Below are positions 1-40,657 of a DNA stretch of 40,657 nt, piece after piece. The position numbers and the translations under genes are program-made. Position 1 is the first letter of the stretch. Each line of letters starts with the position of its first letter. The DNA is from Candidatus Desulfaltia bathyphila (GTDB lineage Bacteria > Desulfobacterota > Desulfobacteria > Desulfobacterales > ETH-SRB1): the NCBI GenBank assembly GCA_014381545.1, contig JACNLL010000030.1, positions 1 through 40,657 of the forward strand, in the 5' to 3' direction. The notes under the pieces are model-generated. The model did not search any database, was not told where the DNA came from, and saw only the letters and a list, made by a program, of their open reading frames with translations.

Positions 1-64
1 TTCCAAAACGCGGATCCACGTCTGATGATAAATCTTTTCCTGTTGATGTAATCGCTACCCTCAT
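1..64 (-). CDS. NifX/FeMo-cofactor-biosynthesis-like protein, N-terminus only
   Basis: The first 64 bases read on the minus strand as an ATG followed by 20 more open codons that run off the window: MRVAITSTGKDLSSDVDPRF and then G. This is the typical start of small dinitrogenase iron-molybdenum cofactor biosynthesis (NifX/NifB C-terminal domain) proteins, which in anaerobes usually act in metal-cluster handling rather than nitrogen fixation. A GGAGGT ribosome site lies upstream at about 76-81, at a somewhat long spacing. DUF134 regulators are often encoded beside such proteins, and one lies just upstream here in the same orientation, which supports the call. Only 21 residues are visible, so the family is recognisable but the exact role is not. 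Confidence 0.7.
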   Translation of the reverse strand, partial: MRVAITSTGKDLSSDVDPRFG

Positions 65-90
65 GATAATAAACTACCTCCATATTAATT

Positions 91-258
91 TTGACAATCT
101 CGTAAAAAGTCGTCACTCCGGTGAAAACCGGAGTCCAGATGATCTGCAACTACTTAAAAAGACTGGATAGCGCTGATGCTTCACTTCGTGTCACTACGTG
201 TCCGGCTTTCGCCGGAATGACGGTTAAGGGGTATGATGGACTTTTTACGAATTCATCA
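91..258. repeat. Composite inverted-repeat element between the NifX-like and DUF134 genes
   Basis: The outer ends are inverted copies of a CTCGTAAAAAGTC / GACTTTTTACGA end that recurs throughout the window. The core, 111-222, has its own inverted ends: CGTCACTCCGGTGAAAACCG on the left and the reverse complement of CGTCATTCCGGCGAAAGCCG on the right. One repeat family therefore appears nested inside the ends of another. No coding potential is seen. The element separates the two minus-strand genes. Confidence 0.7.
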
Positions 259-261
259 GGT

Positions 262-690
262 TTATGTGTCATCCATTTTTTCCCATACACGGAATAATTT
301 TTCATGATTACACGAAGGACAACAATTGGGTCTTCCTGTACCACGGGGCTCCTCCCATTGTTTATTGCATTTGCAGCACATAAATATTCGCTTCTCCTCA
401 TTTATCCTGTAATTGCCGCCCTCGATATTTATTGCCTTTCCATTAATCAGCGCATCCGCAATAATTTTACGTGCCTGCTGGACAATCCTGCCAAATGTGG
501 CCCTGGATACTCCCATACGGCCTCCAGCCTCTTCATGAGACATGCCGATCAGATCTGCAAGCCTTATTGATTCACATTCATCAACAGTAAGGCAAACCTC
601 TTCCAGCTCGATCAAGGGAATACCCCTTGGTTTAAAATAGCTTACATCAGGATCAAAAGCTACTATACGATTCTTCCGGGGCCTAACCAT
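262..690 (-). CDS. DUF134 family helix-turn-helix regulator with C-terminal zinc ribbon
   Basis: This 142-residue protein starts MVRPRKNRIV and matches the DUF134 family: an N-terminal basic segment, a sigma-70-region-4-like helix-turn-helix (about residues 35-90, including SHEEAGGRMGVSRATFGRIV), and a C-terminal Cys-rich segment (CCKC...CCPSC, about 104-125) that looks like a zinc ribbon. Members are presumed DNA-binding regulators of nearby metal-cluster or NifX-like genes; the regulated ligand is not known to me. The start is supported by a GGAG site 6-9 bases upstream. A promoter and a palindrome immediately upstream suggest autoregulation. The next gene downstream is the NifX-like gene at the window edge. 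Confidence 0.88.
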   Translation of the reverse strand: MVRPRKNRIVAFDPDVSYFKPRGIPLIELEEVCLTVDECESIRLADLIGMSHEEAGGRMGVSRATFGRIVQQARKIIADALINGKAINIEGGNYRINEEKRIFMCCKCNKQWEEPRGTGRPNCCPSCNHEKLFRVWEKMDDT

Positions 691-703
691 ACAAACTCCA
701 TTA

Positions 704-717
704 TGAGAATATGCTCA
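704..717. promoter_or_regulatory. Candidate operator palindrome upstream of the DUF134 gene
   Basis: TGAGAATATGCTCA matches its own reverse complement at 12 of 14 positions (consensus TGAGNATATNCTCA). It sits between the predicted transcription start and the ribosome site, the place where a repressor would block the gene. Binding by the DUF134 protein itself is inference. Confidence 0.5.
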
Positions 718-727
718 AAACAATTGA

Positions 728-756
728 AAAATAATTACTTTCGTTCATATTGTCAA
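728..756 (-). promoter_or_regulatory. Sigma-70-type promoter of the DUF134 gene
   Basis: On the minus strand TTGACA (751-756) is followed after exactly 17 bases by TATTTT (728-733). The perfect -35 box and optimal spacing make this the clearest promoter in the window. The predicted start point, near 720, lies just upstream of the palindrome at 704-717. Confidence 0.6.
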
Positions 757-857
757 TAAATTTTTTAGGATTATTTCTAAAAAAGTGGGTGGGATTATGG
801 GGACTGCGCTAGCTTTTGCGGTTCAAGGGGTCAGGGGAGTCGAATGTAAACCAATTA

Positions 858-935
<78 letters not shown>

Positions 936-991
936 ATAATGATAGATCGATTTCTCTATCATGCTTTATTTATTCGCGCAAGTTATAATTA

Positions 992-1750
992 TTAGTTTTT
1001 TTCTGACAAAAAATTGTCTATGGCCTTGCTTATTGCTTTTGCAAATTCGGACAGGATTTGTGTGTCACGCAACTTTTTCTCTTCGCCTGGGTTGCTTATA
1101 TATCCGATTTCAATAAGTATAGCAGGCATATCCGCCCCTGACAGCACTACAAGAGGCGCCCCTTCTATCCTGGTTTCCATATGTTTTATCCTGTCATTAA
1201 TCTGAGTTTGCATTGATTTAGCCAAAGCTTTGCTTCTCGTTACATGCCTTTTTTGAATATTATCCCAGGTTGTCAGGTCGTTGTCTGAATTATAAGTCTT
1301 TGATGTTGCGCCTTTAAAAGTTATATCGGACTCCGACATTTCTTTAAAATAATATACGGTTATTCCGCTTGCTTTATGAAGAAAACTTCCACCAACATGT
1401 ATGCTGATGAACAGGTCTGCTCCCCTATGGTTTGCAACAGCAGTCCGGTCCGGTATGCCAAGCAGATAATCATCTGCCCTGGTTAAAACCGCCCTGTACT
1501 TACTCCCAAGTTCGGTTGCAATCATTCTGGCAAGGCTTAGAGTTATTGCCTTTTCAAATGCTCCATCCGCTCCCTCCGCGCCTTTATCATGCCCCCCGTG
1601 TCCCGGGTCTAAAACAACAATCTTCTTTTTGCCGTCAAATAAATCGTTCTCCGCATTTCCATTAGTTATCATAAAACATACAGACATTAACAAACAGATT
1701 ATTAAAGCAAAGAACCGTTTCATCCGATTTGATATAATTATATTAAACAT
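992..1750 (-). CDS. N-acetylmuramoyl-L-alanine amidase (Amidase_3), secreted
   Basis: This zinc amidase cleaves the bond between MurNAc and the peptide stem in peptidoglycan, acting in the periplasm during septum splitting or wall turnover. The family signature is visible: VVLDPGHGGHDKGA with the first zinc His, the downstream Glu in AFEKAI, the SIHVGG motif with the second zinc His (most members have SIHAN), and the C-terminal EIGYISN segment carrying the catalytic Glu. Length (252 residues) fits a minimal catalytic domain without AMIN or SPOR modules. Residues 10-33 look like a signal peptide (MKRFFALIICLLM...). ATG at 1723 is therefore an alternative start giving a conventional short n-region; neither start has a clear ribosome site. 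Confidence 0.9.
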   Translation of the reverse strand: MFNIIISNRMKRFFALIICLLMSVCFMITNGNAENDLFDGKKKIVVLDPGHGGHDKGAEGADGAFEKAITLSLARMIATELGSKYRAVLTRADDYLLGIPDRTAVANHRGADLFISIHVGGSFLHKASGITVYYFKEMSESDITFKGATSKTYNSDNDLTTWDNIQKRHVTRSKALAKSMQTQINDRIKHMETRIEGAPLVVLSGADMPAILIEIGYISNPGEEKKLRDTQILSEFAKAISKAIDNFLSEKN

Positions 1751-1777
1751 AAAAAATAATTGCCTTAATTGAGACCT

Positions 1778-1940
1778 TGATGACGTCGTAAAAAGTCACG
1801 AATTTAACTGCAGATGGCTAAGTAAAAAGGTTCATATACAAGGCGTAGTATTTTTTCAGGGCCGAAGGCATACAAATAGTATGTCGAGGGTCTTAAAAAA
1901 TACCACAACACAGTAGATGGGACTTTTTACGACGCCATCA
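1778..1940. mobile_element. MITE-like element, copy A (163 bp)
   Basis: Inverted ends (TGATGACGTCGTAAAAAGTC at the left, GACTTTTTACGACGCCATCA at the right) enclose a 163-bp sequence with a large internal hairpin built from a fragment like GTAGTATTTTTTCAG and its inverse. A homologous element of identical length lies at 31047-31209 in the opposite orientation. No open frame and no obvious target duplication are seen. The spacer that follows (1941-2089) is very AT-rich and contains a solo end, TGATGAATTCGTAAAAAATC, at 1961. Confidence 0.75.
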
Positions 1941-2089
1941 ATTTTGCCTTGACACATATATGATGAATTCGTAAAAAATCAAATTCACTATATATTGTTT
2001 GATAATATTTTTATAATTTTATATATATTATTAAATTAGGGATTTTGCAACCGGCTTTAATCCACAAAAAAATAAAATAATCGCAACTC

Positions 2090-2176
2090 GCGAGAGTGGC
2101 GGAATTGGTAGACGCACTGGACTTAGGATCCAGCTCTGGAAACAGAGTGGGAGTTCAAGTCTCCCCTCTCGCACCA
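2090..2176 (+). tRNA. tRNA-Leu (anticodon TAG)
   Basis: Acceptor GCGAGAG pairs with CTCTCGC, followed by A and an encoded CCA. Anticodon stem CTGGA/TCCAG surrounds loop CTTAGGA, giving anticodon TAG. The long variable arm (CTCTGGAAACAGAG) is the class II feature expected for leucine. It lies 28 bases upstream of tig. Confidence 0.97.
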
Positions 2177-2204
2177 GTTAAAAATGAAATAAGAAAGGAA
2201 GATT

Positions 2205-3527
2205 ATGCAAGTTACCGTAGAGGATATTAACACAGTAAAAAAGAAACTTTATATTGAAATCCCAAACGATGTGGTTGTCCAGGAACTGGACCAGGCGTAT
2301 AAAAACCTCAAAAAAACCGCAAAGATAAAAGGTTACCGCCCCGGCAAGACACCCCGCTCGGTTCTGGAAAGATTATTTAAAAAAGATGTGCATTACGATG
2401 TATCATCAAAATTGCTTCAGGACTCATTAATTAACGCAATCAAGGAAAAGGATCTTAAAGTTATTGGAACCCCGAAAATTGATCCTCCCGGACTTGATGC
2501 AAAGGAGCCTTATAAATATGATGCAACAATCGAAGTGCAACCGGAAATTGATGACCTCGATTTTAAAGGGTTAAAACTCAAAAAGAATCTGTACAAGGTA
2601 AGTAATGAAGAAATATCCGCGCAACTCAAGATGCTGCAAAAAAACCTGGCTCAGCAAAAGACTGTCGAAGAGGCTCGGCCGGTTCAAAAAGAGGATTTTG
2701 CCCTCATAGATTATGAAGGTTTTAAAGACGGAAAACCATTTGCCGAAACTCAAAAGACGGAAAACTTTACATTAAAGGTCGGCAATGGTAAAATTTTCAA
2801 GGAATTCGATGAACAACTGATCGGTATGAATCCTGGTGAGAGCAAGGAAATAAATATACATTTTTCTGAAGACTATTTTAACAAGAAACTGGCTAATCTT
2901 GATATAACCTTTCATGTTAAACTCAATGAAATCAGAGAAGAGGTGCTCCCGGAAATCAATGATGAATTTGCTAAGGATCTCGGTAAGTATGAAACATTAG
3001 ATGAGCTAAAAAATGCAATTTCTGATAACCTGCAGGAGGGTTATAAGAAAAGAACCGAGCAAGAGCTTAACGAACAAATCTTTACGGCATTGATAGCGAA
3101 AAAGGACTTTGAGGTGCCGGATATAATGGTTGAATATGAACTAAACAGCATCATTGCAGACATTGAAAGGTCTTTTGCTTACAGCAATACCTCGATGGAA
3201 GACCTGGGTCTTTCAAAAGAAAATCTTTCAGAAAAATATCGGGATACGGCAATAAAACAGGTTAAGCGCCATTTAATATTAAACAAGTTGATTGAGCAGG
3301 AAAAGCTGACCCTTTCTGATGAAGAAATTAATAATGGTTTCAAGGAGATGTCCAAGGTTTTTAATAAACCGCTTGAAGAAATAAGCAGCTTCTATAAACA
3401 GAATAAGGATAATCTGGAATTATTTAAAAATACACTCCTTGAAAAAAAATCAATCAAGCTTATTATTGAAAATAGCATTATTGAAAATGTCGAACCTAAA
3501 GCTGAACAGATGACTTTAGTCGAGTAG
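2205..3527 (+). CDS. tig: Trigger factor, ribosome-associated chaperone
   Basis: Trigger factor binds the ribosome near the peptide exit and shields nascent chains; it also has a peptidyl-prolyl isomerase domain. The 440-residue length is typical. Visible parts are the N-terminal ribosome-binding domain (MQVTVEDINTVKKKLYIEIP, with the ribosome-contact loop near GYRPGKTPRSVLE), the FKBP-type domain (about 160-245, with DFALIDYEGF and GKIFKEFDEQLIGM), and the long helical C-terminal domain. The start has AGGAAG upstream. It heads the usual tig-clpP-clpX-lon block. Its last codons and stop are also the first arm of the inverted repeat filling the tig-clpP spacer, so the very C-terminus may be repeat-derived. 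Confidence 0.96.
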   Translation: MQVTVEDINTVKKKLYIEIPNDVVVQELDQAYKNLKKTAKIKGYRPGKTPRSVLERLFKKDVHYDVSSKLLQDSLINAIKEKDLKVIGTPKIDPPGLDAKEPYKYDATIEVQPEIDDLDFKGLKLKKNLYKVSNEEISAQLKMLQKNLAQQKTVEEARPVQKEDFALIDYEGFKDGKPFAETQKTENFTLKVGNGKIFKEFDEQLIGMNPGESKEINIHFSEDYFNKKLANLDITFHVKLNEIREEVLPEINDEFAKDLGKYETLDELKNAISDNLQEGYKKRTEQELNEQIFTALIAKKDFEVPDIMVEYELNSIIADIERSFAYSNTSMEDLGLSKENLSEKYRDTAIKQVKRHLILNKLIEQEKLTLSDEEINNGFKEMSKVFNKPLEEISSFYKQNKDNLELFKNTLLEKKSIKLIIENSIIENVEPKAEQMTLVE

Positions 3528-3595
3528 TTAAATAGTCGAGTCGTCGAGTTGTAAGGGTCCTTGAACTACTCGACTAATCAACCACTCGACCAATT
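3516..3595. repeat. Inverted GTCGAG-type array in the tig-clpP spacer
   Basis: TTAGTCGAGTAGTT (3516-3529) is repeated perfectly in inverse at 3564-3577. Further variants of the unit (AGTCGAGTCGTCGAGTTG on the left, CCACTCGACC on the right) continue the two facing arrays. The left arm contains the last three tig codons and the TAG stop. The structure could form a long hairpin in the mRNA, but there is no U-run, so it is not a standard terminator. Confidence 0.75.
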
Positions 3596-3635
3596 GTGAG
3601 CAAAGCGAACCAAGTTTTTTGAAAGGAGATTATTC

Positions 3636-4253
3636 GTGCCGTTAATACCGATGGTTATAGAACAGAGTGACAGAGGGGAACGGGCCTATGATATTTATTC
3701 AAGGCTTCTCAAGGACAGGATAATATTTTTAGGCGCTCCCATGACTGATGAAATTGCAAATCTTTTGATAGCCCAGCTACTTTTTCTTGAGTCTGAAGAT
3801 CCTGACAAGGATATAAATTTTTATATTAATTCGCCGGGCGGAATCGTAACTGCGGGTCTTGCTGTATATGACACACTGCAGTATATTAAACCTGATATTG
3901 CCACGGTATGTATTGGCCAGGCTGCCAGCATGGGCGCCCTTTTACTCACCGCAGGCACAAAAGGGAAACGATATACCCTTCCCCACTCAAGGATTTTAAT
4001 TCACCAGCCAATGGGCGGATTCCAGGGACAGGCCTCTGATATTGCGATCCAGGCCAAAGAAATACTTCGCATGAAAGATACTCTAAATAATATACTGGTG
4101 TTTCACACAAACAAGGACTTAGAGCAAATACGCGTTGATACCGACCGTGACTTTTTTATGTCCGGGGAAGAAGCAAAAGAATACGGGATTATAGATCACG
4201 TGATCACCGACAGAGATGATTTTGATCAAATAAAAAAGGCGGGAGGGGCGTAA
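3636..4253 (+). CDS. clpP: ATP-dependent Clp protease proteolytic subunit
   Basis: ClpP forms the double-heptamer serine protease chamber fed by ClpX. The 205-residue protein carries the full catalytic triad: Ser98 in GQAASMGA, His123 in LIHQPMGG and Asp172 in DTDRDFF. The start is GTG, chosen because AAAGGAG lies just upstream and the N-terminus [10 protein letters not shown] matches family starts. clpX begins one base after its stop, so the two are cotranscribed and probably translationally coupled. Confidence 0.98.
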
Positions 4254-4254
4254 A

Positions 4255-5499
4255 ATGGCAAAAAAAGGGGGATCAAACAACAATCTCTTCTGCTCATTTT
4301 GTGGTAAAAAACAGACTGAGGTTGCAAAGTTGATCGCGGGACCAGCAGTCTATATATGCGATGAATGCATACGATTGTGCGGCGAAATAATCGATGAAGA
4401 AACTGAAAAAAAGACAACCGACATTGAGCAAAACTTTACTCCAAAAGAGATTAAAGCAATCCTTGACGATTACGTGATTGAACAGGATAGGGCAAAAAAA
4501 ATCTTAGCCGTCGCTGTCTATAACCATTACAAAAGGCTTGAGACCGCGGTTACTATGGGAGATGTCGAAATACAAAAAAGCAACATCATGATTATTGGAC
4601 CGACCGGATGTGGCAAGACACTCCTGGCTCAAACCCTTGCCAGATTTTTAAATGTCCCGTTTACAATAGCTGATGCCACCAGTCTGACAGAAGCCGGCTA
4701 TGTTGGTGAAGATGTTGAAAACATCATACTTTCCTTGCTCCAGAATGCCGATTATGATGTGGAAAAGGCTAAACGCGGTATTGTTTATATTGATGAGATC
4801 GATAAGATTGCGCTTAAATCGGACAATCCTTCCATTACACGGGATGTTTCAGGTGAAGGGGTGCAGCAGGCATTATTGAAAATTATTGAAGGGACTATCG
4901 CCAGTGTGCCTCCCAAAGGAGGAAGAAAGCATCCTCAGCAGGATTTTGTCAAGGTTGACACCTCAGATATTCTTTTTGTTTGCGGAGGAACCTTTACTGG
5001 TCTCGAAAAGATAATTCAGCGGCGTTTAGGATCCAAAGTTATGGGCTTTGGCGCCAATATCATCAAACAAAAGGAGAAAAAAATCGGTAAAACCTTGCGG
5101 CTGCTTCAACCTGAAGACCTGATCAAGTACGGGTTAATTCCTGAATTTTTAGGCCGCCTGCCTGTTATAGCAACCCTTGACGAACTGAATGAATCTTCTT
5201 TGATTAAAATATTGCTGGAGCCTAAAAACGCCATGATCAAGCAGTTTAAAAAGCTTTTTGAAATTGAGGGGGTAACCTTGAGATTTACAGACAGCGCTCT
5301 TTCATCCATTGCAAATGAAGCTTTGAAGCAAAAATCCGGCGCTCGAGGGCTTCGATCTGTTCTGGAAAATTGCCTGCTGGATATAATGTATAAAATTCCT
5401 TCCATCAACAATATCAAAGAATGTGTTATTGGTGAAGACGTAATTTTAAACAAGGAAGATCCTATTCTTCTGTATGAACAAACAAAAAAACGGGCTTAA
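4255..5499 (+). CDS. clpX: ATP-dependent Clp protease ATP-binding subunit ClpX
   Basis: ClpX is the AAA+ unfoldase that recognises tagged substrates and threads them into ClpP. The 414 residues include the N-terminal C4 zinc-binding domain (CSFCGKK...[10 protein letters not shown]), Walker A GPTGCGKT, the pore-loop region GYVGEDVEN, Walker [11 protein letters not shown], and the sensor region [11 protein letters not shown]. Length and domain order are standard. It lies one base after clpP and 12 bases before lon, forming a compact proteolysis operon. Confidence 0.98.
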
Positions 5500-5511
5500 G
5501 CATAAAAATTT

Positions 5512-7947
5512 ATGATTAATTTACAGAAAATATTCAAAGATGATGAACCTGTATCGTCAAGCGTGATTCTCCCCATGTTGCCTCTGAGAGATATTGTGGT
5601 CTTTCCCCACATGGTTGCGCCTCTGTTTGTAGGACGCGCAAAGTCTGTACAGGCCCTTTCCGATGCAATGAATCGTGATAAGAAAGTTTTTCTTGCCTCC
5701 CAAAAAAAGGTGAATATTGACAATCCTCGCCCACAAGACATTTCTTCAATCGGCGTCATTGGAGATGTGCTTCAACTTCTTCGTTTGCCTGATGGCACGG
5801 TAAAAGCATTGGTTGAAGGACAAGCCAGAGCCCGTATTGTTCGTTTTGTTAAAAATGAAGACTTTTTCCTTGTAGAAATAGAACCCATCATTGAACCTGA
5901 AATATCAACTACGGAAAGTGTGGTTCTGAACAGAGCCGTTGTTCAAAATTTTGAAGAATATGCCAAACTAAACAAGAACATTTCAAAAAACCTGGTGGAC
6001 AATGCCGCTTCCATCTCGGACCCTTCACAGTTAGCCGATACCGTGGCAACCCATTTTTCTTTTAAAATGAAGGATAAACAGCGTTTGCTGGAAACGACAT
6101 CGCCCTCAAAACGGCTCTCCCTTCTCCTGAGCCTTATAAAGATGGAAATAGATATCTTCAGGATGGATCAAAAGATAAAGAAACGGGTTAAGAAGCAGAT
6201 GGAAAAGACCCAGAAGAGCTATTATCTGAATGAACAGATGCGTGCCATTAAAAAGGAGATGGGATCTGACGAAGGCGGTGTTGATGAGCTGCAGGAACTT
6301 GAAAAGCAGATTAAACGGAAAAGAATGTCAAAAGAGGCTGCAGGCAAAGCCAGACAGGAATTTAGAAAGCTCAAGATGATGACCCCGATGTCCGCCGAAG
6401 CAACGGTTGTTCGAAACTATATTGAATGGATAATCAGCCTCCCATGGTTCGAACAGAGCAAAGTGCGTAATGACATCGAAGAGGCTGAAAAAATTCTAAA
6501 CGAGGATCATTACGGACTGAAAAAACCCAAGGAACGTATACTGGAATATTTAGCCGTTCAATTGCTGGTTAAAAAGATAAGGGGACCTATACTATGCTTT
6601 GTCGGGCCGCCCGGCGTGGGAAAGACTTCGCTGGCAAAATCTGTTGCAAGGGCTACAGGAAGAAAATTTATACGCCTTTCCCTTGGCGGTGTAAGGGATG
6701 AAGCTGAAATACGCGGACACAGGCGCACCTATATCGGCGCCATGCCCGGCAAAATAATTCAGTCATTAAAAAAGGCGGGTGTAAACAATCCGGTCTTTTG
6801 TCTTGACGAAGTTGATAAAATGAGTATGGACTTCAGGGGCGATCCTTCTGCCGCACTTCTCGAGGTGCTTGATCCTGAGCAAAATTTCAGCTTCAACGAC
6901 CACTACCTTGATATGGATTATGATCTTTCAGACATCCTTTTTATAACTACAGCCAATACTTTGCCGGACATACCGCTTCCGTTGCAGGACAGGATGGAAA
7001 TAATACGCCTTCCAGGCTATACCGAATATGAAAAATATAATATTGCCAAAGAGTTTCTTATTAAAAAACAGTTCAAAATGAACGGGCTTGAAGATAAGGA
7101 TGTTAAATTTTCCAAAAATTCGATCCTTTATATTGTGCAGCGATATACACGTGAGGCGGGTGTCAGAAATCTCGAGCGTGAGATATCTTCTATCTGCCGG
7201 AAGATTGCGCGCGAATTTGTAAAAAATAAAAAGCGCAATACACATAATATTACAACAAAGTCGGTTGAAAAATATTTAGGGCCGCCCCCGTTCAAGCATG
7301 GTCAGCTTGAGGATAAGGATCAGATCGGCATTGTTACAGGACTTGCCTGGACGCAGGTGGGAGGAGAACTCCTTTGCATTGAGACCCTTATTATGCCGGG
7401 AAAGGGGGAACTGATCATGACCGGCAAATTAGGCGATGTTATGAAAGAATCTGCCCAGGCAGCCGTAAGTTATGTCCGTTCACGCGCTGACAGCCTTATG
7501 ATTGACAACAGGTTTTATAAAAAATGCGATATCCACATACATGTTCCAGAGGGAGCCATTCCCAAGGATGGACCCTCAGCGGGCATTTCAATATGTACAT
7601 CTATTGTGTCAGCCCTTATCAGAAAACCCGTATATCGTGATATTGCCATGACCGGTGAAATAACCCTGCGCGGCCGGATTCTTTCCATCGGAGGATTAAA
7701 GGAAAAAATTCTGGCTGCTCATAGAGGAGGTATTAAAAAGGTTATTATCCCAAAAGAGAACGAAAAAGATATTAAAGATATACCCCGCTCTATATTAAAA
7801 CAGATAGAAATTATATTAGCAGAGCACATGGATGATGTGTTAGCCAATGCTTTGATACTGAATGAGGATGATACCCTGTTTAAAATGGATGCTATGTCTT
7901 ATCAGATAATGCCCGAAAAACCTGAGGACAGACCGGCTTTAATTTGA
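5512..7947 (+). CDS. lon: ATP-dependent protease Lon
   Basis: Lon is a cytosolic AAA+ serine-lysine protease that removes misfolded and short-lived regulatory proteins. The 811 residues show the N-terminal substrate domain (about 20-215), coiled-coil segment, Walker A GPPGVGKT (365-372), Walker B CLDEVDKM, and the C-terminal protease domain with Ser689 in KDGPSAG and Lys732 in GGLKEKI; the 43-residue spacing between them is the family standard. It is the last gene of the tig-clpPX-lon block. No terminator is evident before tRNA-Val. Confidence 0.98.
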
Positions 7948-8030
7948 GCTTGACATTGTTTTATTATATTGTTAGCAGTATTTTTTTCTCGACGAGAAAA
8001 CCACATGTCGGGAATCTTCAAGTCTCATCA

Positions 8031-8106
8031 GGGCGGGTAGCTCAGTTGGGAGAGCATCGGCCTTACAAGCCGAGGGTCACAGGTTCAAGCCCTGTTCCGC
8101 CTACCA
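8031..8106 (+). tRNA. tRNA-Val (anticodon TAC)
   Basis: Cloverleaf with D-arm GCTCAGTTGGGAGAGC, anticodon stem TCGGC/GCCGA around CTTACAA (anticodon TAC), T-arm ACAGG TTCAAGC CCTGT, and encoded CCA. The acceptor GGGCGGG/TCCGCCT has G-U pairs at both ends. Confidence 0.96.
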
Positions 8107-8111
8107 GAAAT

Positions 8112-8160
8112 GGGCCTATAGCCATTTACCTTTAGCCAATAGCTATTAGCTGTTAGCTAA
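8112..8160. repeat. TAGC-type short-unit array between tRNA-Val and tRNA-Asp
   Basis: The spacer contains repeated variants of a 7-8 base unit such as TAGCCAT, TAGCCAA, TAGCTAT, TAGCTGT and TAGCTAA. It is another sequence type of the degenerate spacer arrays seen across the window. Confidence 0.6.
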
Positions 8161-8181
8161 TGATAAAAGCGAAGCTTTCTT

Positions 8182-8259
8182 GGGGGTGTAGCTCAGATTG
8201 GTTAGAGCGCCGGCCTGTCAAGCCGGAGGTCGCGAGTTCAAGTCTCGTCACTCCCGCCA
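8182..8259 (+). tRNA. tRNA-Asp (anticodon GTC)
   Basis: Acceptor GGGGGTG pairs with CACTCCC, anticodon stem CCGGC/GCCGG surrounds CTGTCAA (anticodon GTC), the T-arm is GCGAG TTCAAGT CTCGT, and CCA is encoded. Processing from a common transcript with tRNA-Val is likely, since only 75 bases separate them. Confidence 0.96.
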
Positions 8260-8288
8260 TATTGAAAACCTGCCTTTCATTTTATACC

Positions 8289-9353
8289 CTATTTGCTATC
8301 ACGCACCGGTAATGCCCGGTGATAGAGCGCGATAGACTCGTAGGTCCAACTCCGATTGCTATTGGTAAAACGGAAGTAAGTAGCTCCGTCATTACCCCTA
8401 AGTGAAGTCCACGGACAGCAACATGTAAGATGTATTAAACGATTTATACGAAGTTGATCGCCCGTTTTACAACAATCCTGCGTATATCCATTCATGTTCA
8501 CATCATAAAGGCTCACCAACTCATCAATAGTCGGCATCCGCCAGTCCGTGTAGCCTCCGGCACGGTGATCCTCGCAGTATTTTTTTGCATCATGCCAAGT
8601 TATATCTTCACCATTATCTCTTGCAGCCCACATAAGGCCTGTTTTCCTGTCCAGCACTATCCCCTTATTTCCAGCTATAAAGCTGCCCTTTCTGCCGACA
8701 ATTTTTCCTATTTTAAGTTCAAGTTTTCTTAGTTTTTCTCTTTTTTTCCTTCTTTGTTTTTCAAAATAGGCTTCAAGCTTTTTTGTATGCATTGAATCAG
8801 GGTAATAAGCCTTCAGTCTCTCAAAGGTGTCTGTCGGATCTTTCGAAAAACCCCATATAACCTGGCAATACATCGCCTCAGCAATCGTATTATCGTCTTT
8901 GCTGCTTTTTATTATATTATTAATTATTCCCCTTGCTTTTTTTCTCCTTCCCATATTAATCAGACTTTTTGCGTACCTCAACTCTTTTGAATCAATTCCT
9001 TCTGATATGGTTCTTACCTTTCCGATAAGAATTACTAAATATGTTCCATCCTGCTGATAGCCTATGTCCATAATCCTATATCCGGGCAACAACACAGCCT
9101 CAGCTTTAGATTCGATATAATCTGAATTTACAACCAAATCTGTTACGTTTGTTATCGACTTTATCTGCACTCCTGCCCGTTCAATCGCTTCACGCTTTGC
9201 AAATAATACCGCCTCTTTATAATCCCTTTGCTTTGTCGTCTTTTGACCATCATCAAAACCGTTGATTTGAACGTCAATTGTTTCAGAGAAACCAATACCT
9301 GATGTTCCAATGATAATATAGATCAGTACTATTATGAAAATCGTTTTCCTCAT
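8289..9353 (-). CDS. Secreted protein with C-terminal DUF1566 (Lcl) domain
   Basis: The 354-residue protein starts with a signal peptide (about 1-23, MRKTIFIIVLIYIIIG). The region about 25-115 (SKAEAVLLPGYRIMDIGYQQ and around) resembles N-terminal domains of FlgT/LPP20-like envelope proteins. A basic coiled segment around 195-215 (FEKQRRKKREKLRKLELK) leads to a C-terminal DUF1566 domain (about 225-354: DRKTGLMWAARDNGEDITW, YTDWRMPTIDELVSLYD, LPVRDSK), a fold used in extracellular ligand-binding or lectin-like modules. The start has GAGGAATT upstream. It lies 11 bases after the TPR gene and is probably cotranscribed with it. The function is unknown. Confidence 0.75.
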   Translation of the reverse strand: MRKTIFIIVLIYIIIGTSGIGFSETIDVQINGFDDGQKTTKQRDYKEAVLFAKREAIERAGVQIKSITNVTDLVVNSDYIESKAEAVLLPGYRIMDIGYQQDGTYLVILIGKVRTISEGIDSKELRYAKSLINMGRRKKARGIINNIIKSSKDDNTIAEAMYCQVIWGFSKDPTDTFERLKAYYPDSMHTKKLEAYFEKQRRKKREKLRKLELKIGKIVGRKGSFIAGNKGIVLDRKTGLMWAARDNGEDITWHDAKKYCEDHRAGGYTDWRMPTIDELVSLYDVNMNGYTQDCCKTGDQLRINRLIHLTCCCPWTSLRGNDGATYFRFTNSNRSWTYESIALYHRALPVRDSK

Positions 9354-9364
9354 AATAATTCCTC

Positions 9365-10606
9365 TTATAAACCGATTTCCTTGCGAAAGTAGCGCTCAAG
9401 ATATTTTGCCATTTTGGGTAGTTTCGTCTTTACATATTTCAGAATTTCTATATGCTCCCATTTTTTGTTTACTGCCGGTTTTTGTGGATCATCCATATTA
9501 TATAAATTCATTGTTATGCTAATATTAGAATTTTCATCTTTCTTTTTTGGAATAGTCATTTTAATAAAAAGGGCATAATCAATGCCTTTACTTTGGCACA
9601 TTTTCTTTAATTTGAAAGCTAATGATGTAAATAATTTTCCCCAGACAGCTTCCGGTTTTACCCCTTCTAATATATTATCCATTGTTATCTTTTCCACATA
9701 TAGCCGGTTTGCATTAATGACGAATGGATTAAAATCTTCAAAATTATAATCAGTTTTAAACTTACCGGCTTCAGCATCATCGATAATATCAAACTGTATT
9801 TTTATGTCATGTTTTTTTAATTCTTCGCATATACTATTTTGGGAAATTATTGCCTTAACCTTTTCAGAATAATCATCTTTGCAAAGATCTACATAAATAA
9901 CAGGGAAAATCCCTATTTTTTTAAATTTTCCTGGTTGGGGAGAAGGAATTACTTCCGGGGCTGGTGGAGGGGCTGCTTGTGGGGGTGGAGACAAAGGAGT
10001 CACTCGCGGGGACGGAGGGGAAGGAGTCACTACTTGACGCGGAGGTAAACGAGTATCAGTACATTTTATTTGGCAACTTTTCAATATGTTCAGTGCAACT
10101 TCAGGATTCCGGCACTTAGTGGCTATCGGTTCCAGTATTGCCATAGCTAAACAATACTTTCCCTGGGCAAAATAATTTAAAGCTTTATCAAATGACCGTT
10201 GAATCTCTTCTTCATATCTACTTTTAGCTTTTATCAGAAGCTTAACAATAGCAGAATGTTTCGAATATTCTTCCGGAGGTTCGTAATCAGGATTCGCAAT
10301 TAATGCTTTCAGCAATTCGTTTTCAATGTCTTTTTCATCCATCTGCATGTAAATAAAAACGTTTGCTTTCAAATAATGAGCTTCCGACAGCAAATTTTTG
10401 TTGATTACGTCCTTTTTCTCCTGCCTGATTGCATCAATTGCTTTATCACAATATTCTAATGCTTTTTTATAATCTTTCAGTTTCTTATAATCATAAGCCA
10501 TATATAAACAATTTTTTCCAAAATCGGTTTGAGCTATCACTATTGATGCAAATAATATTGCACATGTCACGATTATATTAACTATCAGTAATTTTCTAAT
10601 ATTCAT
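9365..10606 (-). CDS. Secreted TPR-like, proline-rich protein of unknown function
   Basis: The start chosen is MNIRKLLIVN, which has GAGGTG seven bases upstream; a longer frame begins five codons earlier without such support. Residues 1-26 form a signal peptide. The N-terminal part has tetratricopeptide-like helices (YKKLKDYKKALEYCDKAID; SFDKALNYFAQGKYCLAMAI). A proline-rich linker (about residues 185-225, many PSPP and PPP runs) leads to a C-terminal alpha/beta domain beginning KKIGIFPVIYVDLCKDD, loosely like CsgG/TolB-type envelope domains. I do not recognise a specific family. It forms a two-gene unit with the DUF1566 protein downstream, suggesting a shared envelope role. Confidence 0.68.
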   Translation of the reverse strand: MNIRKLLIVNIIVTCAILFASIVIAQTDFGKNCLYMAYDYKKLKDYKKALEYCDKAIDAIRQEKKDVINKNLLSEAHYLKANVFIYMQMDEKDIENELLKALIANPDYEPPEEYSKHSAIVKLLIKAKSRYEEEIQRSFDKALNYFAQGKYCLAMAILEPIATKCRNPEVALNILKSCQIKCTDTRLPPRQVVTPSPPSPRVTPLSPPPQAAPPPAPEVIPSPQPGKFKKIGIFPVIYVDLCKDDYSEKVKAIISQNSICEELKKHDIKIQFDIIDDAEAGKFKTDYNFEDFNPFVINANRLYVEKITMDNILEGVKPEAVWGKLFTSLAFKLKKMCQSKGIDYALFIKMTIPKKKDENSNISITMNLYNMDDPQKPAVNKKWEHIEILKYVKTKLPKMAKYLERYFRKEIGL

Positions 10607-10637
10607 AATGACACCTCGCAACTGTTTTTTATGTTTT

Positions 10638-10731
10638 GAAGATTCCCTGTAGCAAGCTATAGGGAATCTTCGACCGTAAGGAAGTTAGCCGTTTTTAGAT
10701 TCGCTCGCTAACCCCGCAGCAAGCTACGGGG
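10638..10731. repeat. Two REP-like hairpins upstream of the TPR gene
   Basis: GAAGATTCCCTGTAG pairs with CTATAGGGAATCTTC across a 4-base loop (10638-10671). A related hairpin, CCCCGCAGC AA GCTACGGGG, follows at 10712-10731. Both share an AGCAAGCT centre and a GGGAAT edge, so they look like two members of one short palindromic repeat family. The rest of this 343-base spacer shows no gene. Confidence 0.7.
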
Positions 10732-10949
10732 AATGCGCTCGCTATTGCGGTTCAAGTCTATATCTTCCCTATATTTAATATTTACACAAATAAACTGCAA
10801 TCGTCAATATAATGTGTAGTTACAAAAATAGGATGTCCCCTGTTCCCTGCCCATAAGAGGCCTGCATCAAACCCTCAAACAAGAAAAGAGTATGGTCCAA
10901 CTTTTGCGTCGGATTTTGTATCGACGCGCCAGACAGGTTTAATTTCCGC

Positions 10950-11804
10950 TCACATACGCGCTCCACTCCACCTTAGCTTGGCTTTTAAAACATCAAAATA
11001 ATTCTGATCAGGCATCATTATCATGTTTACCGGATGAAGCCCCTTTTGAATTATGATGGTATCATTATTATTTATCTCCAGGCCGGCCTGACCGTCAAAG
11101 CTTATAATGATATCTGATGACTTTTCTTCAAACTTGATTTTCATGCATACAGAATCAGGAACTATCAGAGGCCGAACGGTCAGTGTAAAAGGACAAATCG
11201 GAGTAATTATGATGCCTGGGACTTCTGGATGAACAATCGGGCCACCTGCGGAAAGTGAATAGGCTGTCGAGCCGGTAGGGGTTGAAATAATAAGACCGTC
11301 GGCTCTGTAGGTAGTCAAATAGCGCTCATCGATATATGTTTTTATACTTGTAAGCCCTGCAAATGCCCCTTTAGTAATGACTATATCATTTAATGCTGTT
11401 TCATCTACCAGTTCCCTGCCCTCTCTGATTACTTTGACCTGAAGACGCATTCTGGGATTTATATCAAACCTGTCGGTTAAAATATATTCGGCAGCGGAAA
11501 AAAGGCTTTTCTCTGCAATTTCGGCAAGAAAACCAAGCTCGCCGAATTTAACCCCTAAAATCGGAATATTCTGATCGCCTATCCAGCGAACTGCTCTCAA
11601 AAAGGTTCCATCCCCGCCAAGCACAAAAACACACAACAGATCAGGCGGAGCAAAGGATTTGCTTTTGCATGAAATTTTGCAACTTGGACGCGGGCTTATT
11701 TCCCTGATAACATCCACATCTCTTGACCTCAGCCAGGCTTGAAGTTCATCGGCCTTCTTGCCTGCTTCTGCATCCGCTTTTACGAATAGTCCTATTTTTT
11801 TCAA
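10950..11804 (-). CDS. nadK: NAD kinase (TTG start)
   Basis: NAD kinase phosphorylates NAD to NADP. The family signature GGDGT is at residues 63-67, with the ADGLIISTPTGSTAYSLSAGGP block and the ALNDIVI motif downstream; length (284 residues) is normal. The start is set at TTG (11804) because AAGGAG sits 9 bases upstream and the product begins MKKIGLFVKAD, like other family members. An ATG 48 bases further out is in frame, but it lies inside an inverted-repeat element and would add a repeat-encoded tail. The gene stands alone on this strand. Confidence 0.94.
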   Translation of the reverse strand: MKKIGLFVKADAEAGKKADELQAWLRSRDVDVIREISPRPSCKISCKSKSFAPPDLLCVFVLGGDGTFLRAVRWIGDQNIPILGVKFGELGFLAEIAEKSLFSAAEYILTDRFDINPRMRLQVKVIREGRELVDETALNDIVITKGAFAGLTSIKTYIDERYLTTYRADGLIISTPTGSTAYSLSAGGPIVHPEVPGIIITPICPFTLTVRPLIVPDSVCMKIKFEEKSSDIIISFDGQAGLEINNNDTIIIQKGLHPVNMIMMPDQNYFDVLKAKLRWSGARM

Positions 11805-11824
11805 AATATTTGGCTCCTTATTAT

Positions 11825-11929
11825 TGATGAATTCGTAAAAAAACGAATTCATCAGGTGTTAAGTGTAAAGTGTTAGGTGTTAGGTTACGGTTCGCAAAAA
11901 GTGGTTTTGACTTTTTACGACGCCATCAT
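11825..11929. repeat. Element with MITE-type ends and a filler array, upstream of nadK
   Basis: It starts with a perfect 12-bp palindrome pair, TGATGAATTCGT...ACGAATTCATCA around six A (11825-11854), and ends with GACTTTTTACGACGCCATCA (11910-11929). Between them is a GTGTTAAGTGTAAAGTGTTA-type short-unit array. It reads as the ends of the 163-bp element with a different interior. It begins 5 bases upstream of the nadK ribosome site. The rest of the spacer to 12079 shows no gene. Confidence 0.65.
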
Positions 11930-12079
11930 ATTTAAGTAATCTTCTACAATTTTATTGCGCAATCTGTCAAATTTATTTACTCTGGAAGCAGAGCTTGACT
12001 AGTTTATCGGTGTATGCTTTGTAATCTCTTGGGATAAGATAAAACGGTCACACAACAGGACAGCAAAGGAGGTTTAATT

Positions 12080-13354
12080 ATGTCGGGAGATTTTGAAAGG
12101 GCTCTTCAGATAGGTCGTCCGCCAAATGTGGCAAAGCTTTTTCCTAATTCAAAGGCATTGATAGTCAGCGGAAAGTTTATAGACAACGCCATGGCTGCAA
12201 AGGGTAATGCCATAGCAATGGCCGCTAATGGAAGAAACCACTTTATAATACGTGGAGCCCTTCAGGCAGCCCAAAGGGCAAATTCGGTTATCATAATAGA
12301 AATCGCCAGATCCGAAGGCGGCGCCAATGCTTATTGCGCTGTAAACTACTGGAACATTGCCAGGCAGGTGGATGCTATATGCAACGAGCTTGGCATAACG
12401 ATCCCTGTTGCCATACATGCCGATCATTACGGCATTAAAAAAGAAGAAGATATTAAAGGGGCAAAAATAGAGATTCCCACACTGTTTGAGGCAGGCATGA
12501 CATCGATCGCCATAGATGCATCACATATGCCGGATGATAAAAACCTGCTTGCAAACATTGAGCTGAAGCCTTTTGTGCCCAAGTGGGCCGGCCTTGAAAC
12601 CGAAGTGGGTGAAATCAAGGGAAAATCAGGGCTTTCCACCGTTGATGAAGCCGTGTTTCTCATGCAGGGCTTGAATGCGCACGATATTTTCCCGGATTGG
12701 ATTGCTTTAAACAACGGGACAACCCACGGAATTGAGGCAAGCGATCAGGGGATACAGGTTGAATTGACCTCTGAAATTCATGAAGCCCTGTCAAAATATA
12801 AGGTTTCAGGCGCCCAGCACGGCACATCCGGGAATAACTCCGACAGGTTAAGAGCCATAGCCGCTAAAACCAGAACCACCAAAGCCAATGTGGCCACGGC
12901 GCTTCAAATGATTTCATGGGGCCTTGAGGTTAATGATTATGGAAACGCCATCCTGGATGACAACGGTGATTTTATAAAGGTAAAAGATCAGGGAATAACT
13001 GAATCAATGTGGGCTGAAATGGCAACTTATGCCCAGTCAAAGGGGATTAAGGGAGGAAACTACAAAAAGCTCAATCTCCTGTTTGAAAACAGGCTTCTTG
13101 GCCAACCAAAAGAGATCAGGGAAAGGATGGTCAACAGGGTTGAAGAATTTGTCTATAACATGCTTATAAATATATTTAATGCAAAAGATTCAGCGCCGCT
13201 TGCCATTGAGGCAATACTGACAACAGATTCATATGATCCTGGATTTAAAGCAGACAGGTTTGAAAACCCTGATGAATGGACCCGTGAAAAAATAATCAAA
13301 CGTGCGGCATCAATCTCATCCGATAAGGGACAAAGCGGAAATTTCGACGATTAA
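12080..13354 (+). CDS. Class II fructose-bisphosphate aldolase-like protein
   Basis: The 424-residue protein has the class II (zinc) aldolase pattern: an N-terminal helix and strand around KALIVSGKF, the metal-binding HADHYG motif (about 114-119), ETEVGEIKG, GTTHGIEA with a ligand-type His, and SGAQHGTSG near the phosphate-binding end. It is longer than FbaA (about 350 residues) and diverged, so cleavage of fructose 1,6-bisphosphate is likely but a related ketose substrate is possible. The start is firm: AAAGGAGG lies 8 bases upstream. The NUDIX gene begins two bases after its stop. Confidence 0.82.
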   Translation: MSGDFERALQIGRPPNVAKLFPNSKALIVSGKFIDNAMAAKGNAIAMAANGRNHFIIRGALQAAQRANSVIIIEIARSEGGANAYCAVNYWNIARQVDAICNELGITIPVAIHADHYGIKKEEDIKGAKIEIPTLFEAGMTSIAIDASHMPDDKNLLANIELKPFVPKWAGLETEVGEIKGKSGLSTVDEAVFLMQGLNAHDIFPDWIALNNGTTHGIEASDQGIQVELTSEIHEALSKYKVSGAQHGTSGNNSDRLRAIAAKTRTTKANVATALQMISWGLEVNDYGNAILDDNGDFIKVKDQGITESMWAEMATYAQSKGIKGGNYKKLNLLFENRLLGQPKEIRERMVNRVEEFVYNMLINIFNAKDSAPLAIEAILTTDSYDPGFKADRFENPDEWTREKIIKRAASISSDKGQSGNFDD

Positions 13355-13356
13355 CC

Positions 13357-13857
13357 ATGCAAAAAAAAATATTCTGCCATTTTTGCGGAAATCGGCTTGT
13401 TGAAAAGACGGTTAATGGTAATATCCGACTTTTCTGTGAGAGCTGCAATCAGCCCATTTACGAAAACCCGATACCTGCCTCATGCCTTGTTGTAATTGAT
13501 GAAAATGAAAGAGTGCTTCTCGTTAAACGGAGTGTGGAACCAAAGAAAGGGGTTTGGTGTCTTCCTGGCGGCTTCATGGAACTTGGAGAAACTCCTGAAC
13601 TTGCCGCTTTAAGAGAACTCAAAGAGGAAACAGGCCTTTCCGGTCAGATAGAGATGCTTCTCGGTATCACCTCAAACAACAGCCCGCAATATGACACCGT
13701 GTTTATGGTTGGCTATCTTGTAAAAAACTATTCGGGTATTCTTAAAGCCGGAGATGATGCATCTGAAGCAACATATTTCCATCCTAATGAGCTACCCAAG
13801 GTCGCATTTAAAAGCCATGAAAAATTTATCAGAATATACTATGCGGCTTATTCATGA
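13357..13857 (+). CDS. NUDIX hydrolase with N-terminal zinc ribbon
   Basis: The 166-residue protein has a four-Cys zinc ribbon (Cys7, Cys10, Cys27, Cys30) of the NADH-pyrophosphatase type, then a complete NUDIX box at residues 72-94 (G-x5-E-x7-REL-x-EE-x-G-L). Such enzymes hydrolyse nucleoside diphosphate-linked compounds, often NADH, ADP-ribose or oxidised nucleotides; the true NudC signature is not evident, so the substrate is open. It is translated directly after the aldolase (two-base gap), implying cotranscription. Confidence 0.88.
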   Translation: MQKKIFCHFCGNRLVEKTVNGNIRLFCESCNQPIYENPIPASCLVVIDENERVLLVKRSVEPKKGVWCLPGGFMELGETPELAALRELKEETGLSGQIEMLLGITSNNSPQYDTVFMVGYLVKNYSGILKAGDDASEATYFHPNELPKVAFKSHEKFIRIYYAAYS

Positions 13858-13860
13858 AAA

Positions 13861-14005
13861 GAAGTTACAAGTGAGCTAAAGTTACAAGTGACTAAAGTTG
13901 AGGTATTCCGGCAATTTTATAAAAAAAATGGAGCGTAGCGACTCATTAACTTTAGCTCACTTTAGGCACTTTAGTTCACTCGTAACTTTTATTGTAATTT
14001 TAACC
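13861..14005. repeat. Hairpin repeat family C, copy 1
   Basis: Facing arrays of AAGTTACAAGTGAGCTAAAG-type units enclose a core of about 55 bases containing GGCAATTTTATA and ATGGAGCGTAGCGACTCATT. The right end reads, in inverse, GGTTAAAATTACAATAAAAG, identical to the left end of copies 2 and 3 (25580, 32090). It fills the convergent spacer between the NUDIX gene and pgi. Confidence 0.75.
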
Positions 14006-14033
14006 TAATCCCCAAATCCCTGACACCTGCCCC

Positions 14034-15668
14034 CTATTGCTTTTGTTTGAGTTTTCCGGAAAACAAGGTATCAAGGTAAAATTTTACAATAGGAGTTATG
14101 TGTTCAAAACTGTGGCCGCTTTTTTCATTTTTAATTGCGATTTCATTTCTGATGCCGGATGCTATAGTTTTGCCAAGCTCAACCCCAAACTGGTCAAACG
14201 GATTAATGCCCCAGACAAATGCCTCAAAAACCGTTTTGGCCTCATAAAAGGCTAAAAGACGGCCCATGCTTTCCGGCGACAGATCATTTAAGAGAATTGT
14301 TGAAGAGGGCCTGTTGCCTGAAAAATATTTTGCCCTGTCCTTATCCTCCTTGCCGGCCGCAAGGGCTATGGGCTGAGCAATGAAATTCGCCCAGAGCTCC
14401 TGATGATTGGTAACCCCTTTTGATTTGCAATGATACTGCTTATATTGCGGCCTGATTGCTCCGATAAAATCGATCGGAAATGGCCGCCCCTGGTGTGCAA
14501 GCTGAAAAAATGAATGCTGCGCATTTGTGCCGGGCTCTCCAAAAAGGATAACCCCTGTGGGTTCATCAAGAATATCTCCGTCCTCGGTCACAGATTTTCC
14601 GTTACTTTCCATATAAAGCTGCTGAATATGAGGGGCCAGCCTGTATAATGGGGATGCGTATGGAATAATAGCCTGGTGTTGGTATCCCATGAAGTTATTG
14701 TTCCATATACCTATCATAGCTGCAACAAGAGGGAGATTCTCATGCAAAGGGGCGGATTTCGCATGATTATCCATCTCCTCTGCGCCTTTTAAAAACCTTT
14801 CAAACCTGTCATATCCCAAAAGCAGACTCAAGGGAACACCTCCGACTGCTGAGGTAACGCTGTATCTTCCGCCTATGAAATCAAACATACGAAAAGAGCG
14901 TAAAATCGAATTGCTGCTCTCATCTCCGGGACTACCCTTGCTTGTTACTGTTACAAAATGTTTTGCAGGATCAAGACCCCTGTCCTTCATGAAGTTTACC
15001 GCAAGATTAGCATTTGCCATAGTTTCAGCTGTTGTATAGCTTTTTGAAATAATTAGCCAGATAGTTGTTTCAGGATCAATGCATGTGGCCACCCTTCCGA
15101 AATTGTTGATATCAACATTTGAAAGATAATGAATCTCAATTCCTTTATCCGCATAGGCATACAAGGCATTTGAAACAAACTCGCTGCCAAGGCACGAGCC
15201 GCCGATTCCAATGACGACTACATGTTTAAAAGGCTTGCCTGTAGATCCGGTTATTTTTTTCTCATGCACCTTTGAGGCAAATTCTTTTATATCATCTCTG
15301 ACCTTTCTTATTTCAGGCATTACATCTATATTATCCACAAAAACCGAATCGCCTGAAAAGCTTCTTGATGCTGTATGAAGCACCACCCTGTTTTCTGTAA
15401 TATTTACCTTTTCCCCGCTTGCCATACAGTTAAAGTGATGCTTTAACTTTCTTGTCTCAGCAAACTCAAATAAAAGGTCCATGCACTTCTCATCAACTCT
15501 CTGACGTGAAAAATCATAAAAGATGTCCGCGCCGTATAAAGAAAATTTTTCAAGTCTGTTTTTATCTTTTATAAGATTCCTCAAATGCTTTTCAGGGCTA
15601 TCCATTATTTTTGCATGACGTAAAAGTTTTTGCCATGCGAAAATGTCATGAAGCTTTTGGAAGGCCAT
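14034..15668 (-). CDS. pgi: Glucose-6-phosphate isomerase
   Basis: Interconverts glucose 6-phosphate and fructose 6-phosphate in the cytosol. All main signatures are present: IGIGGSCLGSEF, LIISKSYTTAETMAN for phosphate binding, GGRYSVTSAVGGVPLSLLLG, NGKSVTEDG, GEPGTNAQHSFFQLAHQG and VWGINPFDQFGVELGK. Length (544) is typical of the long bacterial form. AAGGAGG upstream fixes the start. Its TAG stop is also the first unit of a GGGGCAGGTGTCAGGGATTT-like run in the spacer. Confidence 0.97.
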   Translation of the reverse strand: MAFQKLHDIFAWQKLLRHAKIMDSPEKHLRNLIKDKNRLEKFSLYGADIFYDFSRQRVDEKCMDLLFEFAETRKLKHHFNCMASGEKVNITENRVVLHTASRSFSGDSVFVDNIDVMPEIRKVRDDIKEFASKVHEKKITGSTGKPFKHVVVIGIGGSCLGSEFVSNALYAYADKGIEIHYLSNVDINNFGRVATCIDPETTIWLIISKSYTTAETMANANLAVNFMKDRGLDPAKHFVTVTSKGSPGDESSNSILRSFRMFDFIGGRYSVTSAVGGVPLSLLLGYDRFERFLKGAEEMDNHAKSAPLHENLPLVAAMIGIWNNNFMGYQHQAIIPYASPLYRLAPHIQQLYMESNGKSVTEDGDILDEPTGVILFGEPGTNAQHSFFQLAHQGRPFPIDFIGAIRPQYKQYHCKSKGVTNHQELWANFIAQPIALAAGKEDKDRAKYFSGNRPSSTILLNDLSPESMGRLLAFYEAKTVFEAFVWGINPFDQFGVELGKTIASGIRNEIAIKNEKSGHSFEHITPIVKFYLDTLFSGKLKQKQ

Positions 15669-15721
15669 TTAATCCTCCTTATTAAACCTTAATAATCTGT
15701 GAAATCTGCGTAATCTGTGGA

Positions 15722-15910
15722 TTAAACCCTTTTTGAGCATGATACTGCGCAAGATAAAACATCGTGTATTTCATCCAGAATTTTACAAGTATCCGCACAC
15801 TCAGGAAAATTATTCTGTTTGTCGCATTCCCTGCACGGACTTTTTACAAGATATCCGATTTCAAAATCAAACCTGTAATTAAACATGTTTTTTTTGGCTA
15901 AATATTTCAA
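15722..15910 (-). CDS. Small Cys-rich protein (62 aa), unknown function
   Basis: The frame starts at TTG with AGGA four bases upstream (an ATG eight codons in is the alternative) and ends just upstream of pgi on the same strand. It has a patterned set of cysteines, CRECDKQNNFPECADTCKILDE and a C-terminal SCAVSCSKRV. The CxxC...CxxxC spacing suggests a small metal-binding or disulfide protein. I recall similar short proteins in sulfate reducers but cannot name a family. The regular cysteine spacing argues for a real gene, while its short length and weak start keep confidence moderate. Confidence 0.5.
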   Translation of the reverse strand: MKYLAKKNMFNYRFDFEIGYLVKSPCRECDKQNNFPECADTCKILDEIHDVLSCAVSCSKRV

Positions 15911-15914
15911 AATA

Positions 15915-16150
15915 TCCTGTTCTCACGCACGCGCAGCGCAGGCGCTTGCGCCGCGTGAAGGCGCCAAGCCGTGCCTGACCTCTTGAATCCTTATAATTCT
16001 ACCATAATAATTTTATCTTGAGGTTTCAAGTAAAATAGGGAATTTCAGTAAATACAATTAAGTAACATTTTTAAATTGATTAAAAGTATATGATCTTATA
16101 TTTTCATAGAAGTCTCTGTGATCTTCGTGGTGAAAAGGAAATATTAATTC
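15915..16150. repeat. GC-rich repeat phrase and AT-rich spacer upstream of glnE
   Basis: The minus strand reads CTTGGCGCCTTCACGCGGCG followed by further GCGC units and GCGTGAGAAC, a variant of the CTTAGCGCCTTTGCGCC phrase in the leuD-leuC spacer. Further on the plus strand, CTCTGTGATCTTCGTGGTGA at about 16111 runs into the glnE ribosome site. No gene is seen in these roughly 240 bases. Confidence 0.5.
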
Positions 16151-19075
16151 ATGAAACCTGCAAATTACCTTCCAAAGTCGCTGGAAAACAATTTTAATAT
16201 TAAATGGAACTCGCTGTGCGTCTCAGCAGGATACGCAAAAAATATTCCGCAAGATAATCCTGAAATTTTTGCAGCACTTAAACAGGTCTTTGCCTTTAGC
16301 GATTTTGTTGCGAGAAGCTGCGTCCATACTCCTGAACTGCTCAATAATCTTATTGAAAGCAACGATCTTCAAAAGGGTTATAAAGTAAATGGATACAACG
16401 ATAAGCTTAAAACCGCACTTTTATCATTGGAGGGAGATGCAAAATCAGGCATCCAATCCCCGGTATCCAGCCTCCAGCATATCTTTAGACAATTCAGGCT
16501 TTATGAAATGGTGCGCATTGCCTGGCGCGACCTTGCCGGATGGGCGGATCTTGAAGAAACCATGGCCGATCTCTCGGCCCTTGCCGATGCCTGCGTAAAC
16601 CATGCGCTTTCACATCTGTACAAATGGCAATGTTTGAAATATGGCATCCCCACCGGCCCTGACGGCTCTCAACAACACCTTGTGGTTATAGGGATGGGCA
16701 AGCTTGGAGCCTGTGAACTCAACTTTTCCTCAGACATTGACCTAATCTTTGCCTATCCCGAGCCCGGTAAAACAAAAGGTAAAACAACATCAATAAGCAA
16801 TGAAGAGTTTTTTGTGGGCCTTTGCAGACATTTTTTTAATGTTATCAGCGCAACCACATCAGAAGGTTTTGTTTTTCGGGTAGATACACGCCTTAGACCT
16901 TATGGGGAAAGCGGCCCTCTAATTATGAGCTTCGATAACATGGAGGCTTACTATCAGAGGCAGGGAAGAGAATGGGAACGTTACGCATGGATCAAGGCAA
17001 GAATTGTGGCTGATGAAAAAGGAGCTGGCAATAGTCTTCTTGAAAGGCTTCAACCCTTTGTCTATCGCAAATACCTGGATTTTGGAGTCTTTGAATCTTT
17101 AAGGGAAATGAAAAATAAAATTTCACTTGAAGTTAAGAATAAAGGGATGAAAAGCAATATTAAGCTTGGCCCAGGAGGGATACGAGAAATAGAATTCTTC
17201 GGCCAGATATTTCAGCTTATACGCGGCGGCGTGACCCCTGTTCTTCGGGAACGCCGCATTCATAAAGTATTAACGGCCTTATCCCAAAATAATTACATAG
17301 AGCAAGATACCTGCAATGAACTTGTAAAAGCTTACGAATTTTTACGCAAAACCGAACACCGTCTCCAGGAATTTTCGGACCAGCAAACCCATCGACTTCC
17401 AATGGATTATGTCGGAAGACAGCGCCTTGCCGTATCAATGGGTTTTATTGACTGGGAATCTTTTGCTTCGCATCTTAGCAGACACATGGAAAGGGTTCAT
17501 TATCATTTCAATGCATTGTTAGCTGAAAAAGAGCCGGATGGCCGTATAGAGCATGATAAACAAGAGGCAAAAATCGAAATCGAATTAAAGGGGATATGGC
17601 AAAATCTGATAGATAATGAAAAAAGCATAAATTTGCTTTCTCATGCCGGGTTTGAAAGACCTGAAAAAGTGTTGCGCCTGCTGGATAATCTTCGCAACGA
17701 TCCTCACACGCGCCCACTCAGCATCAAAGGACGAAAACGGCTTGACAGGCTGATTCCGATTGTATTGCGAGAAATTGGCAAATCCGGACTATCTTATTCT
17801 GTTCTGAATCGTATAATCGATTTGATTAAAACCATTGAAGGGCGAACCTGCTACATTGCCCTTCTCCTGGAAAATCCGACAGCCCTTACCCATCTGATCA
17901 AACTTGCCAATGCCGGCCCATGGGTTATCTCATTTCTATCCCGTCATCCTGTGCTTCTTGATGAACTGCTTGACCCGCGTACCTTGTATGTCCCGCCTGA
18001 AAGGGATGAACTTGAAAAAGAGGCGCAAAAAAAGCTTGAGCAGATTCCCAGTGATGATCTTGAAAGCCAGATACAGGAATTATGCATATTCAAACAGGTT
18101 AACTTATTGCGAGTGGCTGCGGCAGATGTTACCGGCGCGCTGAAGCTGATGAGAACCAGCGATCATCTTACCGAAATTGCCGAAACGATTGTAAATAAAG
18201 TTGTTGGATTAGCGTGGAATCATCTGATTGAAAAACACGGCACACCGACCTGCGTTATAGGCGGACATACAATTGACAAGGGGTTTGCCGTAATCGCCTA
18301 TGGAAAACTTGGGGGAATTGAGCTTGGGTATGGCGCTGATCTTGACCTGGTTTTTCTTCATGCAGGCGCAAGGGGACAAACAAAAGGGGGCATTCGCCCT
18401 ATTGACAATTCACAATTTTTTGCGCGCCTTGGACAGAGAATAGTCCATATCTTAACAACACATACGACTGCCGGCATGCTTTATAAAATCGACATGAGAC
18501 TGCGCCCCAGCGGAAGCGCCGGCCCTCTGGTCGGCCACATTGAATCGTTTCGCGATTATCAAATAAAAAAGGCCTGGACATGGGAACACCAGGCGCTTGT
18601 CAGGGCAAGGCCGATAAGCGGAAATATTAAGATGTCAAAATACTTTGAGCAAACAAGGGAAGAGGTCCTTGCGCGTCCCAGGATTAAATCCATGCTTCAG
18701 GAAGAGGTAGGCGCCATGCGTGAACGTATGCGCGAGGAACTCTTAAGCCCTGAACCCGAAATGTTTGATTTAATGCAGGATAAAGGTGGCATTGTTGATA
18801 TTGAATTTCTGGTTCAATATCTGGTGCTTTTAAAATCTTACGAACATGCCGAGCTTTTAAAATGGACCGACAATGTGCGTATTCTTCAGACACTGACCCA
18901 GACAGGCATAATCGATAAGGACACAGCGACTCTTCTCAAAGATACTTTTCTCACCTATAGAGCAGAGGTACACAGGCTCAGGCTCCAGGAAGAACCCACC
19001 AGGGTGCCTGAAAACGAATTTTATGGTTTGCGGGAAAAGGTAAAAGAAATCTGGAAATTCTTTCTTGAAGAATAA
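16151..19075 (+). CDS. glnE: Bifunctional glutamine synthetase adenylyltransferase/deadenylase
   Basis: GlnE adds AMP to glutamine synthetase when nitrogen is plentiful and removes it by phosphorolysis when nitrogen is short, under PII control. The 974-residue length is normal. Two nucleotidyltransferase domains are visible: an N-terminal one with GMGKLGACELNFSSDIDLIF (from about residue 180) and a C-terminal one with AYGKLGGIELGYGADLDLVF (from about residue 715), each with its metal-binding Asp pair. AAAGGAAAT precedes the ATG. glnA is not in the window. It converges on leuD. Confidence 0.96.
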   Translation: MKPANYLPKSLENNFNIKWNSLCVSAGYAKNIPQDNPEIFAALKQVFAFSDFVARSCVHTPELLNNLIESNDLQKGYKVNGYNDKLKTALLSLEGDAKSGIQSPVSSLQHIFRQFRLYEMVRIAWRDLAGWADLEETMADLSALADACVNHALSHLYKWQCLKYGIPTGPDGSQQHLVVIGMGKLGACELNFSSDIDLIFAYPEPGKTKGKTTSISNEEFFVGLCRHFFNVISATTSEGFVFRVDTRLRPYGESGPLIMSFDNMEAYYQRQGREWERYAWIKARIVADEKGAGNSLLERLQPFVYRKYLDFGVFESLREMKNKISLEVKNKGMKSNIKLGPGGIREIEFFGQIFQLIRGGVTPVLRERRIHKVLTALSQNNYIEQDTCNELVKAYEFLRKTEHRLQEFSDQQTHRLPMDYVGRQRLAVSMGFIDWESFASHLSRHMERVHYHFNALLAEKEPDGRIEHDKQEAKIEIELKGIWQNLIDNEKSINLLSHAGFERPEKVLRLLDNLRNDPHTRPLSIKGRKRLDRLIPIVLREIGKSGLSYSVLNRIIDLIKTIEGRTCYIALLLENPTALTHLIKLANAGPWVISFLSRHPVLLDELLDPRTLYVPPERDELEKEAQKKLEQIPSDDLESQIQELCIFKQVNLLRVAAADVTGALKLMRTSDHLTEIAETIVNKVVGLAWNHLIEKHGTPTCVIGGHTIDKGFAVIAYGKLGGIELGYGADLDLVFLHAGARGQTKGGIRPIDNSQFFARLGQRIVHILTTHTTAGMLYKIDMRLRPSGSAGPLVGHIESFRDYQIKKAWTWEHQALVRARPISGNIKMSKYFEQTREEVLARPRIKSMLQEEVGAMRERMREELLSPEPEMFDLMQDKGGIVDIEFLVQYLVLLKSYEHAELLKWTDNVRILQTLTQTGIIDKDTATLLKDTFLTYRAEVHRLRLQEEPTRVPENEFYGLREKVKEIWKFFLEE

Positions 19076-19079
19076 AGAT

Positions 19080-19190
19080 TGATAAATTCGTAAGAAATCG
19101 AATTCATCAGGTGTTAAGTGTAAAGTGTTAGGTGTTAAGTGTCAGAGGTCGGGAACCATCAACCAGTGAACTGTGAAATGTGAACCTGAG
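19080..19190. repeat. MITE-type end plus two filler arrays between glnE and leuD
   Basis: TGATAAATTCG...CGAATTCATCA (19080-19109) resembles the palindromic end at 11825. It is followed by a GTGTTAAGTGTAAAGTGTTA-type array and then a GTGAACTGTGAAATGTGAAC array ending in CCTGAGTAGCTCC. The last phrase recurs just upstream of mqnE. Confidence 0.65.
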
Positions 19191-19197
19191 TAGCTCC

Positions 19198-19719
19198 TTA
19201 ATATCTCGTATCAGCATACTCGACCCATCCGCCTGCATCCACAAGAGCCAGATCAAATTCAGAAATTGCAAATGTTATATCCTCTTTATGTCCATCGGCT
19301 GTAATATGAAAAATATTCTTTTCAATATCTGTTTCAATGTTTGTTTCCTTGTCTGCAAAAAGGCTAAATATATGGTCAATAGCCTGAGAAGGCAGTTCCA
19401 CGGCCAGCATACCGCAGTTAAACATGTTTTGCCTAAAAATTCTTGCAAAACTTTCCGCTATAATCAGGTTTATGCCATTTGATTCGAGTGCCCAGGGCGC
19501 ATGCTCTCTCGAAGATCCACACCCAAAATTTGCCCTTGTTATAATGATATTTTTCCCTTTAATATCCTTTGTATGAAATCCATCAAGTTGTAAATCCTCG
19601 AGAAGATAAGGCTTAAGAGCATCTTTCGAAATTTCAGTAAGATATTTTGCGGGAAATATTTCATCGGTATTTATATCTGATCTGTCAAGAAAAAGTGCCT
19701 TTCCGCTAAAATTTTTCAT
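19198..19719 (-). CDS. leuD: 3-isopropylmalate dehydratase small subunit
   Basis: With LeuC this forms the isomerase converting 2-isopropylmalate to 3-isopropylmalate in leucine biosynthesis. The 173-residue swivel domain has DINTDEIFPAKYLTE, the FGCGSSREHAPWAL substrate loop and AESFARIFRQNMFNCG. The length matches the short LeuD type paired with about 420-residue LeuC proteins in archaea and deltaproteobacteria. It follows leuC on the same strand after a repeat-filled 184-base spacer. Homoaconitase- or dimethylmalate-dehydratase-like activity cannot be excluded from sequence alone. Confidence 0.92.
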   Translation of the reverse strand: MKNFSGKALFLDRSDINTDEIFPAKYLTEISKDALKPYLLEDLQLDGFHTKDIKGKNIIITRANFGCGSSREHAPWALESNGINLIIAESFARIFRQNMFNCGMLAVELPSQAIDHIFSLFADKETNIETDIEKNIFHITADGHKEDITFAISEFDLALVDAGGWVEYADTRY

Positions 19720-19727
19720 TATTTACT

Positions 19728-19903
19728 CCTTAAGAATTTAGGAATTGAGGGATTTAGGAATTTAGGAATTCGCTTCGCTTAATTGCGAATTTAGGAATTC
19801 ATGGATTCAGGAATTAAAGGTGTTCTGTTGATTTCAATCCCTCTATTCTCTATTCTCTTTCCTATTTTACTTAGCGCCTTTGCGCCTTTGCGTGAGCAAT
19901 TCC
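19728..19903. repeat. Multiple short-unit arrays in the leuC-leuD spacer
   Basis: Reading from leuC to leuD, the spacer holds a GATTGAGGAATT start continuous with the leuC stop, a CACGCAAAGGCGCAAAGGCG phrase, an AGAGAATAGAGAATAGAGGG phrase, and an 8-bp array of TAAATTCC/TAAATCCC-type units up to the leuD ribosome site. At least three different array types are packed in 184 bases, some inverted relative to others. Confidence 0.7.
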
Positions 19904-21190
19904 TCAATCCCTGAATTCATTGGAATTAGTGATATACCCTGTTATAGCTGTTGCAGCAGCCGTTGCCGGGCTCATCAGATGAACCATACCCCCCTTGCCC
20001 ATCCGTCCATTGAAATTCCGGTTCGTTGTCGAAGCGCATACTTCGCCTTCGGCAAGCACTCCGTTGCTCATGCCAAGACATGCACCGCATGTCGGGTTGG
20101 TCACACAAAATCCTGCGTCCATGAATATTTTTAATATTCCTTCCTCCATTGCCTGGCTGAAAACCTTTGGGGTGGCCGGTGATAGAATGCCGCGGACCGA
20201 ATCGCTGATCTTCTCCCCCTTTAATACCTGTGCGGCGACACGAAGATCTTCAATCCTTCCATTTGTGCACGATCCAATATAAACTTGGTCTATCTTTATT
20301 TCTCCCATCTCCTTTACAGGTTTTACATGGTCGGGTTTGTATCCGAATGTAACCAGCGGTTCCAGGCGGCTTACATCATGCTCAATTATATTTTCATATA
20401 TGGCGTCCGGATCCGGATAAAGTCTTTTATATGCGTCAACAGCCTCCTCTTTTGTTGTGTATTCATCTTTGATAAACTCCCACAGATACTCCACTGTCGT
20501 CATATCAGGACAGCATATACCGCAGGTTGCGCCGGCTTCAATCGCCATATTGCAGCATGTCATTCTGGCTTCCATGCTCATGGCGTCCACTACTGGTCCG
20601 GTAAATTCTATAACCTTGTCGGTTGCGCCGTTTACGCTTAGCCTTCCAATGATGGAAAGGATAACATCCTTTGCATAAACTCCTTCAGGCATTTGACCGC
20701 TTATGTTTATTTTGATCGTCGAAGGATAATGAAATGCACACACGCCTTTCAGGATACCCACCTCAAGATCTGTTGTGCCAACACCGGCTGCAAACGCGCC
20801 AAATGCTCCGTGAGTGCAGGTATGAGAATCACCCATAATCACCGTATAACCCGGGCGCACAAACCCTTTTTCCGGAAATATTGCATGACAAACCCCGTTT
20901 CTGCCGATATCAAAAAAATCCCTGATATTGTGGCGCAGCGCCCACTCTCGCAGAATTTTACCCTGCATGGCTGTTTTAGAATCCTTTGCAGGAGTCACGT
21001 GGTCGATTACAGCCTTGATTTTAGTGGAATCAAAAACTCTGTCCTTACCCCTAACGATTAAATCATTTATCGCTCCAGGGGTTGTTATTTCGTGGCAGAA
21101 TACAGCATCCAGCCTTATTACATGGATATCTCCCGACGGGTTATCAACTAAGTGAGAATCAAAAATTTTTTCAGCAATCGTTTTGCCCAT
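19904..21190 (-). CDS. leuC: 3-isopropylmalate dehydratase large subunit
   Basis: Iron-sulfur aconitase-family subunit of isopropylmalate isomerase. The 428 residues include MGDSHTCTHGAFGAFAAGVG, the cluster-binding Cys in YIGSCTNGR and the Cys pair in NPTCGACLG, and the substrate segment STTNRNFNGRMG. This is the short LeuC type that works with a separate small subunit, encoded next. The last codons (AGG GAT TGA) match the repeat unit of the following array, so the extreme C-terminus is shared with repeat sequence. Confidence 0.93.
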   Translation of the reverse strand: MGKTIAEKIFDSHLVDNPSGDIHVIRLDAVFCHEITTPGAINDLIVRGKDRVFDSTKIKAVIDHVTPAKDSKTAMQGKILREWALRHNIRDFFDIGRNGVCHAIFPEKGFVRPGYTVIMGDSHTCTHGAFGAFAAGVGTTDLEVGILKGVCAFHYPSTIKINISGQMPEGVYAKDVILSIIGRLSVNGATDKVIEFTGPVVDAMSMEARMTCCNMAIEAGATCGICCPDMTTVEYLWEFIKDEYTTKEEAVDAYKRLYPDPDAIYENIIEHDVSRLEPLVTFGYKPDHVKPVKEMGEIKIDQVYIGSCTNGRIEDLRVAAQVLKGEKISDSVRGILSPATPKVFSQAMEEGILKIFMDAGFCVTNPTCGACLGMSNGVLAEGEVCASTTNRNFNGRMGKGGMVHLMSPATAAATAITGYITNSNEFRD

Positions 21191-21202
21191 GCGACCTCCG
21201 GT

Positions 21203-21244
21203 ATTTAATTTAGGAATTTAGGGATTAAGGAATTGAGGAATTTC
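21203..21244. repeat. Left array flanking the S23 pseudogene
   Basis: Units of the AGGAATTT/AGGGATTA type run between leuC and the pseudogene. They are in inverse orientation to the 8-bp array at the other side of the pseudogene, so the gene sits between facing arrays. Confidence 0.65.
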
Positions 21245-21254
21245 TGATTTACTG

Positions 21255-21645
21255 CTATTCTTTGAAGTCGTAATCCCGCAAATACTTTCTAAATCCCTTG
21301 ATTTGCTTACGACATTCTGAGGCAATCTCATAAGCCCTTTCAAACTGATTTTGGTTAATATATTTACAGTCTAATGCCCTATATAATTGGGATTGCACTT
21401 CACTGCATGATCTTTGAGAATACCCTAAGAACCGGATAAACTCACGAGTGGAACCATCGTCAAAGCCTTCCGCTATATTGTCCATTACCGACCCGGCAGC
21501 GCTCCACATTTGATTCCTCAAGCTGAAATCCTTTCAAGCTGAAATCCTTTGAACATTTCCCTTGATTGATTAAATCAAAAATGACCTTGCATAGCTCCCT
21601 CGACTTTTTCCAGCATGGTAATTCCTCAAACCTCTTATAATTCAT
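21255..21645 (-). pseudogene. Four-helix-bundle (S23/IVS-type) protein, frameshifted by a 16-bp duplication
   Basis: Read continuously, an N-terminal frame (MNYKRFEELPCWKKSRELCK...GKCSKDFSL) passes into a C-terminal frame (RNQMWSAAGSVMDNIAEGFD...) only if one copy of a 16-base tandem duplication (21519-21550) is removed. The corrected product would be 124 residues, the normal size for the S23 four-helix-bundle family first found in 23S rRNA intervening sequences and related to the Avd protein of diversity-generating retroelements. Without correction the upstream frame ends after 61 residues. The biological role of stand-alone S23 proteins is not established. The break looks recent because the rest is intact, and slippage could restore it. 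Confidence 0.85.
21519..21550. repeat. Perfect 16-bp tandem duplication inside the S23 gene
   Basis: CAAGCTGAAATCCTTT occurs twice with no gap (21519-21534, 21535-21550). Sixteen is not a multiple of three, so it shifts the reading frame. It is the only visible lesion in the gene. Confidence 0.95.
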
Positions 21646-21707
21646 AATCCCCCAATCCCTAAATCCCTCAATCCCTAAATCCCTTAATCGCTCAATCCCT
21701 CAATCGC
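21644..21707 (-). repeat. Eight exact 8-bp units from the lepA stop to the S23 start codon
   Basis: On the minus strand eight consecutive 8-mers follow the consensus G(G/C)GATTNN without a gap or slip. The first unit (21700-21707) is GCGATTGA and contains the last lepA codon and its TGA stop. The last unit (GGGATTAT) supplies the first two bases of the S23 ATG. This is the most regular of the spacer arrays in the window. Confidence 0.9.
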
Positions 21708-23496
21708 TATCTGACTTTAAAACCGCCAGAAATGCCGACTGAGGAATCATTACCTTGCCTACCATCTTCATCCTTTTTTTTCCTTTTTTCTGCTTTTCAA
21801 GGAGTTTACGTTTTCTGGTAATATCTCCGCCATAACATTTTGCCGTAACATCTTTTCTAAAAGCGGAAACGGTCTTGCGAGCTATTATTTTTCCGCCAAT
21901 TGCCCCCTGGATGGCAATCTTAAACATCTGTTTTGGGATTTCATCACGCAGCTTTTCACAGGCATGCCTTGCCCGTTCAACAGCCCTGTCCCTGTGGACA
22001 AGCTGAGAAAGAGCGTCCACACACTCTCCGTTTATCAGGATATCCACCTTTACAAGATCCGTATCCCTGTATTCAATTAAATCATAGTCAAATGATCCGT
22101 AACCCTGCGTAACAGACTTGAGCCTGTCGTAAAAATCATAGATTACTTCTGCAAGCGGAAGTTCAAATATCATCTCCAGGCGATTGTTTGTAAGATATTG
22201 ATAGGTTGTGTTAATTCCCCGTCTGTCAAGGCACAGCTTCATTACCGTTCCCATATAACGGTCAGGGATTATTATTGATGCGCGAATAAAAGGCTCCTGG
22301 GTCTGCTCAATACCGGCAGGATCAGGATATAAAGCAGGATTGTCAATTATTAGTGTTGAGCTGTCCTGCATAATAAGCCTGTATCGAACGGACGGTGCCG
22401 TTAGTATCAGAGAAAGATTATATTCACGCTCAAGCCGTTCCTGCACCACCTCAAGATGAAGAAGTCCCAAAAAACCGCAACGAAAACCAAAGCCCAGGGC
22501 AGCGGAACTATCCTTTTCATAAATAAGGGAAGCATCATTTAGTTTGAGCTTCTCTAATCCAGCGGTCAATTCACCATATTCATCAGAAGACACAGGGTAG
22601 ATGGAAGAAAAAACAACCGGTTTTGCCTCCTTGAATCCCGGCATAGTTGTTTTGCAGGGTCGATCCCTTAATGTAATTGTATCACCGCATTTTGTATCAC
22701 TTACGGTTTTTATTCCCGCAATAAGATATCCGACCTGACCTGCGGAAAGCTCCCTGCAGGGGACCCGTTTTAACTGAAATATCCCGACCTCCTCAATCTT
22801 GTAAACCGCATTGTTGGACATAAAGGAAATAACATCACCCGTTGCCATCTTTCCCTGAAACACACGAAGGTGAACTATCGTGCCCAGGAAAGGATCATAG
22901 TGGGAATCAAAAATCAAAGCCTTAAGCGGCCCTTTTTTATCTCCGGACGGCGGCGGCAGTCTTGTTACAATTCCCTCAAGAACATCTTCGATCCCGATAC
23001 CCTCTTTTGCTGAAGTGAGAATTGCCGTTGAAGGATCAAGCCCGAGGTCTTTGTCTATCTGCTTTTTAACCTTATCAATATCAGCCGACGGCAAATCAAT
23101 CTTATTTATCACCGGAATAATCTCAAGATCGTGTTCCATGGCAAGATAAAGGTTGGCCAGCGTCTGCGCTTCAACGCCCTGGCTGGCATCTATCAAAAGA
23201 AGAACCCCTTCGCATGAAGCAAGAGCTCGTGAAACCTCATAAGTAAAATCCACATGGCCGGGGGTATCTATAAGGCTCAACATATATGTATTGCCATCTC
23301 TTGCAGTATATGGAAGGCAAACAGTCTGGCTCTTTATTGTAATGCCCCGCTCCCGCTCTATGTCCATGGTATCAAGTATCTGGTCCTTAAAATCCCGATC
23401 CGTTACAATATCGGTAAATTGTATAAGGCGATCCGACAGAGTCGATTTACCATGATCGATATGAGCTATGATGCTAAAGTTTCTTATATTTTTCAT
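21700..23496 (-). CDS. lepA: Elongation factor 4 (LepA)
   Basis: Ribosome-associated translational GTPase that can back-translocate ribosomes and aids 30S biogenesis or fidelity. The 598 residues include G1 AHIDHGKST, G3 DTPGHVDF, G4 NKIDL, and the LepA-specific C-terminal domain (ITRKRKLLEKQKKGKKRMK). It starts 16 bases after the rfbC stop, so it is probably cotranscribed with rfbA and rfbC. Its final codons belong to the first unit of the 8-bp array. Confidence 0.97.
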   Translation of the reverse strand: MKNIRNFSIIAHIDHGKSTLSDRLIQFTDIVTDRDFKDQILDTMDIERERGITIKSQTVCLPYTARDGNTYMLSLIDTPGHVDFTYEVSRALASCEGVLLLIDASQGVEAQTLANLYLAMEHDLEIIPVINKIDLPSADIDKVKKQIDKDLGLDPSTAILTSAKEGIGIEDVLEGIVTRLPPPSGDKKGPLKALIFDSHYDPFLGTIVHLRVFQGKMATGDVISFMSNNAVYKIEEVGIFQLKRVPCRELSAGQVGYLIAGIKTVSDTKCGDTITLRDRPCKTTMPGFKEAKPVVFSSIYPVSSDEYGELTAGLEKLKLNDASLIYEKDSSAALGFGFRCGFLGLLHLEVVQERLEREYNLSLILTAPSVRYRLIMQDSSTLIIDNPALYPDPAGIEQTQEPFIRASIIIPDRYMGTVMKLCLDRRGINTTYQYLTNNRLEMIFELPLAEVIYDFYDRLKSVTQGYGSFDYDLIEYRDTDLVKVDILINGECVDALSQLVHRDRAVERARHACEKLRDEIPKQMFKIAIQGAIGGKIIARKTVSAFRKDVTAKCYGGDITRKRKLLEKQKKGKKRMKMVGKVMIPQSAFLAVLKSDSD

Positions 23497-23512
23497 TTCA
23501 TATATCAGGCTG

Positions 23513-24046
23513 TTAAAATACTAATCCTTTAAAAAGGGGAAGCTGTTTATCCTTTTCTGAAATAATCGGGTCTTTAATCGGCCAGTCAATGCCTATATCC
23601 GGGTCCGACCAGATGATTCCGCCCTCGTCATGCTGAAAGTAAAAGTCTGAACATTTATATAAAAAATGGGCTGCTTCACTGATCACGCAAAAGCCGTGTG
23701 CAAACCCTTCGGGTATAAACAACTGGCGTTTATTTTTTCCCGACAGATAAACGCCTGTCCATTTGCCGAATGTTGACGAACCTGGCCTGATATCAACAGC
23801 CACGTCAAATATTTCACCTGTGACAACCTGTACAAGTTTTGCCTGTGGCCGCTTTGTCTGAAAGTGCAGCCCCCTCAGGGTGCCTTTCATCGAATATGAA
23901 AGATTATCCTGAACAAAATTACCTGCAATACCGGCCTCTTTGTATCTATCCCGGCTATAGGTCTCCATGAAAAAACCGCGGTTATCTGTAAATATCTCGG
24001 GTTTAATGATAATTACCCCCTCAAGAGCTGTATTTATTATATTCAT
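23513..24046 (-). CDS. rfbC: dTDP-4-dehydrorhamnose 3,5-epimerase
   Basis: Third step of dTDP-L-rhamnose synthesis for surface polysaccharide. The cupin protein (177 residues) has the signature GTLRGLHFQ with the catalytic His, DVAVDIRPGSSTFGKW, and FIPEGFAHGFCV. It follows rfbA on the same strand. rfbB and rfbD are not in the window. Confidence 0.95.
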   Translation of the reverse strand: MNIINTALEGVIIIKPEIFTDNRGFFMETYSRDRYKEAGIAGNFVQDNLSYSMKGTLRGLHFQTKRPQAKLVQVVTGEIFDVAVDIRPGSSTFGKWTGVYLSGKNKRQLFIPEGFAHGFCVISEAAHFLYKCSDFYFQHDEGGIIWSDPDIGIDWPIKDPIISEKDKQLPLFKGLVF

Positions 24047-24055
24047 AGCTAAAAA

Positions 24056-24155
24056 GTGTTAGGTGTTAAATATAATTTTGAGTTTTTAATTTTGAATTTT
24101 GAATAAAGGAAAAACCGTTTTTAATTTAAAATTAAACATTTAAAATTAAAAATTA
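24056..24155. repeat. Inverted AATTTTGA-type arrays between rfbA and rfbC
   Basis: Left units such as AATTTTGAGTTTTTAATTTTGA face right units such as TTAAAATTAAACATTTAAAATT around a short centre. A GTGTTAGGTGTTAA phrase lies at the left edge. The AATTTTGA type recurs at 34866. No gene is present. Confidence 0.6.
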
Positions 24156-24159
24156 TCCT

Positions 24160-25026
24160 CTAATATCTGAGCATCTCTATTAAATATTGGCCGTAACTGT
24201 TTTGCAAGAAAGGCTGAGCCAGTTTTTCCACCTGAGCCGCATCTATGTAGCCCTTTTTATAGACTATTTCTTCAATGCATGCTACCTTAAGACCCTGCCT
24301 GTTTTCAATAGTTTCAATATAGTTGGACGCCTGCATAAGCGACTTGTGGGTTCCTGTATCCAGCCACGCTATTCCTCTGCCAAATTTTTCCACATGGAGC
24401 TTTTCCATTTTAAGATATGCCATATTGACATCTGTAATTTCAAGCTCTCCTCTTGGAGAAGGTTTCAGCCCCGCGGCTATATCAATGACCTCGTTATCAT
24501 AAAAATACAGACCTGTTACCGCATAGTTGGACTTTGGTTTTTTAGGTTTCTCCTCTATGCTTATTGCTTTTCCTGATTCATCAAAGGCCACCACCCCATA
24601 GCGCTGCGGGTCTTTAACCCAGTACCCGAAAATAGTTGCTCCGCTCTTTCTCGATACTGCTTTGCTTAGAAGTTCCGTCAAGCCGTGGCCATAGAAAATA
24701 TTATCACCAAGCGCCATGCAAACACTGCTGCTTCCTACAAATTCCCGTCCAATTATAAAGGCCTGTGCCAGACCTTCGGGACGTGGCTGCTCGGCATAAA
24801 AAAAAGAAACGCCCCACTGGGACCCGTCTCCCAGAAGTTTTCTGAAAAGAGGAAGATCCTGAGGGGTGGAAATCACAAGGATTTCCCGAATCCCTGCCAG
24901 CAAAAGCGTCGAAAGAGGATAATAGATCATCGGCTTATCATAAATGGGAAGAAGTTGTTTGCTGACAACCATGGAAATCGGATAAAGCCTTGTGCCTGAT
25001 CCGCCGGCAAGTATTATTCCTTTCAT
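24160..25026 (-). CDS. rfbA: Glucose-1-phosphate thymidylyltransferase
   Basis: Makes dTDP-glucose, the first step of dTDP-rhamnose synthesis. From the chosen ATG (25026) the protein is 288 residues, starting [16 protein letters not shown] with the nucleotide-binding loop, then [17 protein letters not shown] and FLDTG-type WLDTGTH. A longer frame adds 36 residues encoded by an inverted repeat and is rejected; AGGTGG lies 6 bases upstream of the chosen start. Confidence 0.96.
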
Positions 25027-25071
25027 AGTTACCACCTTTTTATCAAGTTTTTGAACCACAGAATTAAAAGA

Positions 25072-25256
25072 TGAACGTCCAACATCGAACATTGAACGTC
25101 CAACATCGAATAATGATGTCGCTCCGCTCCTCAAATTATTCTGACATCAAATGAAAAAACAAACACCAAATACCGAACAGTAAGCAGATATTTCTGTTTC
25201 TTCATTTTTCCCATTCAACATTCGATGTTGGACGTTCGATGTTCGATGTTCATTTT
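25072..25256. repeat. 31-bp inverted arms of a TCGAACAT-type array around a 108-bp core
   Basis: The left arm (25081-25111) and right arm (25220-25250) are inverted copies with 30 of 31 bases matching. Each is built from repeated AACATCGAAC/CGTCCAAC units, and the left arm carries one extra unit outward (25072-25080). The core (25112-25219) has no convincing gene. It lies upstream of rfbA. Confidence 0.85.
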
Positions 25257-25727
25257 TTTCAACCCGTAAATCCCCTAATCCTCTAATCCGCGCGCTCTGC
25301 GTGCTCCGTGATAAAAAACCAGATCGTGCATGAAGTGCGGAACTTGCAATATGTTTCTGGATCACTGCATTTGAGACACTTCTTGCACAAATATACATTA
25401 TACTTCATACATACAAATTCGGTTTCCCTGTCGGGATGATTTACACATTTTGCCATAAATTAAGTCAAGAAGTTTCACATATCTGTGTTTGAACTGTCCA
25501 TTTCTTTGTGATAATAGATTTTGACAATGTCGTAAAAAGTCCCATATAAAAAGTCGAATTCATCGGGTATCATGGGTCAGGTTAAAATTACAATAAAAGT
25601 TACGAGTGACTAATCCGCCAAAGGGCTCTGGCGGACTGCCAATTTTATATAAAAAAATGGAGCGTAGCGACTCATTAACTTTAGCTCACTTGCAACTTAA
25701 CACTTAATACTTTTGGTATATAACATT
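25257..25727. repeat. Spacer with MITE end remnant and hairpin family C copy 2
   Basis: This stretch, upstream of moeA, contains a CTCTGCGTGCTCCGTGAT phrase (about 25294), a shortened MITE-type unit with GACAATGTCGTAAAAAGTC and CGAATTCATC ends (25521-25564), and family C copy 2 (25580-25700). In copy 2 the usual TAAAGTTGAGGTATT interior is replaced by a small hairpin, TCCGCCAAAGGGCTCTGGCG followed by GA. No gene is seen. Confidence 0.65.
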
Positions 25728-26957
25728 ATGAAAGAATTTTTTAAAGTAACAAATTTAAAACAGGTTATGGAATATGCTGACGATTTTTCACTGGTTGAAA
25801 CCGAAGAAATCGATTTGGATGAAACTTTTGAAAGAGTCCTTGGCTCCGACATTGTTTCAGACGTTAATCTGCCGGATTTTATAAGATCAACCAGGGACGG
25901 ATATGCTGTGCGCGGCCAGTCCACTTTCGGGGCTTCAGAAGGAAGCCCTGCATATTTAACCGTAAAAGGTCGTGTAACCATGGGCACCCGACCAACCTTT
26001 TCAATAGGTCCGGGTGAAGCAGCAAAAATTTCAACAGGCGGCATGCTGCCTGACGGCGCGGACAGCGTCGTAATGATTGAGTATACGGAGGCAATAGATG
26101 ATACCACAATCGAGGCATACCGAAGTGTTGCGCCGGGCCAGTATGTTATAGAGGTCGGTGAAGATATAAAAAAGGGGGAAATCATACTTTCTTGCGGCCA
26201 AAAACTCAGGCCTCAGGAAACCGGCCTTCTTGCAGCCTTTGGCAAAGAAAGGGTAAAGGTATATAAAAAACCGGTAATCGGAATAATTTCCACCGGAGAC
26301 GAAGTTGTAGAGATAAATGAGACTCCAGGCCCGGGCCAGATTCGTAATATAAACACCTACACACTGTCTGGCCTGGTGCAAAAAGCCGGCGGGATTCCGC
26401 TTCCTTTTGACATTGTTCAGGATAATTTTGACGATCTTTTCAATAAATGCTCTCAGGCACTCGCTCAATCAGACATGGCGCTGATTTCAGGCGGCAGCTC
26501 AGTTGGCACGCGCGACTTCACCATCAAAGTCTTAACTTCCCTACCCGGCTCAAAAATACTTGCGCATGGAATCTCAATCAGTCCTGGAAAACCAACCATT
26601 CTTGCCAGGGCCGGAAACAAGGCGTTCTGGGGTTTGCCGGGACATGTGGTCTCGGCTATGATTGTGTTCGAAGTTGTTGTCCGGCCTTTTATTGAAAAGA
26701 TCGGGGGACTTTCAAATCAACACAAAAGAAAAGAAAAAATTCCGGCTCTGTTGAGCAGAAACTTATCATCCGCCCAGGGACGGATAGATTATGTCCGGAT
26801 ACGCCTTATCGAAAAGGACGGCCTGCTGTGGGCCGAACCAATTCTGGGCAAGGCAGGACTGATAAATACCATGGTAAAAGCAGACGGCATTATCGAGATA
26901 GGGATAAATACCGAAGGGCTCGACAAAGGAAGCAAGGTTTCGGTTATTCCGCTGTAA
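25728..26957 (+). CDS. moeA: Molybdopterin molybdotransferase MoeA
   Basis: MoeA inserts molybdate (or tungstate) into adenylylated molybdopterin to complete the molybdenum cofactor. Family landmarks are RSTRDGYAVRG, STGGMLPDGADSVVMIE, GIISTGDEVVE, GGSSVGTRDF and SPGKPTILA...WGLPGHVVSA. ATG at 25728 is chosen over an upstream TTG; no strong ribosome site precedes either. At 409 residues it is normal in length. It is followed after 14 bases by a second, fused MoeA. Confidence 0.95.
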   Translation: MKEFFKVTNLKQVMEYADDFSLVETEEIDLDETFERVLGSDIVSDVNLPDFIRSTRDGYAVRGQSTFGASEGSPAYLTVKGRVTMGTRPTFSIGPGEAAKISTGGMLPDGADSVVMIEYTEAIDDTTIEAYRSVAPGQYVIEVGEDIKKGEIILSCGQKLRPQETGLLAAFGKERVKVYKKPVIGIISTGDEVVEINETPGPGQIRNINTYTLSGLVQKAGGIPLPFDIVQDNFDDLFNKCSQALAQSDMALISGGSSVGTRDFTIKVLTSLPGSKILAHGISISPGKPTILARAGNKAFWGLPGHVVSAMIVFEVVVRPFIEKIGGLSNQHKRKEKIPALLSRNLSSAQGRIDYVRIRLIEKDGLLWAEPILGKAGLINTMVKADGIIEIGINTEGLDKGSKVSVIPL

Positions 26958-26971
26958 AGGAAAATGAAAAA

Positions 26972-28900
26972 ATGGCATCTAATCGTAATGTTTATTTAAA
27001 AATGAAAACTTTAACTGAGGCTAAGGAAATTCTTTTTAATCGGTTTCCTTTAGTCGAAGCACTTGAAAGTGAGACAATTCCGGTTCCGGATGCGGTCGGC
27101 AGGGTTCTTTCCGAACCGGTTACGGCTAGGCTTTCATCTCCAAATTTTCATGCGGCTGCAATGGACGGCATAGTGGTCAAAGCCGAATCCACATTCGGCG
27201 CCAGCGAAACAAAGCCAAAGGAACTTATCGTCGGCAAAGACGCCTTTTATATCAACACGGGCCATGTATTTCCGGAAGGTTACAATGCGGTTATTATGAT
27301 AGAACATGTCAATGTTGTGGATGAAAACCGTATTGAAATAGAAGCTCCGGCCTTTCCATGGCAGCATGTGCGAAAGATGGGTGAAGACATTGTGGCAACA
27401 GAGCTTTTGTTTCCACATAATCATGTTGTCACACCTTATTGCGTTGGAGCTCTTCTCTCTGGTGGAATATTTTCGGTCTCGGTTAGACAAAAGCCGAAAG
27501 TATTGATTATTCCAACAGGTTCCGAACTCGTTGACTGGCGCACGACCTCACTTGAAAAGCTTGAGCCGGGCCGGATCCTTGAAACAAATTCATTTCTGCT
27601 TGGAAAACTTGTTGAGTCATTCGGCGGCGTGTATGTGCGGCATGAAATGTTGAGGGATGATCCAAAAAAGATAAAGGATGCTGTTTACAATGCCGCTCAC
27701 AGCGATTTTGACATGATACTTACTGTCGGCGGGTCCTCGGCCGGGTCCGAAGATTATACAAAAATGGTAATTACCGATCTGGGGGAAGTCCTGATCCACG
27801 GCGTAACAATAATGCCAGGCAAACCGGTCATTATTGGAGCGATAAATGACAAACCTGTCTTTGGTATTCCAGGATACCCTGTATCTGCGATAGTCGCATT
27901 TGAGCAGTTTGTCGCTCCATTATTATGCATGATGCTTGGACAGCCGGAAAAGGAAAGGCCTGTGGTTCAGGTGGAGCCCACGAGAAAAATCGCATCAAAA
28001 CTCGGCATGGAAGAGTTTGTGCGGGTTAAACTCGGCAAAGTCGGCGACAGAATCGTTGCCACACAACTTCCACGAGGCGCGGGCTGCATTACAACAATAA
28101 CCGAAGCAGACGGAATCATCAGGATTCCAAACCATGTTGAAGGGCTGAAAGATCATGAGCCGGTCATTGCCGAGCTTCTTCGTCCTTTGTCATCTATAAA
28201 CAATACCATCGTTATAGTAGGAAGCCATGACAACACACTTGACCTATTGGCCGACCAGATAAAGGCCGGCCACAGCAATCTTACTATTTCGTCAAGCCAT
28301 GTTGGCAGCATGGGCGGGCTCATGGCCATCAAAAAAGGCGTTTGTCACCTGGCCGGCTCCCACCTTCTTGACGAAGAGGACGGTTCTTACAACATATCAT
28401 ATATAAAAAAATACCTGCCTGGCAGGAGCATCAAGTTGGTAAATCTTGTGTTTCGAGACCAGGGACTGATCGTTTCTCCTGGCAATCCAAAGAAAATTAA
28501 TGGAATAGAAGATCTTGCACGGGAAGACATTACGATGATGAACAGGCAGGCTGGATCAGGCACAAGAATTCTTCTCGATTACAGCCTTAAAAAGCTTGGC
28601 ATGGATTCAGGAGCAATAAAAGGATATGAAAATGAGGAGTTTACCCATATGTCCGTGGCCGTGGCTGTGCTGAGCGGAACAGTTGATGCGGGTCTTGGCA
28701 TTTACGCTGCCGCAAAGGCTCTTAACCTTGATTTCATACCTGTTGTTACTGAAGAATATGACCTTGTAATCCCGGAAGAATATTTTGAATCAAAAAATAT
28801 TCAAATCCTGCTTGAAACCATAAATTCGCAGGAATTTAAAACGGCTGTTAAAGCCCTTGGAGGATATCATACTGAAAGGATTGGAGAGATTATTATTTGA
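26972..28900 (+). CDS. MoeA fused to a C-terminal periplasmic-binding-protein-like domain
   Basis: The first about 405 residues are a second MoeA (NFHAAAMDGIVVKAE, GGSSAGSEDY, IMPGKPVIIG, FGIPGYPVSA). Residues about 420-642 form a PBP-like domain without a signal peptide (TIVIVGSHDNTLDLLADQI, GSMGGLMAIKKG, NRQAGSGTRILLDY, DAGLGIYAAAK), of the kind fused to MoeA in many archaea and sulfate reducers and thought to sense or hold an oxyanion in the cytosol. The ATG at 26972 follows AAGGA; an upstream in-frame extension overlapping moeA is rejected. Two MoeA types side by side suggest separate molybdenum and tungsten handling, which is inference. Confidence 0.92.
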   Translation: MASNRNVYLKMKTLTEAKEILFNRFPLVEALESETIPVPDAVGRVLSEPVTARLSSPNFHAAAMDGIVVKAESTFGASETKPKELIVGKDAFYINTGHVFPEGYNAVIMIEHVNVVDENRIEIEAPAFPWQHVRKMGEDIVATELLFPHNHVVTPYCVGALLSGGIFSVSVRQKPKVLIIPTGSELVDWRTTSLEKLEPGRILETNSFLLGKLVESFGGVYVRHEMLRDDPKKIKDAVYNAAHSDFDMILTVGGSSAGSEDYTKMVITDLGEVLIHGVTIMPGKPVIIGAINDKPVFGIPGYPVSAIVAFEQFVAPLLCMMLGQPEKERPVVQVEPTRKIASKLGMEEFVRVKLGKVGDRIVATQLPRGAGCITTITEADGIIRIPNHVEGLKDHEPVIAELLRPLSSINNTIVIVGSHDNTLDLLADQIKAGHSNLTISSSHVGSMGGLMAIKKGVCHLAGSHLLDEEDGSYNISYIKKYLPGRSIKLVNLVFRDQGLIVSPGNPKKINGIEDLAREDITMMNRQAGSGTRILLDYSLKKLGMDSGAIKGYENEEFTHMSVAVAVLSGTVDAGLGIYAAAKALNLDFIPVVTEEYDLVIPEEYFESKNIQILLETINSQEFKTAVKALGGYHTERIGEIII

Positions 28901-29322
28901 AAAAAATGAAATACCGGACAATCGATCATATCTCCGATTTTGGATTGCAGATTTTTGCATCCGACCTGAAGACTCTGTTCGCCGACGCCGCTCATGCAAT
29001 GATTGACCAGATTACCGATATTAACAGGTTAAAAGGTCTAAATGAATACCATGTTCATGTTACAGGAAGCGATCGATCTGATCTTATGGTAAACTGGCTG
29101 AGAGAGGTTTTATATCTCTGGACTGGTGAAGAAAAACTTGTTAAAAGGGCACGAATTTTATCCCTTTCAGAAAATGAGCTGTCGGCAGAGGTAATGTATG
29201 ATACTTACGAGCCTGATCGCCATATTATAAAAAATGAGATAAAGGCTGTAACCTATCATCAGATACAGGTTAAGAACTTGCCGGACGGGCGCTGGATGTC
29301 GCAGATAATATTTGATGTGTAG
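28897..29322 (+). CDS. Archease, RtcB activator
   Basis: The 141-residue protein matches archease, which speeds guanylylation and turnover of the RNA ligase RtcB. The N-terminal DHISDFGLQIFA corresponds to the conserved acidic motif, and LMVNWLREVLYLW and AVTYHQIQV are typical family segments. The start TTG overlaps the preceding stop in TTGA, with GGAGAG 7-10 bases upstream; ATG three codons later is the alternative. rtcB follows, supporting the call. The TAG stop leads straight into a TAGGGGTTAGGGGTC-type run. Confidence 0.9.
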   Translation: MKKMKYRTIDHISDFGLQIFASDLKTLFADAAHAMIDQITDINRLKGLNEYHVHVTGSDRSDLMVNWLREVLYLWTGEEKLVKRARILSLSENELSAEVMYDTYEPDRHIIKNEIKAVTYHQIQVKNLPDGRWMSQIIFDV

Positions 29323-29612
29323 GTTATATTTAGGGGTTAGGGGTCGGGGATCAGGAGAACAAGGAACCGCAGAATGTCGAAGCGCTTCAATACTTCATAA
29401 TTCGACATTCTTTGTTCGACCTGCCCGCAATGCCTTTGGGCGAATTTTTTGTAGCGCCTATAACATTGATGTTAGTGCTGCAATTATTATTCTGACCCTG
29501 ATTACTTTGCATGGCAGGCGGGTATTCGATATTCAGGTAGAGGATTAGGGAAAATAGGATAGCAGATAGGAGATTGTTGGATTAATTTCTTCGTGTTCTT
29601 GTGGTGAAATAT
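29323..29612. repeat. Archease-rtcB spacer with repeat phrases
   Basis: It contains a GGGGTTAGGGGTCGGGGATC run, GAACAAGGAACCGCAGAATG (a near copy occurs at about 32254), an inverted pair GAATGTCGAA/TTCGACATTC (29373-29411), and a TTCGTGTTCTTGTGGTGAAA phrase directly at the rtcB start. A 78-codon frame here has no recognisable features and is not called. Confidence 0.55.
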
Positions 29613-31049
29613 ATGCAGAAATTAAAAAAAATAGACGATTACAGGTGGGAGCTTCCTATGACAGGGGATATGCGCGTGCCGGGCATTATTTATACGAGCG
29701 CTTCCATGCTGAAAGATTCGAATCAGGAAGAGCCCTTAAAGCAGGTGGCAAATGTCGCAACCCTTCCCGGAATTATTAAGGCATCGTTTGCCATGCCCGA
29801 CATGCATTGGGGTTATGGGTTTCCTATAGGCGGCGTTGCCGCTTTTGACTGGGAATCCGGCGTCATATCCCCGGGTGGAGTCGGCTACGATATAAACTGC
29901 GGCGTCCGCCTGGCAACCACCTCCCTTGTTGAAAAGGATGTCAGGTCAAGGCTTAAGGAGCTTATCGATGCCATTTTTCAAAATATTCCATCCGGTGTAG
30001 GCTCTACAGGTTCAATAAAGCTGTCGTTTGCGGAAGAGATAAAGGTTCTTAAACAGGGCGCCAAATGGGCTGTGCGTCAGGGTCTTGGAACCGATTCAGA
30101 TATAGAGCATACAGAAGACAATGGTTGCATGCCGAATGCCGACCCGGATATGATCAGCAAAAGAGCCATGGAAAGAGGAAAAAAGCAGTTAGGCACTCTG
30201 GGTTCAGGGAATCATTTTGTTGAAATAGGTGTGGTCGAGACTGTTTACGATCAAAATGCAGCCCACATATTCGGGCTTTTTGAGGGGCAGGTTACACTGA
30301 TGCTCCATTCAGGTTCAAGGGGATTCGGATACCAGGTTTGCGATGATTTTCTGGCTGCTATGGCAAAACATATTAATAATCTCGACTTTGATATACCTGA
30401 CAGACAGCTTTCCTGCGCAATGATTCAATCAAAAGAAGGAATGAGCTATTTCAATGCAATGGCATGCGCAGCAAATTATGCCTGGGCCAACAGACAGATT
30501 TTAATGCACAGGGCACGCGAGGTGTTCTCAAGAGTGTTCGACATCGGGCCTAATGAGCTTGCAATGAATCTAATATATGATGTTTGCCACAATATAGCAA
30601 AAAAAGAGGTTCATGTTATAGATGGGAAAAAGCGGTTGGCGTGTGTTCACAGGAAAGGGGCTACAAGGTCGTTCCCGCCTGGCAGCAAAGCCTTATGTGA
30701 TGCATATCGCTCTGTGGGGCAGCCTGTGATTATCCCGGGCGATATGGGAACAGCCTCTTATGTTCTTGTAGGAACACAAAAGGCCATGGAGGAAACCTTT
30801 GGCTCAACATGCCATGGAGCCGGACGTGTTCTGAGCAGAAAGGCCGCAAAAAAGGCATGCAAAGGCAGGTCGATACAGCGTGAACTGGAAGACAAAGGGA
30901 TACTTGCCAGATGGACCGGCAGATCCACCCTTGCAGAAGAGATGCCTGATGCGTACAAAGATATTTCGCAGGTTGTTGAGGTGGTTCATGGGGCCGGAAT
31001 TTCGAAGAAGGTGGCAAAGTTAAAGCCCATGGCGGTTCTTAAAGGTTGA
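29613..31049 (+). CDS. rtcB: RNA-splicing ligase RtcB
   Basis: RtcB joins RNA 2',3'-cyclic phosphate (or 3'-phosphate) ends to 5'-hydroxyl ends using GTP and Mn2+; in bacteria it repairs or heals cleaved tRNA and rRNA. The 478-residue protein has the metal site residues in GVGYDINCGVR, GSGNHFVEI, HSGSRGFG and VCHNIA, and the guanylylated His in HRKGATRSFPPG. The ATG at 29613 is preferred over an upstream GTG that lies in a repeat phrase. The stop TGA is the first triplet of the adjacent MITE-like element. Confidence 0.96.
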   Translation: MQKLKKIDDYRWELPMTGDMRVPGIIYTSASMLKDSNQEEPLKQVANVATLPGIIKASFAMPDMHWGYGFPIGGVAAFDWESGVISPGGVGYDINCGVRLATTSLVEKDVRSRLKELIDAIFQNIPSGVGSTGSIKLSFAEEIKVLKQGAKWAVRQGLGTDSDIEHTEDNGCMPNADPDMISKRAMERGKKQLGTLGSGNHFVEIGVVETVYDQNAAHIFGLFEGQVTLMLHSGSRGFGYQVCDDFLAAMAKHINNLDFDIPDRQLSCAMIQSKEGMSYFNAMACAANYAWANRQILMHRAREVFSRVFDIGPNELAMNLIYDVCHNIAKKEVHVIDGKKRLACVHRKGATRSFPPGSKALCDAYRSVGQPVIIPGDMGTASYVLVGTQKAMEETFGSTCHGAGRVLSRKAAKKACKGRSIQRELEDKGILARWTGRSTLAEEMPDAYKDISQVVEVVHGAGISKKVAKLKPMAVLKG

Positions 31050-31209
31050 TGGCGTCGTAAAAAGTCCCATCTACTGCGTTGCAGTGATTTTTCAGACTCT
31101 TAACATACTACATGTATGCCTTCGATCCTGAAAAATCACTACGCCTTGTATATGAAACTTTTTACTTAGCCATCTATAGTAGCACTTTGGACTTTTTATG
31201 AATTCATCA
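31047..31209. mobile_element. MITE-like element, copy B (163 bp)
   Basis: The same length as copy A (1778-1940) and homologous to it in reverse orientation, including the GGCTAAGTAAAAAG and ATACAAGGCGTAGT blocks and the internal hairpin. Left end TGATGGCGTCGTAAAAAGTC, right end GACTTTTTATGAATTCATCA. The first three bases serve as the rtcB stop. No target duplication is evident. Confidence 0.8.
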
Positions 31210-31235
31210 AATTCAAAATTATAATTTATTTTCAT

Positions 31236-32051
31236 ATGGATTTACTTCAAGCAATAATACTGGGCGTAATTCAGGGACTGACAGAGTTCCTGCCTGTTAG
31301 CAGTTCAGGGCATCTGGTGATTTTTCAGAATCTTTTCGGGATCAATGAACCTGAACTTTTCTTTGATATCAGCGTGCATGTTGGAACCCTTGCAGCTATA
31401 GTAATCTTTTTCTGGAAAGAGATACGGGCTATAATAATTTCTTCGGCCCGTTTTATTGTTCTGGCGTTAAAGAAAAGGGCCTCTTTCCACAATGTTTATG
31501 AGGATGGAGATGCAAAATTGGCAATACTTATAGTTGTCGGATCTATTCCAACCGCTATTATCGGTATTTTATTTCATAAAATTGCCGATATCCTTTTTTC
31601 CTCTGTAGTTCTTGTCGGTTTTATGCTTATTATAACCGGCTTGCTTTTGTGGGGCACACGATGGGTTAAAAAAGATCGCAAAAGCATTAATGATTTTTCA
31701 ATTAGAGACGCCTTAATTATAGGGCTTGTACAGGGAATGGCCATAATACCGGGAATTTCAAGATCAGGTTCAACTATTGCCGTGGGACTTTTTTTAGGAT
31801 TAAACCGTGAAACAGCCGCCAGATATTCCTTTCTCCTGTCAATACCGGCTATCCTGGGCGCCTCGGCCCTTAGCCTGAATCACTTATCGGCCCATAATGT
31901 TCCCTTAAAAGTTACACTCTTCGGCGCATTTACTTCATGTATTGTGGGATACTGGGCGTTGAAACTGCTGGTTAAGATAGTCAAGCATGGGCGTATGCAG
32001 ATTTTTGCGCCATACTGCTGGGCCATAGGGATTTTGGCCTTAATTTGGTAA
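31236..32051 (+). CDS. uppP: Undecaprenyl-diphosphatase (BacA/UppP)
   Basis: Integral membrane enzyme that dephosphorylates undecaprenyl diphosphate to recycle the lipid carrier of peptidoglycan and polysaccharide. The 271-residue protein has both motifs, QGLTEFLPVSSSGH (14-26) and PGISRSGST, in a strongly hydrophobic protein with about eight membrane segments. No strong ribosome site is visible. It stands alone between repeat elements. Confidence 0.97.
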   Translation: MDLLQAIILGVIQGLTEFLPVSSSGHLVIFQNLFGINEPELFFDISVHVGTLAAIVIFFWKEIRAIIISSARFIVLALKKRASFHNVYEDGDAKLAILIVVGSIPTAIIGILFHKIADILFSSVVLVGFMLIITGLLLWGTRWVKKDRKSINDFSIRDALIIGLVQGMAIIPGISRSGSTIAVGLFLGLNRETAARYSFLLSIPAILGASALSLNHLSAHNVPLKVTLFGAFTSCIVGYWALKLLVKIVKHGRMQIFAPYCWAIGILALIW

Positions 32052-32061
32052 TTAAAAATCA

Positions 32062-32290
32062 GGGATCAGGGGTCGGGGGTCAGTGGTCAGGTTAAAATTA
32101 CAATAAAAGTTACGAGTGACTAAAGTTGAGGTATTCTGCCAATTTTATATAAAAAAATGGAGCATAGCGACTCATTAACTTTAGCTCACTTGTAACTTAA
32201 CACCTAACACTTAACACGTTTCGTAAAAAGTGGTTTATTTTGAACTGCAGAACCGCAGAACAAGGAACCGCAGAATATCGAAGTAAAAAA
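32062..32290. repeat. Array phrases and hairpin family C copy 3 upstream of algC
   Basis: A GGGATCAGGGGTCGGGGGTC run is followed by family C copy 3 (from GGTTAAAATTA at 32090 to about 32199), a TAACACCTAACACTTAACAC array, a solo TTCGTAAAAAGTGG end, and AACCGCAGAACAAGGAACCG units. No gene is seen. Confidence 0.65.
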
Positions 32291-32306
32291 TAAAAAGGAA
32301 ACCGCC

Positions 32307-33659
32307 ATGAATTCTGAAATATTCAGAGAATATGACATCCGGGGAATTGCCGGTAAGGACATGACCGAAGATGATGTCATATTGATCGGGAAAGGGGTCG
32401 GCACATTCCTTAAGGAACGCGGCCATTCAAATCTCAGCGTGGGCCGCGACTGCAGGTTGACTTCGGGCCTGTATTCCGAAAAAATTATCGAAGGCTTGAT
32501 ATCAACCGGCTGCAGTGTGGTCGATATCGGCGTATGCCCTACTCCGGTCTTTTATTTTTCAATCAAGCGTCTTGCGCTGGAAGGCGGAGTAATGGTTACC
32601 GCCAGCCACAACCCTAAAGAATACAACGGTTTTAAGCTTTGCATCGATTTAGACTCAATCCATGGAAATGATATCCAGCAAATCCTTGCCATTATTAATA
32701 AGCGGTCGTTTGTTCAGGGAAAGGGCTTGCTGTCATCTAAAAATATCATTCCATCATATATGGAGTATATTGAAAAAAATATAAATGTCTCAAGACAGAT
32801 CAAAGTCGGCGTGGATGCCGGCAACGGCACCGCAGGAGTGGTGGCTTTGCCGATATTAAAAAATCTCAAATGCGAGGTTCATGATATTTTTTGTGATATG
32901 GACGGCACCTTTCCAAATCATGAAGCCGACCCGACAGTCGCAAAGAACATGAAAGACATTATTGCTCTTGTAAAGGAAAAAGCCCTTGACCTTGGAATCG
33001 GTTATGACGGCGACGGCGACCGCATCGGCGTAATCGATGAAAAAGGAAATATGATATTCGGCGACCAGCTTATGATTATCTTTTCCAGGGAAATCCTGTC
33101 AAGAAAACCGGGCGCCACATTCATATCAGAAGTAAAGTGCTCAAAAACAATGTATGACGATATAGAAAAGCACGGCGGCAGAGCCATTATGTGGAAAACA
33201 GGACATTCTCTTATCAAAAAGAAGATGAAGGAGGAAAAGACCGAGTTTGCTGGCGAAATGAGCGGCCACATGTTCTTTGCCGACCGATATTTCGGCTTTG
33301 ATGATGCAATATATGCCTCCTGCAGGCTTATCGAAATACTGGCTGATACCGGAAAGAAGATTTCGGAGCTTCTGTCAGATGTTCCCAAAACATATTCAAC
33401 CCCTGAAATACGGGTTGAATGTCCTGACCATAAAAAATTCAGCGTGGTAAAAAAAGTTACTGAATATTTCCGTGAAAAATACAATGTTATTGATATCGAC
33501 GGAGTTCGTGTGCTGTTTGATGATGGTTGGGGCCTTGTGCGCGCATCAAACACCCAGCCCGCCCTTGTGCTGCGCTTTGAAGCCATGTCTGAAAAAAGGC
33601 TTTCAGAAATAAGAAATCTTGTCGAGTCTGTGCTGGCTGATATTAAAAAGATGTTTTAA
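32307..33659 (+). CDS. algC: Phosphomannomutase/phosphoglucomutase
   Basis: Alpha-D-phosphohexomutase that moves phosphate between C1 and C6 of mannose or glucose, feeding nucleotide-sugar synthesis. The 450 residues carry the phosphoserine loop TASHNPKEYNG (Ser100), the metal loop GYDGDGDRIG, the sugar-binding GEMSGHMFF and the phosphate-binding RASNTQPALVLRFEA. AAAAGG precedes the ATG. Its stop overlaps the MFS gene start by one base. The choice between mannose and glucose cannot be made here. Confidence 0.93.
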   Translation: MNSEIFREYDIRGIAGKDMTEDDVILIGKGVGTFLKERGHSNLSVGRDCRLTSGLYSEKIIEGLISTGCSVVDIGVCPTPVFYFSIKRLALEGGVMVTASHNPKEYNGFKLCIDLDSIHGNDIQQILAIINKRSFVQGKGLLSSKNIIPSYMEYIEKNINVSRQIKVGVDAGNGTAGVVALPILKNLKCEVHDIFCDMDGTFPNHEADPTVAKNMKDIIALVKEKALDLGIGYDGDGDRIGVIDEKGNMIFGDQLMIIFSREILSRKPGATFISEVKCSKTMYDDIEKHGGRAIMWKTGHSLIKKKMKEEKTEFAGEMSGHMFFADRYFGFDDAIYASCRLIEILADTGKKISELLSDVPKTYSTPEIRVECPDHKKFSVVKKVTEYFREKYNVIDIDGVRVLFDDGWGLVRASNTQPALVLRFEAMSEKRLSEIRNLVESVLADIKKMF

Positions 33660-34858
33660 TGAACAGACTGAATAAGAAAATTTTTGGGACTCTGTTCTTT
33701 TCAATATTTGCCACGGTCACAGGGGTTGGAATCGTGGTCCCCCTGCTTCCGGTCTATGCCCATAATCTTGGCGCAAGCGGCATATATATCGGTTTAATAT
33801 TCGGTGTATTTTCCATTTCAAGAACCTTATTTTTGCCGTATTTCGGTGCGCTTTCAGATAAAAAAGGACGCAAACCGTTTATTGTTGGAGGTCTTTTTTT
33901 ATATAGCCTTATTTCCTTTGCTTTCCTGCTTGCAGATAATGTCCAATCCCTTATCATAATAAGGTTTTTTCAGGGAATCTCATCTGCCATGATGATGCCG
34001 GTTATACTGGCCTATGTGGGCGACATAACACCGGCAAACAGAGAAGGGCTCACCATGGGCCTCTTTAACATGTCCATGTTCTTCGGCCTGAGTCTCGGAC
34101 CTCTTATAGGCGGAGCAATAAAGGACAGATTTAATCTGGATGCCTCATTTATCTGTATGGGGCTTCTCGCATTTACCGGCTTTTTATTATCTATTTGTTT
34201 GCTTCCCCCAAAAAGTTCAGAAAAAATTGTCCAAAGCAAAGGAAAAGCAACACACTGGAAACAGATTGTAAGGGACAGAAATATTTCCGGACTTTTTATT
34301 TTCAGATTTTCCTACGCGGCATGCATCGGGGTGATATGGGGTTTTCTGCCTGTATTTGCAGACTCGAAGTTTTCACTTTCCAGTTCATCGATCGGGATTC
34401 TTGTTATGACAGGGGTTTTTGTCAGCGGATCACTGAATATGCCGATGGGTTATCTGGCGGACAGGCTTAACAAAAAAGCCATGGTTGTAACCGGTGGATT
34501 GATAATCAGCTTGGCCCTTTATTCATTTGTTTGGGCAGGCAGTTTTAGGGGCCTGTTTTTAGCAAATGTTTTTTTCGGCCTCGGAGGGGGCATATCAATA
34601 TCGGCGCTCATGGCAATGGCTATATTAAAAGGAAATAAAACTAAAGCAATGGGATCGGTTATGGGCCTGATGACAATGGCGCATAGCCTGGGGATGGCGC
34701 TGGGGTCGCTTTTTGCCGGTCTGATGATGGATGCTTTTGATCTCTATCTGGCATTTCCATTTGGATCCATTATTATGATGCTTGGAGTTGTTCTTTTCTT
34801 TATCTTCACATATAAAAAGAAGGTTGAAACCTCTTCAATCATAACACAAGAGGGATAG
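33659..34858 (+). CDS. Major facilitator superfamily transporter
   Basis: The 399-residue protein is strongly hydrophobic, with about 12 membrane segments and the MFS motif A variant GALSDKKGRKPFIV between segments 2 and 3. It resembles drug- or metabolite-efflux members of the TetA/MdtG type, but the substrate cannot be predicted. It overlaps algC by one base (TAATG), indicating translational coupling. Confidence 0.9.
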   Translation: MNRLNKKIFGTLFFSIFATVTGVGIVVPLLPVYAHNLGASGIYIGLIFGVFSISRTLFLPYFGALSDKKGRKPFIVGGLFLYSLISFAFLLADNVQSLIIIRFFQGISSAMMMPVILAYVGDITPANREGLTMGLFNMSMFFGLSLGPLIGGAIKDRFNLDASFICMGLLAFTGFLLSICLLPPKSSEKIVQSKGKATHWKQIVRDRNISGLFIFRFSYAACIGVIWGFLPVFADSKFSLSSSSIGILVMTGVFVSGSLNMPMGYLADRLNKKAMVVTGGLIISLALYSFVWAGSFRGLFLANVFFGLGGGISISALMAMAILKGNKTKAMGSVMGLMTMAHSLGMALGSLFAGLMMDAFDLYLAFPFGSIIMMLGVVLFFIFTYKKKVETSSIITQEG

Positions 34859-34861
34859 AGA

Positions 34862-34957
34862 ATAATTTTGAATTTTGAGTGTTGAATTTTGAGTTGAAGG
34901 GATTAGGGAATTTGAGCCCTGAACGCTGAACCTTGAACCGTGAACCTGAGTAGTTAC
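34862..34957. repeat. Two array types upstream of mqnE
   Basis: An AATTTTGAATTTTGAGTGTT-type array is followed by a TGAACGCTGAACCTTGAACC-type array ending CCTGAGTAGTTACG, which abuts the mqnE ATG. The same ending phrase is found at about 19181 (CCTGAGTAGCTCC). Confidence 0.6.
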
Positions 34958-34958
34958 G

Positions 34959-36044
34959 ATGAAACTGTCTTTCTCAGATAAAAGTTTGTATAAAATAAAA
35001 GAAAAGATCGGGGCTGGAGTTCGCCTTGACTTTGAAGACGGTATTATCCTGTACAAAAGCAATGATCTTATAGGTGTCGGACGTCTAGCAGACATGGTGC
35101 GCCGCGAAAAACATGATCGCAAGGCCTACTATGTATATAATCAGCATATAAATTACACAAACATCTGTACAAATCACTGCCTGTTTTGCGCATACGCCAG
35201 GGATAAAGGAGAAAATGGCGCTTTTACATTCTCAATTGATGATGTCAGAGCAAAACTATTAGAACAAATCGACGAACCGGTTCGCGAATTACATGTTGTT
35301 GGCGGCCTTAACCCTTCCCTCCCCTTTAATTATTATATCGATCTGTTAAAAACCATTAAAGAAATCCGGCCGAATGCAACCATCAAGGCGTTTACCGCTG
35401 TTGAGATAGATCATATTTCCAGAGTTGCGAATCTGTCTCTGGATGAAACCATCATCAGCCTGAAGAATGCCGGTCTTTCAATGATCCCCGGTGGTGGCGC
35501 TGAAGTAATGAACAGCAGGGTTAAAAAAAGACTTTTCCCTAAAAAGATAGACGGCAAAAGATGGCTTGAAATCATGCAAAGTCTGCATAGCGCTGGAATC
35601 ACCTCAAACGCAACAATGCTTTACGGTCATATTGAAACCATTGAAGAGCGCGTAGATCATCTTGTCAGATTAAGAGATCTGCAGGATAAAACAGGCGGTT
35701 TTTCAGCCTTCATTCCCCTTGCCTTTCATTCAAAAAACACAAAATTATCACAAATTCCAGCCACCACAGCCTTTGACGATTTAAAGAATGTGGCGACAGC
35801 CCGCCTCATGCTTGATAATTTTGATCATATCAAAGCGTACTGGGTTATGATAGGAGAAAAAGTGGCGCAGGTCGCTCTTTCCTTTGGAGCGGATGATCTG
35901 GACGGAACCATAATCGAAGAAAAGATTACACATATGGCCGGCGCAAAATCGGCAAAAGGATTGACCAGCAAATGGATAAAGCATCTTATATCTTCGGCAG
36001 GGTTTACTCCTGTTGAAAGGGATTCTTTTTATAATCCTGTTTAA
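34959..36044 (+). CDS. mqnE: Aminofutalosine synthase MqnE (radical SAM)
   Basis: MqnE joins the enolpyruvyl group to the purine nucleoside in the futalosine route to menaquinone. The radical SAM cluster is Cys70, Cys74 and Cys77 (CTNHCLFC). VVGGLNPSLPFNYY, MIPGGGAEV and HIETIEERVDHL are typical of MqnE rather than CofH. Length is 361. It is followed by mqnC with an S23 cassette between. No clear ribosome site is left at the start, which abuts a repeat array. Confidence 0.92.
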   Translation: MKLSFSDKSLYKIKEKIGAGVRLDFEDGIILYKSNDLIGVGRLADMVRREKHDRKAYYVYNQHINYTNICTNHCLFCAYARDKGENGAFTFSIDDVRAKLLEQIDEPVRELHVVGGLNPSLPFNYYIDLLKTIKEIRPNATIKAFTAVEIDHISRVANLSLDETIISLKNAGLSMIPGGGAEVMNSRVKKRLFPKKIDGKRWLEIMQSLHSAGITSNATMLYGHIETIEERVDHLVRLRDLQDKTGGFSAFIPLAFHSKNTKLSQIPATTAFDDLKNVATARLMLDNFDHIKAYWVMIGEKVAQVALSFGADDLDGTIIEEKITHMAGAKSAKGLTSKWIKHLISSAGFTPVERDSFYNPV

Positions 36045-36047
36045 TGT

Positions 36048-36496
36048 ATTGTAACTGTTCACGGTTTACAGTTATCAGTTCACGGTTGAAAAAACAGAAG
36101 GTAGAAAAGAATTATGGGGTCCTCTTTTGAAGATTTAGAAGTTTGGAAAAAATCTTGTAGGTTATCAGTACGTCTTTATAAATTATTAAGAAATTGCCGT
36201 GGTTATGGAATGAAAGATCAAATGCTGCGCTCATCTATATCTATTCCATCAAATATTGCGGAAGGAAGCGAAAGAAAGAGTATTCCGGATTTCCAAAGGT
36301 TTATAAATATTGCGCAAGGATCGGCTGGGGAGCTGAGAACACAGATTTATATTTCACGAAAAGTTAATATATTTTCTGATTTAGATGCGGAAGAATTAAT
36401 TCAAGAGTTGAAATCAATATCCAAAATGCTTCAATCGTTGCATAGTTCATTAAAAAAACTGTGAACTGTGAACCGACAACCGTGAACGGTTACAAT
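36048..36496. mobile_element. S23 cassette: 449-bp unit with inverted ends between mqnE and mqnC
   Basis: ATTGTAACTGTTCACGGTT (36048-36066) is inverted at 36478-36496 with one mismatch in 19. Inside each end, GTTCAC/GGTTCACAG-type units extend the facing arrays. The only gene within is the S23 protein. The unit begins 3 bases after the mqnE stop and ends immediately before the bases ATGTTTTACC upstream of mqnC, so it looks like a discrete insertion. Mobility is inferred from this layout. Confidence 0.65.
36114..36464 (+). CDS. Four-helix-bundle (S23/IVS-type) protein, intact
   Basis: The 116-residue protein has the S23 family layout: FEDLEVWKKSCRLSVRLYK at the N-terminus, MKDQMLRSSISIPSNIAEGS in the middle (the most conserved stretch), and helical segments to the end. 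The family includes 23S rRNA intervening-sequence proteins and Avd of diversity-generating retroelements and forms pentamers with a basic surface that can bind nucleic acid; the role of free-standing members is unknown. AGAAGG lies upstream of the ATG. It is the only gene in the inverted-end cassette and is a divergent relative of the broken copy at 21255-21645. Confidence 0.9.
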   Translation: MGSSFEDLEVWKKSCRLSVRLYKLLRNCRGYGMKDQMLRSSISIPSNIAEGSERKSIPDFQRFINIAQGSAGELRTQIYISRKVNIFSDLDAEELIQELKSISKMLQSLHSSLKKL

Positions 36497-36526
36497 ATGT
36501 TTTACCACGAAGAACAGAAGATTCTT

Positions 36527-37591
36527 ATGACTTCTATTGTTGAAATTACTGAAAAGGTCGCCTTGAACGAGCGTATCGATTATAAAGAAGCTCTTACACT
36601 TTTTACTGATGCCGACACTCTTACTCTGGCCGACCTGGCCGATAAAAGAAGACAAGCCCTTCACCCTGAACCTGTTGTCACCTATGTGGTTGACCGGAAT
36701 ATCAATTATACCAATATATGCGTGTCAGGCTGCCTGTTTTGCGCCTTTTACCGCCCTCTAAACCATCCTGATGCATATATTATCTCAAAAAAAAATTTAA
36801 AAAAAAAGATTGAAGAAACGCTCAGCCTCGGTGGAACACAGATACTGCTTCAGGGAGGGATGCATCCATCGCTGGATTTAGATTTTTATGTGGATCTTTT
36901 GCAGTATATAAAGAAAAATTTTTCTATCCATATTCACGGTTTTTCGCCGCCGGAAATAACCTTTTTATCGGAAAAATCATCCCTTTCCATCAAGGATACG
37001 ATAAACCGGCTCATTAACGCGGGGCTGAATTCCATACCGGGCGGTGGCGCAGAAATCCTTGTCGATGAAATAAGGAAAAGGATCTCTCCGAATAAATGCA
37101 CAGCCGGCAAATGGATCGAGGTAATGAAAACAGCGCATAAATGCGGGCTTAAAACCACAGCCACGATGATGTTCGGACATATTGAAAAACCGATCCACAT
37201 CATTGAACACCTTATAAAAATTCGCGGACTTCAGGATGAAACAGGCGGCTTTACAGCATTTATTCCATGGACATTTCAACCTGACAATACACGTCTCCAA
37301 GTTCAAAAAGCCACTGCTGTGGAATATCTCAGAGTACTCTCTATTTGCAGACTGGTTCTGGATAATATCCCAAACATCCAGGCATCATGGGTAACACAGG
37401 GTGATAAGATTGTCCAGGTTGCCCTTGCATTTGGGGCAAACGATCTCGGAAGCACAATGATAGAAGAAAATGTGGTGGCAGCCGCAGGAGTAAAATTCCG
37501 GCTGCCAAAAGAGGAAATGGTGCGCCTGATACAGGATGCAGGATACAGAGTTGTTCAAAGGGACTGTTATTATAATTCTGTTAACAGGTAA
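36527..37591 (+). CDS. mqnC: Cyclic dehypoxanthinyl futalosine synthase MqnC (radical SAM)
   Basis: MqnC cyclises dehypoxanthine futalosine, a later futalosine-pathway step. The cluster motif is Cys65, Cys69 and Cys72 (CVSGCLFC) in this numbering; LLQGGMHPSLDLDFYVDL, SIPGGGAEI and FGHIEKPIHIIEHL are characteristic. The start is uncertain: GTG 36461 lies in the S23 cassette, ATG 36497 opens into a CACGAAGAACAGAAG repeat-like phrase, and ATG 36527 gives the N-terminus MTSIVEITEKVALNERIDYK, which fits the family best and is used here. No strong ribosome site is visible. Confidence 0.92.
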   Translation: MTSIVEITEKVALNERIDYKEALTLFTDADTLTLADLADKRRQALHPEPVVTYVVDRNINYTNICVSGCLFCAFYRPLNHPDAYIISKKNLKKKIEETLSLGGTQILLQGGMHPSLDLDFYVDLLQYIKKNFSIHIHGFSPPEITFLSEKSSLSIKDTINRLINAGLNSIPGGGAEILVDEIRKRISPNKCTAGKWIEVMKTAHKCGLKTTATMMFGHIEKPIHIIEHLIKIRGLQDETGGFTAFIPWTFQPDNTRLQVQKATAVEYLRVLSICRLVLDNIPNIQASWVTQGDKIVQVALAFGANDLGSTMIEENVVAAAGVKFRLPKEEMVRLIQDAGYRVVQRDCYYNSVNR

Positions 37592-37660
37592 GTTATAAGT
37601 GAACTAAAGTGCCTAAAGTGAGCTAAAGTTAAAGAATGCGCCTTTGGCGCAAGCCTTTAT
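37592..37660. repeat. AAGTGAACTAAAG-type array after mqnC
   Basis: Starting at the mqnC stop, units such as AAGTGAACTAAAGTG, CCTAAAGTG and AGCTAAAG repeat, related to the arms of hairpin family C. A small GCGCC/GGCGC hairpin follows (about 37639-37651). Confidence 0.6.
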
Positions 37661-37669
37661 AGCCTTTAT

Positions 37670-38706
37670 GGGACGCTCCTTGATATGTTGGTTACTTACT
37701 TTTCAATAAATTTAATTTATTTTCCTTTGCAATCTTTTCACCACGGTTTGCTGATTGGCTTACTGTGTTCCCTTGATGCCCAGAAACAGACTAAGCTTCT
37801 CGCCTGTACCCGATGGGGTTGTCTGCCTGAAGATAATACTTCAGCCCTATTAACTCCCAATACTTCAGCCACGCGATCAACAACTGTATTGAAATCATAT
37901 CCCCTGGCCTTTAACAAATAGTTACGATCAAACTTATCCTGAGAGACTTTTAATACAGTTTCAACAAAATCGCTGTCGCCTAAAATCCTTTCATCCCCTT
38001 TCATATACGCTTTTATCTTTCTCAATCCTTTGAGTGCATCCCATCCTCCGGCACTTCTGACAAGCCCCCCACCGATAAGATCCGGCCTTTTCCCAACTGA
38101 TATTCCTTTCTTAACATATTCGCGATACCGCCTGCGTGCTAATGACAACCTGGTATTAAATAATTTGAGGACATAATCGGTATCCTGCCAATCGTTCTTT
38201 TTCCTTCCCATTATTGCAGCATGACCACTATACGTATATTTATCCAGAAACTTAAGGTCAGCTACGATTTTAGCTCTAATAGGATTCAAATGAATATACC
38301 TTACAAGTTCAAGCAGATATGCATCTTCCTGGCAAAGAATCGATTTATATCGATTTTGAAATAAATGGCCCGCACGACGATGTTTACGATTGAAATAGAT
38401 TGCGTGACCGGTCAGAAGTCTTTTCATAACGATTGATATTGGAGCACTGCCGGTTCGTAAAAGCAAATGAAAATGATTGGGAATTAATGCCCAAGCAAAA
38501 CACAATGTAGCGCTATCTGTTAAAATATTTTTCAACCGTTCTAAAAAAATATCTTTATCAACATCATCCATAAAGATGCTTTTTCTATCGATGCCTCTAA
38601 CTATGATATGATGTAACGCCCCAGGCGCATCTATTCTTGATCTACGTGGCATATTTATTTTTATAATAGATTTTATTCAATATGTCAATATATGAAGGAG
38701 CGTCCC
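37670..38706. mobile_element. RAYT transposase unit with inverted ends
   Basis: GGGACGCTCCTTGATAT (37670-37686) is inverted at 38690-38706 with one mismatch in 17. The unit contains a single minus-strand transposase gene. Such GGGACGCTCCTT-type ends around a Y1 transposase indicate a discrete mobile or formerly mobile segment of about 1.04 kb. Confidence 0.75.
37738..38652 (-). CDS. REP-associated tyrosine transposase (Y1/IS200-like), C-terminus frameshifted
   Basis: HUH-type single-strand transposase of the RAYT branch. The metal motif His60-Phe-His62 (NHFHLLL), the catalytic Tyr119 in VRYIHLNPIRAK, and GHLFQNRYKSI are clear. The C-terminus normally has a DnaA-like helix-turn-helix ending in ...RGEKIAKEN. 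Here the frame goes from CFWASRE into HSKPISKPW and stops, while the neighbouring frame reads VSQSANRGEKIAKENKLNLL and stops at 37692. A small deletion with frameshift has therefore removed part of the helix-turn-helix. The catalytic domain is intact; DNA recognition is probably impaired. Confidence 0.88.
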   Translation of the reverse strand: MPRRSRIDAPGALHHIIVRGIDRKSIFMDDVDKDIFLERLKNILTDSATLCFAWALIPNHFHLLLRTGSAPISIVMKRLLTGHAIYFNRKHRRAGHLFQNRYKSILCQEDAYLLELVRYIHLNPIRAKIVADLKFLDKYTYSGHAAIMGRKKNDWQDTDYVLKLFNTRLSLARRRYREYVKKGISVGKRPDLIGGGLVRSAGGWDALKGLRKIKAYMKGDERILGDSDFVETVLKVSQDKFDRNYLLKARGYDFNTVVDRVAEVLGVNRAEVLSSGRQPHRVQARSLVCFWASREHSKPISKPW

Positions 38707-38714
38707 CTATATTC

Positions 38715-38924
38715 CTATATTCTTGAAAGTGAACTAACCGATTCTGCTTTAAAACTATCATTAATAATTATCGCAATGTTATAGGGTAATCGTGTTGTAT
38801 TGTTGAAATTTTCTTCTATGAACGCATTGTTTGAATTATATATTATACTTCTAAACCAACTTGAAGTTGAACAACCAAACAGGAAAAATAAACATAATCC
38901 GAATACTATTACTAATCTTTTCAC
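38715..38924 (-). CDS. Small putative lipoprotein (69 aa)
   Basis: From a GTG start with AGAGG five bases upstream, the product begins MKRLVIVFGLCLFFLFGCST, a lipoprotein signal peptide with the lipobox LFGC and predicted lipidated Cys at residue 18. The remaining about 50 residues (SSWFRSIIYNSNNAFIEENF...) match no family I recognise. The stop lies 9 bases from the inverted end of the RAYT unit, so the insertion may have trimmed the C-terminus. The spacer between it and the antitoxin gene (38925-39119) shows nothing recognisable. Confidence 0.5.
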   Translation of the reverse strand: MKRLVIVFGLCLFFLFGCSTSSWFRSIIYNSNNAFIEENFNNTTRLPYNIAIIINDSFKAESVSSLSRI

Positions 38925-39119
38925 GAGAACCTCTTTTAAGAATAAATTAATCACGCGCAAGTTGGGGACGTTAGATTATTGGTTTACTTGCTCCTTAAGG
39001 TTCAAACCTCGTATTTACGAGACACTCTTCAGTTTATAAGTTTGTATTGTGGAATAGAACAGCTAAATTCTTTATTATTTCTGTCATTGCCAGCGTTTGT
39101 TTCTGATTTTCTTACTTGT

Positions 39120-39467
39120 TTAATCGTTATTTCCGTAAGTTGCCTTGTTTTCAGCAACCGCTGCCTGTTTTGGATGCTCAGGCAGTTGAATATCTATATG
39201 AACCTTTGCCCCCAGAACCTCAGCGACCCTGCGCAACATGCTCAAGGAGTGACCCTCGTACGATGTTGATTCAAGACGGCTGATCTGCTGTTGAGACGTT
39301 CCCACCTTTTGGGCTAGTTCCTTCTGAGACAAACCAGCCTTTTTACGCAAAGCAGCTAATTGCAAAGCCACGTCCCAGACCTCACCGGCCTTTTGGTAGC
39401 GCCTGGCAAAATCAGGATCTTTCAACTGCTTTTCAAGGTATCGGTCAAAATTGGTTTTTCGTTTCAT
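39120..39467 (-). CDS. XRE-family antitoxin (HigA-like)
   Basis: The 115-residue protein has a central helix-turn-helix (LAALRKKAGLSQKELAQKVG, then SQQQISRLE) typical of HigA-type antitoxins, which neutralise the toxin and repress the operon. The start MKRKTNFDRYLEK overlaps the toxin stop as ATGA, so translation is coupled and the order is toxin first, as in higBA. An earlier in-frame ATG lies inside the toxin gene and is not preferred. Confidence 0.87.
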   Translation of the reverse strand: MKRKTNFDRYLEKQLKDPDFARRYQKAGEVWDVALQLAALRKKAGLSQKELAQKVGTSQQQISRLESTSYEGHSLSMLRRVAEVLGAKVHIDIQLPEHPKQAAVAENKATYGNND

Positions 39468-39817
39468 ACCGGATTTCTCTCCAACCAATCACGTTTTCTA
39501 TCCAAAGCAACCTTACGATCTTTTGAGGGAATCTTTTTTGCTTTGCTTCGAATACCATGCAAAGCAATGATCCTCTTTCCCTTCACAAAAAAATACAGGA
39601 TGCGGGAGTTCAACTTGCCCACATGTCTCAGCTCAAAAAGATCATCACCGATATGCTTTGAAAGAGGCAGTCTGTGAGAATGCCTGCTTTGAAGTTTAGT
39701 TAGACCGGCCATTACTGCTGCAAAATCGCCAGGATCCGATTCTTTGAGGTCATCAAGAAACTCCCGTACAGGACATCGCCCTGAACCTGTTTCATAAAAC
39801 TCTATAGAAAATTCCAG
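39464..39817 (-). CDS. RelE/ParE-superfamily (HigB/Gp49-like) toxin lacking a standard start codon
   Basis: The visible frame encodes a complete 117-residue HigB-type toxin, (L)EFSIEFYETGSGRCPVREFL... to LFELRHVGKLNSRILYFFVKGKRIIALHGI...DWLERNPV. These toxins cleave mRNA on the ribosome. The expected N-terminus begins at ATT CTG GAA (39820-39815), with no ATG, GTG or TTG before residue 36; the first ATG (39712) would give an 82-residue product without the first strand and helices. Either ATT or CTG initiates, or a start-codon mutation has silenced the toxin. The antitoxin overlaps its stop by four bases. Confidence 0.75.
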   Translation of the reverse strand: MEFSIEFYETGSGRCPVREFLDDLKESDPGDFAAVMAGLTKLQSRHSHRLPLSKHIGDDLFELRHVGKLNSRILYFFVKGKRIIALHGIRSKAKKIPSKDRKVALDRKRDWLERNPV

Positions 39818-39826
39818 AATTAGTCA

Positions 39827-39842
39827 ACATCAATATTGATGT
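39827..39842. promoter_or_regulatory. Perfect 16-bp palindrome, candidate toxin-antitoxin operator
   Basis: ACATCAATATTGATGT is a perfect palindrome a few bases upstream of the toxin coding region and adjoins a possible promoter, TTGACT then TAGAGT after 17 bases on the minus strand. Position and symmetry fit an operator for the XRE antitoxin; this is inferred. Confidence 0.55.
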
Positions 39843-40196
39843 ATTTTTAATTTGATAGCTTTGCAAAAAGCATTAATTTCACAGAACAAGTTAACATTCT
39901 TAATTTTTGATGTATTATATTAAGCGAACATCCAAGTCAATTTAATTTGTTATCTTTTCGATAAGTTAGTTGTGCTTCCACCTAAAATTGCTGATCTATC
40001 GTATTGAGATTGTAAATTTCTGATTTATTGAATTATTCGCAACTATTCAGGTGGATAGGCTGACTGCAATCGTGCTCTTCTGACCCCTTCAGCCTGACTA
40101 CGCGAGTAGTCACAATTATTCTTTTGTTGCGGGTAGCGCAATATGCTATATAATCAAATGTAATAAACTCGTAAAAAGTCTAAAAATACCACTTTT
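39843..40196. other. AT-rich spacer without a gene
   Basis: About 350 bases upstream of the toxin-antitoxin pair are AT-rich and contain no convincing reading frame. A solo MITE-type end, ACTCGTAAAAAGTC, lies at about 40167-40180. Nothing else is recognised. Confidence 0.5.
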
Positions 40197-40294
40197 CGTC
40201 ATTCCGGCGAAAGTCCGCCAAAGTCCGCCAGAGTGCTTTGGTAGAGCGGATAAATTCAATGGGTTCTGGATGCCGGATCAAGTCCGGCATGACG
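40197..40294. repeat. CGTCATTCCGGC-type repeat with an inserted TCCGCCA segment
   Basis: CGTCATTCCGGCGAAAG at the left and GCCGGATCAAGTCCGGCATG followed by ACG at the right form the usual inverted ends of this repeat. The interior carries an extra stretch (40213-40250), TCCGCCAAAGTCCGCCAGAG up to GAGCGGA, resembling the TCCGCCA...TGGCGGA segment at 25613. A CTCTGCGGCTCTGCGGTGAA phrase follows at about 40328. Confidence 0.65.
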
Positions 40295-40366
40295 ATTTCG
40301 ATTTAAAAAAATAAATTTCTTTGCATCCTCTGCGGCTCTGCGGTGAATATAAAACAGGTGTTAAGT

Positions 40367-40657
40367 GTGATTAAACATAAAACAGACAATCCAATAACGC
40401 ACAGGGCAGGATGGATACTGGTTGACCCGTGGACAATAATACAGAATGGATATGTGCGGGTCTGTAACGGACTGATTGAAGAGGTCGGTCAGGGACATCC
40501 CAGCGGCGGCCATGTAATTGATCATGGCCCCGGCGCTATTATACCTGCTTTTGTCAATGCGCATACACATCTTGAGCTGTGTGCTTTAAAGGGACGGGTA
40601 CGGTTTGACAAGGGGTTCAGGCTCTGGGTCGAACAATTAATAAACCTGCGTGATGCA
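40367..40657 (+). CDS. Amidohydrolase, N-terminus (candidate aminofutalosine deaminase)
   Basis: An open frame runs to the window end (97 codons): MIKHKTDNPITHRAGWILVD, then IIPAFVNAHTHLELCALKGR with the HxH metal motif of ATZ/TRZ-type amidohydrolases (chlorohydrolase/deaminase group). In organisms with MqnE, an enzyme of this group deaminates aminofutalosine, and mqnE and mqnC lie 3 kb upstream on the same strand; the assignment is plausible but unproven. The start is GTG (40367); in-frame GTG codons at 40358 and 40343 are alternatives. There is no clear ribosome site, and the start lies in a GGTGTTAAGTGTG repeat phrase. Confidence 0.75.
   Translation, partial: MIKHKTDNPITHRAGWILVDPWTIIQNGYVRVCNGLIEEVGQGHPSGGHVIDHGPGAIIPAFVNAHTHLELCALKGRVRFDKGFRLWVEQLINLRDA

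What the first reader, a model, noticed from the sequence alone, without database searches (positions are those of the whole stretch)
36048..36496. Compact 449-bp S23 cassette with 19-bp inverted ends between mqnE and mqnC
The ends match at 18 of 19 bases in inverse, the only gene is an intact S23 four-helix-bundle protein, and the unit fits exactly between the mqnE stop and the mqnC leader. The second S23 gene in the window is also enclosed by facing arrays. Two of two suggests that S23 proteins travel with, or act on, inverted arrays, perhaps as single-gene mobile units mobilised in trans or as structured-RNA-binding proteins. S23 relatives Avd and IVS proteins work on RNA and retroelement machinery.
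Basis: partly seen in the sequence, partly recalled or inferred. Interest (0 to 1): 0.8.

Follow-up and report, generated by a model that had tools for sequence, protein, structure and literature searches.

The report
S23 gene as mobile DNA cassette
A tiny one-gene piece of DNA in this bacterium turns out to be a jumping element with inverted ends and an 8-base target duplication, and genes of the same mysterious S23 protein family in many other phyla often sit between the same kind of facing 7-base repeat arrays, which makes an old guess about 'intervening sequences' in ribosomal RNA testable.

Summary
Observation confirmed. Window 36051-36493 is a 443-bp element: 14-bp inverted ends (GTAACYGTTCACGG), heptamer-like facing arms, one intact S23 gene, and an imperfect 8-bp target duplication (6/8). 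It is mobile: a copy 95% identical over 461 bp lies at another locus in another genus, similarity ending near the tips; three further copies sit at other loci in two species; a same-genus relative has an empty mqnE-mqnC junction; another genus keeps the arms there without the gene. Among 41 elements with such ends, 8-bp duplications are strongly enriched (44% at >=7/8 versus 0.7%). Gene-less copies are internal deletions of S23 cassettes, some with their own duplications. IS66-type insertion sequences in related genomes have similar ends and 8-bp duplications, so trans-mobilisation is the best model, but IS66 is not detected in this genome and does not predict S23. S23 is under purifying selection; S23 loci in co-directional gaps lie almost only in sense (46:1), gene-less copies 15:7. 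More generally, 57/72 S23 loci in this bacterial family and 49/78 in many phyla have facing complementary arrays (control windows 1%). GTAA-tipped S23 cassettes were not seen among those 78. S23's molecular role remains inferred.

The parts
36051..36493 (+). 443-bp mobile S23 cassette, tip to tip
36051..36064 (+). left terminal inverted repeat GTAACTGTTCACGG (13 of 14 with the right one)
36480..36493 (-). right terminal inverted repeat GTAACCGTTCACGG (read on minus strand)
36043..36050 (+). left copy of 8-bp target duplication, AATGTATT
   Evidence: 6 of 8 with the right copy
36494..36501 (+). right copy of 8-bp target duplication, AATATGTT
36051..36087 (+). left arm, imperfect 7-bp units (GTTCACG/GTTTACA, read by eye)
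36457..36493 (+). right arm, facing 7-bp units (AACTGTG)
36114..36464 (+). intact S23 / four-helix-bundle ORF, 116 aa (PF05635, TIGR02436)
36497..37591 (+). mqnC-like gene downstream; the ATG at 36497 lies in the target duplication, so the true start is probably the ATG at 36527 (inference: several relatives align from residue 11)
21208..21688 (-). second S23 cassette: arms 21208-21242 and 21654-21688, 8-bp units; S23 broken here, full-length ORF at the same site in G006, G001, G009
34864..34957 (-). gene-less heptamer arrays with one GTAACTACTCA tip (34947-34957) just before mqnE

Best explanation
Shown by its traces: the cassette belongs to a family of small DNA transposable elements with 14-bp inverted ends and an 8-bp target duplication. 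It carries S23 as its only gene, has moved between genera and loci, and decays into gene-less miniature elements that move too. Inferred: a transposase of the IS66 type, whose ends (GTAA...TCA) and 8-bp duplication are alike, moves it in trans. Inferred: once it sits in sense inside an operon it is co-transcribed with the host genes, its arms fold into a hairpin with S23 in the loop as in the rRNA intervening sequences, and S23 is made; S23 probably binds the repeat-bearing RNA or DNA of its own element and so helps it persist. The wider rule, S23 genes lying between facing 7-8-bp arrays, is shown; its mechanism outside this bacterial family is not.
For: Mobility: the window cassette is 95.2% identical over 461 bp to L049 in another genus at another locus, the match covering 36047-36506; L047, L093 and L090 are further loci. 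Junction: S23 in 1 of 15 adjacent mqnE-mqnC pairs; G005 empty (4 bp), G007 arms only. Duplication: at length 8 mean match 0.628 against 0.357 for mismatched pairs, other lengths at or near background; 18 of 41 at >=7/8; at >=6/8 S23 cassettes 5 of 8, gene-less 15 of 33, control 3.9%. Derivatives: L132 keeps both arms and the S23 3' end; 79-bp arms-only copies have duplications of their own (L127 8/8, L133 7/8; L128 3/8, L134 5/8). IS66: of 34 IS66 loci scanned, 8 have a GTAA pair with an 8/8 duplication, 6 of them with GTAAYYAYTCAG ends (L274, L276, L277, L278, L280, L281). IS66 with 8-bp repeats in print: PMC11946415, PMC3281130 (passages). Selection: dN/dS 0.16-0.39 in the window family, 0.04-0.32 in eight other groups where dS could be estimated, the lowest with saturated dS. 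Orientation ++46 to --1 for S23 loci, 15 to 7 for gene-less ones, Fisher p 0.001. Hairpin: predicted stem of the two arms with the ORF in the loop, z -3.1.
Against: PF03050 (IS66) is found in 6 of 17 family genomes and not in this one, and it does not predict S23 presence or number in 193 genomes (Fisher p 0.30, Mann-Whitney p 0.34). Among the 34 IS66 loci none had exactly GTAACCGTTCACGG ends, and the G001 element with GTAACTATTCAGGGG ends has no duplication (1 of 8). Only 5 of 72 family S23 loci have GTAA tips with <=2 mismatches on both sides (10 on at least one), and 0 of 78 broad loci on both; array ends without tips show no clear duplication. The window's own duplication is 6 of 8, and 18 of 33 gene-less elements are below 6 of 8. 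G007 has the arms at the same site, so either the insertion is older than both genera and was lost cleanly in G005, or the site was hit twice; the empty site is therefore not proof of a recent insertion. RNA folding is a prediction; binding is untested.
Confidence: 0.7

Rival explanations
1. S23 itself is the mobility factor: the cassette is the autonomous element and S23, with a host enzyme, moves it and its gene-less derivatives; IS66-like ends are a coincidence or a borrowed recognition site.
For: S23 is the only gene of the full-length element and is under purifying selection although copies lie at unrelated sites; gene-less copies derive from it by internal deletion; IS66 is not found where the elements are abundant (215 tips in G010, no PF03050 match).
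Against: S23 matches only PF05635 in Pfam and three four-helix/hypothetical models in NCBIfam, no nuclease; the solved relative 2gsc is reported as five four-helix bundles (reference title seen in PMC10053308); ends and duplication length resemble IS66.
Confidence: 0.2
2. RNA-level element: the cassette inserts through RNA (reverse splicing or target-primed reverse transcription), like DGR/Avd or group II introns, which would explain the sense bias.
For: Sense bias 46 to 1; PF05635 resembles Avd (PMC10053308, passages).
Against: RVT_1 not found in 5 of 17 draft genomes including G005 with 9 S23 matches; duplication length is 8, not variable; gene-less copies lack a significant bias (15 to 7, p 0.13), so the bias goes with keeping the gene rather than with insertion.
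Confidence: 0.05
3. Ordinary operon gene: S23 is a host gene kept beside mqnC and the arrays are unrelated genome repeats.
For: Purifying selection; the second S23 lies at one site in four genomes, broken in one.
Against: 14 of 15 junctions lack S23; near-identical copies elsewhere; flank complementarity far above other genes (score >=15 in 49 of 78 S23 loci versus 3 of 89 other genes).
Confidence: 0.03
4. RAYT (Y1 transposase) mobilises the units, as it does REP hairpins; such a gene lies next door at 37738-38652.
For: Y1_Tnp matches in 17 of 17 family genomes.
Against: 8-bp duplications are not expected of Y1 enzymes (recalled); tips resemble IS66.
Confidence: 0.05

Closest known systems
23S rRNA intervening sequences (IVS) encoding S23, e.g. 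Coxiella (PMC4990558; abstract and passages seen)
   Same: 428 nt, single S23 ORF, complementary ends that put the ORF in a hairpin loop; in Coxiella also tandem heptamers just before the ORF.
   Different: Here it lies between protein genes, not in rRNA; it has IS66-like tips, an 8-bp duplication, many loci and gene-less derivatives. In that paper past mobility of IVSs is one of several hypotheses.
IS66-family insertion sequences (PMC11946415, PMC3281130, PMC12888890; passages seen)
   Same: Ends beginning GTAA (one reported IS66 end is GTAACCGTCCGGGCA) and 8-bp direct repeats.
   Different: No transposase in the cassette.
Bacterial MITEs (general features recalled)
   Same: Short, inverted ends, target duplication, many copies, no transposase.
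   Different: The full-length form carries a gene under purifying selection, and its arms are 7-8-bp arrays.
DGR accessory protein Avd (PMC10053308; passages seen)
   Same: Homologous by sequence and structure to PF05635 according to that paper.
   Different: No RT required; template and variable repeats were not looked for.
Intergenic heptamer arrays, e.g. TAACTGA repeats of Beggiatoaceae (PMC4679880; abstract and passages seen)
   Same: 7-bp tandem units between genes.
   Different: Those are direct repeats with one inverted set, and that main text has no 'S23' or 'four helix'.

Membership tests
MITE-type non-autonomous DNA element | terminal inverted repeats | tested here: met
MITE-type non-autonomous DNA element | fixed-length target duplication | tested here: met
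   8 bp over 41 elements; window itself 6 of 8
MITE-type non-autonomous DNA element | multiple copies at different loci, empty sites | tested here: met
MITE-type non-autonomous DNA element | no protein gene | tested here: not met
   intact S23 ORF in full-length copies; met only by derivatives
IS66 family | ends starting GTAA and 8-bp duplication | tested here: met
IS66 family | encodes its DDE transposase | tested here: not met
   no such ORF in the cassette; no PF03050 match in the genome
23S rRNA IVS | S23 ORF | tested here: met
23S rRNA IVS | ends pair into a stem | tested here: met
   prediction only
23S rRNA IVS | sits in 23S rRNA | tested here: not met
   between mqnE and mqnC
23S rRNA IVS | excised by RNase III | not testable with these tools
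   needs RNA
DGR / Avd | reverse transcriptase | tested here: not met
   no RVT_1 match in 5 of 17 genomes that have S23; the window's own genome does have two RVT_1 matches, on other contigs
DGR / Avd | template and variable repeats | not tested
   not searched for

The most novel reading that the evidence does not exclude
S23 cassettes are a prokaryote-wide class of selfish elements whose core is the S23 gene plus facing 7-8-bp arrays. S23 (five chains in both solved relatives; in print a pentamer of four-helix bundles) recognises the array hairpin and drives or licenses its element's spread, borrowing whatever transposase is at hand; rRNA intervening sequences are just the members that landed in rRNA.
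Probability: 0.25. Interest if true: 0.93.

Novelty: new variant of a known kind. Interest (0 to 1): 0.8.

Why it matters
S23/TIGR02436 proteins are widespread and have no known function (so stated in PMC4990558, passages); S23-encoding intervening sequences of rRNA have only been suspected of past mobility. Here a family of S23 cassettes is caught with defined ends, a fixed 8-bp duplication, empty sites, cross-genus copies and deletion derivatives, and with a candidate helper transposase that can be tested. The general rule, S23 genes between facing 7-8-bp arrays in many phyla, gives the protein a concrete candidate partner and could account for some of the heptamer arrays scattered through bacterial genomes.

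Tried and rejected
Reverse transcriptase as driver: not supported, no match in 5 of 17 genomes. RAYT as driver: present in 17 of 17 but the duplications speak against it. IS66 presence as predictor of S23: no association in 193 genomes, kept as evidence against my own model. Direct duplications at array ends of S23 loci without GTAAC tips: no clear signal (shared word >=7 in 3 of 50 broad loci against 2.1% of mismatched pairs; 6 of 52 family non-tip loci against 4.1%). GTAA tips on both sides in broad loci: 0 of 78 (control 0 of 59). Orientation in the 80 broad loci is weaker (++31, +-16, -+15, --9, 9 unassigned on a side); ORFs were called stop to stop, which is noisier in GC-rich genomes. 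S23 in PADLOC and PHROGs: no match. Full-text searches for print on S23 with arrays or mobility. In the rows listed (12 of 1,730, 12 of 77) the Coxiella paper was the one on S23 elements; PMC2672173 and PMC11270868, on rRNA insertions, were seen in listings only. Searches on heptamer arrays and on IS66. So I claim only that I did not find the association in print in these searches.

Selections and dropped rows: the family set is 76 of the 171 PF05635 matches counted, chosen mostly as full-length with room on both sides; 4 of the 76 were dropped for short flanks. In one search, 2 of 80 were dropped. The harsher control, mismatched flanks from other S23 loci, has a 99th percentile of 17.6 (family, 38 of 72 above) and 21.7 (broad, 18 of 78 above by my count of the list). 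In one search the tip pair of L047 is doubtful (its left tip lies far upstream) and was kept. The de-duplicated orientation count 41 to 1 entered was made by hand by removing five orthologous loci; the 46 includes the broken second S23 of the window. All genomes of the family are drafts, so 'not found' is not proof of absence.

Full report
WHAT IS THERE. Arms 36047-36087 and 36457-36497 are 83% complementary over 41 nt, with 18 of 19 matches at the quoted ends. Between them lies one intact S23 ORF of 116 aa (NCBIfam TIGR02436 'four helix bundle protein'), with solved relatives 2gsc and 2rld. The element proper runs from tip to tip, 36051-36493, with GTAACTGTTCACGG and GTAACCGTTCACGG as inverted ends. 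The tip motif GTARCYRYTCA is found 3 times in the window against 0.09 expected and 67 times in the genome against 10 for the reversed control. GTAACCGTTCACGG with up to 1 mismatch is found 113, 30, 81, 215 and 65 times in five relatives (reversed control 0-5 each).

IT IS MOBILE. I read 15 loci in which mqnE- and mqnC-like genes lie side by side. S23 is present in 1 (own) by reading and by an S23 HMM. G005, of the same genus (89% protein identity), has 4 bp between the genes; G024, G025, G026, G033 and G036 have gaps of 32 bp or less; G007, of another genus, has the same arms without S23; G001, G002, G006, G008, G013 and G014 have other arrays or inverted repeats, and G010 has other filler. 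The window cassette matches L049 of G010 at 95.2% over 461 bp; the match covers 36047-36506, that is the element plus a few bases, although the mqnC proteins of the two species share 77%. L047 (G001) and L093 and L090 (both G005) are further loci. A second family, L100 (G002) and L101 (G013), is 98.8% identical between genera over 410 bp; L100 is cut by its contig end. Because G007 has arms at the same site, the mqnE-mqnC insertion may be old and lost from G005, or the site was hit twice; this is not settled.

EIGHT-BASE DUPLICATION. For 41 elements with tips on both sides (33 without an intact S23 gene, 8 S23 cassettes), matches between left and right flank are near background for lengths 4-7 and 9-11 and jump at 8 (0.628 against 0.357); 44% have at least 7 of 8 against 0.7% of mismatched pairs. 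S23 cassettes alone: 8, 7, 7, 7, 6, 4, 4, 4 of 8; gene-less: 15 of 33 at 6 or more. The window's copies differ at two positions, and the G005 empty site has the length of one copy (my reading).

DELETION DERIVATIVES. L132 in this genome (140 bp) is the window cassette with most of S23 missing; 79-bp copies hold the two arms only, two of them with good duplications (L127 8/8, L133 7/8) and two without (L128 3/8, L134 5/8); L155 and L143 in G010 are like derivatives with 8/8 duplications. So gene-less elements are made from S23 cassettes and still move.

HELPER. No RT seems needed (no RVT_1 in 5 of 17 family genomes; this genome has two matches elsewhere). Of 34 IS66 loci scanned, 8 have a GTAA-ended pair with an 8/8 duplication, six of them 1.6-1.8 kb long with GTAAYYAYTCAG ends, L276 with GTAACTACTCAGGC on both sides. 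A 3.3-kb IS66-type element in G001 has GTAACTATTCAGGGG ends but no duplication. Published IS66 features agree (PMC11946415, PMC3281130, PMC12888890; passages seen). Against it: IS66 is seen in 6 of 17 family genomes and not in this one, no IS66 locus had exactly GTAACCGTTCACGG, and IS66 does not predict S23 in 193 genomes (61 of 76 with IS66 and 86 of 117 without have S23; p 0.30). Helpers may come and go, or assemblies may miss them, but this is not shown.

THE GENE IS KEPT. dN/dS is 0.16-0.39 in the window family and 0.04-0.32 in the other groups where dS could be estimated; the values below 0.08 come mostly with saturated dS. In the family set the longest flanking ORFs on both sides lie on the S23 strand in 46 loci and on the other strand in 1; mixed 9 and 6; 14 of 76 unassigned on at least one side. 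The single antisense case, L007, is a cassette with over half of its S23 gene missing (profile positions 1-46 of 106). Gene-less derivatives: 15 to 7, with 8 and 3 mixed, n 33; Fisher p 0.001 against S23 loci. The simplest reading: insertion is little biased, and S23 survives where the host operon transcribes it. In the broad set the bias is weaker (31 to 9). The predicted RNA puts the ORF in the loop of the arm stem (z -3.1).

THE GENERAL RULE. Facing complementarity of S23 flanks in the family: median 18 against 9 for mismatched flanks and control windows; 57 of 72 above the 99th percentile of 913 control windows, 38 of 72 above that of mismatched S23 flanks. In a named set spread over many phyla, archaea included: median 17.5 against 9.25; 49 of 78 above the 99th and 58 above the 95th percentile of 1618 control windows; 18 of 78 above the 99th percentile of mismatched S23 flanks, a harsh control because unrelated loci can share G-rich units. 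Other genes in the same loci reach score 15 in 3 of 89 (broad) and 2 of 51 (family), S23 loci in 49 of 78 and 52 of 72. Flanks show a period of 7 (broad) or 7 and 8 (family), absent 1 kb away. By eye, units differ between loci, go with the S23 subfamily, and are the same in both arms. The Coxiella intervening sequence, an S23 ORF in a hairpin with tandem heptamers before it (PMC4990558), fits this description. The IS66-like tips do not generalise: both sides in 5 of 72 family loci and 0 of 78 broad loci, so how other S23 cassettes move is open.

VERDICT. The locus is a mobile single-gene element of a new variety, joining features of MITEs, IS66 ends and rRNA intervening sequences. Movement by DNA transposition is shown by its traces; the helper and the action of S23 are inferred.

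Noticed in passing
window 21208-21688: Second S23 cassette is an old insertion shared at the same site (flanks align too) with G006, G001 and G009, whose S23 ORFs are full-length (dN/dS 0.16-0.29); it is broken in this genome.
   Followed up: partly
L004, L065, L073: S23 cassettes in three species lie beside or inside a RAYT-like gene: N-terminal pieces before and/or C-terminal pieces after the cassette align, and no aligned piece covers the HFH motif.
   Followed up: partly
window 37738-38652: Y1 transposase (RAYT-like) gene next to mqnC, convergent with it; such matches are in 17 of 17 family genomes.
   Followed up: partly
L165 2469-5801: IS66-type element in G001 carries a DruA-domain gene beside its transposase.
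   Followed up: no
L011 (G002), mqnE-mqnC junction: Facing GTCGAGT arrays enclose another inverted repeat (TCATTGCGAGG... / ...CGCAATGA), apparently a nested element.
   Followed up: no
window 13862-13980, 19730-19918, 24074-24155, 25073-25251, 34864-34946: Further 7-10-bp arrays without S23 lie in gaps of the window, some facing each other by eye.
   Followed up: no
L008 (G000:C22): An S23 gene with arrays on both sides that also has a longer direct repeat on both sides (by eye).
   Followed up: no
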